Of a stretch of 63,929 bases of DNA, positions 1 through 63,929 are shown piece by piece (positions within the stretch are counted from its first letter, which is position 1; each line of letters starts with the position of its first letter). The stretch comes from an uncultured Anaeromyxobacter sp. Its GTDB lineage: Bacteria > Myxococcota > Myxococcia > Myxococcales > Anaeromyxobacteraceae. Location of the stretch: positions 1-63,929 of the forward strand of contig CAIVAR010000070.1 of the NCBI GenBank assembly GCA_903904005.1. Direction: 5' to 3'. The notes under the pieces are model-generated. The model was not told the origin of the DNA. It saw nothing but the letters and a program-made list of their open reading frames with translations, and did no database searches. A program made the position numbers and the translations under genes.

Positions 1-360
1 AGCACGCTCGCGATCTTCGTGGCGGCGGCCGAGCGGGAGCTGGCGAAGCGAAAGGGCAGGAGAGCGGTCGACCGTGTTCGCGCGGCCATCCTGAGCATCG
101 GGCTCGAGCCGCGGCCCACTGCTCAGGAAGTGGCCGGCTCGCTGGAGACGACCGTGCGGACATTGCAGCGCAGTCTCGCAGACGAGTCGCTCACGTTCTC
201 GGCAGTTCTCGGGGACACGATCCACGAGGCCGCGGTCGGCATGATTCGAGAGCAAGGGCTTCCGGTCGCGGACGTGTACCGCCGCCTCGGCTTCTCCTCC
301 CGCAACGCCTTCCGTCGCGCCATCCGGCGCTGGACGGGGAAGACGCCAGAAGAGCTGTAG
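1..360 (+). CDS. AraC-family transcriptional regulator, C-terminal part (5' end outside window)
   Basis: The frame is open from base 1, so the gene begins upstream and only the C-terminal DNA-binding part is seen. It has the two helix-turn-helix units of the AraC family: a first one around the segment with TVRTLQRSL, and a second ending in the family hallmark LGFSSRNAFRRAIRRWTGKTPEEL (split here: LGFSSRNAFRRAI then RRWTGKTPEEL). Known role of the family: dimeric activators or repressors binding direct-repeat half-sites. It sits 1.5 kb upstream of the first precursor-peptide gene, so it is the obvious candidate regulator of the peptide locus (inference). The GTG at 19 is an internal in-frame codon, not evidence of a true start. 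Confidence 0.85.
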   Translation, partial: STLAIFVAAAERELAKRKGRRAVDRVRAAILSIGLEPRPTAQEVAGSLETTVRTLQRSLADESLTFSAVLGDTIHEAAVGMIREQGLPVADVYRRLGFSSRNAFRRAIRRWTGKTPEEL

Positions 361-447
361 CGGCCCGTTCGCTCGCCGCGCTGACGCCCCCCCCCCAACT
401 CCCCGATGCGCCACGAGCCGTACCCGATGCGCCATCGACGCCCCTCC
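281..447 (+). repeat. Duplicated segment, copy A (3' end of AraC gene plus downstream DNA)
   Basis: This stretch, from the codons for RLGFSSRNAF through the stop codon and about 85 bases beyond, reappears at 1652-1812 with scattered substitutions. The copy carries the same coding piece, the same C-rich run and the same pair of CCCGATGCGCCA repeats. Copy A belongs to an intact reading frame; copy B does not, so A is probably the parent. Confidence 0.85.
402..434. promoter_or_regulatory. Tandem 12-bp direct repeats, candidate AraC-type operator, copy A
   Basis: CCCGATGCGCCA occurs at 402-413 and again at 423-434, a period of exactly 21 bp (two helical turns). AraC proteins bind direct-repeat half-sites with this spacing (the I1-I2 sites of AraC are the precedent). 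It lies 42 bp after the AraC gene stop and upstream of the small reading frames at 617-785. The same pair at the same 21-bp period occurs at 1770-1802. Confidence 0.45.
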
Positions 448-616
448 GTTGGGTCGGAAGAGTGTGTGTTGGGGGAATGGGGTTGCGAAGCCTTCACGTG
501 AAGTGAGACTGGACGGCGTGTCGTAGCGGACCGTCGGGGGGCGGGACGAGGCAGGAACGGTTCCACCCCGATGAAGCGACCGCGCGTCACCAACCGAGCT
601 TTCCAAGGAACTCCCG

Positions 617-697
617 ATGCCCTCGATGGTTGGCGTGATCGTCTTCGTGTTCATGGCCGTCTTCTTCCTCTCGACGTGCGAGGTCTACTATGAGTGA
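617..697 (+). CDS. Small single-pass membrane peptide (26 aa)
   Basis: An ATG-started 26-codon frame almost wholly made of a hydrophobic helix (GVIVFVFMAVFFLSTC) followed by an acidic tail. Its last codons overlap by 8 bases the start of the next frame (ATGAGTGA), which encodes a short helical peptide. A membrane helix followed by a charged coiled-coil is the layout of PspB-like small proteins, so the two frames may be one gene split by a frameshift, or two translationally coupled peptides. No clear ribosome-binding site is visible. Could also be chance. Confidence 0.35.
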   Translation: MPSMVGVIVFVFMAVFFLSTCEVYYE

Positions 698-785
698 CGT
701 CGGCAACTCGGTGAAGGAACTCAAGGCGGAGAACGTGGCTCTCAAGGCCGACGTCGATGCCGTCAAGCGGGTTCTCGGACTGTAG
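690..785 (+). CDS. Small helical (coiled-coil-like) peptide (31 aa)
   Basis: The 31-codon frame starts inside the end of the membrane peptide at 617-697. It reads as an amphipathic helix rich in Lys, Glu, Ala, Val and Leu (VKELKAENVALKADVDAVKR) with hydrophobic residues spaced about every three to four positions. Together with the preceding membrane helix it would look like a PspB-type protein of 56-57 residues broken by a one-frame shift. Function unknown; the case rests only on the complementary composition of the two frames. Confidence 0.35.
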   Translation: MSDVGNSVKELKAENVALKADVDAVKRVLGL

Positions 786-1023
786 AGCGGGCCACCTTGC
801 CCCCCGCCCTCCTCCTCGCGCTCCTCACCCTGGCGTTGCCACCCCCGGCGGCGACGCCCGCATCCACGACGGGAGCCAGGTGAAGGCTTCCCGCAAGCTC
901 GACTGCTGCCTCAGGTGCCTTCGGCCATCGTCGGGGCATGGCGCCACCGTCACCAGCAGTACGCGTTCATCCCAGGATGCCCGGGTCGCTCCACCGTGCG
1001 CCGACTGGCCAGAGTGCTTGCCT

Positions 1024-1347
1024 GTGTCCGCGACGGCGAGGGAGCAGCACCCGCTCGAACAAGATCACCCGCAGGCCCAGCCCAGGGAGTGGGACGCTGG
1101 CATTCAAGATGCGATTCGCCTCGTCCGAGACGAGGGAATCCCGTTCCTGATGGCATGCGACGGCCACGGTGCTGGGCCCGCCTGGATCTCCTTCCTCGAC
1201 GTGGAAGATGCCATTGGCGCAGCGGGCGTCCTCTCACCTCGGTACGCTCCCGAGGTCGTTGGCCTGGAGCCGCGCCCAGACGGGACCCGGGACCTCGCCG
1301 TGGTGTTGCGCGCGGGCGTGCAGCACGAAGATGCGGGCAGGGATTGA
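1024..1347 (+). CDS. Hypothetical protein (about 107 aa), possibly mobile-element associated
   Basis: The last 75 or so residues look protein-like: an amphipathic helix (AGIQDAIRLVRDEGIPFLMA), then a Cys-Asp-Gly-His-Gly segment and beta-prone stretches. The pattern of a helix, 'DEGIP', a Cys/Gly/His turn and strands is reminiscent of a small hypothetical family seen in phages and islands whose members read 'SCEGG.GH', but I cannot confirm membership. The GTG at 1024 is the most conservative start; the frame stays open further upstream with less protein-like composition. The gene lies between the two AraC-derived duplications and may be a remnant. Confidence 0.3.
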   Translation: MSATAREQHPLEQDHPQAQPREWDAGIQDAIRLVRDEGIPFLMACDGHGAGPAWISFLDVEDAIGAAGVLSPRYAPEVVGLEPRPDGTRDLAVVLRAGVQHEDAGRD

Positions 1348-1370
1348 CCATCCAACCCCGCTCCGAGTCG

Positions 1371-1432
1371 CCTCGGTAGCACCAAGTGAAGCCGCGGCCT
1401 TGGTGACCGTGACCTGGGGCCTGAATATCCCC
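1371..1432 (+). repeat. Left copy of a ~60-bp direct repeat bracketing the peptide locus
   Basis: Bases 1371-1421 match 11551-11601 at 48 of 51 positions, the only differences being a GGT/CCC triplet at 1402-1404. Similarity continues loosely through an anticodon-arm-like hairpin to 1432. The two copies are in the same orientation, exactly 10,180 bp apart, and enclose the three precursor genes and the whole modification operon. In this copy CACCAAG (1380-1386) and CTTGGTG (1399-1405) also form a perfect inverted repeat that the triplet change destroys in the right copy. Confidence 0.85.
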
Positions 1433-1462
1433 GTGTCCCTGGTTCGATTCCGGCTCAGGCCT
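1411..1462 (+). other. tRNA-Phe-like 3' half (decayed tRNA or att-site remnant)
   Basis: The segment reads as the 3' half of a tRNA: an anticodon arm with stem GGGGC/TCCCC (one mismatch) around loop CTGAATA, in which T33 precedes anticodon GAA (Phe); variable region GTGTC; a T arm CCTGG-TTCGATT-CCGGC with the invariant TTCRA loop; then a 7-nt acceptor-like strand. No matching D arm and 5' acceptor strand exist at normal distance, so it is not a functional tRNA. GGCCTGA at 1418-1424 can also pair with TCAGGCC at 1455-1461. tRNA 3' ends are frequent integration sites, so it may mark an island border. Confidence 0.55.
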
Positions 1463-1651
1463 CGAGGAGGTCGCGCCGTGCGTTGCGCCAGACGCGGAAG
1501 GCCGCACCGCCGGTCGCCTGCGCGTGCTCGACCGCAGACGACCAGATCCTTCGCGATGGTGGCGTCGGTCACCATCTCGGTGCGCCGTCGGGAGACGTAG
1601 CCGCCCACGTTCGCGGCGCGGAGCCGCACGAGAGGGAAGGGGACGTGGCCC

Positions 1652-1755
1652 GCCGCCTCGGCTTCGCCTCCCGCAACGCCTTCCGCCGCGCCATCCGGCG
1701 ATGGACGGGGAAGACGCCGGAGGAGCTGCAGCGGCCCGGTCGCTCGCCGCTCTGA
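1652..1755 (+). pseudogene. AraC-family 3' fragment (duplicated remnant)
   Basis: This encodes only the final 25 or so residues of an AraC regulator (LGFASRNAFRRAI, RRWTGKTPEEL), nearly identical to the end of the gene at 1-360. The original stop codon TAG has become CAG, so the frame runs on to a TGA at 1753-1755. Nothing upstream encodes the rest of the domain. It is the coding part of duplication copy B (1652-1812) and places a second copy of the putative operator in front of the first precursor gene. Confidence 0.8.
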
Positions 1756-1769
1756 CGCCCCCCCAGCTC

Positions 1770-1802
1770 CCCGATGCGCCATTCGGTGCACCCGATGCGC
1801 CA
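1770..1802. promoter_or_regulatory. Tandem 12-bp direct repeats, candidate AraC-type operator, copy B
   Basis: CCCGATGCGCCA at 1770-1781 and 1791-1802, again with a 21-bp period although the 9 bases between the repeats differ from copy A. Preservation of both half-sites and spacing while the intervening bases diverged argues for selection. It lies 110-160 bp upstream of the first precursor-peptide gene, a plausible place for an activator site. Confidence 0.5.
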
Positions 1803-1914
1803 TTGCCACCCCCCTTTCGGGGTGCCGTCCCTGAAGCGTAGCGGGAGAGTCCACCGGTGCAGGCATGCTGGGCCGCTATTGCAGGTGCGATGAAGTTGGA
1901 CAGTTTCTACCCCG

Positions 1915-2148
1915 ATGAAGAGATCGCCGGTCGCGATTGCGCGGCGGTCCGAGGAGCGTCGCGTGAAGAAGACCTGGAGCAAGCCGGAACTGATCGTGCT
2001 GGTGCGGGGCAAGCCGGAGGAGGCGGTGTTGGTTACTTGCAAGCAGAATGATACTCCGCCTGGCGGCGGCCCTTCCGCTCAGGCTTACACGTGCTATGGA
2101 CCTACTGCCGGATGTACTGGCCCTTGTTCTGCGCGCAGGGCTAGTTAG
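1915..2148 (+). CDS. RiPP precursor peptide 1
   Basis: Small peptide with a Lys-rich start, the leader motif WSKPELIVLVRG, a PEEAVL helix and a Cys-Lys pair, then a Gly/Pro/Ser/Thr-rich core with three further Cys (pattern C-x6-C-x3-C) ending in CSARRAS. The ATG at 1915 gives 77 residues but has no ribosome-binding site. The GTG at 1963 is preceded by GAGGAG at 1951-1956 with a good 6-nt gap and gives 61 residues starting VKKTWSK, closer to the length of precursor 3; I favour 1963 as the real start. It lies just upstream of the modification operon. Core and leader boundaries are inferred; cleavage probably falls after the Cys-Lys pair or in the Gly-rich stretch. Confidence 0.8.
   Translation: MKRSPVAIARRSEERRVKKTWSKPELIVLVRGKPEEAVLVTCKQNDTPPGGGPSAQAYTCYGPTAGCTGPCSARRAS
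1951..1956 (+). promoter_or_regulatory. Ribosome-binding site deciding the start of precursor 1
   Basis: GAGGAG six bases before GTG 1963. No comparable site precedes the ATG at 1915, so translation most likely begins at 1963. Confidence 0.55.
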
Positions 2149-2163
2149 CCCCCTCCGCCCCTT

Positions 2164-2179
2164 GATCCCTTGGATCTTT
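2164..2179 (+). terminator. Short hairpin with T run after precursor 1 (weak terminator or attenuator)
   Basis: GATCC-CTT-GGATC followed by TTT, 15 bases after the precursor stop. A leaky terminator here would let the precursor be made in excess of the operon enzymes, a common arrangement in RiPP loci. The stem is only 5 bp, so this is tentative. Confidence 0.35.
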
Positions 2180-2208
2180 GCCCTTGGGAATCCGTGAAGT
2201 AGGGCGTG
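2171..2208 (+). repeat. 3' flank repeat shared by precursors 1 and 3, copy 1
   Basis: The sequence ending GGGAATCCGTGAAGTAGGGCGTG (read 2186-2208) matches 11430-11467 downstream of precursor 3, with GGGAATCC and GAAGTAGGGCGTG identical. The homology shows that the precursor genes were duplicated together with their downstream DNA across the operon. Confidence 0.8.
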
Positions 2209-2231
2209 GTTCAAGGACCGCGCCGCGGAAC

Positions 2232-2267
2232 GCAAGGGGTATGCACTCCTCCGACGCTTCCCCTTGC
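2232..2267 (+). promoter_or_regulatory. Inverted repeat in the leader of the modification operon
   Basis: GCAAGGGG (2232-2239) and CCCCTTGC (2260-2267) are perfect 8-bp complements separated by 20 bases, 24 bp before the operon's first start codon. It could be an RNA hairpin controlling translation of the radical SAM-kinase gene, which otherwise lacks a clear ribosome-binding site, or a protein operator. Confidence 0.4.
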
Positions 2268-2290
2268 CGATCCGGTATCCTGCTGCCTGA

Positions 2291-4243
2291 ATGAGATCAG
2301 TCCTGCAGCAGCTCCCCCGCCTTCCCCTCGAAGGCGCGCTCGACCTCACCTACCGGTGCAACAACACCTGCCGCCACTGCTGGGTGTGGTTGCCTCCGGG
2401 TGCGCCCGACGAGGCCGCCGAGCTCTCCCTCGACGAGATCCGGCGCATCGTGGACGAGGCCCGCGCCCTGGGCTGCCAGAAGTGGAAGCTCTCCGGCGGC
2501 GAGCCCATGCTCCGGGACGACTTCGCCGAGATCTTCGACCACGTCACGCGCAAGGCGGTGAGCTACTCCCTCAACACCAACGGGACGCTCATCACGCCGG
2601 CCATCGCAGAGCTCATGAAGCGCAAGGGCACGAAGATGGTGGCCCTGTACGGCGCGACGGCGGACGTCTACGACGACGTCACCCGCAACCCCGGCGGCTT
2701 CGAGGCCGCCATGCGCGGCTTCGCCTACCTGCGCGAGGCCGGCGCGTCGTTCATCGTCCAGCTCATCCCCATGAAGTCGAACTGGCACCAGTGGCACGCG
2801 ATGCAGGAACTCGCGAAGGAACTCTCGCCCCACCAGCGCACCGGAGCAGCCTGGCTCTACAAGTCGAGCGACGGGTCGCCGGCCCGCAACCGCGAGATCG
2901 ACCGGCAGCGCCTCTCGCCCGAAGAGGTCATCGCGCTCGACAAGCCCGATCCGAGCTACACGGAGCGGACGGCGTCGGGCTGCGGCGTCGTGGATGAAGG
3001 TGACGACCGTCTCTTCGCCCAGTGCATCGCCGGCCGACGCGACTTCCACGTGGACCCTTACGGCCAGATGTCCTGGTGCAGCTTCATCGCAGACCCGGCG
3101 CTTCGCTACGACCTCCGAAAGGGCACCTTCCGCGAGGGCTGGGAGGAGTTCATCCCGTCCTGCGCCGACAAGGTCCGCGGCGGCCAGGAGTGGAAGGACA
3201 ACTGCGGCACCTGCGACTCACGCGGGTCGTGCCGCTGGTGCGCGGTCTACGCCAAGCTCGAGACGGGGAGGTACTCGGCCCCGATTGGCTATCTGTGCGA
3301 GGTGGCCGACGAGGCCGAGAAGTTCAAGGTCGAGTGGCAGGCCAGGCACCGCCGCTACTTCAAGATCGCCGGCATCACCGTCCGCGTCGAGAGCGACATG
3401 GACCTCCAGGAGACCAAGTTCAAGGAGGAGCTGATCCGCTTCGAGGTGAACGGCCCGGGCGACGACAACGTCACGCTCCGCCACCACTTCGAGCTACCGG
3501 ACATGAAGGGCAAGGACACCGGGGAGGAGCTGTACCGGAAGCCGCCCTGGGCCATCTCCCGCAAGAACGGCACCTGGTTCTACAAGGGCATCTCGCCGAC
3601 TGCGGGAGACCCGGAGCTGCACCGCGTCGCCGTCTTCAGCCCGGACCACGCCCACGCCACCATCTACAGCCCGCCCCGGGACGGGGCGCGGATCGGCACC
3701 GACGGCTGGCACTCCCTCTCCCTCTTTCCCACCGACCAGATCTGGCTCGGGCCGCTCCTCGCCGACCGGAGCGCCGTCCTCATGCACTCGGCCGCGGCGG
3801 TGGTGAACGGGAAGGGGCTCCTTTTCATCGGCCACTCCAGCGCCGGCAAGTCCACGACCATGGAGCTGCTCAAGGCGGCCCCGGGGCTCGGCGCCACCAT
3901 CCTCTGCGACGACCGGAACGTGATCCGCAAGTGGTCGGACGGCTGGCGCGTGCACGGCACCTGGAGCCACGGGACCACCGCCGACGTGTCGCCCGACGAG
4001 GCGCCGCTCAAGGCGATCCTGTTCCTCCAGCAGGACACGAAGAACGAGCTCGTGCCGCTCACCGACCGGCGCGAGATCTGGAAGCGGCTCCTCGCCACCC
4101 TCATCAAGCCCATGGTCACGGCCGAGTGGTGGCAGAAGGAGCTCGACGTGCTGGAACGGATCGTCGCCGAGGCCTCCTTCTACACGATGCACTTCGACCG
4201 GACCGGCGCCATCGTGCCCGAGCTCGAGAGGCTCTGCCGGTGA
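2291..4243 (+). CDS. Radical SAM/SPASM peptide maturase fused to an HPr-kinase-like domain
   Basis: A 650-residue two-part protein. Residues 15-230 are a radical SAM barrel with Cys23-x3-Cys27-x2-Cys30 for the catalytic 4Fe-4S cluster and a GGEP motif; residues 245-350 are a Cys-rich SPASM domain (CIAG, WCSF, CGTC, CRWC, YLC) for auxiliary clusters. The last 300 residues resemble the HPr kinase/PEP-carboxykinase-like kinases of RiPP loci, with Walker A GHSSAGKST at residues 514-522 preceded by a hydrophobic strand and LMHSAAAVV. Known: radical SAM/SPASM enzymes install thioether or C-C links in precursor peptides, and HprK-like enzymes such as PadeK phosphorylate the C-terminal Ser of lasso peptides. 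Inferred: this enzyme crosslinks and phosphorylates the three local precursors, all of which end in Ser. First gene of the operon; its stop overlaps the next start (GTGA). Kinase and SAM domains are usually separate proteins. Confidence 0.9.
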   Translation: MRSVLQQLPRLPLEGALDLTYRCNNTCRHCWVWLPPGAPDEAAELSLDEIRRIVDEARALGCQKWKLSGGEPMLRDDFAEIFDHVTRKAVSYSLNTNGTLITPAIAELMKRKGTKMVALYGATADVYDDVTRNPGGFEAAMRGFAYLREAGASFIVQLIPMKSNWHQWHAMQELAKELSPHQRTGAAWLYKSSDGSPARNREIDRQRLSPEEVIALDKPDPSYTERTASGCGVVDEGDDRLFAQCIAGRRDFHVDPYGQMSWCSFIADPALRYDLRKGTFREGWEEFIPSCADKVRGGQEWKDNCGTCDSRGSCRWCAVYAKLETGRYSAPIGYLCEVADEAEKFKVEWQARHRRYFKIAGITVRVESDMDLQETKFKEELIRFEVNGPGDDNVTLRHHFELPDMKGKDTGEELYRKPPWAISRKNGTWFYKGISPTAGDPELHRVAVFSPDHAHATIYSPPRDGARIGTDGWHSLSLFPTDQIWLGPLLADRSAVLMHSAAAVVNGKGLLFIGHSSAGKSTTMELLKAAPGLGATILCDDRNVIRKWSDGWRVHGTWSHGTTADVSPDEAPLKAILFLQQDTKNELVPLTDRREIWKRLLATLIKPMVTAEWWQKELDVLERIVAEASFYTMHFDRTGAIVPELERLCR

Positions 4244-5385
4244 GCGAGTTCGTCCGCCAGGTGAAGCAGCCGGTGAAGCCGCTCGCCTCCCGCCTCGGCC
4301 GGCTCGACATCGAGCTGACCGAGCGTTGCGACAACGACTGCGTCCACTGCTGCATCAACCTGCCCGCGGGGGACGCGGCGGCGCGGGCCCGCGAGATGCC
4401 CACTGCGAAGGTGAAGGAGATCCTGCGCCAGGCGGCCGACCTGGGCTGCATGCAGGTCCGCTTCACGGGGGGTGAACCGCTGCTCCGCCCCGATTTCGAG
4501 GAGCTCTACCTCTTCGCCCGGCGGCTCGGGCTGAAGGTGCTCATCTTCACGAACGCCCGCCACGTCACGCCGGCGCTCGTGGACCTGCTCGCGCGCATCC
4601 CGCCGCTCGTCACCATCGAGGTGACGGTCTACGGAATGCACGCCGAGTCCTACGAGGCGGTCACCCGGGCCCCCGGCTCCTTCGCCCAGTTCCGCCGCGG
4701 CGTGGACCTGCTCCTCGAGCGGCGCATCCCGTTCGTGGTGAAGAGCGCGCTCCTGCCCCAGAACCGGGCCGAGCTGGACGAGTTCGAGACCTGGGCCGCG
4801 ACCATCCCCTGGATGACCAAGGCGCCCGGCCACTCGATGTTCTTCGACCTTCGCAACCGGCGCGACGACCCCGAGAAGAACCGGCTCGTCGAGTCGCTGC
4901 GCCTCACCCCCGAGGAAGGAGTGGCGGTCCTCACGCGCGACGCCGACCGGTACCGCAAGGGGATGAAGGAGTTCGGCAGCAAGTTCATGCGCCCCCCGGG
5001 CGATGTCCTCTTCGGCTGCGGCGCGGGGGCCGGCCTCTCCGTGGACGCCTACGGGCGGGCCCAGCCCTGCATGGGGGTGCGCGCGCCCGGGCTGACCGTG
5101 GACCTGGCCGAGAAGACGCTCTCGGACGCCCTCGACCACTTCTCGACGCTTCGCGAGATGCGGGCCACCAACCCCGAGTACCTGCGCCGCTGCGCCCGGT
5201 GCTTCCTCAAGGGTCTCTGCGAGCAGTGCCCGGCCAAGTCCTGGGCCGAGCACGGGACCTACGACACGCCGGTGGAGTACCTTTGCGACGTGGCCCACGC
5301 CCAGGCCCGCTGGCTCGGCTGGTTGAAGGACGGCGAGAAGGGCTGGGAGGTCGCCGAATGGCGTCAACGAGTGGAGGCAACATGA
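4240..5385 (+). CDS. Radical SAM/SPASM peptide maturase 2
   Basis: 381 residues from the GTG at 4240, chosen because it overlaps the preceding stop (GTGA), as throughout this operon. Cys30-x3-Cys34-x2-Cys37 is the radical SAM cluster motif; TGGEPLLR is the SAM-binding GGE motif; the C-terminal third is a SPASM domain (FGCGAG, CARCFLKGLCEQC, YLC). It is close to the third radical SAM protein of the operon (6697-7839), sharing INLPAGDA, ADLG, TGGEPLLR-DFEE and EVTVYG, so the two arose by duplication. Likely acts on the local precursors with the PqqD-like protein encoded next. The kind of crosslink cannot be read from sequence. Confidence 0.92.
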   Translation: MSEFVRQVKQPVKPLASRLGRLDIELTERCDNDCVHCCINLPAGDAAARAREMPTAKVKEILRQAADLGCMQVRFTGGEPLLRPDFEELYLFARRLGLKVLIFTNARHVTPALVDLLARIPPLVTIEVTVYGMHAESYEAVTRAPGSFAQFRRGVDLLLERRIPFVVKSALLPQNRAELDEFETWAATIPWMTKAPGHSMFFDLRNRRDDPEKNRLVESLRLTPEEGVAVLTRDADRYRKGMKEFGSKFMRPPGDVLFGCGAGAGLSVDAYGRAQPCMGVRAPGLTVDLAEKTLSDALDHFSTLREMRATNPEYLRRCARCFLKGLCEQCPAKSWAEHGTYDTPVEYLCDVAHAQARWLGWLKDGEKGWEVAEWRQRVEAT

Positions 5386-5699
5386 CGGCTGCATCGAAGA
5401 TCGACGTCACCCTGGCGACCATCTGCGCCCCGTCGGAGGACGTGGTGGCTCGCGAGATCGAGGGGGACATCGTCATCGTCCCGCTGGTCGCCGGCATCGG
5501 CGACGCCGACGACGAGCTCTTCACGCTCAACGACACCGGCAAGGCCATCTGGAAGCAGCTCGACGGGGAGCGAACCCTCGGCGACGTGGCGAAGGTCCTC
5601 GCCCAGGAGTTCGAGGCGCCGCTCGCGGAACTCCAGGCCGACGTGCTGGGCTTCGCGGGCGAGATGACGACGCGGAGAATCCTCGCGGCCAGGGGCTGA
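5382..5699 (+). CDS. PqqD-family RiPP recognition element protein
   Basis: 105 residues starting at ATG 5382, overlapping the previous stop by ATGA and preceded by GGAGG. Residues 45-100 carry the PqqD pattern: FTLNDTGKAIWKQLDGERT, then a three-helix section with VAKVLAQEF. PqqD proteins bind leader peptides and hand them to radical SAM enzymes; the lasso B1 protein is of the same fold and reads a Tyr/aromatic-x2-Pro-x-Leu leader motif. The three local precursors have Trp-Ser-Lys-Pro-Glu-Leu, the same spacing, so leader binding is a strong inference. Confidence 0.9.
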   Translation: MTAASKIDVTLATICAPSEDVVAREIEGDIVIVPLVAGIGDADDELFTLNDTGKAIWKQLDGERTLGDVAKVLAQEFEAPLAELQADVLGFAGEMTTRRILAARG

Positions 5700-6700
5700 T
5701 GGCGCCCTTCGTCTCCCACGGTGGGGAGCTCCACCTCTCCAACCTCGGCCAGCTCTCCCTGCTCCAGGGCATGACGGAGAAGGGGGCGTCGCTCCGCACG
5801 ACGGTGCGCGGGTTCAGCATGACCCCCTTCATCCGGGACGAGGACGTGGTCACCATCGCGCCGATGAGCGGCCGGCCGCCGCGCGTGGGCGAGGTGGTCG
5901 CGTTCAGCCACCCGGATTGCGGCCGCCTGGCGATCCACCGGGTCGTGGCCTGCACGGAGCGAGGATGGGTCGTCCGCGGGGACAACTGCCCCGAGGCGGA
6001 TGGCGTGGTCGGAATCGAACACGTCCACGGCCGGGTGGTGGCGGTGGAGCGAGGCGGGAGGACAGTTCGCGTCGGGCTCGGCATGTCCGGCAGGGTCATC
6101 GCCGCGCTGAACCGGGGAACCGTGCTCGGACGGTGGAACATGCTTCGCCTCCTGCCGCGCCGCGCCGCCGGATTTGCCCTCCGTCACGCGCAGGGGCTTG
6201 CCGCCTTCCGGACCGTCGGGAGGCGGGTTGCACCCGGATTCGGGATCGCCGTGGCGAGCGAGGCGGATCGCGAGGTCGTCCACCGGCAGCACAACCCGTT
6301 CATGCCCTACCAGCGAAGCGCTCCCGACCCGCACGTCACCAACTGGGTGGCGAAGGTGGGCCCGCGGATCGTCGGGTTCGTCCAGTTGACGAATCGCCCC
6401 GAGGAGGGCTCGGGCTGGGGCGGCCACTGGCTCTTCTCCCTCTCGGTCCAGCCGCGCTACCGCGGACTCGGGATCGGCGACGCCCTCACCCAGGTGGTCG
6501 TCGACCGGAGCATTGCCGATGGCGCGCCGGACCTCCGGCTCGCGGTCTTCGAGGACAACTTCCGCGCCGTCGGGCTCTACGAGAAGATGGGGTTCGAGAG
6601 GACCACCGTCGCCGCGCTCGAACCCGGATTCCTGGAGGAGAAGGCGGCCAGTGGCCGGCGTCGCATCGTGATGCAGAAGAGGCTCGGAAGGAACGGATGA
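5699..6700 (+). CDS. Signal-peptidase-like (S24/S26) domain fused to a GNAT N-acetyltransferase
   Basis: 333 residues. Residues 25-125 look like an S24/S26 serine peptidase: GFSMTP with nucleophile Ser40, then IHRVV with His80 and WVVRGDNC. The Ser/His pairing is that of the archaeal/ER-type signal peptidases rather than the Ser/Lys pair of bacterial LepB. No N-terminal membrane helix is visible. Residues ~185-330 are a GNAT domain with the acetyl-CoA loop RGLGIG at 255-260 and LYEKMGF near the C-terminus. In a RiPP operon this suggests leader removal followed by acetylation of the new amino terminus in one polypeptide (inference). The start ATG shares one base with the preceding TGA; the stop overlaps the next start. 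The fusion is unusual. Confidence 0.8.
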   Translation: MAPFVSHGGELHLSNLGQLSLLQGMTEKGASLRTTVRGFSMTPFIRDEDVVTIAPMSGRPPRVGEVVAFSHPDCGRLAIHRVVACTERGWVVRGDNCPEADGVVGIEHVHGRVVAVERGGRTVRVGLGMSGRVIAALNRGTVLGRWNMLRLLPRRAAGFALRHAQGLAAFRTVGRRVAPGFGIAVASEADREVVHRQHNPFMPYQRSAPDPHVTNWVAKVGPRIVGFVQLTNRPEEGSGWGGHWLFSLSVQPRYRGLGIGDALTQVVVDRSIADGAPDLRLAVFEDNFRAVGLYEKMGFERTTVAALEPGFLEEKAASGRRRIVMQKRLGRNG

Positions 6701-7839
6701 CCGACACCACGCAGCCCGAGCGCCGGACCATGGAGGTCCAGGCCTTCCCCCTCTGGGACAAGATGAAGGGGAAGCGCGTGCCGCTCTCCTTCGACCTGGA
6801 GGTGACGGCCCGGTGCAGCGCCGACTGCCGCCACTGCTACATCAACCTGCCGGCCGGCGACGCGTCCGCGAAGAGGGAGGAACTGACCGCCAAGGAGATC
6901 CTGGGCATCGCCCGGCAGGCCGCCGACCTGGGTGCCATGTGGTGCCTCGTCACCGGCGGTGAACCGCTTCTCCGCGACGACTTCGAGGAGATCTACCTGG
7001 GGCTGAAGCGGCTCGGGCTGCTCGTCTCGGTCTTCACGAACGCCTGCCTCGTCACCCAGCGTCACGTGGATCTGTGGAAGAAGTACCCGCCCCGCGACAT
7101 CGAGGTGACGGTCTACGGCGTCACCCGCGAGACCTACGAGGCGGTCACGCGACGCCCCGGCTCCTTCGACGCCTTCATGCGGGGGCTCGACCTGCTCCTC
7201 GCGAGCGGCATCCGTGTGCGCCTCAAGGCCATGGCCATCAAGTCGAACCTTCACGAGTACGACGCCATCGCCGAGTTTTGCCAGGCCAGGACCAAGGACT
7301 ACTACCGCTTCGACCCGCAACTCCACATGCGCTTCGACGGCGACGCCGCCCGCAACCTCGAGATCCGCGCGGAACGGCTCAACCCGGAGGAGATCGTCGC
7401 GCTGGAGAAGGCCGACGAGAAGCGGTCGAACGCGATGAAGGAGAACTGCGACAGCCTCATCAACCCGGAGATGGGGCACAAGGGCTGCGACCACCTCTTC
7501 CACTGCGGCGCCGGCAACGGCAGCTTCAACGTGAGCCCCGACGGCCGCTTCCGGCTCTGCTCGTCGCTCTGGGCCGAGGGGACCACCTACGACCTTCGCC
7601 AGGGCACGGTCGCCGACGCCTGGTTCAACTTCGTCCCCAAGGTCCGCGACCTGCGATCGCAGCGGAAGGAGTACCTCGACTCCTGCCGCAGCTGCGAGAT
7701 CGTGAACCTCTGCCTCTGGTGCCCCGCCCACGCCCACCTCGAGACGGGTATGCTCGACGGCACCACGCCCGACTTCTGCGCTGCGGCGCACCGGCGCGCG
7801 GAGGAGCTGAAAGCGTCTTGTACGAGCTCGGACGACTGA
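6697..7839 (+). CDS. Radical SAM/SPASM peptide maturase 3
   Basis: 380 residues beginning at ATG 6697, which overlaps the preceding TGA. Radical SAM motif Cys40-x3-Cys44-x2-Cys47, SAM-binding TGGEPLLR, and a C-terminal SPASM domain (CDHLFHCGAG, RLCSSLW, CRSCEIVNLCLWC, DFC). Paralogue of the 4240-5385 product and less similar to the first radical SAM protein. Three SPASM enzymes in one operon imply more than one type or site of crosslink, or a division of labour between the three precursors. Ends 22 bases inside the ABC transporter gene if that gene starts at TTG 7818. Confidence 0.92.
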   Translation: MTDTTQPERRTMEVQAFPLWDKMKGKRVPLSFDLEVTARCSADCRHCYINLPAGDASAKREELTAKEILGIARQAADLGAMWCLVTGGEPLLRDDFEEIYLGLKRLGLLVSVFTNACLVTQRHVDLWKKYPPRDIEVTVYGVTRETYEAVTRRPGSFDAFMRGLDLLLASGIRVRLKAMAIKSNLHEYDAIAEFCQARTKDYYRFDPQLHMRFDGDAARNLEIRAERLNPEEIVALEKADEKRSNAMKENCDSLINPEMGHKGCDHLFHCGAGNGSFNVSPDGRFRLCSSLWAEGTTYDLRQGTVADAWFNFVPKVRDLRSQRKEYLDSCRSCEIVNLCLWCPAHAHLETGMLDGTTPDFCAAAHRRAEELKASCTSSDD

Positions 7840-9614
7840 AGCCGCTGCGCCGCGCCGTCGGCCTCGTCTGGGAGAGCGCCCGGGGCTGGACGGTCGCCGG
7901 CGCCGTGCTTATGGTCGTCCAGGGGCTCCTGCCGCTCCTGGCGCTCTACCTCACCAAGCTCACGGTGGACGCGGTCACGGCCGGCATCCGCTCACCCGAC
8001 AAGGAGGGGGCGCTCGGCCGGGTGCTCCTCTGGATCGCGCTGACGGGGCTCGTCGCGCTCGCCACCGCCGCGCTCAGGGCCGTGGCCGAGATCGTGCGGG
8101 AGCAGCAGGGGCAGCGGGTCACCGACCATGTGATGGACGTCATCCACCGGCAGTCGGCGGCGGTGGATCTGGCCTACTACGAGGACCCGCGCTACCACGA
8201 CACGCTCTATCGGGCGCAGCAGGAGGCGCCCCACCGCCCCACGCGGATGGTCCAGTCGCTCACGACCATCGTGCAGAACGGGCTGTCGCTCCTGGGGCTC
8301 GCCGGGCTGCTCCTCTTCCTCCACTGGGGTGTGGCGCTCGTCCTCTTCGTGGCGGTGCTCCCGGGCATCGCGGTGAAGCTGCGGAACGCGCGGAAGCTCC
8401 ACGCCTGGCAGGCCAGCCGCACCAAGACCGAACGACGGGCCTGGGACTTCCACCGGATGCTCACGAGCGCCTCGCACGCCAAGGAGCTCCGGATCTTCGG
8501 CCTGGGACAGGTCTTCCGGGAGCGCTACCGGGAGCTGCGGGAGAAGCTCCGCGAGGAGCGGATGCGCCTCACCCTGGGACGGGCCGGCTTCGACCTCGTG
8601 GCCCAGGCTGGCGCCATCCTGTCGCTCTTCGGGATGCTCGCCTTCGTGGCCTGGCGGACGCTGCTCGGCCTTCTCACGCTGGGTGACATGGTCATGTACT
8701 ACCAGGCCTTTCAGCGGGCCCAGGGCTACTTGCAGGAGATCCTGGGCGGCCTGGCGGGCCTCTACGAGGACAGCCTCTTCCTCGGCAACTTCGAGGAGTT
8801 CCTGGCGTTGAAGGCGCAGGTGGCGGTGCCGGCGAGCCCGCCGCCGGTGCCCCGGCCGATGAAGGCCGGCTTCTCGGTGGAGGGGGTGGGCTTCCGGTAC
8901 CCCACGAGCGACAGGCCGGTGCTGGAGGACGTCCGGTTCACCATCGGGCCCGGCGAGGTGGTGGCTCTGGTCGGGGACAACGGGTCGGGAAAGACCACGC
9001 TCGCGAAGTTGCTGTGCCGCCTCTACGACCCCACGGCGGGGCGGATCGCAGTGGACGGGATCGATCTTCGTGAACTCGACCCGGTGGCGCTCCGGCGGGA
9101 GATCTCCGTCATCTTCCAGGACTACGTGCACTACCCGCTCTCCGCCCGGGAGAACATCTGGATCGGGGATGTCGAGGCCGATGCGGATGGCGCCGCCGTC
9201 CGGAGGGCAGCGGGTCAGGCCGGTGCGGACCCGCTCATCGCCCGGCTGCCCCGCGGCTACGACACCGTCCTGGGTGGCCAGTTCGAGGACGGCGTCGAGC
9301 TGTCGGTGGGAGAGTGGCAGAAGGTGGCGCTGGCGCGGGCCTTCCTGCGCGACGCCCAGCTCGTCATCCTCGACGAGCCGACCAGTTCCATGAGCGCCCG
9401 GGCCGAGTCCGAGGTGTTCCAGGCGATCCGGGGGCTGCTCGACGGCAGGTCGGCCTTGCTCGTGAGCCACCGGTTCTCGACGGTCCGGATGGCCGACCGG
9501 ATCTGCGTGCTCGAGCAGGGGCGGATCGTGGAGCAGGGCACGCACGACGAGCTCGTCCGGCTCGGCGGAACGTACGCCGGGATGTACGAGCTCCAGGCGA
9601 GGAGCTACCGGTGA
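7818..9614 (+). CDS. ABC exporter (fused membrane and ATPase domains)
   Basis: 598 residues from a TTG start at 7818, supported by GAGGAG at 7801-7806; no other start lies before the first membrane helix except ATG 7909, inside it. N-terminal half has about six membrane helices; C-terminal half is an ABC ATPase with Walker A GDNGSGKTT, signature LSVGE instead of LSGGQ, Walker B LVILDEP and H-loop SHRFST. There is no N-terminal C39 peptidase, so leader cleavage must come from another protein, perhaps the S24/S26-like domain encoded two genes upstream. Likely exports the mature peptide. Stop overlaps the next start (GTGA). Confidence 0.9.
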   Translation: MYELGRLKPLRRAVGLVWESARGWTVAGAVLMVVQGLLPLLALYLTKLTVDAVTAGIRSPDKEGALGRVLLWIALTGLVALATAALRAVAEIVREQQGQRVTDHVMDVIHRQSAAVDLAYYEDPRYHDTLYRAQQEAPHRPTRMVQSLTTIVQNGLSLLGLAGLLLFLHWGVALVLFVAVLPGIAVKLRNARKLHAWQASRTKTERRAWDFHRMLTSASHAKELRIFGLGQVFRERYRELREKLREERMRLTLGRAGFDLVAQAGAILSLFGMLAFVAWRTLLGLLTLGDMVMYYQAFQRAQGYLQEILGGLAGLYEDSLFLGNFEEFLALKAQVAVPASPPPVPRPMKAGFSVEGVGFRYPTSDRPVLEDVRFTIGPGEVVALVGDNGSGKTTLAKLLCRLYDPTAGRIAVDGIDLRELDPVALRREISVIFQDYVHYPLSARENIWIGDVEADADGAAVRRAAGQAGADPLIARLPRGYDTVLGGQFEDGVELSVGEWQKVALARAFLRDAQLVILDEPTSSMSARAESEVFQAIRGLLDGRSALLVSHRFSTVRMADRICVLEQGRIVEQGTHDELVRLGGTYAGMYELQARSYR

Positions 9615-10843
9615 CGGGGGCGCGCGAGCGGCTCCTCCAGGGGCTCCGGGGGGAGGGAGTGCCGGGGCTCTCCGAGGCCGACTGGGACGAGGTCTTCGAG
9701 TTCGCGCAGACGCACGGCGTGACGCCGCTGCTGCACAGGAACCTCAAGTCGAGGTACGCGGACCTCAGGGTACCGGAAGCGATCCAGACCCGGCTGCGAG
9801 ATACCTACCGGGCCACGGGCATACGGAACACCCGGATCTTCGCCCAGCTGAACGGCATCCTGAAGGGCTTCCGGGCGGCGGGGATCGACGTGGTGGTGCT
9901 GAAGGGAGCGCACCTCGCCGAGCTGGTCTACGAGGAGGTGGCACTGCGGCCGATGGGGGACGTGGACCTGCTGGTGAGGCCGGGCGATCTGCGGGCGGCA
10001 ACCCAACTCTTGCGGTCGATGGGGTACGAGCAACCGGGTCACGAGGGGTCGGCCTCACCCCGGCACCAGGAACCCGTCGTGGAGCAGATGGAGATCGACT
10101 CGTTCCGGAAGCCGGGCGGCCTTCTCCTGGACATCCACTACTTCGCGGTCATCCCCGGGCAGACGGAGAAGGCGAGTATCGAGAGCGTCTGGGACCGGGC
10201 AATGACCGTCCGGCTCGGTGGGGCCGAGGCGCTGGTGCTCTCCCCGGAAGACCTGCTGCTCCACCTGTGCGTGCACGCGGCGCTGAACCACGGCTTTGCC
10301 GTCCGCCTGGTGAACATCTGCGACATCCCCGCGGTCGTGGACCGCTTCGGGGATCGGTTCGACTGGGCTGTGTTCTGGGGGCGGTCGAGGGAATGGGGCG
10401 CGGAGCGCGCGGCCCTCGTCACGTTCGCCCTGGCCGAGCGGTTGCTCGGCTGGCGTCGACCGCCAGCCAGTCAGTCGGGCGAGGATCTTCCGCCCGCCGT
10501 CTTCGACGTCGTGTCGGTGTCCGAACGGCTCCTCTTCTCGCAGAGCCCCACCTTCACGCTGTTCCCCCAGATGGCGAAGCTATGGGGCGATGCGAGCCTG
10601 ATCGAGAAGGCGAGGCTCGTCCTCGACCGGGTATTCGTCTCCCGCAAGGAGCTGGGCTTCACGTACGGTGTGCCCGCCGATTCGCCGAGGATTCTGCTGT
10701 TCTATGTGGTGCGACTCCGGACCCTGGTCGCCAGGGCCATGAGAAAGGCGACGGAGGTGTCGCGGGACGGCGAGGCCGCCGAGGCGTCGCTGGAGAGCGA
10801 GAAGGAGCGGGGCCGCCTGATCGAGTGGATGGGCGAGGAGTGA
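9611..10843 (+). CDS. Nucleotidyltransferase family protein (NTP_transf_5-like)
   Basis: 410 residues from GTG 9611, overlapping the ABC transporter stop. The region LKGAHLAELVY followed by RPMGDVDLLV (residues ~98-120) is the hallmark of the NTP_transf_5 family, with the catalytic acidic pair in GDVD; helices follow, including LLHLCVHAALNHGF. In phosphorylated lasso peptide loci such as that of pseudomycoidin a nucleotidyltransferase of this type accompanies the HprK-like kinase and further modifies the phosphorylated C-terminal Ser. The same pairing here, with precursors ending in Ser, suggests the same role. Last gene of the operon; two more precursor genes follow within 400 bp. Confidence 0.85.
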   Translation: MTGARERLLQGLRGEGVPGLSEADWDEVFEFAQTHGVTPLLHRNLKSRYADLRVPEAIQTRLRDTYRATGIRNTRIFAQLNGILKGFRAAGIDVVVLKGAHLAELVYEEVALRPMGDVDLLVRPGDLRAATQLLRSMGYEQPGHEGSASPRHQEPVVEQMEIDSFRKPGGLLLDIHYFAVIPGQTEKASIESVWDRAMTVRLGGAEALVLSPEDLLLHLCVHAALNHGFAVRLVNICDIPAVVDRFGDRFDWAVFWGRSREWGAERAALVTFALAERLLGWRRPPASQSGEDLPPAVFDVVSVSERLLFSQSPTFTLFPQMAKLWGDASLIEKARLVLDRVFVSRKELGFTYGVPADSPRILLFYVVRLRTLVARAMRKATEVSRDGEAAEASLESEKERGRLIEWMGEE

Positions 10844-10928
10844 ACCGGGCGCACCAAACATAAGTCCCGGAAGGGGGCCGCGCCCGGGTCGGGTATCGCA
10901 GGTAGCGCAGGGGTGGCAAACTCCCCTA

Positions 10929-11147
10929 ATGGTCACCGATAATTCTTTCACAGCGATGTCGGCGATGCTTGCCCCCTCGAAGAAAAAGTTCTGGAGCAAG
11001 CCCGAACTGATCGTGTTGGTGCGGGGCAGGACGGAGGAGTCAGTGTTGGTGACGTGCAAGAACGCCGGAGCCTCTGCGTCCGGCGGGATCGTCGCAGAGA
11101 TGTGCGCGAATGGCGGCATTTTGTGCAGTGAGCGGAATCCTAGCTAG
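10929..11147 (+). CDS. RiPP precursor peptide 2
   Basis: 72 residues from ATG 10929; ATGs at 10956 and 10965 would give 63 or 60 residues and none has a clear ribosome-binding site. Carries SKKKFWSKPELIVLVRG, then TEESVL and a Cys-Lys pair identical in placement to the other two precursors, then a short Ala/Gly/Ser-rich core with Cys-x6-Cys and the ending CSERNPS. AT content here is higher than in the enzymes. Lies 85 bp after the nucleotidyltransferase and 87 bp before precursor 3. Confidence 0.8.
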   Translation: MVTDNSFTAMSAMLAPSKKKFWSKPELIVLVRGRTEESVLVTCKNAGASASGGIVAEMCANGGILCSERNPS

Positions 11148-11234
11148 CGCAACCCTGCCCGCTGGTCATTGGACCTTGACCCCGAGCAGCAGTGAACAAG
11201 TACAAACGTAGCGAAGCCAAAGAGACTGGCACCG

Positions 11235-11402
11235 ATGCCGCGGACGAAGAAGGCCTGGAGCAAGCCGGAATTGATCGTGCTGGTGCGGGGAAGGCGGGAG
11301 GAAGGGGTGCTGGACGCGTGCAAGCACGATCTTGGTACTACTGGCCCTAACACCAAATGTTTCAATATGGGATTTTGGTGCAGTGCGGAGGTGGCAAGCT
11401 AG
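11235..11402 (+). CDS. RiPP precursor peptide 3 (55 aa)
   Basis: Short gene from ATG 11235 to TAG 11400-11402. The peptide begins MPRTKKAWSKPELIVLVRG, continues REEGVLDACK, and has a core with GTTGPNTKC, Cys-x6-Cys (residues 42 and 49, enclosing FNMGFW) and the ending CSAEVAS. Leader residues 8-19 are identical to those in precursors 1 and 2. The core is richer in aromatic residues (Phe, Phe, Trp) than the others, of interest because SPASM enzymes can also crosslink aromatic side chains. Its 3' flank is homologous to that of precursor 1. Confidence 0.8.
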   Translation: MPRTKKAWSKPELIVLVRGRREEGVLDACKHDLGTTGPNTKCFNMGFWCSAEVAS

Positions 11403-11429
11403 TATCCCCTACTGCTCCCTCTAGAACCC

Positions 11430-11467
11430 TGGAGCTTGGCCCCTGGGAATCCACGAAGTAGGGCGTG
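11430..11467 (+). repeat. 3' flank repeat shared by precursors 1 and 3, copy 3
   Basis: Downstream of precursor 3 the bases ending GGGAATCCACGAAGTAGGGCGTG (11445-11467) repeat those at 2171-2208. The rest of the gap (11468-11550) holds C-rich DNA with no gene I can support. Confidence 0.8.
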
Positions 11468-11550
11468 AACAAAGGGCTCTCCGGCTATCCCTAAGCCCCC
11501 GGCCAGATCCCACCCGCCCCGCTACCCATCCGCTACCCGGCCCTCCTTCC

Positions 11551-11612
11551 CCTCGGTAGCACCAAGTGAAGCCGCGGCCTTCCCGACCGTGACCTGGGGC
11601 CGAAAAGTCCCC
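11551..11612 (+). repeat. Right copy of the ~60-bp repeat bracketing the peptide locus
   Basis: Matches 1371-1421 over its first 51 bases (3 mismatches). Like the left copy it runs into an anticodon-arm-like hairpin, GGGGC-CGAAAAG-TCCCC (11596-11612), but no T arm follows; the sequence instead becomes C-rich and meets the 3' end of the MFS gene 4 bp later. This is consistent with two differently decayed ends of an inserted or duplicated block. Confidence 0.8.
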
Positions 11613-11616
11613 CCCG

Positions 11617-12852
11617 CTACCCCCGCCCCCCCCGGATCTCCTCCAGCCTCCTCCTCCGCGCCGGCCCGGCCGCGAGCTGACCCGCGGCCACCACGAGCCC
11701 GACCACGAAGCACGCTCCCCAGACGCCGCGCGGCCCGAACCGGGCCAGCCCCCACGCCCCGAGCAGCGGCGCCACGAAGGCCGCCACCGACCAGGCGAGC
11801 GAATAGGCCCCCTGGTAGCGCCCCCGCAGCGCCTCCGGCGCGAGATCGGCCGGGACGGTGGAGATGACGGGCAGGTAGGCGATCTCCCCGATCGTCCAGA
11901 CCACGATCCCGAGCGCGTACCAGCCCACCGTGTGGTGGAGCGCGTTCATCCCGAAGCCGAGCCCGATGAGCGCGCAGCCGAACGCCATGGTGCGCCCCGG
12001 GTCCCGCGCCGAGATCCAGCGGGCCGCGAAGGGCTGCAGCACGACGATGAGGGCGCCGTTGAGCGCCATGAGGAGCCCGTAGCCGGCCGGTGAGATGCCG
12101 TGGTCGGCCATGTCCACGGGGAGCGAGAGCTGGAACTGGAAGAAGATGGTGGCGAGCGCGACGTGGAGGAGCAGGAAGGGCAGGTAGACGCGATCGCGCA
12201 GCGGGACGACGAGCCCGTGCAGCACCTCGCGCACCGTCTCCGGCTCGGAGGCCGGACGGGTCTCCGGCACGAAGCGCCACACCACCCAGGCGAAGAAGAG
12301 CGAGGTGATCCCGTCCCCCACGAAGAGGAGCACGTAGCTCACCGCCGCCATCAGCCCGGCCAGCGCGAGCCCGATGGCCACGCCCAGGTTCACCGCCCAG
12401 TAGAGCAGGCCGAAGGCGCGCACCCGGTCCGCGGCCGGCACCACGTCGGCGATCACGGCGTGCGATGCGGGCCGGTAGATCTCCCCGATGAAGCCCACGC
12501 CGAAGACGAGCGGCCCGAGCAGGGCGGGCGAGGTCACGAAGGCGAGCGCGATGGTGAGGGCCGCGCCCCCGAGGAGCGAGACGAAGAGCGCGGCGCGCCG
12601 CCCCAGCCGGTCGGAGACCACCCCCGAGACCGGCCCGGCCCCGACGGCGCCGAGCCCCCACAGCGAGACGAGCCCCCCCGCCTCGGCCAGCGAGAGCCCC
12701 CGCTCCCGGGTCAGGTAGAGCGACAGGAAGGGGACGACGAAGCTCCCGATCCGGTTGACGAGCAGCCCCACCCAGAGCGCCCAGTAGGCGCGCGGCAGCC
12801 CGCCCAGGAGCTCGCGAAGGGTGGCGCGCAGGGAGGGGAGGGAGGGGATCAC
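11617..12852 (-). CDS. MFS transporter
   Basis: 411 residues, GTG start. About twelve hydrophobic helices and the MFS loop 2-3 motif GPVSGVVSDRLGRR, which places it in the drug/metabolite efflux type of the superfamily. Substrate cannot be told. It is the first gene outside the peptide-locus repeat, so it may be chromosomal backbone rather than part of the island, although an efflux role for the peptide product is possible. A strong hairpin separates it from glnA. Confidence 0.88.
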   Translation of the reverse strand: MIPSLPSLRATLRELLGGLPRAYWALWVGLLVNRIGSFVVPFLSLYLTRERGLSLAEAGGLVSLWGLGAVGAGPVSGVVSDRLGRRAALFVSLLGGAALTIALAFVTSPALLGPLVFGVGFIGEIYRPASHAVIADVVPAADRVRAFGLLYWAVNLGVAIGLALAGLMAAVSYVLLFVGDGITSLFFAWVVWRFVPETRPASEPETVREVLHGLVVPLRDRVYLPFLLLHVALATIFFQFQLSLPVDMADHGISPAGYGLLMALNGALIVVLQPFAARWISARDPGRTMAFGCALIGLGFGMNALHHTVGWYALGIVVWTIGEIAYLPVISTVPADLAPEALRGRYQGAYSLAWSVAAFVAPLLGAWGLARFGPRGVWGACFVVGLVVAAGQLAAGPARRRRLEEIRGGRG

Positions 12853-12882
12853 GGCGCGCCCGTTTGTAACCCGAAACGGCGA

Positions 12883-12904
12883 CGGCCGCCCCGGAGGGCG
12901 GCCG
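12883..12904 (-). terminator. Hairpin terminator downstream of glnA
   Basis: CGGCCGCCC-CGGA-GGGCGGCCG, a perfect 9-bp stem with a tetraloop, followed on the minus strand by a moderately T-rich stretch. It lies 28 bp past the glnA stop and before the MFS gene. Confidence 0.6.
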
Positions 12905-12931
12905 CCTGGAAGCCGTTCGTCGCGGGACGGC

Positions 12932-14356
<1,425 letters not shown>

Positions 14357-14404
14357 TGCGGAGATGTCTCCTGGTGGGGCGGAGGGTTGACGAGGCTCCG
14401 GATT

Positions 14405-14420
14405 AGCATGCGTTGTGCCA
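14405..14420 (-). promoter_or_regulatory. Sigma-54 promoter of glnA
   Basis: On the minus strand: TGGCACAACGCATGCT, matching TGGCAC-N5-TTGCW with one mismatch and with the required 10 bases between the GG and GC elements. Transcription would begin near 14394, 38 bp before the glnA start. The rest of the 303-bp gap to the ECF gene contains the ECF promoter described below and GC-rich inverted repeats. Confidence 0.7.
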
Positions 14421-14612
14421 GCCGGATCTACTCCGATCGACCGTGGATCGGGCGTCCCAAAAGGATGGATGCCCCAAAAACAGGCATCGGGTGCCCGGAA
14501 ACCGGGCTGACCGGCCCCCTCCCACCCGGCCGGGCTGGCCCGCCGTTCCCGCGTGCCCCAGGCGGGTCGTCCGGCTAGATGGATGGAAATCCGAGGGGGC
14601 CCGACGGGATTT

Positions 14613-14642
14613 TGTCCCGTCCGGCGCCTCCCCGCGTGTCAC
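14613..14642 (+). promoter_or_regulatory. Candidate ECF-type promoter of the sigma-factor operon
   Basis: TGTCCCGT (14613-14620), 16 bases, TGTCAC (14637-14642), 17 bp before the sigma-factor start codon. The same pair with a 15-base spacer lies at 19221-19249 before the DUF5666 gene; both are also preceded by GATTT. ACGGGA-TTTTG-TCCCGT here additionally forms an inverted repeat. Sharing between the sigma gene and a downstream gene suggests autoregulation. Confidence 0.5.
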
Positions 14643-14659
14643 GGACGACAGGAGGCAGC

Positions 14660-15202
14660 GTGGAAGACCCCAGGAGCCAGGTGGCCCGGCTCTACAGGGA
14701 GCTCGGTCCGGTGGTTTACCGCCGGTGCCTCCGTCTGCTCGGCGACCGGGCAGCCGCCGAGGACGCCACGCAGGAGGTCTTCATGAAGCTGATGCGGGAC
14801 ATGGATCGGCTGCAGGATCGGGAGACCGTCCTCCCCTGGGTCTACCGGGTGGCGATGAACCACTGCCTGAACGTCCGGCGCGACGCCCGTCGCCGGGGAC
14901 AGGACGGCCTGGCCGAGGATCTCGAGGTCGTTCCGGACGCGCACGGGGAGCGCCCCGACAGCTACCCCGACCGGCAGCTCGCCCAGGCGGTGCTCGCCCG
15001 ATTCGACGAGGAGACCCAGGCCGTCGCCGTCGGCGTCCTCGTCGACGGGATGGAGCACGAGGAGATCGCGGCCGTCCTCGGCATCTCCCGCCGCACCGTC
15101 TCCCGGAAGCTCGTCCGCTTCCTCGAGAACGCCCGGAAGTTCGTGGCCCGGACCGGGACCGGGGAGGCCGAGCCGGACGAGGGAGCCGTCCCACTCCCAT
15201 GA
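14660..15202 (+). CDS. ECF-type RNA polymerase sigma factor
   Basis: 180 residues from GTG 14660, chosen because AGGAGG lies just upstream (14650-14655). Region 2 is VARLYRELG...AAAEDATQEVFMKLM with the core-binding DATQEVF motif and LPWVYRVAMN; region 4 is MEHEEIAAVLGISRRTVSRKLVR, a helix-turn-helix. The stop overlaps the start of a zinc-finger protein (ATGA), the typical sigma/anti-sigma arrangement. Confidence 0.92.
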   Translation: MEDPRSQVARLYRELGPVVYRRCLRLLGDRAAAEDATQEVFMKLMRDMDRLQDRETVLPWVYRVAMNHCLNVRRDARRRGQDGLAEDLEVVPDAHGERPDSYPDRQLAQAVLARFDEETQAVAVGVLVDGMEHEEIAAVLGISRRTVSRKLVRFLENARKFVARTGTGEAEPDEGAVPLP

Positions 15203-15939
15203 TGCACTGCGCGTCCGAGCTGGCGCTGGAGGCCTACCTGTTCGACCCCACCCGGTCGACGATCCGCAACCACCTCGAGAGCTGCGCCCCCTGCCGGCTG
15301 CGCCTCTCCCGGATGGAGAAGGAGGGGGAGGAGTTCCGGCGCTTCGTGGAGCCGCGGACCATCGACCGGGTGCTCTCCTCCCGGGAGCCGGCGGGAAGCG
15401 GATGGAGGCGCCGCCTCGCCCTGCTGGTTCCGGCCGGGGGGCTCGCCGCCGCTGCCGCCGCGATGCTCCTCCTCTCCCCGACGCCTCCCGATGGATACGT
15501 GGGCGCGAAGGGCACCGCCCTCTCGCTCCGGGTCTGGGCCGGCTCCGACGACGGCGCCCGCGAGGTCGCCGACGGCGACCGGATCCCCGCCGACGCGCGC
15601 CTCCGCTTCCGGGTGGCGTCCGGGCAGGCCTGCCGCCTCTGGCTCCTCTCGGTGGACGGGCGCGGCGAGGTCTCGCGCCTCTTCCCTGCAGCCGGCGACG
15701 CGCCGGCCACGGTCACCGGCGGCGCGACGCTCCCCGGCGGCGCCGCGCTCGACGGTCAGGCGGGCCTCGAGCGGCTCTACGCGGTCTGCAGCCCGGACCC
15801 CATTCCCTTCGATCGTGTGGAGCGCTCGCTCCGGACCGCGCTCGCCGGGGACGGCGCCGCGCTGCGCCGCGGCCCCGCGCTCACCGGCCTGCCGGCCGGG
15901 GCCGCGCAGGCCACGATGCTGGTCGAGAAGGTCCCTTGA
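15199..15939 (+). CDS. Putative anti-sigma factor with zinc-finger and DUF4384-like domain
   Basis: 246 residues. His25-x3-Cys29-x2-Cys32 is the zinc-binding motif of ZAS anti-sigma factors; a single membrane helix lies at about 68-88 (LALLVPAGGLAAAAAAMLLL). The outer part contains a segment (RLRFRVASGQACRLWLLSVD) typical of DUF4384 domains, which often accompany caspase-like peptidases. Known ZAS proteins hold their cognate ECF factor inactive at the membrane. Overlaps the sigma gene upstream and the peptidase gene downstream, so all three are translationally coupled. Confidence 0.75.
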   Translation: MMHCASELALEAYLFDPTRSTIRNHLESCAPCRLRLSRMEKEGEEFRRFVEPRTIDRVLSSREPAGSGWRRRLALLVPAGGLAAAAAAMLLLSPTPPDGYVGAKGTALSLRVWAGSDDGAREVADGDRIPADARLRFRVASGQACRLWLLSVDGRGEVSRLFPAAGDAPATVTGGATLPGGAALDGQAGLERLYAVCSPDPIPFDRVERSLRTALAGDGAALRRGPALTGLPAGAAQATMLVEKVP

Positions 15940-17450
15940 GCCGTCGCGCCGCCATCGCGGCCCTGCTCCTCGCCGGATCCCTCTGCCCCGCCCCCGCGGC
16001 CGCCGCGGCCCGCTTCGCCATCGTCGTCGGGAACGATGCCGGAGCGGCCGGGCGGCAGCGGCTCTACTTCGCCGAGAAGGACGCCGACCGCGTCCGCGCC
16101 ACGCTCCTCGAGCTCGGCGACTTCACCGACGACCGCGTGGTGGTGCTGAAGGGGCGCGGCGCCGCGGCGCTGCGCGAGGCCTTCGCCGCCACCGAGGCCC
16201 GCATCCAGACCACCCGCCGCTCGGGGGAGCGCACGCTGCTCGTCGTCTACTTCTCGGGGCACGCCGGCTCGGTGGGGCTCGAGCTCGGCAACGACACCGT
16301 CTCCTACGACGAGCTGCGCAAGCTCACCGCGGCCTCGCAGGCCGACACCCGCATCGTCGTGCTCGACGCCTGCGAATCGGGCGGGCTCACCCAGGTGAAG
16401 GGCGCCCGCCCGGTGCCCGCCATCGACTTCGCGCTCCCGGCCGACGAGAGCGCCCAGGGCACCGCCTTCATCACCTCGGCGGCGGTGGGTGAGGCGGCCC
16501 AGGAGTCGGCGGCCCTCGGCGGCAGCTTCTTCACCCACCACCTCGACGTGGGGCTTCGCGGGGCGGCCGACGCCGACGGCGACGGGCAGGTCACGCTGGC
16601 CGAGGCCTTCCGCTACACCTCGGCCCGCACGGTGGCCCAGACCGCCGGCACCCAGAGCGGCGTCCAGCACCCCACCTACGAGTTCCGCATGTCGGGGCGC
16701 GGCGACGTGGTGCTGGCCGACCTCCGCAAGGCCGAGGCGCGGCTCGTCTTCCCCGCCGACCCCGGAGCCACCTGGTTCCTGAAGGGGCCGAAGGGGGTCC
16801 TCGCCGAGGTCCCGGCGCAGCCCACCCCCTTCACGCTGGCCCTGCCGGCCGGGCGCTACGCGGTGGAGCGGCGATCCCCGCAGGGGAGGGCCACCGGCGA
16901 GGTCACCCTGGAGAAGGGCGCCACCCAGCAGTTGCCGCTGCTCTCGCCCACCCGTTACGAGGTGGCGAGGAGCAAGGGAGGGCCCAAGCCCAACCTGGCC
17001 TTCGCCGAGGGGGGCATCGCCTGGTTCGACCTGAAGGGGCTCGGCATCGCGCCCACGGTGCGGGCCGGGGTCCGCAAGGAGTTCGGGCCGGTCGGGCTCC
17101 GGGTGGCCTTCGACTGGGCCGGCAAGGACGTCACCGGCGGTGCCATTGACTACCAGTTCCAGTACTTCGGCGGATCGGTGGCGCTGCTCTGGCCCATCAC
17201 CGAGAGCGCCTTCTTCCTCGAGGTGGGCCCGCAGTTGACCGGCGGCTACGCCGCGCAGTCCTTCCCGGCGAGCCCCGGCGTCTCGTCCGGGATCTTCGGC
17301 GTCGGGGCGACGGCGATGGCCTCGCTGCCCGTCGGCCCCCTGCGGATCGGCCTCGACGCCAGCCTCTCCGCCCAGGTCTACCGGCTGAACGACGCGACCG
17401 TCGTCCGCCCCGGCGCCTCGGCCGGGCTGCTCCTGCTCTTCGGATTCTAG
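15936..17450 (+). CDS. Secreted caspase-family (C14) peptidase with C-terminal domain
   Basis: 504 residues from TTG 15936, which overlaps the previous stop (TTGA). A signal peptide covers residues 1-25 (AALLLAGSLCPAPAAAA). The caspase fold follows, with catalytic His109 in YFSGHAGS and Cys146 in LDACESGG. After about residue 250 there is a domain with PEGA-like beta strands and then a glycine/aromatic-rich section ending in alternating hydrophobic strands and Phe, compatible with a small beta barrel. Acts in the periplasm or outer membrane if the signal peptide is real. Coupling to an ECF/anti-sigma pair suggests a stress-triggered proteolysis pathway. Confidence 0.85.
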   Translation: MSRRAAIAALLLAGSLCPAPAAAAARFAIVVGNDAGAAGRQRLYFAEKDADRVRATLLELGDFTDDRVVVLKGRGAAALREAFAATEARIQTTRRSGERTLLVVYFSGHAGSVGLELGNDTVSYDELRKLTAASQADTRIVVLDACESGGLTQVKGARPVPAIDFALPADESAQGTAFITSAAVGEAAQESAALGGSFFTHHLDVGLRGAADADGDGQVTLAEAFRYTSARTVAQTAGTQSGVQHPTYEFRMSGRGDVVLADLRKAEARLVFPADPGATWFLKGPKGVLAEVPAQPTPFTLALPAGRYAVERRSPQGRATGEVTLEKGATQQLPLLSPTRYEVARSKGGPKPNLAFAEGGIAWFDLKGLGIAPTVRAGVRKEFGPVGLRVAFDWAGKDVTGGAIDYQFQYFGGSVALLWPITESAFFLEVGPQLTGGYAAQSFPASPGVSSGIFGVGATAMASLPVGPLRIGLDASLSAQVYRLNDATVVRPGASAGLLLLFGF

Positions 17451-17451
17451 G

Positions 17452-19191
17452 ATGCGCACCCACCTCGCCATCGTCGCCGCCTGCCTCACCGCCCTCGCCT
17501 GCACGAGGTCGCTCGTCGACGCCGATGGGGCCGCGCTCGTCCCCACCACCTGCTCCTGCACGGCCCCCGCCGGCGGAAGCCCGGTGTGCAACCCCGGCGG
17601 CGGCTGCGACTACGTCTGCCAGGGCGACCTGCTCAAGTGCGGGGGTGGCTGCATGACCTGCACGCCCCCCGCGAACGCGAGCCCGGCCTGCGTCCAGGGC
17701 GGCTGCGGCTTCAGCTGCAACACGCCGGCGCGCCTGTGCGCGGCGACGCCGGGCGGGGGGGCCTCCTGCCAGGTGGAGGGGGACCTCTCCTGCGGTACCG
17801 CCTGCGAGCCCTGCAGCGGGCCGTCCACCGGACCGGGGCGCGGCGTCTGCCAGCCCGGCCCGGCGCTCGGGGCCGGCACCTGCGTCCTCGCCTGCGACGG
17901 CGGGAGCCACGCCTGCGGCGGCTCCTGCTTCGCCGACGTCGACGCGGCCCACTGCGGTCCGTCCTGCCTCGCCTGCACCGCACCGCCCCATGCCTCCCCG
18001 CTCTGCTCCGGCGGCGCCTGCGCCTTCACCTGCGACCCGGGGTGGATGCGCTGCGCCGATGGCTGCTGCCGGGCCTCCGCCGTGGCCGCCGGCGGGGAGT
18101 TCGGCTGCGCGCTCCTCGACGACGGCAGGGTCCGCTGCTGGGGCGCCAACGACCGTGGCCAGCTCGGCGACGGGTCGACCACCTTCCGCTCCGTCCCCGG
18201 CGACGTCGTCGGGCTCCCGCCCTTCCCCGCCCGCGCCGTCGCGCTCGCCACGGGCTGGGCCCACGCCTGCGCCGTCGTCTCCCCGGGCGGGCAGGTCCAC
18301 TGCTGGGGCGACAACTCCACCGGGCAGCTCGGCCCCGCCGCCACCGGTCCGTTCTCCACCACGCCCGTCGCGGTGACCGGTGTCGCCGGGGTGGCGCCGC
18401 CGTTCATCGCGGCCGGGGGCGGCGTCTCGGGCACGCCGCCGGTCCCCTTCGGTCACACCTGCGCGGCCGCCTCGGCCGGTCTCCTCTGCTGGGGCGCGAA
18501 CGGCTCCGGCCAGCTGGGCGACGGCACGACCACCCAGAGCAGCAGCCCGCGCGCCGTGTCGGGGATCGCCTCCGCCTCGGCCCTGGCCGCCGGCGAGCGC
18601 CACGCCTGCGCCGCCTCGGGCGGCACGCTGCGCTGCTGGGGAGCGAACGGCTCCGGGCAGCTCGGCGACGGGTCCACCACCCCGAGCAGCCTGCCCCGGT
18701 CCGTCTCGGGCCTCACGGGGCCGGCCTTCGTCGCCGCCGGTCGCGCCTTCTCCTGCGCCGTCTCCGGCGCGCCGGCGCAGCTGTTCTGCTGGGGCGACAA
18801 CGCCGAGGCCCAGGTCACCGCCTCGACGCCGCCTCCCGCGATCCAGCTCCTCCCGCTCGCCGTCTCGCTCGGGGGCGGGTTCTCCCCCGGGCTCGTCGCC
18901 ACGGGGCGCGCCCACGCCTGCGGTCTCGAGCCGGGGACGGCCACCCTGAAGTGCTTCGGCGCCAACGGGCAGAGCCAGCTCTCCGGCGCCCCCTCGGCGA
19001 CCGGCAAGGTCGACGTGACCCTCACGGGGGTCGTGGGGAGCGCATCGTCGGTGGCGGCGGGGGGGAACCACTCCTGCGCGCTCCTCACCGACGGGTCGGT
19101 CCAGTGCTGGGGGGCGAACGACCGGGGACAGACCGGCACCGGGCAGGCCGGGGGCACGGTGATCGTCCCGACCTTCGTCTCCGGTCGTTAG
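17452..19191 (+). CDS. RCC1-repeat lipoprotein
   Basis: 579 residues with lipobox LTALAC (Cys17). Residues 25-200 are very Cys-rich with repeats of the type C-x3-PP-x-ASP-x-C; residues 205-575 contain seven or so RCC1 repeats of the form CWGANDRGQLGDGST, predicting a seven-bladed propeller. Such proteins are common in Myxococcota and are thought to bind partners at the cell surface. One base after the caspase stop, so probably the same transcript. Confidence 0.88.
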   Translation: MRTHLAIVAACLTALACTRSLVDADGAALVPTTCSCTAPAGGSPVCNPGGGCDYVCQGDLLKCGGGCMTCTPPANASPACVQGGCGFSCNTPARLCAATPGGGASCQVEGDLSCGTACEPCSGPSTGPGRGVCQPGPALGAGTCVLACDGGSHACGGSCFADVDAAHCGPSCLACTAPPHASPLCSGGACAFTCDPGWMRCADGCCRASAVAAGGEFGCALLDDGRVRCWGANDRGQLGDGSTTFRSVPGDVVGLPPFPARAVALATGWAHACAVVSPGGQVHCWGDNSTGQLGPAATGPFSTTPVAVTGVAGVAPPFIAAGGGVSGTPPVPFGHTCAAASAGLLCWGANGSGQLGDGTTTQSSSPRAVSGIASASALAAGERHACAASGGTLRCWGANGSGQLGDGSTTPSSLPRSVSGLTGPAFVAAGRAFSCAVSGAPAQLFCWGDNAEAQVTASTPPPAIQLLPLAVSLGGGFSPGLVATGRAHACGLEPGTATLKCFGANGQSQLSGAPSATGKVDVTLTGVVGSASSVAAGGNHSCALLTDGSVQCWGANDRGQTGTGQAGGTVIVPTFVSGR

Positions 19192-19220
19192 GGCGGGTCG
19201 CCACCGGGTCCAAAGAGATT

Positions 19221-19249
19221 TGTCCCGTCGCGGCGGCGGGGGGTGTCAC
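19221..19249 (+). promoter_or_regulatory. Candidate ECF-type promoter of the DUF5666 gene
   Basis: TGTCCCGT (19221-19228), 15 bases, TGTCAC (19244-19249), 44 bp before the start codon; same elements as at 14613-14642. Confidence 0.5.
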
Positions 19250-19293
19250 CACCCCGGAAGCCAGAAGGACAATTCTCCAGGAACGGAGCGGTT

Positions 19294-20808
19294 ATGAACG
19301 GCATGAAGCGGATTCTCTCCATCGGTCTCGCAGCGGTACTCCTCTCGGCGTGCGGAGGGTCGACGTCCTCGACCACCGGCCAGGCCGACCCCACCGGTCC
19401 GACCGGCCCCACGGGGTCCACGGGCCCCACCGGCGCCACCGGGCCCACGGGCGCGCTCGCGACGCCGGCCAGCAAGGGCGTGGTCACCGCAGTCGGTTCG
19501 CTGGTGGTGAACGGCATCCGCTACGACGCGTCGGCCGCCCAGATCAAGATCGACGACAACCCCGGCCGCCCCGAGTCCGAGCTCAAGGTCGGGATGGTGG
19601 TGACCGTGAAGGGCTCGAAGGACGACGTCGCCGGCACCGGCCACGCCTCGGAGGTCGAGGCCCACCACGTGCTGCGGGGCAAGGTCGACGACAAGTCGGG
19701 CAGCTTGCTGCGCGTGGGCGGGCACGAGGTCGAGGTGGAGCACGGCACCGAGTTCGAGGACAGCGTGAACAAGCTCGGCTCCGTGTCGAAGGGCGAGCGC
19801 GTCCGGGTCCACGGCCATGCCACCGCCACCGGCGGGTTCCGGGCCACCCGCGTGGAGAAGGAGGCCGGGTCGTCGGAGGACTTCGAGGTGAAGGGCTTCG
19901 TCTCCGACCTCGACCGCACCACCGGGAAGTTCACGCTCAAGACCTCCCCCGACGCCGCCTCCAGCTACGCGGTGACCGTCGCGGCCGGAACGGTGATCCC
20001 CGCCGGCGTCGTGAACGGCTCCTTCGTCGAGGTCCGGGCCTCCGCGGCCCCGGTCGCCGGCGCCCTGACCGCCGTCGCCGTGCAGCTCGAGGACGCGAAG
20101 CTCGGCGCCGAGGGTTCGGAGGTCGAGGTGGAGGGGCTCGTGACGAGCGGCACCTCCGCGCAGTTCGTCGTCGAGGGGCAGACCGTCGCCACCTCCGTCA
20201 CCACCCGCTGGGAGAACGGCCTCCCTGCCGACCTCGCCGTGGGCGTGAAGGTCGAGGCCGAGGGCAAGCTCGACGCGGCCGGCGTCCTGCAGGCGACCAA
20301 GGTCTCCTTCCGCGCCAACGTCCGGATCCAGGGCGCCGTCTCGGCGGTCACCTCCACGAGCGCTCGCGAGGGCACCTTCCAGCTGCTCGGCCTCACCGTC
20401 CGCACCGACGCCTGGACCGAGTGGAAGTCCTCGGGCAGCGGCGGCAGCGGTGGCGGCACGCTCGACCTGACCACCATCGGCGCGGGTCCGGTCGAGGTGC
20501 GCGGCATCCCCGGGCAGAACGGCGAGATCATCGCCACCCGCGTGGAGGCCACCAAGGACGACCGGCTCTACCTGCAGGGCCCGGTCACCTCGAAGGATGC
20601 GGCGACCAGCCGTCTCGTGGTGCTGGGCCTCACCATCCAGGCCGGAACAGGGACCTCGTACCGCGACGTCGCGGGGACGGCCGTGACCCAGCAGGCCTTC
20701 TTCGACCTCGTGGTCGTCCCGCGCACCGTGGTGAAGGCCCGCAGCCGCGTCCCGATGTCCGGAACCACCTTCAACACCGACGAGATCGAGATCGAGGGGA
20801 GCCGGTAG
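19294..20808 (+). CDS. DUF5666-type repeat lipoprotein with collagen-like linker
   Basis: 504 residues from ATG 19294 with GGAG upstream. Lipobox LLSAC (Cys17), then a Gly-Pro-Thr collagen-like linker (residues ~30-50), then five or more beta-rich repeats of roughly 80 residues each containing phrases such as GMVVTVKGS, GERVRVHG, GSFVEVRAS and GVKVEAEGK: the DUF5666 pattern. Surface-exposed protein of unknown function. Its own ECF-like promoter suggests control by the sigma factor 4.6 kb upstream. Confidence 0.8.
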   Translation: MNGMKRILSIGLAAVLLSACGGSTSSTTGQADPTGPTGPTGSTGPTGATGPTGALATPASKGVVTAVGSLVVNGIRYDASAAQIKIDDNPGRPESELKVGMVVTVKGSKDDVAGTGHASEVEAHHVLRGKVDDKSGSLLRVGGHEVEVEHGTEFEDSVNKLGSVSKGERVRVHGHATATGGFRATRVEKEAGSSEDFEVKGFVSDLDRTTGKFTLKTSPDAASSYAVTVAAGTVIPAGVVNGSFVEVRASAAPVAGALTAVAVQLEDAKLGAEGSEVEVEGLVTSGTSAQFVVEGQTVATSVTTRWENGLPADLAVGVKVEAEGKLDAAGVLQATKVSFRANVRIQGAVSAVTSTSAREGTFQLLGLTVRTDAWTEWKSSGSGGSGGGTLDLTTIGAGPVEVRGIPGQNGEIIATRVEATKDDRLYLQGPVTSKDAATSRLVVLGLTIQAGTGTSYRDVAGTAVTQQAFFDLVVVPRTVVKARSRVPMSGTTFNTDEIEIEGSR

Positions 20809-20817
20809 CGACCGGGG

Positions 20818-22272
20818 TCAGTCCTTCGGCTTGAGCCCCAGCGCGCGCATCCGTTCCCGCAGCGTGTTGCGGTTCATGCCGAGGAGCTCGGCCGCCTTGA
20901 GCTGGTTGCCCTTGGTGCGGTCCATGGCGGCGGAGATGAGGGGGGCCTCCACGGCGGCAAGTGCCGCCTGGTAGCGCCCCCCTTCCGGTTCCGGCCCCTC
21001 GAGGAAGCCCTCGACGAAGCCGGTGAGTCCCCGCTCCCGGACGGCGCCGGCGGGGAGCAGGGGGCCGATGTCACGGGCGGTGATGCGGTTGCCCGGGAGC
21101 GACAGCAGCACGCGCTGGATGACGTTCTGCAGCTCGCGGACGTTCCCGGGCCAGGTGTGGGCGAGGAGCAGCGGCTCGGTGTCCCGGGCCAGCGTGAGGG
21201 GCCGGCCGCGCAGCTGCTCGCCGTACTTGGTGGCGAAGTGGCGCGCCAGCAGGATGACGTCGTGGTCCCGCTCGCGCAGCGGAGGAAGCCGGATGGGGAC
21301 CACGGCCAGCCGGTAGAACAGGTCGCGCCGGAAGCGACCGTCCTCGACCGACCGGGCGAGATCGGCGTTGGTGGCGGCGACGATGCGGACGTCCACCGGG
21401 AGTGGACGGGAGCCGCCCACCCGGTCGATCTCCCGCTCCTGCAGGACGCGCAGCAGCTTGGCCTGGAGCTCGACCGGCATCTCGCCGATCTCGTCGAGGA
21501 AGAGGGTGCCTCCGCTGGCCAGCTCGAACTTGCCGGGACGACGCTCGGCGGCGCCGGTGAAGGCGCCCCGCTCGTGGCCGTAGAGCTCGCTCTCCATGAG
21601 GTCGCGCGGGATGGCGGCCATGTTCACGGTGATGAACGGTCCCCGGGCGCGGGGGGAGTTGGCGTGGACCGCCCGGGCCACGAGCTCCTTGCCCGTTCCG
21701 CTCTCGCCCATGAGCGTCACCGTCATCTCGGTCCGGGCCACGCGCCCGATCTCCTTGAAGACGTCGACCATCGCCGGCGAGCGTCCGATGAGCGACTCGA
21801 TCGGCGCGCCGTCCCGCCGCCGCTCCGGCTCGGTCGCCCGGGTCGCGGTGCGCTCGGGACGCTCGTCGGGGTCCACCTCCGGGCCGATGGCGAGGTCGCG
21901 GATGATGCGCTCGACGCGGGGGAGGTCGAAGGGCTTCCCCAGGTAGTCGGCCGCCCCGCGCTTCATCGCCTCCACGGCCGAGCGCATGGTGTCCTCGGCG
22001 GTCATCACCACGACGAAGGGGGAGTCGCTCCGCCCGGACAGCTCGCTGAGCAGGGTGAAGCCGTCGTCTCCCGGAAGTCGCACGTCGAGCAGGACGAGGC
22101 CGATGCCCCCGTGCCGCCCGGTGCCGTGCCGGGTGAGCTCCTCCCGGGCCGCCTCGGCGCTGCCCGCCTCGACATGGGGGACGCCCGCCCGCTCGCAGGT
22201 GCGGGCCAGGACGAATCGGACCGAGGGTTCGTCGTCGACGATGAGTACCTTGCGCATCGGTCCTTCGGTCAT
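20818..22272 (-). CDS. NtrC-type sigma-54-dependent response regulator
   Basis: 484 residues: receiver domain (phospho-acceptor Asp63 in [11 protein letters not shown]), AAA+ domain with Walker A GESGTGKE and the sigma-54 contact loop GAFTGA, and a Fis-type helix-turn-helix at the end ([22 protein letters not shown]). Activates sigma-54 promoters on phosphorylation. Follows a PAS histidine kinase and glnB on the same strand, so I take it as the nitrogen regulator; the local glnA promoter is a natural target. A second possible start is ATG 22257. Confidence 0.93.
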
Positions 22273-22341
22273 GCACCTCTTATGCCCGTTCCGCGGGCAA
22301 CTGGCATGACCGGATCCAGGGCAGTCCCGGGAGGGACGGGA

Positions 22342-23400
22342 TCAGTCCCGGGCGAGGGGAAGGTACAGAGCGGCCTCGGCGCCGCCGCCGGCCCGGTTGC
22401 GGACCTCGATCCGCCCCCCGTGGGCCTCGACGATCCGGCGCGACACGGCCAGTCCGAGACCGGTTCCCTGGGCCTTGGAGGTCGCGAAGGGGGTGAAGAG
22501 CCGGCTCAGCATCGACTCCGGGATGCCGGGACCGTTGTCGAGGACGGCCACCCGGGCCAGGGTGACGGTCCGCCCACCCGCACGTCGGAGCCGTACGGGC
22601 GCGACGCCGGTCTCCATCGACACCTCGGCGCCAGGAGTGTCCCGGACCGCCTCGACCGCGTTGCGGAGGATGTTCAGGGCCACCTGGGTGAGCTTCTCCT
22701 GATCCCCCAGGACGGGCGGGAGGGAGGGATCGAACCGCTGGGAGAAGAGCACACGATCCCCTCCCGGGAGCCCCTTCGCGATCAGCATGACATCGCGGAA
22801 GACGCTGTGGATGTTGACGGGGCCCGACTGCAGCGTGGCCGGGCGAGCCAGATCGAGCAGCTCCCGCACGAGCCCGTCCACCCGGCGCGCTTCCCGGGCG
22901 ATGACGAGCGCGTACTCGCGTGCCGGGCCCTCGGCCTCCCGGGCGAGCAGCTCCGCCGAGCCCTGCAGGCCGGCCAGCGGGTTCTTGATCTCGTGGGCGA
23001 GGCCGGCGGCGAGCGCCTCGAAGTCGAGGTGCCGCTCGCCGTTGCGCCGGGCCCGGATCACGAGCACGGTGCCCACGCAGGAGGCGCCGTCGAAGAGGGG
23101 CGACGCCTCCACCTGGAGGGGAACGGACGGATCGCGCGGTCCGGCGAAGTCGGCGCCGGTGACCTCCTGGACCCGCCGCACCCTGTCGGCGAGCGCCTCG
23201 AGCGGCGCCCCGCCGGGGAGCGCCCGGACGGGGAGACCGACCGATCGATCGCGGCTGCGGTCGAACAGCTCCTCGGCGGCCGGGTTGAGGTGCACGAGCC
23301 CACCGTCCGGCCCCACCAGCAGGACCGGATCTCCGATGGAATCGATCGCACCTCGCGCCAGCGCCGCCGGGAGTGGTGATGCCTTTCCGGCTCGGGACAC
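22342..23400 (-). CDS. NtrB-type PAS sensor histidine kinase
   Basis: 352 residues without membrane helices: PAS domain (residues 20-110, DPVLLVGPDGGLVHLNPAAEEL split around it), dimerisation domain with phospho-acceptor His136 in LAHEIKNPL, and ATPase domain with N box and DNGPGIP and GTGLGLAVS. Soluble kinases of this layout next to NtrC-type regulators are nitrogen sensors that respond to PII, and glnB is the adjacent upstream gene. Confidence 0.92.
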   Translation of the reverse strand: MSRAGKASPLPAALARGAIDSIGDPVLLVGPDGGLVHLNPAAEELFDRSRDRSVGLPVRALPGGAPLEALADRVRRVQEVTGADFAGPRDPSVPLQVEASPLFDGASCVGTVLVIRARRNGERHLDFEALAAGLAHEIKNPLAGLQGSAELLAREAEGPAREYALVIAREARRVDGLVRELLDLARPATLQSGPVNIHSVFRDVMLIAKGLPGGDRVLFSQRFDPSLPPVLGDQEKLTQVALNILRNAVEAVRDTPGAEVSMETGVAPVRLRRAGGRTVTLARVAVLDNGPGIPESMLSRLFTPFATSKAQGTGLGLAVSRRIVEAHGGRIEVRNRAGGGAEAALYLPLARD

Positions 23401-23431
23401 GGCGCCCCCTCGCGTTGCCGGGACCCCGGCG

Positions 23432-23831
<400 letters not shown>

Positions 23832-23870
23832 GCACCGGGGGACCGCCCGGCTCGGCGCGGATGACCACAT

Positions 23871-23890
23871 CCGATTTGCCCGGAAATCGG
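23871..23890. promoter_or_regulatory. Inverted repeat between glnB and the alpha/beta hydrolase gene
   Basis: CCGATTT-GCCCGG-AAATCGG, perfect 7-bp arms, in the 322-bp gap 23771-24092. Upstream of both divergent genes, so it could be an operator. The rest of the gap shows no gene. Confidence 0.35.
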
Positions 23891-24092
23891 GCGCTGCCCT
23901 GCTCGCTTTCCGGACAGATTCCCGGACGAACGACAATGCCTTCAAACCGTCCCGCCGTCTTGGACCAAGGTGGAGTACCCCCCGTGGCGCTGGCGACGGA
24001 CATCGAGGGGAAAGGTTGCAACCGGCGGGCCACCGCACGCGCCCGGCTTTTCCGGAGGCCGATCCTCGCCCTTGCGGTAGAATTCCCGCTGC

Positions 24093-25172
24093 ATGGGATG
24101 GCTGCTCGCCGGCGTTGCCTTCGCGGCGGTCTCCGCGCTGCTCGTGGCCGGGCACTACGCGTTCTGGACCCGCAAGCTCCACCAGCCCGTCCAGGACGAC
24201 GGCGTGCTCCGGGCGATCACTCGGGACGGCTGGCAGCTGGCGCTCGGGACGAGGCTGCCGCGCGGACCGGAGCGGCGCCCTCCCGTCCTCCTCGTCCACG
24301 GCCTCGCCTCCAACCGCTGGGCGCTCGACTCCGGCGTGGAGTCGGTCTCCCTCGCCGCCCACCTGTCGCGGGCCGGGTTCCGCACCTTCTCCCTCGACCT
24401 GCGCGGCCACGGCGATTCCCGGCGCGGTCCCCGCGGCGCGGTTCCGTGGAACTTCGACCACTACGTGGAGGAGGACGTTCCCGCCGCGCTCGACGCCATC
24501 CGGCGCGAGACCGGGGAGGAACGGGTGCTCTGGGTGGGGCACAGCCTCGGCGCGGTGACCGGGCTCGTCACCTGCCAGCTCCACCCGGACCGGATCGCGG
24601 CCATCGTCGCCATCGCCGGGCCGATGAGCTTCGACGTGGAAGGTCGGGTCGCGGGGCTCCTGCGCAGGGGCGTCCTCGTCGACGGCCGGTACAACCGGAC
24701 GCTGGCGCGCATGCTGGCGCCCTGGGCCGGGCTCGCCCACCCGTCCGCCGCCGAGATCGCCATCAACGGGCGGAACATGGAGCGGGCGGTGTACCGGCGG
24801 CTCCTCGCGAACGGGATCGAGGACGTGTCCCGCCCCCTGTTCCGGCAGCTCCAGGAGTGGGTGACCGAGGACGTCTGCCGTTCCGTCGACGGTGCCCGCG
24901 ACTACCGGGCCGGACTCGCCGCGTGCCGCCAGCCGGCCCTCTTCCTGGCCGCGCCGCGCGACTCGCTCGCGCCGCCCGACGTGGTGCGGTCGAGCTTCGA
25001 GGCCTGGGGCGGGCCGCGAACCTACGTGGAGTTCCGGCGCGACGCCGGCCACTCCGCCGACTACGGCCACACCGACCTGCTCGTCGGCCGGAGCGCCGCG
25101 GCGGAGGTCTTCCCCGTGGTGTCGGGCTGGCTCGCGGCACAGGGCAGCGCCCCCGGGGCGGGCGGCCCGTGA
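24093..25172 (+). CDS. Alpha/beta-fold hydrolase with N-terminal membrane anchor
   Basis: 359 residues. An N-terminal helix (WLLAGVAFAAVSALLVAGHYAF) anchors or exports the protein; then the fold's landmarks: VLLVHGLASNRW oxyanion segment, DLRGHGDS, nucleophile Ser151 in VGHSLGA, and a late Asp/His pair (AAPRDSLAPP and DAGHSADYGH). Substrate unknown; esterase or lipase type. Its stop overlaps the next start (GTGA). Confidence 0.85.
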   Translation: MGWLLAGVAFAAVSALLVAGHYAFWTRKLHQPVQDDGVLRAITRDGWQLALGTRLPRGPERRPPVLLVHGLASNRWALDSGVESVSLAAHLSRAGFRTFSLDLRGHGDSRRGPRGAVPWNFDHYVEEDVPAALDAIRRETGEERVLWVGHSLGAVTGLVTCQLHPDRIAAIVAIAGPMSFDVEGRVAGLLRRGVLVDGRYNRTLARMLAPWAGLAHPSAAEIAINGRNMERAVYRRLLANGIEDVSRPLFRQLQEWVTEDVCRSVDGARDYRAGLAACRQPALFLAAPRDSLAPPDVVRSSFEAWGGPRTYVEFRRDAGHSADYGHTDLLVGRSAAAEVFPVVSGWLAAQGSAPGAGGP

Positions 25173-25675
25173 TCGCGCTCCTCCTCGCCGCCCTGCTCAC
25201 GGCTCCGCTCGTCTGCCCTCCGGGGAGCGTGCCGGCCGGGCAGCCGCCTCCTTTCGGCAACGCCCAGTGGTGCGAGGGGCCGGACCGGGCCGGCGCCGTG
25301 AAGCGGCAGGGGCCGGCCCGCGACTACTACGACGGGGACCTCATTCACGTGGAGTCAACCTGGCGCGACGGACAGCTGGACGGCCCCTGGCTGCAGCGCC
25401 ACCGGGACGGTCGCAAGGCGGCCGAGGGGCGCTACCGCGCCGGCGAGCGGAACGGCGCCTGGACCTGGTGGTTCGAGGGCGGCCAGGTGGAGGAGGAGGT
25501 CTCCTTCGACATGGGGCGTCGCCACGGCCGCTTCGTCCAGTGGTGGCGCACCGGGAAGAAGCGCACCGAGGGGACCTTCTGCTTCGGCCTGCAGTGCGGC
25601 CGCTGGATCACCTGGAACGAGCAGGGGGAGGAGCTGGGGACGATCCAGTACGAGGAGATCCGCGGGAAGCCGTAG
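25169..25675 (+). CDS. Secreted MORN/YwqK-like repeat protein
   Basis: 168 residues from GTG 25169, overlapping the hydrolase stop. Short signal peptide (ALLLAALLTAPLVC). From residue 60, repeats of about 23 residues contain the Gly/Trp pattern DGQLDGPW, AGERNGAWTWW, GRRHGRFVQWW and GLQCGRWITW, the MORN-like pattern of the 'toxin-antitoxin system YwqK family' proteins common in Myxococcota. Biological role unknown. Confidence 0.7.
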   Translation: MIALLLAALLTAPLVCPPGSVPAGQPPPFGNAQWCEGPDRAGAVKRQGPARDYYDGDLIHVESTWRDGQLDGPWLQRHRDGRKAAEGRYRAGERNGAWTWWFEGGQVEEEVSFDMGRRHGRFVQWWRTGKKRTEGTFCFGLQCGRWITWNEQGEELGTIQYEEIRGKP

Positions 25676-25695
25676 CCCCGCGGCGCCCGGCGAGC

Positions 25696-26193
25696 CTAGC
25701 TGGCTCGCGGCGCCTTGCGCGCGCGCTCCGACTCGATGAGCTGGTCGAAGGCCTTCGAGGGCACCGGCACGGCGGTGAAGACGGCCACGAGGTCGTGCCC
25801 GATGGGCAGGGTCGACTCGACGCCCGGCTTCACCCACACCCGTCCGGACTGCACGAGCGACAGCTCGGGGATCTGGACCGCGTAGTTGACGCAGACGCTG
25901 CCCGAGGCCTCGCGCGAGGTGGTGACGCGGAGCACCATGCGGACCGACGAGGGATCGGCGGGGTCGCGGACCGTGACCGAGGCGAGCTTGCCCTCCGGGC
26001 TGACGAGCCGGCTCTTCGCGACCGTGGTCCCGTCCTCGGTGCGGACCTCGAAGGAGACGAGCTCGCCGACCGCGCCGTCCCGGGCTGCAGCCTCGCCGGC
26101 CCGAGCGGTCCGGACGCGGAAGATCCCCTCGGCGGAGACGGCTCCCACCAGGAAGGCGAAGGCGACGACGGCGATGGCGCGAAGGGTTCTCAC
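25696..26193 (-). CDS. Hypothetical exported protein
   Basis: 165 residues from the GTG at 26193, chosen because it places a clean signal peptide (LRAIAVVAFAFLVGAVSA) at the N-terminus; the frame is open 30 codons further upstream without protein-like content. The mature part is beta-rich and ends in a basic helix. No family recognised. The sequence CGGGTT-TGAT-AACCCG at 26207-26222 forms a hairpin just upstream of the start. Confidence 0.6.
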   Translation of the reverse strand: MRTLRAIAVVAFAFLVGAVSAEGIFRVRTARAGEAAARDGAVGELVSFEVRTEDGTTVAKSRLVSPEGKLASVTVRDPADPSSVRMVLRVTTSREASGSVCVNYAVQIPELSLVQSGRVWVKPGVESTLPIGHDLVAVFTAVPVPSKAFDQLIESERARKAPRAS

Positions 26194-26282
26194 GGGCGAT
26201 ACCAGACGGGTTTGATAACCCGACGAGGGAGGAGATCCCAGCCCGGACACGGAAAAACACCCCTCGCGGGACATTTGTTTCA

Positions 26283-26301
26283 CAAAACGACCCTTTTGGG
26301 T
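26283..26301 (-). terminator. Small terminator after the NUDIX-hydrolase gene
   Basis: On the minus strand ACCC-AAAA-GGGT is followed by CGTTTTG, immediately after the stop codon. The stem is short but the position and T run fit. Confidence 0.4.
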
Positions 26302-27783
26302 TCAGGGACGGTGCCAGGAATCGCCTGAATGGCCGGCCCGGCCGGTCTGCTCCAGCCAGAGCAGGGTGGCGAGGCAGCTGCGCTCCGCCACCGGGAGGAG
26401 CACCGGGGGGGTGTCGTCGTAGGCCGTCCGGGTGACGTCGGCGAGGCTCCCCCCCGGGGAGAGCGAGGCTTCGACCTTGGAGGTGCGCATCCTCCGGTGG
26501 GCCAGGTACTCGTCGAGCTTGGCGGCCGCCGAGGGCGCCGGCGACCCGTGCGCCGGGTAGAGGGTCCGGGCCGGAAGGCCCCGCAGCCGCTCGAGCGACG
26601 AGAGGTAGCGCCCCATGTCCCCCTCGGGCGGGTCGATGACCACCGTCGAGACGGTGCTCACCATGTCGCCGGCCAGCAGCGCGCCGCTCCGCTCGTCGAG
26701 GAAGCAGAGGTGTCCGGGTGCGTGACCCGGAGTGAACAGGGCCCGCCAGCGCCCGCCCAGGAGCTCCCCGTCCTCGACCGGGAGGAACGTCGGGCCGCCC
26801 GGGATCCGGCGCGCCGTCTCCGGGTGGGCCCGCACCGGCAGCCCGCGCGCGGCCAGCCGCGCGATCCCGCCCACGTGGTCGACGTGGTGGTGGGTGAGCC
26901 ACACCTCGCGGGCCGGTCGCCCGGCCGCCGCGAGGATCGAGAGCACCTGATCGAGCCGGTCCTGCTCGGCCGGCTCGGGCGATCCGGGATCGACGATCGC
27001 CACCCCTCCGCCGTCGAGGTCGACGATCCAGCAGTTGGTGTGGGTGGCGGGAAGCAGCGTGGGCGTGCGCAGGGCGCAGAGCACCACCCCGCCCTGGAAC
27101 TCGATGAGGAGGTCGGGGGGCGGGGCGCGGAGCAGCGCCAGCGCCCCGGGAGGCGCGGCGCGGTCGATGGCGGTGATGCCCCACCAGTTGGGCGGGTGGA
27201 GCAGCGCGTCGCCTCGCGCCCAGGAGGCGAGCGCCCGCCCGGTGGTGACGAACTCCCCGCCGGAGAGCTCGCCGGGCCAGACCGAGGCCTCCTGTCCGTG
27301 GGGAAGGTGCGCCACGTAGAAGCGGGCGTCGAAGCGCACCGGGAAGGCTTCGGGCGTGACCCATCGGCCGGCCGGCGCGAGCAGCGTGGGGTCGAGGGCG
27401 AGCGCCTCCCGGAAGAGCAGGTCGGCGAAGGTGACCCGCTCGTCCAGCAACGCGTGCCGGGCCTCGTCCCGGACGGCGGGGGGAAGCCGTTCCGCGCCCC
27501 TCGCCAGCAGCACGCCGGCCTCCTCGAAGAGCTCGCGGCAGGCCGCGGCCACGTGGGCCGCCTCCTCCCCCGCGAGCCCGGCCACCGGTACCCGGACGTC
27601 CTCCTCGTCGACCCGCCCGCCCGGGAAGGCGTGGAAGCCCCCGGCGAAGCGCAGCCCGTCGCCCCGGCGGACCCAGAAGACCTCGCGCCCCTCCGCCCCC
27701 TCGCGCCACAGGATGACCGCCGCGGCCGGCCGGGCGCGCGCCGGCGGCGGGGGGGGCGGCATGCCGGGGAGGGCCTCGCTCAT
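26302..27783 (-). CDS. NUDIX domain fused to a metallo-beta-lactamase-fold hydrolase
   Basis: 493 residues. Residues 15-220 are NUDIX-like, with FPGGRVDEED and a Nudix-box-like CRELFEEAGV. Residues ~250-430 are metallo-beta-lactamase fold with zinc-binding THHHVDHVGG, a later His in FTPGHAPGHL, Asp in LLAGDMV and His in YPAHGSP. Related to the LACTB2 type, where the lactamase fold is a nuclease or thioesterase. Starts 4 bp inside the end of the M24 peptidase gene (ATGA), so they are co-translated. Confidence 0.85.
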   Translation of the reverse strand: MSEALPGMPPPPPPARARPAAAVILWREGAEGREVFWVRRGDGLRFAGGFHAFPGGRVDEEDVRVPVAGLAGEEAAHVAAACRELFEEAGVLLARGAERLPPAVRDEARHALLDERVTFADLLFREALALDPTLLAPAGRWVTPEAFPVRFDARFYVAHLPHGQEASVWPGELSGGEFVTTGRALASWARGDALLHPPNWWGITAIDRAAPPGALALLRAPPPDLLIEFQGGVVLCALRTPTLLPATHTNCWIVDLDGGGVAIVDPGSPEPAEQDRLDQVLSILAAAGRPAREVWLTHHHVDHVGGIARLAARGLPVRAHPETARRIPGGPTFLPVEDGELLGGRWRALFTPGHAPGHLCFLDERSGALLAGDMVSTVSTVVIDPPEGDMGRYLSSLERLRGLPARTLYPAHGSPAPSAAAKLDEYLAHRRMRTSKVEASLSPGGSLADVTRTAYDDTPPVLLPVAERSCLATLLWLEQTGRAGHSGDSWHRP

Positions 27784-28967
27784 GCGATCCGGACCAGCTC
27801 CTGCTGCAGCTTCGAGAAGATGCGCGGTCCACCCGGGGTGAGGACGACGTCGATCTCGAGCCGGACCCCCATGCCCTCCTCGGGGAGGTAGATGCCGGGC
27901 TCGATGGAGAAGGCGGTGCGCTCGAGCAGCTCGCGGGTATCGTGCGTCTCCAGGTCGTCCATGTTGGCCCCGTCGCCGTGGGGCGAGGCGAATCCGATGG
28001 AGTGGCCGGTGCGGTGGACGAAGCGGTCGCCGTAGCCCTTCGAGGCGATGTGGTCGCGGACCACCCGGTCGACCTGCCAGCCTTCCAGCCGCTCCCTGGC
28101 GCGGAAGGCCCGCTCCACGAGGCCGAACCCGGCGTCGCGCCCCTCGGCGGTGACCCGGAAGATCTCCTCCACCTTGGCCGGCGGGCGATCTCCGCAGAAG
28201 GCCATCCAGGTGATGTCGGCGTAGGGGTCGTCGGCGCGGGACTCCTTGGCCCACAGGTCGATGAGGAGCAGGTCGCCCCGGCGGATGGGGGTGGGGCGAT
28301 CCTTCGAGGGGACGTAATGGGGATCGCCGGCGTGGCCGTTCACGGCCACGATGGGCGGGTGGTCGGTGAGGAGGGCGCGCTCGGCGAAGCGGGCCATGAG
28401 GAGATCCTGGATCTCGTGCTCGGCCGGTTCGCGGCCGCGCCGGTGCTCCTCGCCGACCCGGGCGAAGGCCTCGTCCTTGGCCTCGTCGATGGCGCGGCAG
28501 GCGCGGGCGTGGCTCTCGATCTGCCGGTCGTCGAAGCGGCAGAGGAACTGCTGCACCAGCTCCGCCGAGGACTCCACCTCGACCCCCAGGGAGCGGACCA
28601 GCTCGATGGTGCCGGCGTCGACCCGCGACAGGTACGGGATGCCGGCCACGGGGAAGTACTCCATGGCGAGCCGCCGGCCGGGGAGGTCTCCGAGCATGGC
28701 GGAAAGCCCCGCATGGAAGGACTGCCACGACGCGTAGGTGGACCGCCGTCCGGGAACGTGGGCCGGGAAGGAGCCGGCCTCGATGGCGTGGACGAGGAGC
28801 CGCGGCTCACCCCGGGCCGGGACGAGGTACGCCCAGCGCCGGGTGAGCATGTGGCCGGAGAGCCCCAGCGCGCCGATGGCGGTGGGGTTCTGGCCGTGGA
28901 AGTCGTAGAGGAGCCAGCCGTCGAGCTTCCGGGCGGCGATGGCGTGCTGCAGGGCCGGGATGTCCAT
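27780..28967 (-). CDS. M24 family aminopeptidase (Xaa-Pro peptidase type)
   Basis: 395 residues. N-terminal creatinase-like domain, then the pita-bread peptidase domain with metal ligands in LLLIDLWAKE, DDPYADIT, HRTGHSIG and a final Glu-containing SIEPGIYLPEEGMGVRLEID. Hydrolyses N-terminal Xaa-Pro bonds if a true prolidase-type enzyme. Upstream gene of the NUDIX-lactamase pair. Confidence 0.88.
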   Translation of the reverse strand: MDIPALQHAIAARKLDGWLLYDFHGQNPTAIGALGLSGHMLTRRWAYLVPARGEPRLLVHAIEAGSFPAHVPGRRSTYASWQSFHAGLSAMLGDLPGRRLAMEYFPVAGIPYLSRVDAGTIELVRSLGVEVESSAELVQQFLCRFDDRQIESHARACRAIDEAKDEAFARVGEEHRRGREPAEHEIQDLLMARFAERALLTDHPPIVAVNGHAGDPHYVPSKDRPTPIRRGDLLLIDLWAKESRADDPYADITWMAFCGDRPPAKVEEIFRVTAEGRDAGFGLVERAFRARERLEGWQVDRVVRDHIASKGYGDRFVHRTGHSIGFASPHGDGANMDDLETHDTRELLERTAFSIEPGIYLPEEGMGVRLEIDVVLTPGGPRIFSKLQQELVRIA

Positions 28968-28991
28968 GGGTCGACCTCGGGTCCGGTGGCG

Positions 28992-30455
28992 CTAGATGGG
29001 GACGCGGTAGCGCTTGCCCGGGGGCGGCTCGAGCGGGATCTGGTGCAGCCGGATGGAGTTGGTGGCGCCGGGCTCGCCGAGCGGCGACCCGTACACGATG
29101 ATGACCCGGTCGCCCGGGCCGGCCAGGCCGTCGGCGAGCAGCCGCTCCGAGACCATCCGCGCCATCCCGTCCGGGTCCCGGACCGGCTCCATGATGCGGG
29201 GGGTGACGCCCCAGTAGAGGGCCATGCGCCGCCGGATGGGCTGCTCGGGCGAGAAGGCCACGATGGGGACGTGGGGACGGTACCGGCTGAGGAGCCGCGC
29301 CGTCGTTCCACCCACCGTGAAGCAGGCGATGCAGCGGGCGCCGGCGTCGAGGGCGGCGCGCACCGCCGCCGAGGCCACCACGTCGTTGAAGGGCACCGGG
29401 GGCGGCGGGGGCTCGACCGGGCGGGTGCGGGCGAGCGAGACGTTCCGCTCGGCCTCGCGCACGATCCGGTCCATGGTCTGGACGGCGAGCAGCGGGAAGC
29501 GGCCGCTGGCGCTCTCGCCGGAGAGCATGACCGCGTCGGCGCCGTCCCAGACCGCGTTGGCGACGTCGCTGGCCTCGGCGCGGGTGGGGCGGGGGTGCTG
29601 CATCATCGAATCGAGCATCTGGGTGGCGATGATGACCGGCTTGCCCAGCTGGTTGCCCCGGTCGACGATCGACTTCTGGAGGATGGGCACCCGCTCGGCC
29701 GGCACCTCGACCCCCAGGTCGCCGCGCGCCACCATGAGCCCGTCGGCCGCCAGCGCGATCTCGTCGATGTTCTCGAGCGCCTCCGGCTTCTCGATCTTGG
29801 CGATGAGGGGGACCTCGCGCCCCAGCGCGCGAAGCTCGGCGCGGGCCTCCTCCACGTCGCCGGCGGTGCGCACGAAGGAGAGGGCCACGAAGTCGACGCC
29901 GTGCCTGGCCCCGAAGGCCAGGTCGGACCGGTCCTTCTCGGAGAGGGCCGAGACGCGCAGGGCCACGCCGGGCAGGTTGATGCCCTTGTGCTCCTTCAGG
30001 CGGCCGCCCTCCACCACCTCGGCGGTGACCCGGACCCCGTCGGTGTCGATCACCTTGAACTCGAGGAGGCCGTCGTCGACGAGCAGCCGGTCTCCCTTGC
30101 GGACGTCCTGGGCCAGGAAGGCGTAGGTCGTGGAGATGAGCCGCTCGTCGCCGAGGATCTCCCCGTCGGTGGTGATGACGATCCGCTCGCCCGTCACCAG
30201 CGGCACGCCGGCCCGGCCGGCCTGGAGCGGGCCGGTGCGGATCTTCGGCCCCTGGAGGTCCTGGAGGATGGCCACCGGGCGGACGAGCTGCCGCGACGCC
30301 GCGCGGATGCGGGCGATGGCGCCGGCGTGGTCCTCGTGGGTGCCGTGGGAGAAGTTGAGGCGGGCGACGTCCATGCCCAGCTCGAGGAGCTTCAGGACGA
30401 TCTCGGGGGACTCGCTGGCGGGGCCCAGCGTACAGACGATCTTGGCGCGTCGCAC
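28992..30455 (-). CDS. pyk: Pyruvate kinase
   Basis: 487 residues, full length. RAKIVCTLGPASESPE at the N-terminus, ARLNFSHGTHEDH, the ESIEVE-like segment, MVARGDLGVEVP and TQMLDSMMQHPRPTRAEASDVANAVWDG are pyruvate kinase signatures. Catalyses the last step of glycolysis, transferring phosphate from phosphoenolpyruvate to ADP. Separately transcribed or with the M24 gene 24 bp downstream. Confidence 0.97.
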   Translation of the reverse strand: MRRAKIVCTLGPASESPEIVLKLLELGMDVARLNFSHGTHEDHAGAIARIRAASRQLVRPVAILQDLQGPKIRTGPLQAGRAGVPLVTGERIVITTDGEILGDERLISTTYAFLAQDVRKGDRLLVDDGLLEFKVIDTDGVRVTAEVVEGGRLKEHKGINLPGVALRVSALSEKDRSDLAFGARHGVDFVALSFVRTAGDVEEARAELRALGREVPLIAKIEKPEALENIDEIALAADGLMVARGDLGVEVPAERVPILQKSIVDRGNQLGKPVIIATQMLDSMMQHPRPTRAEASDVANAVWDGADAVMLSGESASGRFPLLAVQTMDRIVREAERNVSLARTRPVEPPPPPVPFNDVVASAAVRAALDAGARCIACFTVGGTTARLLSRYRPHVPIVAFSPEQPIRRRMALYWGVTPRIMEPVRDPDGMARMVSERLLADGLAGPGDRVIIVYGSPLGEPGATNSIRLHQIPLEPPPGKRYRVPI

Positions 30456-30604
30456 GGTGGAGGAGATCTAGCGCGATTGTCGCCCCGGCGCCTCTTCGAA
30501 CCCTTTCCGGGCCTCCCGGGCCCGATCTGGGCCCCCCCGGGAGCCCCTGGTCCTCCGTCACGAAAAATCCGCTTGCACGCCGGGCGCGAACGGGACATTA
30601 CATC

Positions 30605-30624
30605 GCGCGAATGAGCATTCGCGC
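30605..30624. promoter_or_regulatory. Palindromic operator overlapping the TetR start codon
   Basis: GCGCGAATGAGCATTCGCGC: perfect 9-bp arms around AG, with the regulator's ATG (30611-30613) inside the left arm. TetR-type repressors bind such palindromes, and binding here would block expression of the regulator and the efflux genes coupled to it. The 155-bp gap to pyk holds no gene. Confidence 0.6.
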
Positions 30625-31183
30625 TACGACGGCGCGTCGCGAGCGCACGCGCGCCCACGCCCGTCGGGACATCCTCGAGTCGTCCGCCCGGGTCTTCGCC
30701 CGGCGCGGCTACGCGGCCGCCACGCTGGCCGAGCTGGCCCGGGCCGCGGGCTACGCCGCCCCCTCGCTCTACCGCTACTTCGGGAGCAAGGAGGAGATCT
30801 TCGCGAGCCTGCTGGCGCTGGTCACGGCCGAGGTCGAGGAGGCCTTCGAGGCCCCGGTGGACCGCACCCTGCCGCTCCCGGAGCGGCTGGCCAGCCTCCT
30901 GGCCCGCCTGCACCGGGTGGCCGAGGGGCGCGGCGAGGTGCTCGACCTGCTGGCCGCCCAGGTCGAGGAGGGGGAGCGCCAGGCCCAGCTCCAGCGCCTC
31001 CTCGAGGGCTGGCTCCAGAAGCACGTGGGGCGCCGCGAGCTCCGCGTTCCCCAGCCGCTGGCCGCCCGCGTGATGGCCGGCGTCCTCCTCGCCCTTCGAT
31101 ACGACCGGGGCCGGACCGGGTCGGACCCCGGACCGATCGCCCAGCTCGCCGCCGACCTCATCCTGCATGGAGTCTCCGCATGA
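30611..31183 (+). CDS. TetR/AcrR-family transcriptional regulator
   Basis: 190 residues. The N-terminal DNA-binding domain carries AARRD-type helix (ARRDILESSARVFARRGY), then TLAELARAAGYAAPSLYRYFGSKEEIF, the TetR helix-turn-helix. The C-terminal ligand domain is divergent. Its stop overlaps the start of the efflux adaptor gene, so it probably autoregulates the whole efflux operon through the palindrome at its own start. Confidence 0.92.
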   Translation: MSIRATTARRERTRAHARRDILESSARVFARRGYAAATLAELARAAGYAAPSLYRYFGSKEEIFASLLALVTAEVEEAFEAPVDRTLPLPERLASLLARLHRVAEGRGEVLDLLAAQVEEGERQAQLQRLLEGWLQKHVGRRELRVPQPLAARVMAGVLLALRYDRGRTGSDPGPIAQLAADLILHGVSA

Positions 31184-32276
31184 ACCGCACGTCCTCGCCG
31201 ATCCTCGCCGTCCTCGCGGCCCTCCTCCTCTCCGCCTGCGGCGGCGGCTCCGACAAGGCCAAGCTCCCCGACGCCGGCCCCGGCGGACGGGCCGTGCGGG
31301 TGGCGAAGCCCGCCACGCGCATGGAGACGGGGCTCGCCCGGGCCACCGGCATGGTCCGCGCCAAGGAGGAGGCGGTGCTCTCCGCCAGGGCGAGCGGCCA
31401 GATCCACAAGGTGCTGGTCTCGGTAGGCGACCGCGTCCGGTCCGGCGCCCCCCTGGTGGAGATGGACGCCGTGAACGCCCGCATCAACCTCGACAACGCG
31501 CAGGCCGCCGAGCGGCTCGCCGTCGCCAACCTGGGCGTCGCCGACCGCGAGGTGGCCCGTTCCAAGATGCTCTTCGAGGCCCAGAGCCTGCCCGAGGCCG
31601 GCTACGACCGGGTGAAGACCGGGCGCGAGGTGGCCGCCGCCCAGCTCGACCAGGCCCGAGCCGCGCTCGCCGGGGCCAAGCAGATCGTCGCCGACACCAT
31701 CATCGCCGCCCCGTTCGACGGGGTGGTGACCGCCAAGTTCCACAACGCCGGCGACACCGTGACCCTCATGCCGGTCACCCCCATCGTCACCGTCACCGAC
31801 GTCGACCACCTGGAGGTCCGGCTCGCCGCCCCGGAGTCGATCGAGAGCTTCGTCCGCCCCGGGCAGGTGATCGAGGGTGTGCTCACCCCGTCCGGACAGC
31901 GCTTCCAGGCCAAGGTCCGGATGAAGGGCTCGGTCGTCGACCCGCAGTCGCGCAGCATCGAGGTGCTGGCCGACGTGCTGAAGGGGCCGGGGGCCGCCAT
32001 CCGGCCCGGCAGCCTCGCCAACGTCGACTTCGGCGGTTTCGGAGAGAAGGACGGGCTCTACCTGCCGGCCGGCGCGATCCGCACCGACGCCCGCGGCGCC
32101 CACGTGCTCGTGGCCGTCGACGGCAAGGCCGTGGAGCGGGACGTGCAGGTGGCGCCCCTCAATCCCGGGACGGTGCTCGTGAAGGGCGGCCTCGCCCCGG
32201 ACGTCCTCGTGATCCTCGACCCCGGCGCGTTGCGCCCCGGCGACGCGGTGGTGCCGGTCATCGCCGAGGAAACCAA

Positions 32277-32280
<4 letters not shown>
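31180..32280 (+). CDS. RND efflux periplasmic adaptor lipoprotein
   Basis: 366 residues. Lipobox LLLSAC near residue 20, then the membrane-fusion-protein layout: barrel-sandwich (SARASGQIHKVLVSVGDRV), helical hairpin with AQLDQARAALAGAKQIVADT, second lipoyl half (APFDGVVTAKFHNAGD) and a beta barrel. Links the inner-membrane pump encoded next to an outer-membrane channel; no TolC-type gene is present here. Confidence 0.93.
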
Positions 32281-35366
<3,086 letters not shown>

Positions 35367-35375
35367 GAAGGGGGC

Positions 35376-36386
35376 GTGGAGCACGTCGCCAACCAGGACG
35401 CCCGGGGGCTCGCCCGGCTGCTCGGGGTCGACCTCGTCGACGCCCGCCGGCTGCTCGGCGCGGCGATCGCGCGGGGGATGACGCTTCGCGACGCCCGCAA
35501 CGTTCGGCGGGAGATCCTCGATCGGGCCACCGCCCTGCTCTCCGAGGAGCGTCTCTCCGTCGTGCACCGCGAGGACGCCGCCGACGGCTTCCGCCGCTAC
35601 CTCTTCGGGCTCAAGGACGGCGCGCGGGTCGAGGCCGTGCGCATCCCCCTCTTCGACACCCACCACACCCTCTGCCTGTCGTCGCAGGTGGGCTGCGCGC
35701 TCGGCTGCTCCTTCTGCGCCACCGGGCGGCTCGGCCTCACCCGCAACCTCGAGACCTGGGAGATGGTCGGGCAGTGGATGGAGGTCCGCCGGGACAGCCA
35801 GCTGCCCATCACCGGCGCGGTCTTCATGGGGCAGGGCGAGCCCTTCCACAATTACGACGCGGTGATCGCCGCGGCCTACCTGCTCTGCGACCCGGCCGGC
35901 GGCCGCGTCGACGGCCAGCGCATCTCCATCTCCACCGCCGGCGTGGTGCCCATGATCCGGCGCTACACCGCCGAGGGGCACAAGTTCCGGCTCTGCGTGT
36001 CGCTCAACGCCGCCATACCGGAGAAGCGGGCGGCGCTCATGCCGGTGGAGCGCGGCCACCCGCTCGACGAGCTCGTCGACGCCGTCCGGGAGCACGCCGC
36101 GGCGCGCGGCCGGGTGACCCTCGAGTACGTGATGATGGCCGGGGTGAACGTGGGCGACGAGGATGCCGAGGCGCTGGGACGGCTCCTCGAAGGCGTCCCC
36201 GTCCGGCTCAACCCCATCGCGGTGAACGACGACACGGGGCGCTACCGGCCACCCACCGAGGCCGAGTGGAACGTCTTCCGCGACGCGCTGGCGCGCCACC
36301 TGCCCGGGCAGCCCATCGTGCGCCGCTACTCCGGCGGGCAGGATCGCAACGCCGCCTGCGGGATGCTGGCCTCGACGGCGAGGTAG
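35376..36386 (+). CDS. RlmN-family radical SAM rRNA methyltransferase
   Basis: 336 residues, GTG start. [20 protein letters not shown] carries Cys100 (equivalent to the RlmN Cys that resolves the methyl transfer) and the cluster Cys107-x3-Cys111-x2-Cys114; Cys328 in NAACGML matches the methyl-carrying Cys. RlmN/Cfr enzymes methylate A2503 of 23S rRNA (and tRNA for RlmN). The N-terminal region is shorter and differs from canonical RlmN, so this may be a paralogue with different specificity. Placed 9 bp after an efflux pump. Confidence 0.82.
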
Positions 36387-36408
36387 CGATCAGCGGATCG
36401 GCGAGGGG

Positions 36409-37446
36409 TCAGGAGACCAGGCGCACGACGGCCCGGACGAGCAGGTAGATGACGCAGGCGACCAGCGCCGACGCCGGAATCGTGAAGATCCAGGCCCAGA
36501 TGATGCGCCCCGCAACCCCCCACCGCACCGCCCGGATGCCCTTCGTGGCCCCCACCCCGACGATGGCGCCGGTGATGGTGTGGGTGGTCGAGACCGGGAT
36601 CCCGGCGTGGGAGAGGGCGAGGATGGTGACGCCGCCGCCGGTCTCGGCGGCGAAGCCCCCGATGGGCTGGAGCTTGGTGAGGCTGTAGCCCATCGTCTTC
36701 ACGATGCGCCAGCCGCCGAAGAAGGTCCCGAGCGCGATGGCCGTGTGGGTGAGGAGCACGATCCACCAGGTCACGTGGAACGGCCGGTCCTTCCAGATCG
36801 TGCCGTAGAGCACCACGCCGATGATTCCCATCACCTTCTGGGCGTCGTTCGAGCCGTGGCTGTAGCTGAAGACGGCCGACGAGAGGAGCTGCAGCTTGCG
36901 GAACCAGGTGTCGACGCGGCCGGGGCGGAACTTCCGGACGATCCAGGCCGTGGCGATCATGAGCCCGGCGCCGAGGGTCAACCCGATGAGCGGCGAGAGG
37001 ACGATGAAGGCCGCGATCTTGAGGATGCCCGAGATGACGAGCCCCTTCATCCCGAGGGCGGGGAGGGTGGCGCCCACCATCCCGCCGGCCAGCGCGTGGG
37101 ACGAGGAGGAGGGGAGCCCCCACCACCAGGTGAGGAGGTTCCAGACGATGGCGCCGATGAGGGCGGCGAAGATGACCGAGAGCACCATCTCCACGCCCTG
37201 GGCCTTCAGCATGTCGAACTGGACGATGCCCTTGCCCACCGTCTGGGCCACCCGAAGCTCGCCGCCGAAGAAGACCGGGGCGGCGGCCACGAAGTTGAAG
37301 AAGGCCGCCCAGGCCACCGCCGTGATCGGCGACAGCACCCGGGTCGACACGACGGTGGCGATGGAATTCGCCGCGTCGTGGAACCCATTGATGAAGTCGA
37401 AGGCCAGCGCGACGACGATGAGGCCGATGACGACGGCGAGGAGCAT
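36409..37446 (-). CDS. PiT-family inorganic phosphate transporter
   Basis: 345 residues, about ten hydrophobic helices. The duplicated PiT signatures FDFINGFHDAANSIATVVSTRVL near the N-terminus and FSYSHGSNDAQKVMG, IPVSTTHTITGAIVGVG in the second half are clear. Low-affinity phosphate:cation symporter. The DUF47 gene 25 bp upstream is its usual partner. Confidence 0.95.
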   Translation of the reverse strand: MLLAVVIGLIVVALAFDFINGFHDAANSIATVVSTRVLSPITAVAWAAFFNFVAAAPVFFGGELRVAQTVGKGIVQFDMLKAQGVEMVLSVIFAALIGAIVWNLLTWWWGLPSSSSHALAGGMVGATLPALGMKGLVISGILKIAAFIVLSPLIGLTLGAGLMIATAWIVRKFRPGRVDTWFRKLQLLSSAVFSYSHGSNDAQKVMGIIGVVLYGTIWKDRPFHVTWWIVLLTHTAIALGTFFGGWRIVKTMGYSLTKLQPIGGFAAETGGGVTILALSHAGIPVSTTHTITGAIVGVGATKGIRAVRWGVAGRIIWAWIFTIPASALVACVIYLLVRAVVRLVS

Positions 37447-37470
37447 GGCAGGGTCGCGGGTACGGCCGCG

Positions 37471-38103
37471 CTAGGTGTTCTCCAGGACGACGTTCTCGAT
37501 CACGTTGGCGACGTCCTCGGCCCGATCGGTGGCGGTCTCGATCAGGTCGAGGATCTCCTTCCACTTGATGATGGTGAGCGTGTCGGTCCCGCTTCGGAAG
37601 AGGTCGGCGAGCGCGCGGCGGAGCAGCGAGTCGGCCTGGTTCTCGAGGGAGTTGATCTCCATGCAGGCGTCGAGGATCTTCCGTGACTCCTTGATGTTGC
37701 GAAGGCCGTGGATGGCCTCCTGCATCTTGCGGGTCTGGGCGAGCAGCACGGTCGCCAGCTCCCGCGCCACGGGCAGGGGGGTCTGGACGTCGTAGAGGCC
37801 GATGCGCTCGGTGGCCGCGTCGGTGAGGTCGAGGACGTCGTCGATGGCGGAGAGCAGCCGGTGGATCACGGCGCGGTCGAACGGGGTGATGAACTGGGTG
37901 TAGAGGAGCTCGAAGGCGGCGTGGGTGACGTCGTCCGCCTTGTGCTCGACGTCCTTGATCTCCTTCACCTTGCGCGGGATGTCGGTGAAATCCTCGAACA
38001 TCTCCTTGAACAGCCGGGCTCCCTCGACGGTGAGCGCTGCCTGCTTCTCGAAGGCGTCGAAGAAGGCGTCCGTCTTCGGCATCAACTTCGTGAGAATCGA
38101 CAC
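37471..38103 (-). CDS. DUF47 / PhoU-like regulator of the PiT transporter
   Basis: 210 residues from GTG 38103, supported by GGAGA just upstream. All-helical PhoU-like protein with EIKDVEHKADDVTHAAFE and the paired repeat NSLENQADSLLRRALADLF, metal-binding E-x3-D motifs. DUF47 proteins stand next to PiT transporters in many bacteria and are thought to tune phosphate uptake. First gene of the pair. Confidence 0.9.
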   Translation of the reverse strand: MSILTKLMPKTDAFFDAFEKQAALTVEGARLFKEMFEDFTDIPRKVKEIKDVEHKADDVTHAAFELLYTQFITPFDRAVIHRLLSAIDDVLDLTDAATERIGLYDVQTPLPVARELATVLLAQTRKMQEAIHGLRNIKESRKILDACMEINSLENQADSLLRRALADLFRSGTDTLTIIKWKEILDLIETATDRAEDVANVIENVVLENT

Positions 38104-38135
38104 TTGCGTCTCCCCGGGGCGGTGAAGGCGCGCGG

Positions 38136-38165
38136 ACAATACCCTCGAACGCACCGGTGTTCCAA
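38136..38165 (-). promoter_or_regulatory. Sigma-70-type promoter of the DUF47-PiT operon
   Basis: Minus strand TTGGAA (38165-38160), 18 bases, TATTGT (38141-38136), 33 bp before the GTG start. Confidence 0.45.
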
Positions 38166-38228
38166 CGGTCCCGATGGTCCGGCGAAAAACTCGAGACATG
38201 ACGGGGGGTTCTGGATAATGGAGGTCCC

Positions 38229-39452
38229 GTGACCCAGAAACTCCACCTTTTCGACACCTACCTGACCCGATTCGAGGCCACGGTCGTCGCCCTTCGCGAT
38301 CACGAGGGTCGGACGGCGCTCGTGCTCGATCGGACCGCCTTCTTCGCCGAGGGGGGCGGGCAGCCCGCCGATCGGGGGACGGCGGGCGAGGCGGCCGTCG
38401 ACGACGTCGTCGAGGTCGGCGACGAGGTCCTGCACCTCCTCGGGGCCGGTCCGGTGCCTGCGCCCGGGGCGCGGGTCGCCTGCGCCGTCGACTGGGCGCG
38501 CCGCCTCGACCACGTCCAGCAGCACCACGGCCAGCACCTCCTCTCCGCCGCCTTCGAGCGGATCCACGGGGCGGCGACCCTCTCGTTCCACCTCGGCGCC
38601 GCGACCTGCACCATCGACCTCGACGCGCCGCCGCTCCGGATGACGCCCGAGGCGCTCGCCGCCGCCGAGGCCGAGGCCAACCGGCTCGTCTGGGCCGACC
38701 TCCCGATCGACGCGCGCGAGCGGAGCCCGGAGGAGGCCGCCGCCCTGCCGCTCCGCAAGGAGGCCGTGAAGGGGCTGCGCATCGTCGTGGTGGGAGGCGG
38801 GGAGTCGGGCCCCGTGGTCGATGCCTCGCCCTGCGGCGGGACCCACCCGCGCCGGACCGGTGAGGTGGGGGGCGTGGCCGTGCTCCGGGCGCAGAAGTGG
38901 GGCGCGGGAACCCGGGTCGAGTTCGCCTGCGGCGGCCGGGTGCTCGGCCTCCTGCACCAGGCCGAGGACCGGATCGCCCGGGCCAGCGGGGCGCTTCGCT
39001 GCGCGCCGGCCGAGCTGGTGGCCGCGGTCGAGAAGGTCGCCGAGGAGGGAACGGCGAGGCGCAAGGAGCTCGACCGGATGCTCCTGGCCCTCGCGGCCGT
39101 CGAGGCGGCGCGGCTCGACGGGGCAGGGGCGGGGGCGGCGCCCGTGGTGGCCCGGCTCGAAGGGTCGCTCGGGTCGCCGGCTGGACTGAAGGCGGTGGCC
39201 CAGGCGCTCGCTGCCCGGGGGCGCACGGCGGTCCTCGGGGGCATCGATGCCGGCAGGGCCCACCTCTGCCTCGCCCGCGCCCGTGGAGCCGGCGCGCACC
39301 TGGGCGAGGTCTTGCGGGAGTCGGTGGGGGTGCTCGGCGGGAAGGGCGGCGGCGCCCCCGACCTGGCCCAGGGAAGCGGTCCCGACGTGGGCCGGCTGGA
39401 CGAGGCGCTGGCCGCCGCGGCGGCGCGAGCCCGAGGAGGCGAGCGGGCATGA
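38229..39452 (+). CDS. AlaX-type alanyl-tRNA editing protein with DHHA1 domain
   Basis: 407 residues, GTG start with GGAGG upstream. FFAEGGGQPADRG and the zinc motif HHGQH (QQHHGQHLLSAAF) plus C-x3-H (CGGTHPRRTGEVG) are the editing site of AlaRS/AlaX; the C-terminal part ending in VGVLGGKGGGAPDLAQG is a DHHA1 domain. Hydrolyses Ser or Gly mischarged onto tRNA-Ala. Large AlaX-2 form. Overlaps the membrane-protein gene that follows. Confidence 0.92.
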   Translation: MTQKLHLFDTYLTRFEATVVALRDHEGRTALVLDRTAFFAEGGGQPADRGTAGEAAVDDVVEVGDEVLHLLGAGPVPAPGARVACAVDWARRLDHVQQHHGQHLLSAAFERIHGAATLSFHLGAATCTIDLDAPPLRMTPEALAAAEAEANRLVWADLPIDARERSPEEAAALPLRKEAVKGLRIVVVGGGESGPVVDASPCGGTHPRRTGEVGGVAVLRAQKWGAGTRVEFACGGRVLGLLHQAEDRIARASGALRCAPAELVAAVEKVAEEGTARRKELDRMLLALAAVEAARLDGAGAGAAPVVARLEGSLGSPAGLKAVAQALAARGRTAVLGGIDAGRAHLCLARARGAGAHLGEVLRESVGVLGGKGGGAPDLAQGSGPDVGRLDEALAAAAARARGGERA

Positions 39453-39964
39453 GCATCGACCTCGGAGATCCCCTGCGCTGGCGGGAGACGCTCCCGGCCA
39501 GGCAACCCGCCTCGAGCGAGGTGGCGGCCGGAGCGGTGGCCGGCACGCTCGGAGGGCTGGTCGCCTGGGGGACGGCGATGGCGCTGCTCCCCGAGGGGGC
39601 GGGCGGTCTCCTCCCGCTTCGGCTCGTCGCGGCCACGCTGTGGGGGACCTCGGCCGTCGCGCCCGGGAACGTGGGCCTCCCGGCCTTCGTGGGCGCGCTG
39701 CTCGTCCTGTTCGCGGCCATCGCCTACGGGCTCGTCTTCGTCTCCATCCTCCGCCCGGCGGCGCCGCTGCGCCGCTCGATCGGCGTGGGGGCCGTGTACG
39801 GGGCCGTGCTGTACGTGCCGGCCTGGCTGGGCGTGGTGCACGTCTTCGACCCGCTCCTCTACGAGGCGGCCCGGGGGAAGGGGCTCGCCATCCTCGCCCT
39901 CCACGTGCTCTACGGGGCGACGATGGGCTTCCTCGTCCCCTTCCTGCGCAGGATCCTGCCCTAG
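39449..39964 (+). CDS. Hypothetical integral membrane protein
   Basis: 171 residues with four or five hydrophobic helices (for example [19 protein letters not shown] and [20 protein letters not shown]). Begins inside the stop of the AlaX gene and shares the 4-bp CTAG palindrome with the convergent Smr gene for their stops. No family recognised; not an obvious transporter. Confidence 0.75.
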
Positions 39965-40242
39965 CGAGCCCGTCCGTCTCGTTCACGCAGCGTGACGAGG
40001 GTGGCACCCCATCCGCCGGCGTCCTCCCCGGCGGTGCGGAAGGAGAGCACGAGCGGGTGGCGCCGCAGCGCCGCCTCGACCGTGCGCCGGAGCGCCCCCG
40101 TGCCCTTGCCGTGGACCACCCGCAGGTCGCGGAGCCCCGCCTCGGCGCAGGCGTCGACCCAGTCGGCCACCAGGTCCGCCGCGTCCTCCGGGCGGAAGGT
40201 GTGCAGGTCGAGGGTCCCGTCGATGGGAAGGTGGTGCTCCAC
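39961..40242 (-). CDS. Smr domain protein
   Basis: 93 residues, essentially a bare Smr domain: [18 protein letters not shown], the catalytic-loop [20 protein letters not shown] and a C-terminal [10 protein letters not shown]. Smr domains are endonucleases acting on DNA or stalled-ribosome mRNA, usually attached to MutS2 or similar; stand-alone versions exist. Confidence 0.9.
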
Positions 40243-40248
40243 GCCGTT

Positions 40249-41055
40249 TCAGAACGCGAAGCGGAACGAGAAGGCCGGCGCGCGCAGCGCCGACCCGGTC
40301 GGCGAGGACGGGGCGGCCGGCTCGGGGGAGTGGAAGATGCGCGGCACCGCCCACCCGACCAGCCCTCCGATGACCGCGCCGACGAGGACGTCGGTCAGGT
40401 AGTGCTGGTCGGCCGCGATCCGGAGATAGCCGATGCCCAGTCCCACCGTGAACCCCACGCCCGCCAGGATCCCCGCGCCCCCGTACCCGCGCATGGAGGC
40501 CACCGTGACCGTGGCCGCGACCACCGAGAAGGCGAGCGAGGTGTGGCCCGAGTAGAAGGAGAGGTTGTCCTCGCCCCGGGAGTAGCCGAGCTCGTTGCCG
40601 AAGTAGGCATAGGGACGCTGCCGGCCGACGAGGAGCTTCACGACCTGGTTCACGAGCAGGGCCGCCGCGGTGGCCTCGGTCACGATCAGCGCGTCCACCA
40701 GGCCGGCGTTCACGTCCCCGGCGCCGTTGGCCGCGAGAAGCAGGTAGGTGATGGAGGAGGCCGGGATGGCCGCGTCGAGCCAGTGGGACACGGTGTCGGC
40801 GGTGCGGGCGCCCTCGTTCCAGACCAGGGCGTTGCGGACGCCCGCGTCGAGCGCCGGCGGGGCGCACCAGCGGCAACTCCCGGGCAGGAGGTCGGGCTGG
40901 GAGACGGCGAGCAGCACCACCGAGAGCGCCAGCGCGCCGGTGACCGAGGCGTCGACCGCCAGGTTGTACTGCAGCGGGACCGGGGGCTCGGCCGCCCGGG
41001 CCGGTGCCGCGACCGTGACCAGGAGCGCCAGGGCGAGCGAGCGCGCGAAGGGCAT
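40249..41055 (-). CDS. PAP2-superfamily phosphatase (secreted/membrane)
   Basis: 268 residues. Signal peptide ending in APARAAE, then helices carrying the acid phosphatase motifs KLLVGRQRPY, SFYSGHTSLAFS and LRIAADQHYLTDVLVG. Six-helix lipid-phosphatase type. Paralogous to and divergent from the gene at 41096-41914; both start from a 40-bp gap. Confidence 0.9.
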   Translation of the reverse strand: MPFARSLALALLVTVAAPARAAEPPVPLQYNLAVDASVTGALALSVVLLAVSQPDLLPGSCRWCAPPALDAGVRNALVWNEGARTADTVSHWLDAAIPASSITYLLLAANGAGDVNAGLVDALIVTEATAAALLVNQVVKLLVGRQRPYAYFGNELGYSRGEDNLSFYSGHTSLAFSVVAATVTVASMRGYGGAGILAGVGFTVGLGIGYLRIAADQHYLTDVLVGAVIGGLVGWAVPRIFHSPEPAAPSSPTGSALRAPAFSFRFAF

Positions 41056-41095
41056 CGGCGCACCTTAGCACCGGGTGCATGGTAGTTTCCCGCGG

Positions 41096-41914
41096 ATGCG
41101 CTCCACCGCCGTCGCAGCCCTCGTCGCCCTCTGCATCGCCGCCACGGGTGCGCGCGCCGCGGACGATCCGCCCCCTCCCGGAAAGCTCACCCCGCTCTCC
41201 TACGACTGGACGGTGGACGGGATCGCCACCGGCGTGCTGGCGGCAAGCACGCTCGCGCTGATGCTGCTCGACAACCAGCTGGCGCCGCTGCAGTGCCGGT
41301 GGTGCGTGCCGGGCACCCTGGACGGCAACCTCTCGAAGTCGGCCGCCTGGGCCAATCCCCGGTCGGCGAACACCCTGTCGGACGTCATGCAGTTCGTGGT
41401 GCCCATCGGCGTCATGGGCTTCGGGCTCCTCCAGGCCTACCGGTTCGACGATCCGGCGGCCGGCTGGTCCGACGTGCTGCTCATCACCGAGGCCACCAGC
41501 CTCGCCATGCTCGCGAGCACGATCGTGAAGTACTCGGTGGGCCGGGCGCGCCCCTACGTGTGGCAGGGCAACCCGGATCTCTACGCGCCCGCCTCCGACG
41601 CGAACGGCTCCTTCTTCAGCGGCCACACGACCTTCGTCTTCGCGGTGGTGGCCTCCGGGAGCACCCTGTTCTTCATGCAGGACATGCCCGGCGCGCCGTA
41701 CGTGCTCGGGTTCGGCCTCGCCGCGGCCGCCTTCACCGGCTACCTCCGGATCGCGGCCGACAAGCACTACCTCACCGACGTCCTGGTCGGCGCGGGCGTG
41801 GGAAGCCTGGTCGGCTGGGCGGTGCCCTTCTTCTTCCACCGGCCGGGCAAGAAGGGGCCGCCGCAGGCCGGCGACCTCATGCCGGCCCCGGGCGGCCTGG
41901 CCATCGCCTGGTAG
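41096..41914 (+). CDS. PAP2-superfamily phosphatase (secreted/membrane), paralogue
   Basis: 272 residues from ATG 41096, chosen to give a clean signal peptide (TAVAALVALCIAATGARA). Motifs KYSVGRARPYV, SFFSGHTTFVF and LRIAADKHYLTDVLVGAG match those of its divergent neighbour, including shared CRWC near residue 70. Likely dephosphorylates an isoprenoid or lipid phosphate in the envelope. Confidence 0.9.
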   Translation: MRSTAVAALVALCIAATGARAADDPPPPGKLTPLSYDWTVDGIATGVLAASTLALMLLDNQLAPLQCRWCVPGTLDGNLSKSAAWANPRSANTLSDVMQFVVPIGVMGFGLLQAYRFDDPAAGWSDVLLITEATSLAMLASTIVKYSVGRARPYVWQGNPDLYAPASDANGSFFSGHTTFVFAVVASGSTLFFMQDMPGAPYVLGFGLAAAAFTGYLRIAADKHYLTDVLVGAGVGSLVGWAVPFFFHRPGKKGPPQAGDLMPAPGGLAIAW

Positions 41915-43770
41915 CGCTCGAACCGCACCTGGCGCGGCTCGCCGCCCTCCTCGGCGCCGAGCGGGACGAGGAGAAGGCGCGCCTCGCCGACGCGGCGGCC
42001 CGCCTCTCCCTCTCCGAGCGGGAGGCGCGCGGGCTCGCGCTCGCCGACGTGGAGGCGCTCGACGAATCCGGCCTGGCGGGGCGATCGCTCGTCGCCTACG
42101 GACGCCCCGGGCGCCCGCTCGGCGCCTCGCGCATCGGCGTGGGGGCCATCGTCCGGGTGGAACTGCGGCGGGAGAAGCGGGACGACGCCCCCTCCGGCGT
42201 GGTGGCGCGGCGCAGCCGGGACCGGGTCTCGGTGGTCTTCGACGAGCCGCCGCCGGACTGGGCCACGGCGGGACGGGTCGCGCTGGAGCTCGTTCCATCG
42301 CCGGTCACCTGGGAGCGGCTCTCCGCCGGTCTCCGGCGGGTGGCGTCCCCCGACGGGAAGCGCTGGCACGCCGTGCTGGCGGGGGAGGCGCCACGCTTCC
42401 TCCCCCGCGCGCGCGGGCCGACGCTGCCGGGAACCCTGGCCCCGGAGCAGGAGGCGGCGCTCGACCTGGCCGACCGGGCGCTCGACGTGGCGCTCGTCCA
42501 CGGCCCCCCCGGCACCGGCAAGACCACCGTGCTCGTGGAGGTGATCCGGCGCGCCGTGGCGCGCGGGGAGAAGGTGCTCGCCGCCGCGCCGTCGAACCTC
42601 GCCGCCGACAACCTGCTCGAGCGGCTGGTCGCGGCCGGGGTCGACGGCGTTCGCGTCGGCCACCCGGCGCGCGTGGTGCCGGCGCTGCTCGACCGCACGC
42701 TCGAGGCGCGCGTGAAGGGGCACGAGTCGGCACGCATCGCCGAGGGTCTCGTGGAGGAGGCGCTGTCTCTCCGGCGCGAGGCGCGCAAGCGGCGGGAGAA
42801 GCGGGGTCCGGGGCGCTTCAGCGAGGCCCGCGACGGCGAGCGGCGGGCCCGGGAGCTCCTCGCCGAGGCCCGCCGTCTGGAGGGCCGGGCCGAGCGGGAC
42901 GTGCTCGACAGGTCGGCCGTGGTGGTGGCGACCCTCACCGGGATCGACGCACCCGTGCTCGCGGGGAGGCGCTTCGCACTGGCCGCCGTCGACGAGGCCA
43001 CCCAGGCGGTGGAGCCGGCCGTCCTCCTCGCGCTCCTCCGCGCCGACCGGGCGGTGCTGGCCGGCGATCACCTCCAGCTTCCGCCCACCGTGATCTCCGC
43101 GGCGGCCGCCGAGGGCGGGCTCGGGATCTCCCTGTTCGAGCGTCTGGCGGAGGCGCACGGCGAGGCGGTGATGGTGACCCTCGCCGAGCAGCGGCGGATG
43201 AACGAGGCCATCATGTGCTTCCCCTCCCGGGCCGTGTACGGGGGGCGCCTCCGGGCCCACCCGTCGGTGGCCGGCTGGAAGCTCGACGACGAGCCCCTGC
43301 TCTTCGTGGACACCGCGGGCACGGGGTTCGAGGAGGGCACGCCGGAGGGTTCGGAGTCCCGGCACAACGAGGGGGAGGCGGCGCTGGTCGCCCGGGAGGT
43401 GGAGCGGGTGCTCGCCCTCGGCGTGGCGCCTTCCGACGTGGCGGTCATCTCCCCCTACGACGCCCAGGTGCAGCGTCTCCGGCAGGTGCTCGCGGCGCGC
43501 CTCGAGGAGGGGCTCGAGGTCGACACGGTCGACGGCTTCCAGGGGCGGGAGAAGGAGGCGGTGGTCGTGTCGCTCGTCCGGTCGAACGATTCCGGCGAGG
43601 TGGGGTTCCTCTCCGACGTGCGGCGCATGAACGTGGCCATCACGAGGGCCCGGAAGAAGCTCGTGGTGGTGGGCGACTCGGCGACCGTGGCGCGCCATCC
43701 GTTCTACGAGGCCTTCGTCCGGCACGCGCAGGAGACGGGTGCGTGGGTTTCGGCGTGGGGGCGAGAGTGA
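41908..43770 (+). CDS. SF1 DNA/RNA helicase of the IGHMBP2/Upf1 type
   Basis: 620 residues if the CTG at 41908 is used. The N-terminal helix aligned with family starts (HLARLAALLGAERDEEKARL) follows directly, yet no ATG, GTG or TTG precedes it in frame; the first standard start is a GTG near 42050 which would cut off 47 residues. Walker A VHGPPGTGKTT, DEATQAVEP Walker B, then EQRRMNEAI, QVQRLRQVL, TVDGFQGREKEAVVVSLVRSN and VAITRARKKLVVVGD complete the SF1B helicase motifs. Confidence 0.88.
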   Translation: MVALEPHLARLAALLGAERDEEKARLADAAARLSLSEREARGLALADVEALDESGLAGRSLVAYGRPGRPLGASRIGVGAIVRVELRREKRDDAPSGVVARRSRDRVSVVFDEPPPDWATAGRVALELVPSPVTWERLSAGLRRVASPDGKRWHAVLAGEAPRFLPRARGPTLPGTLAPEQEAALDLADRALDVALVHGPPGTGKTTVLVEVIRRAVARGEKVLAAAPSNLAADNLLERLVAAGVDGVRVGHPARVVPALLDRTLEARVKGHESARIAEGLVEEALSLRREARKRREKRGPGRFSEARDGERRARELLAEARRLEGRAERDVLDRSAVVVATLTGIDAPVLAGRRFALAAVDEATQAVEPAVLLALLRADRAVLAGDHLQLPPTVISAAAAEGGLGISLFERLAEAHGEAVMVTLAEQRRMNEAIMCFPSRAVYGGRLRAHPSVAGWKLDDEPLLFVDTAGTGFEEGTPEGSESRHNEGEAALVAREVERVLALGVAPSDVAVISPYDAQVQRLRQVLAARLEEGLEVDTVDGFQGREKEAVVVSLVRSNDSGEVGFLSDVRRMNVAITRARKKLVVVGDSATVARHPFYEAFVRHAQETGAWVSAWGRE

Positions 43771-43777
43771 CGCCGGG

Positions 43778-43823
43778 CGCGGATCGCCTTCGGGCCAGCG
43801 CGCCGATCGCGGATCGCCTTCGG
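43778..43823 (+). repeat. 16-bp direct repeat in a 499-bp intergenic stretch
   Basis: CGCGGATCGCCTTCGG occurs at 43778-43793 and 43808-43823, a 30-bp period. The surrounding gap (43771-44269) has no convincing gene: overlapping open frames are low-complexity Arg/Pro/Gly translations of GC-rich DNA. It also contains many short inverted repeats. Confidence 0.55.
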
Positions 43824-44269
43824 ATTCACCGACCGTGTGCCGCCGGCGCCGGGTCGCCCCTCCTCCGCGGCGCTTGTCCTCGCAGCAGACCGGATCGGTG
43901 TTGCACGAACGGTGGAGTGGGCTGCTGCGGAGGCCCCGCACGGAGTGGCGCCCTCGCCGGCTGGCGACGGCGGAGGCCGAAGGCGACGCGAACGGCGCTC
44001 CTCGAGGGGAGGCGAGAATCCGAGCGATCGCCCGCCCCCCCGCGGGACCGCCCTCCGAATCCAGGCGGGCCGGGTGGCCCCGGCGCGGGGCGCATCTTCG
44101 CGGGCGCCGACCCGCCTCATCCCGAGTCTCGCTGTCCGTCGGCGCCATCCAGCCGCGAACACCCACCCCGCGAAGCCGGCGCCCCCCAGCGCCGCGGGCC
44201 ACCCGGCGCCGCCGGCACCCAGGATGCGGCCCCCGCGACGAAGCCCGCGCCGTGCGTTACGCTCGTCCC

Positions 44270-45073
44270 GTGCTCCGCCGGACCTTCCAGCTGACGAGCG
44301 GCATCGGCCCCTGGCGTGAGCGGCAGCTCTGGTCGCAGGGCGTCGCCACCTGGGACGACCTCGAGGCGCGGCGCGCAGGCCCGTGCTCCCGGCTCGACCT
44401 CCGCCTCCTCGAGGCGGTGGCCGCCGCCCGCGAGGCGCTCGTCCGGGGCGACGCCGGTGCCCTGGCGGCGATGATGCCGTCGCGCGAGCGCTGGCGGCTC
44501 CTCCCGACCTTCTCCGACGACGCGGCCTTCCTCGACATCGAGACCGACGGCGGAGAGACCGTCACCGCCATCGCCGTCCTCGACCGTCACGGTCCGCGCG
44601 TCTACCTGCGCGGCAGGGACCTCGACGGGTTTCCGGAGGCGACGCGGGACTGGAAGCTCCTCGTCACCTTCAACGGCCTCTCCTTCGACGTGCCCATGCT
44701 CCGTCGCGCCTTCCCGGGATGGCGCCCCCCGGCGGCGCACGTCGACCTGCGCCACCTCTGGGCGCGGCTCGGCCACCGCGGCGGCTTGAAGCTGCTCGAG
44801 GAGGCCCAGGGCATCGGCCGGCCGCCGCACCTCGCCGGCCTGGGCGGCTGGGACGCCGTGCTCCTCTGGCGGCGCCACGAGCGCGGCGACCGCGCCGCCC
44901 TCCGGCTGCTCGTCGAGTACAACCTCCACGACGCGGTGAACCTCCAGGCGCTGGCCGCGCTCGGCTACAACCGGATCGTCGAGCGCCTCGGCCTGCCGGT
45001 CGAGCCGGTGCGGGTCGCGCATCGGGGCGACTGGCTGCTCGACATGTCCCGGCAGCTCCTCGCGCTCGGATGA
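44270..45073 (+). CDS. RNase H-like exonuclease, YprB type
   Basis: 267 residues from GTG 44270. DAAFLDIETDG carries the DEDD exonuclease's first acidic pair (Asp-x-Glu), followed by TFNGLSFDVPMLRRAF, HVDLRHLWARLGH and VEYNLHDAVNLQALA (later Asp residues): the YprB ribonuclease H-like fold. Probable 3'-5' exonuclease on nucleic acid. Stop overlaps the next start (ATGA). Confidence 0.85.
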   Translation: MLRRTFQLTSGIGPWRERQLWSQGVATWDDLEARRAGPCSRLDLRLLEAVAAAREALVRGDAGALAAMMPSRERWRLLPTFSDDAAFLDIETDGGETVTAIAVLDRHGPRVYLRGRDLDGFPEATRDWKLLVTFNGLSFDVPMLRRAFPGWRPPAAHVDLRHLWARLGHRGGLKLLEEAQGIGRPPHLAGLGGWDAVLLWRRHERGDRAALRLLVEYNLHDAVNLQALAALGYNRIVERLGLPVEPVRVAHRGDWLLDMSRQLLALG

Positions 45074-46095
45074 ACCCCGTCGCCCCGCTCCTGCTCGCCG
45101 CCCTGGCCGGCGCGGCCCCGCCCGTCCCGTCCACGCCACCCGTCCAGCCGCGCGACGAGGACGGACGATTCGTGAACCTCGACCCGCGCGTGACACACGG
45201 TCTCGGCGGGCTCCTGCGCTGGCAGATCCTCGACCGCCTGGACGGGAGCAAGCGCTCGACCCCGGACCGGGCGCCCGTACCCACGGTGCAGCCCGACCGG
45301 GAGCTCCTCCGGCAGCCGCCCGCGCCGGGGGAGGGCGCGCGCATCACCTGGCTCGGCCACTCGAGCTTCCTCGTGCAGCTCGACGGCGTGTCGCTCCTCG
45401 TCGACCCGGTCCTCGGCGACCGGATGGGGCCGGGCGGCCTGGTGGGGCGCAACGTCCCGCCCCCGCTGCGCCCGGAGGATCTCCCGCGCATCGACCTCTG
45501 CCTCGTGTCCCACGACCACTGGGACCACATGGACGTCCCCACCCTCCGCGCCGTCGGCGCGCCGGTGATGGCGGGCCTGGAGACCGACGCGCCGCTCGCG
45601 AAGGAGAAGGTCCAGCACCGGGGACTCCGCTGGTGGCAGTCGGTCAGGTTCCGGGGGCTCACCATCACCTTCGTCCCCGCCCAGCACTTCTCGGGGCGCG
45701 GGATCGGCAACCGGGACCGCACCCTGTGGGGCGGGTGGGTGATCCAGGGTTCGTCTGCGACCCTCTACCACTCCGGGGACACGGCGTACTTCTCCGGATT
45801 CAAGGAGATCGGGCGTCGCTTTCCCGGGATCGACGCCGCCATGCTGCCCATCGGCGCCTACGACCCCCGCTGGTTCATGCAGCCGGTTCACGTCGACCCC
45901 GAGGAGGCCGTCCAGGCCTTCGATGACCTGGGGGCGCGCACCTTCGTGGCCATGCACTGGGGCACCTTCAAGCAGGCCGACGAGCCGCTCGACGAGCCGC
46001 CGGTCCGGCTCGAGGCGGAACGCGCGCGCCGGGGAATCGCCCCGGATCGGGTCAAGGTCCTGGCGGTGGGCGAGACCCTGGAGATCCGGCGCTAG
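45070..46095 (+). CDS. Exported metallo-beta-lactamase-fold hydrolase (NAPE-PLD/UlaG type)
   Basis: 341 residues with a signal peptide (APLLLAALAGAAPP). TWLGHSSFLVQ, VSHDHWDHMD (zinc ligands), FVPAQHFSGRG, YHSGDTAYF and VAMHWGTFKQADEP follow the order of NAPE-phospholipase D-like hydrolases. Probably a phosphodiesterase acting on lipids in the envelope. Co-translated with the nuclease gene upstream. Confidence 0.88.
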   Translation: MNPVAPLLLAALAGAAPPVPSTPPVQPRDEDGRFVNLDPRVTHGLGGLLRWQILDRLDGSKRSTPDRAPVPTVQPDRELLRQPPAPGEGARITWLGHSSFLVQLDGVSLLVDPVLGDRMGPGGLVGRNVPPPLRPEDLPRIDLCLVSHDHWDHMDVPTLRAVGAPVMAGLETDAPLAKEKVQHRGLRWWQSVRFRGLTITFVPAQHFSGRGIGNRDRTLWGGWVIQGSSATLYHSGDTAYFSGFKEIGRRFPGIDAAMLPIGAYDPRWFMQPVHVDPEEAVQAFDDLGARTFVAMHWGTFKQADEPLDEPPVRLEAERARRGIAPDRVKVLAVGETLEIRR

Positions 46096-46252
46096 GGAGG
46101 GGGTGGCGCCCCAAAAGGGCCAAATATTCGTCTACCTGCCCCGCAACCCACCGTGCGCCCCGGGTGGTGTGTCGCCGGCGGTTCCTCCGGGAGGCTACAA
46201 TCGGACCCGCGATCCGTCGGCCGCCACCGGCCGCGATCGGAGAGGACCAACC

Positions 46253-47698
46253 GTGCCCGATGGTGAACGTCAGATCCTGGCCGCTTCGTTCGAACGCACC
46301 GTCGGGGACCGGCTCCTCGCCGCGGAGCGGCTCGCCGCCTGGCTCCCCAGCATCCTGGATGGCGCCCTCGAGAACGTGGACCTCGGGTACAGCCCGGCCA
46401 CCCACTCCTTCCTGGTGGTCGCCCGCACGCGGGGGATGACGCCCCAGGCCGATGCCAGGTTCCACTACTGGTGCGCGCGGGCCGGCGGGATGCCCTGGAA
46501 CCTGACCACCGGTCGGGCCGAGGACCGCCGGATGATCGAGGAGCGGGCCACCCGCTGCGAGGTGCGCTCCGTCGAGGTGGCGGCCCGCAACGTTCCCGAG
46601 GCCGCCGCCCGCATCGCCAACGTCGCCGGGGCTCCGCCCGACCGGCGACCGGCCTCCGACGCCCACCCCACGCTCTCCATGGACGCCGGGAGCGCCGCCT
46701 TCGCCGCCGTCACCTGGGACCCGGCGGCGCGCCGGCTCTTCGTCCCGGGCGTGAGCGCGCCCCCGATGGGAGACGTGATGAACGTCCTCCTCCGGGTTCC
46801 GCGCATGGACCGCCCCCTCGAGGCGCGCGCGCGCGTGGTCGAGGTCCGCGGCGAGGCGGACGCCGCCCCTGGACGTGCGGCCGGATTCACCCTCTCCTTC
46901 GACGGGCTCCCCCCCATCCTGGCCGCGGCGCTCACCACCCACGCCACCAGCGTGGACGACCCCGGGGTGAACTCGCGCATCGCGCCGCGCTACGCCGTGA
47001 ACGCGCCGGTGAAGGTCCAGGCCGAGGACGGCCCGACCGCCCGGCTCGAGTACGCCAACCCCGAGGAGTTCGCCGACGACTACGTAGAGAACCTCTCCCA
47101 GGGCGGCGCCTTCGTGCGCACGAACTCGGCCCTGCCCGAGGGGACGAAGCTCACCCTCGACATGCGCCTGCCCGGCGGCACGCAACTCCGCGCGCCGGCC
47201 ATCGTGATGTTCCGCAACCCGCGGGGCATGGGGGTGAAGATCGAGCTCGACGAGGACGGGCGGCAGAAGCTCGCCGCGGTCCTGGCCCGCATCTCTGCGC
47301 GTCCCCGGCGGGCGCTCGTGGTCGACGACGACGTGCTCATCCTGCGCGCCCTCACCGACTCGCTCCAGGCGCGGGGCTTCGAGGTGCTCACCGCCAAGGA
47401 CGGCCAGGAGGGGCTGCACATCGTCGCCGACGAGCTGCTCACCCTCGACCTGCTCGTGACCGACGTGCGCATGCCGGCCATGGACGGCGAGACCTTCGTG
47501 CGCACCATCCGCGGCGCGGGTGGCGAGTCGGAGCTCGCCATCGTGGTCATCGCCGGGACGCTCGACCCGGCGCTCGAGAAGCGCATGGAGAACGCCGGCG
47601 CCGACGCCGTCCTCGACAAGGCGCTCGGCCCCGAGGACCTGGCCGCCGCCGCCGACGCGGCGCTGGAGCGGAAGCGGCTCGTGCCCTCGGGCAGCTGA
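46253..47698 (+). CDS. PilZ-receiver protein with extra N-terminal domain
   Basis: 481 residues from GTG 46253 with AGAGGA upstream. Residues ~240-350 are PilZ (APRYAVNAPVKV, NLSQGGAFVRT), the cyclic-di-GMP-binding fold, although the R-x3-R/D-x-S-x2-G signature is only partly kept. Residues ~352-475 are a receiver domain (RALVVDDDVLILRALT, phospho-acceptor Asp in LLVTDVRMPAMDGE). The first 230 residues, containing a second PilZ-like half, are unrecognised. Similar multidomain PilZ proteins are numerous in Myxococcota. Likely couples c-di-GMP and phosphorelay signals to motility or polysaccharide. Confidence 0.82.
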   Translation: MPDGERQILAASFERTVGDRLLAAERLAAWLPSILDGALENVDLGYSPATHSFLVVARTRGMTPQADARFHYWCARAGGMPWNLTTGRAEDRRMIEERATRCEVRSVEVAARNVPEAAARIANVAGAPPDRRPASDAHPTLSMDAGSAAFAAVTWDPAARRLFVPGVSAPPMGDVMNVLLRVPRMDRPLEARARVVEVRGEADAAPGRAAGFTLSFDGLPPILAAALTTHATSVDDPGVNSRIAPRYAVNAPVKVQAEDGPTARLEYANPEEFADDYVENLSQGGAFVRTNSALPEGTKLTLDMRLPGGTQLRAPAIVMFRNPRGMGVKIELDEDGRQKLAAVLARISARPRRALVVDDDVLILRALTDSLQARGFEVLTAKDGQEGLHIVADELLTLDLLVTDVRMPAMDGETFVRTIRGAGGESELAIVVIAGTLDPALEKRMENAGADAVLDKALGPEDLAAAADAALERKRLVPSGS

Positions 47699-47720
47699 GC
47701 GCCGGCACCCGGCGACTCCG

Positions 47721-49592
47721 TCAGGGGCGGCAGACCCCGTCCACGGTGACCGGGCCCGTCACGCCCGCGAGCCCGTCGCCGGCCGACACCGAGAGCGTGC
47801 CGGCGGGAGCCCAGGCGGCGCAGGCCCACTGGTCGCCGCACATCGTCAGGACGGGCGCGCAGCCGGTACCGGCGCACGGCTGCACCGGCGGCGCCGCCGT
47901 GAGGCATCCGCCCGAGGCGGCGAGGGAGAGGTCGAGGGGGTCGCCGTCGTCGTCCAGCACGACCGGGGTCAGCACCGAGGTCTGGACGAACCGGAAGTCG
48001 TACTCGAGGCAGGTGCCCTTGGCGATCCCCTCCGTGCAGCAGGTGGGCCCCACGGAGGCGCAGGCCATCCCCAGGGTGAGGGTGGCGGCCACCAGGCGCG
48101 GCGGGCGGTTGCGGATCTCCAGGCGCGTCGCCTGCGCCGGTCCGGGCACGAACGGGTCTGCCGCGGTCACGGAGAATGCGTGCTGCCCGGCCAGCCGTCC
48201 CACGTCGGGCCGGCCGGCGAACGGTGCGCTGCAGGTGACCCAGGCCGTGCCCTGCCGCTCCACGACGTCGGTGCAGGTGGTGTCACCCTGGACGGCGAGG
48301 AGGAGCGGGTCGCCGTCGTCGTCGACCCAGGAGGACAGGGCGGCCTGGGCCGTGTACCGCTGGAACGGGGCCTCGTAGGTGTGGTCCACCGAGGCCGACG
48401 GGACCGCGGTGACGAGTCGCGGGGCCCGGTTCGTCACCTCCACGTCCCAGCCGGTCGAGGCGCGCGCGCCGTTCACGTCGGCCACGACCAGCTCCACACG
48501 CCGGGAGACGCCGGGCCCGATGAGGAATCCGGCGTCGGAGGGCTTCGTGTAGGGCACCACCACGGTGATGCGCGCGCGGTCCCCGAGCCCCTGCACGTCG
48601 AACACGTTGCCCCCGTCGCCCGAGCGGCTGGAGGTGAACCCGAGGGGGGCGACCGGATCGCCGTCCGGGTCGCTCCAGGTGGCCGGCGAGGTCTCGCCGG
48701 TGGCGATGAACCGCCGGGTGGCGGAGTCGTATCCGTGCGGGAGGAGGACGCGGCCGCCACCGGAGAGGACCGGCGGGCGGTTGCCGACGTCGACGCGCTG
48801 CCGCCCCACCGCGACCATCCCGCGCGAGTCGGTCGCGGCGACGACGAAGGTGTACCTGCCGGAGATGGCGGTGCCCGCGGTCTCGATGCGGACCCGGGGT
48901 TCGGCCACCGTGTCACTGGGAACGAAGGTCACGCGCGGCGCCGGCTGCTGGGCCAGCTCCGGGGGCGGTTCGACGGTCCAGCGGTAGGTGAAGGAGACGC
49001 CGGCGGGGGCCGTGCCGATCGCCGACAGCGCCAGCTCCGCGGAGACGCCGTCCCACGGGGTGCAGGAGAGGGGAGCGCCGCTGCAGCGGTGATCGACCGA
49101 GAGGTCCGGTCCGGCGGTGAGCTGCGGGGGGTCGAGGGTGAGGTCGACGCGGACGCGGACCGTCCGGACCGCGCTCTCGAGCCCCATCGAGTCGCGGACG
49201 GAGAGCGAGACCTCGTGGTCGCCGGCGCACGGGAAGATCACGGTGAGGTCGGCCGTGGTTCCGCTCCCGGGAAGCGGCTCGCAACCCGTGGTCCCGGCAG
49301 GCGGCGAGACCTTCCAGGACCAGGCGGCGATCGCATCCCCCGGGTCGGCGTCGTGGCTCGCCCCCCCGCGGAAGAGGAGCGGCCTGCTCGTGCCCGTCGT
49401 GGCCGGCGTCTCGATGACGGCCACCGGCGCGGCATTGGCCACGCACTGGCCCGAGCGGCACCAGGCTCCGGAAGGGCAGGCGCTCTCGCTTGAGCAGGAC
49501 GACGGCGAGGGCAGGTCACCGCAGGCCGCGGCCGCGAACATGCTGGTCAGGACGAAGATCGAGGCGCTGTACCGCGCCGAGAATGGACCCAT
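47721..49592 (-). CDS. PKD-type repeat lipoprotein
   Basis: 623 residues from ATG 49592, giving a lipoprotein signal (SIFVLTSMFAAAACGD). A Cys-rich knob (CSSESACPSGAWCRSGQC) follows, then four or five Ig/PKD-like repeats with DPDGDPVAP, DDDGDP and NRPPRL phrases typical of PKD/cadherin-like adhesion domains. The C-terminus is again Cys-rich. Surface protein of unknown partner. Confidence 0.82.
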   Translation of the reverse strand: MGPFSARYSASIFVLTSMFAAAACGDLPSPSSCSSESACPSGAWCRSGQCVANAAPVAVIETPATTGTSRPLLFRGGASHDADPGDAIAAWSWKVSPPAGTTGCEPLPGSGTTADLTVIFPCAGDHEVSLSVRDSMGLESAVRTVRVRVDLTLDPPQLTAGPDLSVDHRCSGAPLSCTPWDGVSAELALSAIGTAPAGVSFTYRWTVEPPPELAQQPAPRVTFVPSDTVAEPRVRIETAGTAISGRYTFVVAATDSRGMVAVGRQRVDVGNRPPVLSGGGRVLLPHGYDSATRRFIATGETSPATWSDPDGDPVAPLGFTSSRSGDGGNVFDVQGLGDRARITVVVPYTKPSDAGFLIGPGVSRRVELVVADVNGARASTGWDVEVTNRAPRLVTAVPSASVDHTYEAPFQRYTAQAALSSWVDDDGDPLLLAVQGDTTCTDVVERQGTAWVTCSAPFAGRPDVGRLAGQHAFSVTAADPFVPGPAQATRLEIRNRPPRLVAATLTLGMACASVGPTCCTEGIAKGTCLEYDFRFVQTSVLTPVVLDDDGDPLDLSLAASGGCLTAAPPVQPCAGTGCAPVLTMCGDQWACAAWAPAGTLSVSAGDGLAGVTGPVTVDGVCRP

Positions 49593-49718
49593 TTGGGTAT
49601 CCCTCCAAGGTGTGGGTAGGTGCTTATAAGTAAGTTCCCCACAAAAGCCACGGATACCCAATGCGAACACCATTCCACACCAACACCCCCTTTCTGACGG
49701 GCCCGATATCGTCACCCA

Positions 49719-49788
49719 CCGTACGGGGTACGGACCCGACGTCCGCGGGGCGGACCCGTGGATCACGGATCCGCGCCGATATCGGCGC
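49719..49788. promoter_or_regulatory. Cluster of four palindromes in a divergent intergenic region
   Basis: CCGTAC-GGG-GTACGG (49719-49733), GTCCGC-GGG-GCGGAC (49741-49755), CCGTG-GAT-CACGG (49756-49768) and GCGCCGATATCGGCGC (49773-49788) follow one another. They lie in the 236-bp gap between the PKD lipoprotein and the gene starting at 49829, next to an AT-richer patch. They could be protein-binding sites or small RNA hairpins. Confidence 0.6.
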
Positions 49789-49828
49789 CTCGCCCGGACG
49801 CACGCCGGTTGCAAAGGTCCGCCGAAGG

Positions 49829-50803
49829 ATGCCCCGCCCATCGATCCCCGCCGCGCTCGTCCTCCTGCTGGCAGCCACACCGGCCCTCGCCGCCGCGCCG
49901 CCCGACCTCGAGGCGGCCCACCTCGCCGCCGAGGCAGCCATCCGGTCGGGCGACTACCGCGCCGCCGCCCGCCGCTACCAGGAGATCCTCGCCAGCCTCG
50001 AGGCGCTGCCGGCGAACGAGGCGTCCGAGGAGGAGTGGGTCCGGGCCCTCCTCCGGTTCGCGGTCGTCGAATCGACCCTCGGCAATGGCGCCTCGGCCCG
50101 CGCCGCGACGGAACGGGCCCTGTCGCTCGATCCCGGGCTCCGGCTCGATCCCGACCTCTACTCGCCCGCCTTTCGCCGCGACCTCGACGCGGCCCGGTCG
50201 CGGGTCGCCGCCCGGCCGCGCTTCCTCCTTCGCATCACCGGAGGCGACGCCCCGGGCTGGGCCTGGGTCCAGGGGCGCTCGATCGGCGCAGTGCCGGCCG
50301 AGGTCCGGCTCCCCGCCGGAAGCTACCGGGTCGGTGTGGAGAGCGGCGGCCGCGTCGAGAGCGCCACCGTCGCGCTCGCCGCCGATCGGTCGGTGGCCGT
50401 CGTCGCCGGCCCCACGACCGCGCCTCCCGACCTGTCACCGCGCCCTCCCCGGGCGCCGGTCGCGCTCGCGTTCACGCCTCCCGCCCCCTGGATCCGGCCG
50501 GCCGCCTGGACGGCGACAGGCCTCGCCGCCGCGGCCGCAGGCCTGGCCACCTGGCAGGGGATCGCCGCCGCGGGCTCCCACGCCGACGCCCAGGGGATGG
50601 TCCTGCCCGACGGTTCGCTGAAGCCCGGTGTCGACCCCGCGGCCTACGCGGCGGCCACCTCGGCCTTCCAGTCGGAGCGGAGGAACGCCTGGATCGCCGG
50701 CGGCACGGCGCTCTTCCTCGGAGCCGGGGCGACCGTCCTCTGGCTGCTCGTGCCTTCACTCCCGGTCGAGCCGGGGCCGGCCGGGCTCGCGCTGCGTTTC
50801 TAG
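49829..50803 (+). CDS. Exported PEGA/TPR-like membrane protein
   Basis: 324 residues from ATG 49829 with a signal peptide ([17 protein letters not shown]). Residues 30-125 look like two TPR helices ([21 protein letters not shown]), 130-200 resemble a PEGA beta domain ([20 protein letters not shown]), and two membrane helices flank a short loop near the C-terminus. This layout is common in Myxococcota envelope proteins of unknown role. Stop shares CTAG with the convergent gene. Confidence 0.72.
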
Positions 50804-52086
50804 CGTCCGGGCGCCGGAGGCAGGGCGCCCTTCGCCACGCCGAGCCCGTCCTGGAGCACCCGCGCCAGGTCGGGCCCGAGGTAGGTCCGCTTCGCCTCCC
50901 CGCTTCGGGCCCGGACCCCCTCCGCCGTCTCGACGTAGCCGACGTAGTCGCCCACGAGCGAGACCACCTCTGCGTCCGGGCCGAACGCGCCACGCCAGCC
51001 GTTCGCCACCGCCTCGCCCGGTTCGGCGGGCACGGCCACGAGCGTCGCCGCGCCGACCCGCAAGACCACGACCCGCGTCCGCTCGGGCAACCAGTTCCAG
51101 AGGAGGTTCGAGAGGAGCCGGTCGAGGAAGGGCGGGACCGCGCCGAACGAAGGGGCCGGGAGCCCCACCTCGGCCGCGGCCGCAGCCAGGGGAGGGGACT
51201 CATCGCCCTGCGGGTAGGGAAGCGAGCGGACCTCCGCGGCGAGCAGCCTGCCGAAGGCGACGTGCGGCGCCCCGGGCTGCGGCGCCGGGAGCGTCCAGGT
51301 CTGGTCCCCCTCCGCGCCCTGCAGGAAGACCGTGACCCCCGGGAGCTCGCGGGCCATCACGCCCGGCCAGTCGGCGGAGAGCAGCCGGTTCGAGCTGGGG
51401 TGGATCGTGGCATGGGCCGGGAAGACGACGAGCTGCCCCACCACCTCGCCCCCCGGCCGCTCGAGCCGGACCGCGAGGAGCCGTCCTCCGCGGTCTCCGC
51501 CGTCCCGGTTGCGGACGAGGTCGACCCGGCGGGAACGCGCGACCGAGACGAGCGCCGGGCCGCGCGCGGCGGCGCCCTTCCGGATCGCATCGGCGATGCG
51601 CCCGGCCAGCAGTTCCTCCAGCGCCGGATCGTAGGGACCGGTGCCGAAGCGGGACCCCAGGGCGTCGTCCCAGAAGCCTCCGGGACCGGAGTGGGTATGG
51701 GTTGCCGCGACGAGCACCGCGTCGAGCTGGAGATCGCGCAGCCGGGCCTCGACCTTCTGCCGGAGCGCTGCCGGGACGAGCAGCACGTCCACCGAGACGA
51801 CCGCGACCGAGAGTCCGGCTTCGGTGAGCACGAGCGCCCGGGCCATCGGCTCGTCCAGGACCCCCTGGCTCGCGTAGCGGAGGCGCGGGTAGCCGCCGAT
51901 GGGCGATCCCGGCGGCACCGCGAGGGGGACGGCGGCTGCGCCCGCCGAGAGCGGCCCCTCGCCGCGGGCGGCCGAGACGACCCGGGGAGCACCCGGTACG
52001 CGTGGGCCGCGTACCGGAAAGACCGAGAGAATCAGCAATGTTACGCCGATGGCGACCACCGCCCAGGTCGTGAGCTTTTTCAGCAC
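50800..52086 (-). CDS. Neutral/alkaline ceramidase-like protein
   Basis: 428 residues from GTG 52086. An N-terminal membrane helix ([18 protein letters not shown]) precedes a domain with [11 protein letters not shown] and [16 protein letters not shown], the zinc/active-site segment of neutral ceramidases. The eukaryotic-size C-terminal domain is absent, so this is the short bacterial 'N-terminal ceramidase domain' form; true substrate uncertain. Starts 24 bp from, and divergent to, purF. Confidence 0.82.
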
Positions 52087-52110
52087 CCAACCGTTATACT
52101 GCGACGCCTC

Positions 52111-53565
52111 ATGGGTTACGACGCGGCGTTCGACAAGCTCAAGGACGAGTGCGGGGTCTTCGGGATCTGGGCGCTCGGGGGCGACCTCGACGCCTCCAAC
52201 TTCACCTACCTCGGCCTCCACGCGCTCCAGCACCGCGGGCAGGAGTCGGCGGGCATCGTCGCCACCGACGGCAAGACGCTCCACGTCCACCGGGGCATGG
52301 GGCTCGTGGCCGACATCTTCACCGCGCCGGTGCTCGATACCCTGAAGGGCGGCGCCGCCATCGGCCACGTCCGCTACAGCACCGCCGGGGCGAGTCATCT
52401 AAAAAACGCCCAGCCCATCGCCATCCAGTACGCGGGCGGGGCGCTCGCCGTCGCCCACAACGGCAACCTGGTCAACGCCGAGCAGCTGCGCAACGACCTC
52501 GAGGCCGCCGGCTCCATCTTCCAGACCACGAGCGACACCGAGGTGCTCGTCCACCTCATGGCCCGGGCCCGCACCGAGTACCGGCCGGGGACGCGCGAGC
52601 ACCTGCTCGCCGCGCTCCGCCAGGCCCTCTCCAAGGTTCAGGGCGCCTACAGCCTCGTCATCCTCACCGAGAAGGCCCTCGTCGGCGTCCGCGATCCCAT
52701 GGGGTTCCGCCCCCTCGTGCTGGGGCGGCTGAAGGGCAGCTACGTGCTCGCCAGCGAGACCACCGCGCTCGACCTCATCGAGGCCGAGTACATCCGCGAG
52801 GTGGAACCGGGCGAGCTCGTGGTGATCGACGAGTCCGGCTTCCACACCGAGCGGCTCTTCCCCGGCCCCGGCCCGGAGCGCACCGGCCGCTGCGTCTTCG
52901 AGCACATCTACTTCGCCCGGCCCGACTCGGTGCTCTTCGGCAAGTCGGTCTACGCCACCCGCGCCGCCTTCGGCGCGCGGCTCGCCGCCGAGCAGCCGGC
53001 CGAGGCCGACATGGTCATCCCGGTGCCCGACTCGGGCGTGCCGGCCGCCATCGGTTACTCCAAGGCGAGCGGGATCCCCTTCGCGATGGGGCTCGTCCGC
53101 TCCCACTACGTCGGGCGCACCTTCATCGAGCCGGCCCAGTCCATCCGCCACTTCGGCGTGAAGCTGAAGCTGAACGCGGTGAAGGACATGCTGAAGGGGA
53201 AGCGGCTCGTCGTCGTCGACGACTCGGTGGTGCGCGGGACCACCTCGCGCAAGATCGTGAAGATGCTCCGGGGCGCCGGCGCCACCGAGGTGCACATGCG
53301 CATCTCGTCGCCGCCCACGGCCTGGCCCTGCTACTACGGCATCGACACGCCGAACCGGCAGGAGCTCATCGCCAGCTCCCACGGCATCGACGAGATCGCC
53401 CGCTACATCACAGCCGACACGCTCGGCTACCTCACCATGGAGGGCATGTACGCCGCCATGGGCGAGGAGCGGTCCCGCTACTGCGACGCCTGCTTCTCCG
53501 GCGAATACCTCATCGAGTTCCCGAAGCAGAAGTCGCAGGCGCCGCTCCGGCTCGTCGGGGCTTGA
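52111..53565 (+). CDS. purF: Amidophosphoribosyltransferase
   Basis: 484 residues. Short propeptide ending KLKDE before Cys14, the N-terminal nucleophile of the glutaminase; then [27 protein letters not shown] and HNGNLVNA. The PRTase domain has [18 protein letters not shown]-terminal Cys (CDACFSGEY) fit the B. subtilis-type enzyme that binds a 4Fe-4S cluster. First step of purine synthesis. A TATACT box at 52095-52100 could be its -10 element, giving a nearly leaderless transcript. Confidence 0.97.
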
Positions 53566-53586
53566 AGGCGGCCGGAAGGCGCCCTC

Positions 53587-53967
53587 TCAGGCGAGGCGAA
53601 GCGGCACGAGCCGGGCCATCCGGGCGAAGACGCCGTCCTCCGTGAGCAGGGCCCCCCGCAGGTCGAGCGCGCACTGCGCCACGTGGGCGTCGGGCGTGGA
53701 GACCGAGAGCCCGCGGGCCGCGAGCGCCGCGCGCAGGCGCCCCACACGCACCCAGTGATCGAGCCCGGCCGCGCAGAGCGGCAGGTCGGAGAGCAGGTGC
53801 TCGAGGGCATCTCGCTGCCCCGGTGTCATGCGGCCCGAGATCAGCTCCGCGGCGACGAGCGGGGGGAGGCGGACGCGCCCCTCGTCGAGCGCCTCGTCGA
53901 GGAGGTCGCCGTCGCCGCGGCCGAGGTAGGCGACCCAGCTGGACGTGTCAACGACGAGCGCGCTCAC
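53587..53967 (-). CDS. PIN-domain toxin (VapC type)
   Basis: 126 residues. Conserved acidic residues of PIN nucleases: Asp7 in VVDTSSW, Glu41 in VAAELI, Asp93 in STPDAHVAQ and Asp111. VapC toxins cleave tRNA or rRNA. Its start lies 20 bp inside the antitoxin gene, the standard toxin-antitoxin layout. Confidence 0.9.
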   Translation of the reverse strand: MSALVVDTSSWVAYLGRGDGDLLDEALDEGRVRLPPLVAAELISGRMTPGQRDALEHLLSDLPLCAAGLDHWVRVGRLRAALAARGLSVSTPDAHVAQCALDLRGALLTEDGVFARMARLVPLRLA

Positions 53968-54184
53968 GCGAGGCTTCCAGGTCGAGGTCGAGGGGGAGCT
54001 TGCCCCGGAGCGACCGCGCCCGCGACGCCGCGGCCGAGCGGCGGACCATCTCCAGCCCGAGGGCGAGCGTCTCGGTGATGCCCTCCCCGGTGACGGCGCA
54101 GGCCTTCCGGAGCAGCTCGGCGTCGAGGTTTGCGGTGATCCGGCGGGTGCCGGGGGGACCGACGATCGTCATATGGACATTCAT
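53948..54184 (-). CDS. Antitoxin of the PIN toxin (VapB type)
   Basis: 78 residues; ATG 54172 is an alternative start. The N-terminal half (TRRITANLDAELLRKACAVTG) is a ribbon-helix-helix-like DNA-binding segment and the C-terminus is basic and Arg-rich, suited to filling the toxin's active site. Binds and silences the toxin and represses the operon by analogy. Confidence 0.82.
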   Translation of the reverse strand: MNVHMTIVGPPGTRRITANLDAELLRKACAVTGEGITETLALGLEMVRRSAAASRARSLRGKLPLDLDLEASRERARR

Positions 54185-54307
54185 ACCGGGATATGAATGC
54201 GAACGCCATGCCGCCCCGCTGGAAAAACTGAAACCGGCCGACGCGGTTCAGGGGCCGCGACGACCGGTTCCATGGACTCCGTCCTTCGGAGCCCGACCTT
54301 CCCCGTG

Positions 54308-54502
54308 CTAGCCGCGAGCGGTGGTCGCGGATGCCGCCGCTGCGACCGGCTGGCCCGGGGGGGCCATCCTGTGCGAGGTGGAGATCTCGGCCACGAAGGC
54401 GCCGAGGACGATCGCGAGGAAGCTGACGACGAAGGCATCCTTCCAGCCGCGCCCCTTGCCGGGAGTTCCGAAGTTCAGGGTCTGCGTGGTCGGGGTCGTC
54501 AT
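54308..54502 (-). CDS. Small single-pass membrane protein (64 aa)
   Basis: ATG start preceded by GGAG. One hydrophobic helix (DAFVVSFLAIVLGAFVAEIS) between a polar N-terminus and an Ala-rich tail. No family recognised. Lies alone between the toxin-antitoxin pair and a Rieske protein gene; the 123-bp gap 54185-54307 shows nothing else. Confidence 0.5.
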   Translation of the reverse strand: MTTPTTQTLNFGTPGKGRGWKDAFVVSFLAIVLGAFVAEISTSHRMAPPGQPVAAAASATTARG

Positions 54503-54626
54503 GGCGTGCTCCGTTCCGCGTTCGGTGTGGTGAATCCGTTCGCAGGATTGGAGGCGCAGGCCCGACGGATGTGACGTTGAAAAAAACGACCAGGAATCCC
54601 GGGCGCTTGCGCCGGGTCGCCGGTCC

Positions 54627-55583
54627 CTACCCCTTCCCGGACGGGCGAAGCTCGTCCAGGTAGTACTTCCGGAAGTGGAGGGTGGCCCGGTCGGTCGCGA
54701 CCGAGACCTCCTCGCCCGCCGGGGGCGCCTCCACCGGATCCGACGACTCGACGACCCCCTGGTCCTGCGCGGCGATGCGGGCGTTCATCCGGTCGAAGAA
54801 CGGATCGAGGAGCGGGAAGGTGGCGAAGTCGCGGGCGCTCGCCACGATGAGGCGCGTCGTCCGGTCGTCGATCGGGATCACCAGCGCGTGCATCCGGAAG
54901 CGCCGCCCCGGGATCGGGATGTGGAGCGCCATCATGTTGGGCCTGTGGAAATCCAGGAAGGCGACGTCGCCCTGGCCGTCGAGCCGGAATCCCTGCCGGC
55001 TGCCCCAGGGGCGCTCCTCCCAGGTGATCTCCATCCGGGACGAGGGGGTCATCCGCTTCGCCATCGACCGGCCGATGGTGGTGCGGTGGACGAAGGGGAG
55101 GTGGGGCGTGTCGAGCATGTTCTCCATCGCCCGGGTCCAGTGGCAGTTCCAGGTGACCTCGAGGTAGGTCCGCCGGAGCGCGGGATCCACGAGGGCCTCG
55201 GGCGGGATGGGCTCCACCGGCGCCGTCTCCACCGCCGCCGTGAAGATCCAGAGCAGGTCCCCGATCTCGCGAACCGGCAGCGCCGTCGCCCCCAGCCGCT
55301 CGAGCTTGGCGTCGGGGTTGAGCGGGACGTGGCGGGCCGTGCCGTCGGGCCCGAACCGCCAGCCGTGGAACGGGCAGGCGATGCAGCCGTCCTCGCCGAC
55401 CTGGCCGAGGGAGAGGGCTACGCCCCGGTGGGGGCAGCGGTCGACCAGCGCGCCGGGCACGCCGTCCCGCCCGCGGAAGAGCACCACCTTCTCGCCGGCG
55501 ACCCGGATGCCGACCGGATCGCGTTTCACCTTCCGTGATTGGAGGACGGGCGTCCACACCCCTGCGAAGCCTGGGAAGAGCAT
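54627..55583 (-). CDS. Rieske 2Fe-2S oxygenase-type protein
   Basis: 318 residues from ATG 55583. Rieske motif CPHRGVALS and CPFHGWRFGPDG (Cys-His pairs) near residues 50-75, then a domain with NCHWTRAMENMLDTPHLPFVH, in which His and Asp residues match the mononuclear iron site (N-x3-D/H-x2-H-x4-H) of ring-hydroxylating and demethylase oxygenases. Substrate unknown; possibly a lipid or sterol/hopanoid-like compound given the genes beyond. Confidence 0.88.
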   Translation of the reverse strand: MLFPGFAGVWTPVLQSRKVKRDPVGIRVAGEKVVLFRGRDGVPGALVDRCPHRGVALSLGQVGEDGCIACPFHGWRFGPDGTARHVPLNPDAKLERLGATALPVREIGDLLWIFTAAVETAPVEPIPPEALVDPALRRTYLEVTWNCHWTRAMENMLDTPHLPFVHRTTIGRSMAKRMTPSSRMEITWEERPWGSRQGFRLDGQGDVAFLDFHRPNMMALHIPIPGRRFRMHALVIPIDDRTTRLIVASARDFATFPLLDPFFDRMNARIAAQDQGVVESSDPVEAPPAGEEVSVATDRATLHFRKYYLDELRPSGKG

Positions 55584-55681
55584 GCCCGAGGCTAGCACCG
55601 GCGCCTCGCCCGTCCCGGGTCTCTCCCGGGGCGTCGAGGAAGGAGCGAATCGCCGCCGCATGTGAGAAAATCACCAGCCTG

Positions 55682-56677
55682 GTGACCTCCCTGCCCGCCG
55701 CCGACCGCCGCAGCGCGAAGCCGACCCTCTCGGCGGTGGTGCCCATGTTCGACGAGGGGAGGAACGCCGCGACCTTCCTCGCCGCCCTGCGCGACCAGCT
55801 CGCCGCCCTCGCCACCCGGTTCGAGATCGTGGTGGTGAACGACGGGAGCCGGGACGACACGCGCGATCGGGTCCTCGAGGTGGCCGATGCCTGCGGCGTC
55901 CACTACGTCGAGCTCTCGCGCAACTTCGGCAAGGAGGCGGCGCTCTCGGCCGGGCTCGAGGCGGCGCGCGGCGACGTGGTGGTGATCCTCGACGGCGACG
56001 GGCAGCACCCGCCCACGATGATCCCGGCCATGCTCGAGCGCTGGCGCGAGGGCGCCGACATGGTCTACGCGGTGCGGGCCCACCGTCGCGACGAGTCGTG
56101 GCTCAAGCGCACCTGCACCGCCGCCTTCTACGCGGGCATGGCGCGCGCCGCGCAGGTCGACATCCCGCCCGACGCCGGGGACTTCCGCCTGCTCGACCGG
56201 CGGGTGGTGGACGCGCTGAACCGCTTGCCCGAGCGGGCCCGCTTCATGAAGGGGCTCTACGCCTGGGTGGGCTTCCACGCCGTCCCCGTCGAGTACGAGC
56301 CCGGACCGCGCGCCGCCGGGCGGAGCTCCTTCGGGTTCGGGAACCTCTTCCGGCTGGCCATGGCCGGGCTCACCTCCTTCTCCACCCTCCCGCTGCGCGC
56401 CGTGGCCGTGGCCGGAGCGCTGGTCTCGGTGGTGGCGCTGGGCTACGGCGCCTGGGTCGTCGTCGAGGAGATGGTCTTCGGCACCAAGGTGCCGGGCTAC
56501 CCCACCATCGTGGTGAGCATCATGTTCTTCTCCGGCGTGCAGCTCCTCTCGCTCGGGGTGATCGGGGAGTACCTGGGCCGGGTCTTCGAGGAGGTGAAGC
56601 GCCGCCCCAACTTCCTCGTCGCCGAGGAGGTGGACCGCGGCCTCGTGCCGCCGCGCGAGGGGCCGCCCGCCCGATGA
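55682..56677 (+). CDS. Family 2 glycosyltransferase (DPM1/ArnC-like)
   Basis: 331 residues from GTG 55682. GT2 core: SAVVPMFDEGRN, EIVVVNDGSRDDT, LDGDGQHPP, DFRLLDRRVVDAL; two C-terminal membrane helices (VVALGYGAWVVV and IMFFSGVQLLSLGVIGEYLG). Transfers a sugar from a nucleotide donor to undecaprenyl phosphate or a lipid. Overlaps the deacetylase gene (ATGA). The start is uncertain by up to ~15 codons. Confidence 0.9.
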   Translation: MTSLPAADRRSAKPTLSAVVPMFDEGRNAATFLAALRDQLAALATRFEIVVVNDGSRDDTRDRVLEVADACGVHYVELSRNFGKEAALSAGLEAARGDVVVILDGDGQHPPTMIPAMLERWREGADMVYAVRAHRRDESWLKRTCTAAFYAGMARAAQVDIPPDAGDFRLLDRRVVDALNRLPERARFMKGLYAWVGFHAVPVEYEPGPRAAGRSSFGFGNLFRLAMAGLTSFSTLPLRAVAVAGALVSVVALGYGAWVVVEEMVFGTKVPGYPTIVVSIMFFSGVQLLSLGVIGEYLGRVFEEVKRRPNFLVAEEVDRGLVPPREGPPAR

Positions 56678-57471
56678 GCCCCCCGGCTGGCCCAGCGCCG
56701 CGCAGGGTGGTGCTCTGCGCCGACGACTTCGGGATGGAACTCTCGGTGAACGAGGGGATCCTGCGGCTCGCCGCCATGGGGCGGGTGACCGCGGTGACCT
56801 GCATGGTCGACATGCCGGCCTGGCGGGAGGGGGCCCGGGCGCTGCCCGGTGTGGCCGGATGCGCCGACGCCGGGCTCCACCTCGACCTCGGGACCCGGTC
56901 CGCGAGCGCGCTCCTGGCCTTCGCCGCACGCGGGGCGATCGGGCTCGTCGACCCGGCCGGCGTGGCCGACCGGATCTCCGCGCAGCTCGACCGGTTCGAG
57001 GCCGCGACCGGCGCCCCGCCGGCCTTCGTCGACGGCCACCACCACGTCCACCAGCTCCGCCCGGTTCGCGAGGCGCTCCTCGGCGTGCTCCGGCGCCGCT
57101 ACGGCGACCGCATCCCGGCCGTCCGCAGCGTGGTCCCGCTCCGGCCGCGCGGGACCAAGGCGGCCATCGTCGCCGGCCTGGGCGCCCGCCCCCTCCTCCG
57201 GACGCTCGAGGCCGAGGGGATCGCCCACAACCCCGACTTCGCCGGCGTCTACGACCTTTCGGCGCGCTCCGACTTCCCCGGGCTCCTGCGCGGCTGGCTC
57301 GCCGACCTCTCCGACGGCGGGCTCGTCATGTGCCACCCCGGCCTCCCCGGCGAGGGGCCGGCCGCCACGGCCCGCGGCGCCGAGCTCCGCCACCTGGAAT
57401 CGGACCGCTTCGCCAGCGACTGCGCCGCTGCCGGGGTGAGGCTCGTCCGCCCCTCGGAGGCGTGGACGTGA
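56674..57471 (+). CDS. ChbG/HpnK-family (YdjC-like) deacetylase
   Basis: 265 residues from ATG 56674. VVLCADDFGMELSVNEGIL is the metal-binding ADDFG motif of YdjC/ChbG deacetylases, with VDGHHHVHQL further on and MCHPGLP. Removes N-acetyl groups from sugar substrates; in this cluster perhaps a lipid-linked sugar made by the preceding glycosyltransferase. Confidence 0.88.
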   Translation: MSPPAGPAPRRVVLCADDFGMELSVNEGILRLAAMGRVTAVTCMVDMPAWREGARALPGVAGCADAGLHLDLGTRSASALLAFAARGAIGLVDPAGVADRISAQLDRFEAATGAPPAFVDGHHHVHQLRPVREALLGVLRRRYGDRIPAVRSVVPLRPRGTKAAIVAGLGARPLLRTLEAEGIAHNPDFAGVYDLSARSDFPGLLRGWLADLSDGGLVMCHPGLPGEGPAATARGAELRHLESDRFASDCAAAGVRLVRPSEAWT

Positions 57472-58655
57472 CCGCCCTCCGGCGCAGGCTCGCCGCCTTC
57501 TTCCTCGACCCGCGCGTGGCGCTCGGCGCCCCCCTGCTCGTCGCCGTGATCGCGGCGGTGCAGATGATGGTGCAGACCGCCGTCAACCCCCTGCCGGGCG
57601 GCTACACCCACTACAACAACTTCGTCATCTTCCGGCAGGCCTTCGTCCACCTCGTCGAGGGGCGCGACCTCTACCTCTACTTTCCGGCCGAACACTTCGA
57701 CAACTTCCTCTACAGCCCCACCTTCGCGGCCCTCATGGCGCCCTTCGCGGTGCTGCCGGTCCGGCTCGGGCTCGTCCTCTGGGACCTGGCCTGCGCCGCG
57801 GTGATGGTGGCCGGGATCCGCGCCGTCCCCGGGCTCGACCCGCGGGCCCGTGCGCTCTTCGTCTGGTTCTTGCTCCCGGAGTTCATCGGGGCCGCGCAGC
57901 ACTCGCAGACCAACCCGGCCATCGTCGGGCTCCTCCTGCTCACCCTGGCGATGGCCGAGGAGCGGCGGGCCTGGGCCGCCGGCCTCTTCCTGGCGCTGGC
58001 GGGCTACGTGAAGATCTTCCCGCTGGCGGCCGGGCTCCTCTTCCTCGCCTACCCGCAGCGGTTCCGGCTCATCGCCTGGACGGCCGGCTGGATGGTGGCG
58101 CTGGCCGCGGTGCCGCTCCTGCTCGTCTCGCCGTCCAGCCTGGCCTGGCAGTACGCCAACTGGTGGCGGCTCCACACCACGAGCACCCACGCCGCCGGGG
58201 TCGGGCTCTCGGCGGCGACCATCCTGCAGTCCTGGTTCGGCCTCGACCCGCCGCGGATCGGGCTGCTCGCCGCGGCCGGCCTCCTGACCGCGCTGCCGCT
58301 CACGAACCCCGGCGCCTTCGGGCGGCAGGGCTTCCGCGCCGCCTTCCTGGGGGCGCTGCTCATGTGGATGATCGCCTTCAACCACCTGAGCGAGTCGCCG
58401 ACCTACGTCATCGCCATGGCCGGGATCGCGCTCTGGCACTTCTCCCAGCCGAGCACGCCGTTCCACCGCGCCCTGCTCTGGTTCGCCTTCCTGTTCGTCT
58501 CGGTCACCTACTCCGACCTCGTACCGCCCGGCTTCCGGGGGCGCTACATCGCCCCCTACGCGCTGAAGGCGCTCCCGGTGGTGGTGATCTGGGGCGTGGC
58601 GGTGGCCGGGCTCACGCTCCGGCGGGGGCGGGACCCGGCGCCCCGCTCCGTCTGA
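57468..58655 (+). CDS. Family 87 glycosyltransferase (DUF2029), integral membrane
   Basis: 395 residues, GTG start overlapping the deacetylase stop. About ten membrane helices, the DUF2029/GT87 mannosyltransferase pattern of an early loop with YNNFVIFRQAF and LYLYFPAEHFDNFLYSPTFA, containing acidic residues and Pro-rich turns. Uses polyprenyl-phosphate sugars, which the GT2 enzyme two genes upstream could make. Confidence 0.82.
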   Translation: MTALRRRLAAFFLDPRVALGAPLLVAVIAAVQMMVQTAVNPLPGGYTHYNNFVIFRQAFVHLVEGRDLYLYFPAEHFDNFLYSPTFAALMAPFAVLPVRLGLVLWDLACAAVMVAGIRAVPGLDPRARALFVWFLLPEFIGAAQHSQTNPAIVGLLLLTLAMAEERRAWAAGLFLALAGYVKIFPLAAGLLFLAYPQRFRLIAWTAGWMVALAAVPLLLVSPSSLAWQYANWWRLHTTSTHAAGVGLSAATILQSWFGLDPPRIGLLAAAGLLTALPLTNPGAFGRQGFRAAFLGALLMWMIAFNHLSESPTYVIAMAGIALWHFSQPSTPFHRALLWFAFLFVSVTYSDLVPPGFRGRYIAPYALKALPVVVIWGVAVAGLTLRRGRDPAPRSV

Positions 58656-58694
58656 GCCGGATCCCCGGGGTCGTTTCCGCGCTACGCTTCCCCC

Positions 58695-59801
58695 ATGCAG
58701 CCCGCTCCGCTCCGTGTCCAGGAAGGATCGGTCCGGATCTACCGGATCCTCGACGTCGCCGACGCGATCGACCTGGCCCGCGCCGAGGCGCTCTCCCAGG
58801 CGCCCAAGTCATGGGTCCGGCTGGCCAGCCCCCGCTCGGCCATCGAGATCCCCCACCCGCCGCTCCGGCTCGGGCTGGGCGCCCGCGACGTGCGCATCGC
58901 CGGGCAGCCCCGGCGCGTGGAGGTGCAGGTCAGCCTCTTCGACTACGGGGTCGCGAGCTTCCTCTTCGAGCTGGCGGTGGCGCCGGGCGCCTCCCTCGAG
59001 GAGCTCGTGCCCCTCGCCGAGACGCTCCTCGAGCACCCCACGCCGGAACTCGACGCGATGGCCCGCGCGCTCGCCTCGGAGCTCTCCGTCGCGCTCGCGC
59101 CGGCGCTCCTGCGCCCCCACGAGTGGGAAGGCATCGAGACCTACACCGTCTTCTTCGTGCGCGCCTTCGACCGGCGGGTCACCGGCGCCGAGCTGCTCGA
59201 GCGGGCCCCGCTCGACCGGCTGCTCCTCGGCGAGACCGACCCCGTCCCGCTCGCCCCCGGGGAGCGCGCCGACGTGCTGAAGCACCGCTTCGCCTACCTG
59301 GAGACCGACCTGGCCGTGGTCGACTGGAACAGCGCCTTCGTCCACGAGCCCTCCGGCTCCACCGACGTGCCGGACCTGCTCGAGCTGGCCACCGCGCAGC
59401 TCCTCGAGCTGCGCTGGTACGACGCCTTCCTCGACCTCGAGCTGGCCGCCATCCGCGGCGAGACGGAGCGCGCCGGCAACGCCGGGATGTTCACCCGCCG
59501 TTACAACCGCCTGATGCGACGGACGGCCACGCTGCTCGTCGACATGTCGGAGACGGTCGACCGGGTCGACAACGCGGTGAAGATCGTGGGGGACTTCTAC
59601 CTGGCGCGCCTCTACCAGGCGGCGCTGCGCCGCTTCCGGCTGCCGGCCTGGCAGGACTCGGTGCTGCGCAAGCACCGGATGCTCGCCGAGGTGAACCGGG
59701 TGCTCTCCGACGGCGCCGACACCCGCCGGGCCGAGCTCCTCGAGATCACCATCATCGCCCTCATCGCCTGGGAGATCCTCTGGGCCTTCTGGCGCCCCTA
59801 G
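58695..59801 (+). CDS. RMD1/YagE family (DUF155) protein
   Basis: 368 residues. N-terminal segment VRIYRILDVADAIDLARAEA, central VSLFDYGVASF, then helices and a C-terminal membrane helix (EITIIALIAWEILWAFW), the layout of RMD1/Sif2-like DUF155 proteins. Function unknown in bacteria; the yeast relative is mitochondrial and linked to meiotic nuclear division. Confidence 0.75.
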   Translation: MQPAPLRVQEGSVRIYRILDVADAIDLARAEALSQAPKSWVRLASPRSAIEIPHPPLRLGLGARDVRIAGQPRRVEVQVSLFDYGVASFLFELAVAPGASLEELVPLAETLLEHPTPELDAMARALASELSVALAPALLRPHEWEGIETYTVFFVRAFDRRVTGAELLERAPLDRLLLGETDPVPLAPGERADVLKHRFAYLETDLAVVDWNSAFVHEPSGSTDVPDLLELATAQLLELRWYDAFLDLELAAIRGETERAGNAGMFTRRYNRLMRRTATLLVDMSETVDRVDNAVKIVGDFYLARLYQAALRRFRLPAWQDSVLRKHRMLAEVNRVLSDGADTRRAELLEITIIALIAWEILWAFWRP

Positions 59802-59921
59802 GCGGGTTCCGGAAGGGCTCCGGAGCCCCCGGAAGGGCCTGTTCTTGGGCTTTTTGGATCTTCTCGGAGGGTGGATCACCGGATCAGGCCCATTTGACGG
59901 GCAAAATCGCGCAGTCCTCAG

Positions 59922-59950
59922 TTGACTCGGGGATCCGAAAGCGATATCCC
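59922..59950 (+). promoter_or_regulatory. Sigma-70-type promoter of the HU gene
   Basis: TTGACT (59922-59927), 17 bases, TATCCC (59945-59950), 71 bp before the HU start. The 220-bp gap also contains GGGCTCCGGAGCCC at 59815-59828, a perfect 14-bp palindrome that may end the RMD1 transcript. Confidence 0.5.
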
Positions 59951-60021
59951 GGACGCCTGATTCGCCGGCCCGGCGCGGGTTTCGCGGCGGTTTCCCGGCG
60001 GTGCCCCAAGGAGGGATACAC

Positions 60022-60312
60022 ATGAGCATGACGCAGGCTCAGTTCTTCACCGCCGTTGCCGAGAAGGCCGGGATCTCGAAGGCCCAGGCGAAGGCCGTCT
60101 TCGGCGCGGTCGAGGAAGTGGTCATGAAGAGCCTCAAGTCGGCCGGCAAGATTCCGCTGGGCGGCCTGGGCGCAGTGAAGCTCCAGCAGCGCAAGGCGCG
60201 CATGGGCCGCAATCCGGCCACGGGCGAGGCCATCAAGATCGCCGCCAAGACGGTGGTCAAGATCGCCCCGGCGAAGGCGCTCAAGGACGCGTTCAACAAG
60301 AAGAGCAAGTAG
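60022..60312 (+). CDS. HU-family nucleoid DNA-binding protein
   Basis: 96 residues from ATG 60022 with GGAGG 7 bases upstream. FTAVAEKAGISKAQAKAVFGAVEEVV and the strand-turn segment GAVKLQQRKARMGRNPATGEAIKI with the intercalating Pro (NPATGE) identify HU/IHF. Bends and compacts DNA. Followed by a strong terminator. Confidence 0.95.
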   Translation: MSMTQAQFFTAVAEKAGISKAQAKAVFGAVEEVVMKSLKSAGKIPLGGLGAVKLQQRKARMGRNPATGEAIKIAAKTVVKIAPAKALKDAFNKKSK

Positions 60313-60334
60313 CGTTCGAGGTCGACGTCAACGG

Positions 60335-60373
60335 GGGCCTGCCGGACGCGATCCGGTAGGCCCTCGCGCTTTT
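60335..60373 (+). terminator. Rho-independent terminator after the HU gene
   Basis: GGGCCTGCCGGA (60335-60346), loop CGCGA, TCCGGTAGGCCC (60352-60363): a 12-bp stem with one mismatch pair, then TCGCGCTTTT ending at 60373. Confidence 0.85.
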
Positions 60374-60402
60374 CCGGGCCTTCGCGGCGACCCGGATCTT
60401 CC

Positions 60403-60431
60403 TTGACAACCCCAGACCCGATCCGTAGCCT
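60403..60431 (+). promoter_or_regulatory. Promoter of the nuoEFJK genes
   Basis: TTGACA (60403-60408), 17 bases, TAGCCT (60426-60431), 33 bp before the nuoE start: a full-consensus -35. Confidence 0.65.
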
Positions 60432-60464
60432 GCGAAGACTTTTTTCGAGGCATCTCCGACCTTT

Positions 60465-60998
60465 ATGTCCCATCACGACCACTCGACCGCGGACCGCGGC
60501 CCGCAGGAGATCGCGGAGCTGCCGAAGGACAAGGTGGCCCGGTTCGATGCCGCGCTCCCCGAGATCCTGAGGCGGGTTCCCCCCGATCACAAGGAGGCGG
60601 CGATGCTCGCCGCCCTGCGCCGCGCCCAGGAGATCTTCGGCTGGCTCTCGCCGGCGGCCCAGAAGCTCGCCGCCGACCGGCTGGGCGCCTCGGCCACCCG
60701 CGCCGAGGAGGTCGCCACCTTCTACGTGATGTACCACACGCGTCCGGTGGGTCGTCACGTGGTCGAGGTCTGCACCAACGTCTCCTGCTCGCTGGCCGGC
60801 GGGTTCGACCTCTTCGAGGACCTGAAGGGCAAGCTCGCCCTCGAGAACGGTGGCACCACCGCCGACGGGCGCATCACGCTCCGCCAGGTCGAGTGCCTCG
60901 GCTCCTGCGGCACCGCGCCCGTCATGCTGGTCGACGAGGAGATGCACGAGGGGCTCACTCCCCAGTCGGTCACCCAGATCCTGGGAGGGCTCAAGTGA
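60465..60998 (+). CDS. nuoE: NADH-quinone oxidoreductase subunit E
   Basis: 177 residues, thioredoxin-like 2Fe-2S protein. ATRAEEVATFYVMYHT, then Cys ligands in VCTNVSCSL and VECLGSCGTAPV (C-x4-5-C ... C-x3-C). Part of the NADH dehydrogenase arm of complex I. Overlaps nuoF by GTGA. Confidence 0.95.
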   Translation: MSHHDHSTADRGPQEIAELPKDKVARFDAALPEILRRVPPDHKEAAMLAALRRAQEIFGWLSPAAQKLAADRLGASATRAEEVATFYVMYHTRPVGRHVVEVCTNVSCSLAGGFDLFEDLKGKLALENGGTTADGRITLRQVECLGSCGTAPVMLVDEEMHEGLTPQSVTQILGGLK

Positions 60999-62320
60999 GC
61001 GAGACCCTGATCCTCACCAAGCGCTGGCCCAAGAAGGACCCCTCCCTCGTGGGCTACCGCGCCGACGGCGGCTACGCCGGGCTCGAGAAGTCCCTCGGGA
61101 TGGAGCCCGTGGCCATCGTCGAGCAGGTGAAGGCGTCCAACCTGCGCGGCCGCGGCGGCGCGGGCTTCCCCACCGGCCTCAAGTGGACCTTCCTCCCCAA
61201 GGACGTCCGCCCCCGCTACCTCTGCATCAACGCCGACGAGTCGGAGCCCGGTACCTTCAAGGACCGGTACATCTGCGAGTACGACCCGCACATGCTCCTC
61301 GAGGGCATCGCCATCACCTGCTTCGCCCTCGACATCCACCTCGCCTACATCTACATCCGCGGCGAGTTCGCCAAGCAGGCCCGGGCCCTCGAGAAGGCCA
61401 TCGAGGAGGCGGTCGCGGCGGGGATCTTCGGAGGCCCGAAGCTCCTCGGCAAGGCCGACTTCCCGCTCGAGGTCCACGTGGTCCGCGGCGCCGGCGCCTA
61501 CATCTGCGGCGAGGAGAGCGCCCTCATGGAGTCGGTGGAGGGCAAGAAGGGCTACCCGCGCTTCAAGCCCCCCTTCCCGGCCATCATCGGCCTCTGGGGA
61601 AAGCCCACCATCATCAACAACGTCGAGACGCTCGCCAACGTGCCCTGGATCGTCGAGCACGGGGCGGCGGCCTTCGCGGCGCTGGGCGCCGGCAAGACCG
61701 GCGGCACGCGCCTCTTCGGGGTCTCCGGCAACGTGAAGCGCCCCGGGGTCTACGAGAAGCCGGCCGGCTACAACTTGAAGAAGCTCATCATGGAGGACTG
61801 CGGCGGGACGGCCAGCGGGCGCCCCGTCAAGGCGGTCATCCCGGGAGGCTCCTCCTCGCCGGTGCTCCGCGGCGACGAGATCGACATTTCGCTCGAGCCC
61901 GACGCCATCAAGTCCGCCGGCACCATGTCCGGCTCGGGCGGCGTGATCGTCATGGACGAGTCGGTGTGCATGGTCCGCGCGCTGGCGCGCATCGCCATGT
62001 TCTACGCCGAGGAGAGCTGCGGCCAGTGCACGCCCTGCCGGCAGGGCACCCCCTGGATGTGGAAGATCCTCGAGAAGATCGAGCGGGGCGAGGGCACCAT
62101 GAAGGACCTCGCGCTCATCGAGCAGCTGCCCGGCAACATCATGGGGCAGACCATCTGCGCGCTGGGCGACGCGGCGGCCATGCCGGTCCAGAGCTTCGTG
62201 AAGAAGTTCCGCCAGGAGTTCGTCGAGCACATCGAGGGGCGCGGCTGCAAGCACGGCGAGACCGCCTGGGGCGTCTCCCGGCAAGCCCGCGAGGCGCTGG
62301 TCGGCGGCAACCGTCACTAG
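60995..62320 (+). CDS. nuoF: NADH-quinone oxidoreductase subunit F
   Basis: 441 residues from GTG 60995. GRGGAGFPTGLKW (FMN loop), YICGEESALMES (NADH site), and the 4Fe-4S ligands ESCGQCTPCRQG. Oxidises NADH and passes electrons from FMN to complex I. nuoG would normally follow but nuoJ does instead. Confidence 0.97.
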   Translation: MSETLILTKRWPKKDPSLVGYRADGGYAGLEKSLGMEPVAIVEQVKASNLRGRGGAGFPTGLKWTFLPKDVRPRYLCINADESEPGTFKDRYICEYDPHMLLEGIAITCFALDIHLAYIYIRGEFAKQARALEKAIEEAVAAGIFGGPKLLGKADFPLEVHVVRGAGAYICGEESALMESVEGKKGYPRFKPPFPAIIGLWGKPTIINNVETLANVPWIVEHGAAAFAALGAGKTGGTRLFGVSGNVKRPGVYEKPAGYNLKKLIMEDCGGTASGRPVKAVIPGGSSSPVLRGDEIDISLEPDAIKSAGTMSGSGGVIVMDESVCMVRALARIAMFYAEESCGQCTPCRQGTPWMWKILEKIERGEGTMKDLALIEQLPGNIMGQTICALGDAAAMPVQSFVKKFRQEFVEHIEGRGCKHGETAWGVSRQAREALVGGNRH

Positions 62321-62333
62321 GTCGAGGTAAGCG

Positions 62334-62840
62334 ATGGGCATCACAGCCGAGATGGTCCTGTTCTGGATCTTCGCCGTCCCGCTCATCGCGTCGGCGGCAG
62401 GCGTGGTCGCGGCCCGCAACCCGGTCTACGCCGCCATGAGCCTGGTCTCGGCCTTCTTCTGGCTGGCCGGCATCTACGTCCTGCTCACCGCCCACCTGCT
62501 CGCCTTCATCCAGATCATCGTCTACGCGGGCGCCATCATGGTGCTCTTCCTCTTCGTGGTCATGCTGCTCTCCCTCACCGACGCCGAGCTGGGGCTCGAG
62601 AAGGTCACCGCCCTCAAGTGGGTGGGCATCACCGGCACCGCCGGGCTGCTCGCGCTGGTGGTGAGCGCCATCACCCAGTCCGGTCCCCGCGCCATGAAGG
62701 CGGTCGGGGAGGACTTCGGGACGGTGAAGGCCGTGGGGCGCATCCTCTTCACCCAGTACCTGCTCCCCTTCGAGGCCACGAGCGTGCTGCTCCTCGTGGC
62801 CATCGTGGGCGCGGTGGTGGTGGCCAAGGAGAAGATCTAG
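62334..62840 (+). CDS. nuoJ: NADH-quinone oxidoreductase subunit J
   Basis: 168 residues, five membrane helices; NPVYAAMSLVSAFFWLAGIYVLL and IQIIVYAGAIMVLFLFVVMLL are the NuoJ hallmark helices. Membrane-arm subunit next to nuoK. Confidence 0.94.
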   Translation: MGITAEMVLFWIFAVPLIASAAGVVAARNPVYAAMSLVSAFFWLAGIYVLLTAHLLAFIQIIVYAGAIMVLFLFVVMLLSLTDAELGLEKVTALKWVGITGTAGLLALVVSAITQSGPRAMKAVGEDFGTVKAVGRILFTQYLLPFEATSVLLLVAIVGAVVVAKEKI

Positions 62841-62842
62841 CC

Positions 62843-63148
62843 ATGGTCCCGGTCACCCACTTCCTCGCGCTCGCCGCCTTCCTCTTCGCCATCGGCTTCG
62901 CCGGCGTGCTGGTGAAGAAGAACGCCATCATCGTCTTCATGTGCATCGAGCTCATGCTCAACGCGGCGAACCTCACCTTCCTGGCCTTCGCCCGCCAGCA
63001 GGGCTCCATGTCGGGGCACGCCATCGCCTTCTTCGTCATCGCGGTCGCCGCGGCCGAGGCCGCCGTTGGCCTCGCCATCGTCATCGCCGTCTACCGCAGC
63101 CGCGGGACGGTGGCGGTCGACGAGGTCGAGACCCTGCGCGACCGGTAG
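62843..63148 (+). CDS. nuoK: NADH-quinone oxidoreductase subunit K
   Basis: 101 residues, three membrane helices; KKNAIIVFMCIELMLNAANL with the conserved Glu of helix 2 and FVIAVAAAEAAVGLAIVIAVYR with that of helix 3 identify NuoK. Ends the partial complex I cluster; a convergent carbonic anhydrase gene follows in 8 bp. Confidence 0.95.
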   Translation: MVPVTHFLALAAFLFAIGFAGVLVKKNAIIVFMCIELMLNAANLTFLAFARQQGSMSGHAIAFFVIAVAAAEAAVGLAIVIAVYRSRGTVAVDEVETLRDR

Positions 63149-63156
63149 GAAGCGCC

Positions 63157-63798
63157 CTACTCCCCCACGTCGAACCGGTGCACCGGGTGGGGCAGGTCGG
63201 TCGACGTCCGCGTCACGAGCTCCTTCAGCCGGCCGGTCTTCATGTCGTAGACCCAGCCGTGCAGCCAGGGGCGCCCCTCGGTCTTCCAGGCGCGCTGGAT
63301 CACCGAGGTCTTGGCCAGGTGGTCCACCTGCTCGATCACGTTGAGCTCGACGAGCCGGCGCATCCGGGCCTCCTCGTCGGGGAGCGCGTCGAGCTCCCCC
63401 TGGTGCCGCTCGGCGCAGTCCTTGATGTTCTGGAGCCAGCGGTTGATGAGGCCGAAGTCCCTGCCCGACATGGCCGCCTTCACCCCGCCGCAACCGTAGT
63501 GTCCGCAGACGATGACGTGGCGGACCCGCAGCGCCTGCACCGCGTAGAAGATCACGGTGAGCATGTTGAGGTCGGTGTGGATCACCTGGTTCGCCACGTT
63601 GCGGTGGACGAAGAGGTCGCCGGGCTGGCAGCCGGTCACCGTCTCGGCCGGGACGCGGCTGTCGGAGCAGCCGATCCACACGTACTCCGGGTCCTGGTTG
63701 TCCTTGAGCCGGGAGAAGTAGTCCGGCCGGTCCGCGGTCCGCTCCGCGACCCAGCGCTCGTTGTAGGAGAGCAGCCGCCTGTATCCGTCCATGCCCAT
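63157..63798 (-). CDS. can: Beta-carbonic anhydrase
   Basis: 213 residues. Zinc ligands Cys44 in CSDSRVP, His100 and Cys103 in CGHYGCGGV, and catalytic Asp46/Arg48. Interconverts CO2 and bicarbonate in the cytoplasm. Convergent to nuoK. Confidence 0.95.
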   Translation of the reverse strand: MGMDGYRRLLSYNERWVAERTADRPDYFSRLKDNQDPEYVWIGCSDSRVPAETVTGCQPGDLFVHRNVANQVIHTDLNMLTVIFYAVQALRVRHVIVCGHYGCGGVKAAMSGRDFGLINRWLQNIKDCAERHQGELDALPDEEARMRRLVELNVIEQVDHLAKTSVIQRAWKTEGRPWLHGWVYDMKTGRLKELVTRTSTDLPHPVHRFDVGE

Positions 63799-63882
63799 GC
63801 GGGTCGAGGGTAGCAGAAGGCGGGCGAGGTCTTGAAATAGGGGGCGGGCCCGGCCGTAGGGGAGGGGACAAGGAGAAACACC

Positions 63883-63929
63883 ATGAAGAACCTCGCCATC
63901 GTCGCCTTCGCCCTCGTCCTGCAGATCGG
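63883..63929 (+). CDS. Start of an exported protein gene (3' end outside window)
   Basis: ATG 63883 preceded by AAGGAGAAACACC, a strong ribosome-binding site, and 15 codons of a signal peptide (MKNLAIVAFALVLQI). Identity cannot be told from this fragment. Confidence 0.6.
   Translation, partial: MKNLAIVAFALVLQI

Follow-up and report, generated by a model that had tools for sequence, protein, structure and literature searches.

The 63,929-nucleotide stretch of DNA analysed in this study (the window), a contig from a metagenome-assembled genome (MAG) of an uncultured Anaeromyxobacter sp. within the Myxococcota, contains an operon that, with good confidence, would direct RiPP biosynthesis by the pathway proposed below, the chemistry being inferred from sequence. 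It is best described as an elaborate form, with three radical SAM (rSAM) enzymes, of a peptide cassette pairing rSAM and HprK-like kinase, combined with the accessory enzyme set of the linear polyphosphorylated peptide (LPP) family. All the enzyme types have precedents, apparently neither their combination nor the precursor family does, and the locus represents a real and probably undescribed rSAM branch of phosphorylated RiPPs. A wider reading has roughly an even chance of being correct: that such loci in Chloroflexota and Myxococcota constitute one cross-phylum RiPP family, whose products carry rSAM-installed links at conserved Cys and a C-terminal Ser or Thr bearing one or several phosphates, possibly with a sugar or nucleotide cap, with the window as the most elaborate form, in which one protein performs radical modification and phosphorylation of the same peptide.

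If this is true, radical SAM/SPASM maturation is joined to peptide phosphorylation of the HprK type, from which it had been separate, and the LPP enzyme set would appear to be a module used alongside other enzymes that modify the core. Cassettes in which rSAM and kinase score under every curated NCBIfam cut-off would gain precursors and a rule for the substrate (a terminal Ser/Thr), so that the chemistry of rSAM/HprK cassettes could be tested directly, and the natural rSAM-kinase fusion would allow the order of two modifications on one peptide to be studied.

Organisation of the operon

The operon occupies positions 2291-10843 and comprises seven ORFs, all on the forward strand, in the order rSAM1-kinase fusion (650 aa), rSAM2 (381 aa), PqqD (105 aa), protease-GNAT fusion (333 aa), rSAM3 (380 aa), ABC exporter (598 aa) and nucleotidyltransferase (410 aa), with successive overlaps of 4, 4, 1, 4, 22 and 4 nt. 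The seven overlapping genes of the original prediction are thus present, each ORF overlapping the next by 1-22 nt, and the three SPASM rSAM enzymes, HprK-like kinase, nucleotidyltransferase and peptidase-GNAT fusion that it listed are all found at the positions given below. The kinase has no gene of its own but forms the C-terminal half (residues ~355-650) of the first rSAM ORF, and the MsbA-like ABC exporter had gone unnamed in the title of the prediction. Also overlooked had been the rSAM-kinase fusion itself, the RRE motif in the leader and a broad family of one-rSAM cassettes.

1915..2148, + strand: precursor A1, 77 aa; WSKPELIVLVRG leader, Cys at W+21, last Cys 6 residues before the terminal Ser
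2291..3346, + strand: rSAM1, radical SAM/SPASM, N-terminal half of the 650-aa fusion ORF 2291-4243; PF04055 7.9e-23; CNNTCRHC
3347..4243, + strand: HprK-like kinase domain fused to rSAM1; ScmC TIGR04249 2.2e-8, under cut-off; PF07475 0.011; HKDD alignment
4240..5385, + strand: rSAM2, radical SAM/SPASM, GTG start, 4-nt overlap with the preceding ORF; PF04055 1.6e-21
5382..5699, + strand: PqqD-type RiPP recognition element (RRE); PF05402 8.9e-15
5699..6700, + strand: signal-peptidase-I-like (SpI-like) protease (S24/S26, Ser-His) fused to GNAT acetyltransferase; PF00717 4e-5; PF00583 1.3e-16
6697..7839, + strand: rSAM3, radical SAM/SPASM; PF04055 1.4e-20; SPASM 0.0016; ScmE 86.8 bits, cut-off 400
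7818..9614, + strand: MsbA-like ABC exporter (permease-ATPase), TTG start; TIGR02204 283.6 bits; TIGR02203 283.2 bits; PF00005 and PF00664
9611..10843, + strand: nucleotidyltransferase (NTP_transf_5); PF14907 5.9e-64
10929..11147, + strand: precursor A2, 72 aa; C-terminus NPS
11235..11402, + strand: precursor A3, 55 aa; C-terminus VAS

The protease half is closest to the model of archaeal-type signal peptidase I (TIGR02228, 2e-8, under cut-off) and carries the Ser-His dyad motifs GFSMTP, IHRVV and RGDN; the Pfam ABC match of the exporter reached 8e-32. No Rfam match was found over the window, and promoter and terminator scans of it gave nothing above chance level. An artefact of MAG assembly was rejected because a second MAG contains a 96% identical operon and, on a different contig, likewise has the AraC-type gene ahead of the A1 leader.

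Precursor peptides and the leader motif

Common to all three precursors are 12 identical residues, WSKPELIVLVRG, followed by xxEExVLxxCK, after which the sequences diverge until the C-termini AS, PS and AS, Ser being the last residue in each. The identical stretch includes the RRE-binding motif [Y/W]xxPx[LVIFA]. At the DNA level the leader motif occurs in exactly 3 copies in the window against 0 expected from 100 shuffles, so chance repetition was rejected and the proposed trio of precursors with an identical leader core is confirmed; no further copy lies outside the window in the 4.56 Mb, 98% complete genome. For A1, ATG 1915 may not be the true start codon, an alternative being GTG 1963, ahead of which GAGGAG lies at a distance of six bases. 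No NCBIfam family scored above its cut-off for any precursor tested, and a search of the open-access literature for the leader words found no paper.

Radical SAM enzymes and the fused kinase

The CxxxCxxC motif and the full SPASM set of Cys residues are intact in rSAM1, rSAM2 and rSAM3, and no maturase model scored above cut-off for them.

The kinase domain is matched best by the profiles of ScmC (2.2e-8) and HprK-related kinase B. In the fusion protein it contains a P-loop, GHSSAGKST, and the HKDD motif residues H499, K520 and D540-D541. In the numbering of the domain, H147, K168, D188 and D189 are the His-Lys-Asp-Asp set that is catalytic in lasso peptide kinases (PMC9266682), and the invariant columns among 17 relatives include H147, the P-loop K168 and D189. 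The homology, judged from weak profile scores and the motif, is remote. A PDB sequence search with the domain gave no significant match, mostly ABC P-loops. The AlphaFold model of the fusion protein built without an alignment had a pLDDT of 36, and that of the kinase domain from a two-row alignment a pLDDT of 44, a low confidence at which a fold search returned nothing and was disregarded.

A broad family of one-rSAM cassettes

The kinase-domain profile matched 19 of 400 genomes in the Chloroflexota and 22 of 189 in the Myxococcota. Around them recurs a cassette of PqqD, rSAM/SPASM, precursor, HprK and SpI, in which the kinase is a single, unfused protein and the precursor, in both phyla, sits in the gap between the rSAM and kinase genes. 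The window has all of these elements in one locus: PqqD, rSAM, a [Y/W]xxP precursor with three Cys and a terminal Ser/Thr, HprK and SpI. It had been asked whether homologous operons elsewhere lack such peptides; homologous cassettes do carry them, and the assignment as a RiPP locus is therefore backed both by its own sequence and by the loci of its relatives.

In a set of 33 precursors, some of them near-identical, the first Cys stands at Y+20 (Y+19 in one) or W+21 from the [Y/W]xxP motif, a spacing that the search pattern of the second precursor set itself roughly required and that of the first did not. At least 3 Cys are present from the first Cys onward in 31 of the 33, and 28 have a small residue (A, G, S or T) five positions before it, which is 15 after the Tyr in Tyr-type leaders and one further in Trp-type leaders. 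The pattern yielded no precursor in cassettes L085, L089, L111, L116, L117, L119 and L121. The Ser-His dyad is mostly kept in the proteases of the relatives, that of L084 being without the usual GxSMxP. Among the cassettes read, the combination of nucleotidyltransferase, exporter and GNAT fusion is confined to this genome, and conservation therefore gives no support for the part of this set in a shared pathway.

Terminal residue of the precursors and kinase type

The idea that the terminal hydroxyl is the phosphate acceptor was formed on a first set of precursors, from which near-identical sequences had been removed. In this set 19 of 20 end in Ser or Thr, against a Ser plus Thr share of 13% over the other core positions (binomial p 3e-16), as do 8 of 11 (p 9e-6) in a second set chosen by leader pattern, blind to the last residue, both p-values being optimistic because related sequences are not fully independent. 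The terminal residue also tracks the kinase: precursors beside HKDD kinases end in Ser/Thr in 24 of 25 cases and those beside HKED kinases in 2 of 5 (Fisher p 0.009, optimistic for the same reason). The one exception among the former, L123, combines a terminal Ala with an HKDD kinase, while the near-identical precursors of L104-106 and L107-109 end in CFS and CFT.

Since the terminal Ser/Thr is conserved and follows the HKDD motif, action of the HprK-like kinase on the C-terminal hydroxyl, as in paeninodin, is strongly favoured, in agreement with the C-terminal phosphorylation originally predicted. Lasso precursors receive phosphate on their C-terminal Ser from the kinases PadeK, ThcoK and SyanK, with HKDD as catalytic residues (PMC9266682). 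The HKED (Glu-Asp) kinases form one Chloroflexota subclade, whose precursors have a conserved C[HF]SS stretch at the first Cys; speculatively, this stretch could offer an alternative phosphate acceptor near the N-terminus of the core, as in LPP.

Proposed pathway

In the proposed pathway the PqqD domain would bind the WxxPxL of the leader and present the precursor to the rSAM/SPASM enzymes, which would modify the core, most likely at the conserved Cys (thioether or C-C links), each of the three perhaps serving a different site. The fused HprK-like kinase would then phosphorylate, perhaps polyphosphorylate, the C-terminal Ser, and the PF14907 enzyme would cap the phosphate with a hexose or nucleotidyl group; PsmN, a nucleotidyltransferase homologue, has been linked to hexose addition on the phosphate (PMC9266682). 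Leader removal would fall to the SpI-like protease, a plausible cut (EEA|VLVTC) being the one behind the small residue that stands five positions ahead of the first Cys; counted from the aromatic residue, this site has the spacing of LPP cleavage in Tyr-type leaders and lies one residue further on in Trp-type ones. The GNAT fused to the protease would acetylate the new N-terminus, and the MsbA-like ABC protein would export the product. Sequence itself establishes the genes, their organisation, the motifs, and the architecture and recurrence of the precursors; every step of the scheme, with the crosslink type, capping and N-acetylation among them, is inferred from the enzyme families.

Comparison with known systems and alternative readings

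The closest described system found is LPP, a Bacillota RiPP family described in 2026 from the lpp cluster of Paenibacillus alginolyticus, with one to three precursors, SpI, a discrete RRE, an HprK-like kinase, an NTP transferase and an MsbA-like exporter (PMC13381572). LppS removes the leader, LppK adds one to four phosphates to Ser3 of the core, the RREs read a [Y/W]xxP motif with Tyr at -16 from the cleavage site, and deletion of lppN caused no change in the heterologous host (PMC13381572). Lasso peptides of the paeninodin/pseudomycoidin type (PadeK, ThcoK, PsmK and PsmN; PMC9266682) share with the window the HKDD kinase, the C-terminal Ser, a nucleotidyltransferase homologue, the WxxP leader and the RRE. 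However, Pfam searches over ten cluster proteins gave no match to a macrolactam synthetase (Asn synthetase-like C) or B2 cysteine protease, with rSAMs present instead, and a lasso peptide was rejected on the absence of the B2 and C enzymes. Sactipeptides and ranthipeptides resemble the window in their SPASM rSAM maturases and Cys-bearing cores, but differ in that the window contains a kinase and phosphate-directed enzymes, and no model of their maturases scored above cut-off. A search of the open-access literature, outside which a description may exist, found no paper combining HprK/HPr kinase with radical SAM.

The window shares with LPP a [Y/W]xxP leader motif and a number of precursors between one and three, and since all five core LPP enzymes are present, the locus could be taken for a plain LPP cluster that acquired its rSAMs recently and gives them little to do. 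This is quite unlikely, given that almost every relative with this type of kinase and precursor also has an rSAM in the cassette, whereas the same does not hold for the nucleotidyltransferase and exporter, and that here the kinase and rSAM1 are a single protein. The precursors do not have the LPP leader, YxxPxVLxHQxIxFETxxS, but WSKPELIVLVRGxxEExVLxxCK, and conserved Cys (three in the core) with a terminal Ser in place of a phospho-Ser near the core N-terminus. LPP is defined by a linear product with phosphorylation as its primary modification, whereas this operon holds three intact rSAM/SPASM enzymes, one of them fused to the kinase, and a GNAT fused to the protease. From the text of the LPP paper the terms radical SAM, SPASM, Myxococc- and Chloroflex- are all absent (PMC13381572). 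Within the literature searched, the view that no described family has this exact combination thus stands, LPP sharing five enzymes but having no rSAM and another leader. The preferred reading, an rSAM/HprK cassette with added LPP enzymes, must also be weighed against a SynChlorMet cassette extended by one rSAM. SynChlorMet is a TIGRFAMs name, and its models (TIGR04248-TIGR04251), against which the window was compared by profile, include PqqD-like, HprK-like and two rSAM/SPASM proteins. Among NCBIfam models, rSAM3 is matched best by ScmE and the kinase domain by ScmC, with ScmF and ScmD also among the matches, which upholds the resemblance seen in the original prediction. All scores are far under the curated cut-offs, by a factor of 3-5 (in bits, ScmC 33.8 against 125, ScmD 25 against 100, ScmE 86.8 against 400 and ScmF 82.8 against 400), so that membership does not follow. 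In addition, ScmC is modelled as a separate protein, the SpI, GNAT, exporter and nucleotidyltransferase fall outside the models seen, and the kinases of one-rSAM cassettes fit HprK_rel_A/B better than ScmC, all of which makes this reading unlikely. An ScmC search of the genome itself and 14 control genomes gave only sub-threshold matches, all in the former, and no paper on SynChlorMet was found in the open-access literature.

Two further readings concern the function of the products and of the kinase. The remoteness of the kinase homology leaves room for an HprK-like domain whose target is not Ser but the C-terminal carboxylate or some other group, which it would activate; a terminal Ser/Thr would then be needed otherwise, for example by the nucleotidyltransferase or protease. 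The intact HKDD motif and the phosphorylation of a C-terminal Ser hydroxyl by characterised relatives (PMC9266682) make this quite improbable, as does the retention of the terminal residue in cassettes without a nucleotidyltransferase and its relaxation in the HKED subclade. Processing of the peptides to a small redox cofactor, as for PQQ or mycofactocin, would fit the pairing of PqqD with rSAM/SPASM and a mycofactocin rSAM model among the matches, but is very unlikely: cofactors are made from a single conserved precursor, whereas each genome here has several with divergent cores, the operon includes an exporter, and no cofactor-dependent dehydrogenase lies beside it among the ORFs examined.

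Occurrence and origin of the three-rSAM form

A scan of genome contigs revealed two further loci of the same type. The first (L004/G045) belongs to another uncultured Anaeromyxobacter MAG, whose operon contig is 96% identical over positions 2150-5687 and which encodes three peptides with the leader, spread over three contigs; two of these peptides are complete and end in TS and SS. In this MAG, too, an AraC-type gene precedes the A1 leader, there on a separate contig. The second (L005/G195), from a Chloroflexota MAG that was the only genome in the class-level sample around it, encodes rSAM1-kinase fusion, rSAM2, precursor, PqqD, SpI without GNAT, and rSAM3, with protein identities of 55, 68, 88 (leader), 54, 43 and 63%, respectively; its precursor has Ser at the C-terminus. 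The contig starts just before rSAM1, so the exporter and nucleotidyltransferase are missing there but not proven absent. The precursor profile gave convincing matches only in this genome (G000) and G045 among 195 Myxococcota genomes. Loci with three rSAMs are therefore rare, and their occurrence in both Myxococcota and Chloroflexota points to horizontal transfer. The plasmids searched contained only mycofactocin-type and other rSAMs, and the viral contigs searched gave no match.

On a phylogenetic tree the 20 cassette rSAMs form a single clade (100/100) relative to three outgroup rSAMs, ScmE and ScmF not being among the latter. Within it, rSAM1-3 of the window and of the Chloroflexota locus fall into one clade (97/95) as three 1:1 pairs. 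Therefore, the three enzymes most likely arose within this lineage by duplication of the one rSAM that simpler cassettes have, one copy later becoming fused to the kinase.

The window carries a diverged direct duplication (270-588 and 1641-1932), in which 124 nt are 92% identical and the following parts 78% and 71%. The duplicated stretch comprises the end of an AraC-type gene and the region running into precursor A1. Two copies are present in the window, whereas the contig of G045, an uncultured Anaeromyxobacter genome with a closely related operon, has one, so about 1.37 kb was either gained in the window genome (G000) or lost in G045. Elsewhere in the window, a 579-aa protein consisting mostly of RCC1 repeats (17452-19191) adjoins a DUF5666 protein (19243-20808).

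Leader-bearing precursors also stand as orphans in G045 (L024 on C37, L025 on C17) and in the Chloroflexi genome G195 (L091 on C449, L092 on C552), and no cassette radical SAM (rSAM) or kinase gene was detected on these four contigs. The core of the dispersed G195 peptides is almost identical to the precursor core of the one-rSAM cassette of that genome.

Among near-identical precursors from six Chloroflexota genomes, three end in CFS (L104-L106) and three in CFT (L107-L109). The Asp-Asp of the kinases is replaced by Glu-Asp in a Chloroflexota subclade (L081, L082, L083, L110 and L112); its precursors often lack the terminal Ser/Thr but show a conserved C[HF]SS stretch around the first Cys.

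Two further G000 loci, L097 (C68, 7982-11275) and L098 (C27), both contain PqqD, HprK-like and PF14907-like genes, with no rSAM gene detected in either, and probably represent other phosphorylated RiPP or lasso-type systems. HprK-like genes without rSAM are present at the Myxococcota loci L126 and L128, each adjoined by a small peptide containing YxxPAILWEQPFVALAQ and ending in ECIP or ECVP; these look like another RiPP type.
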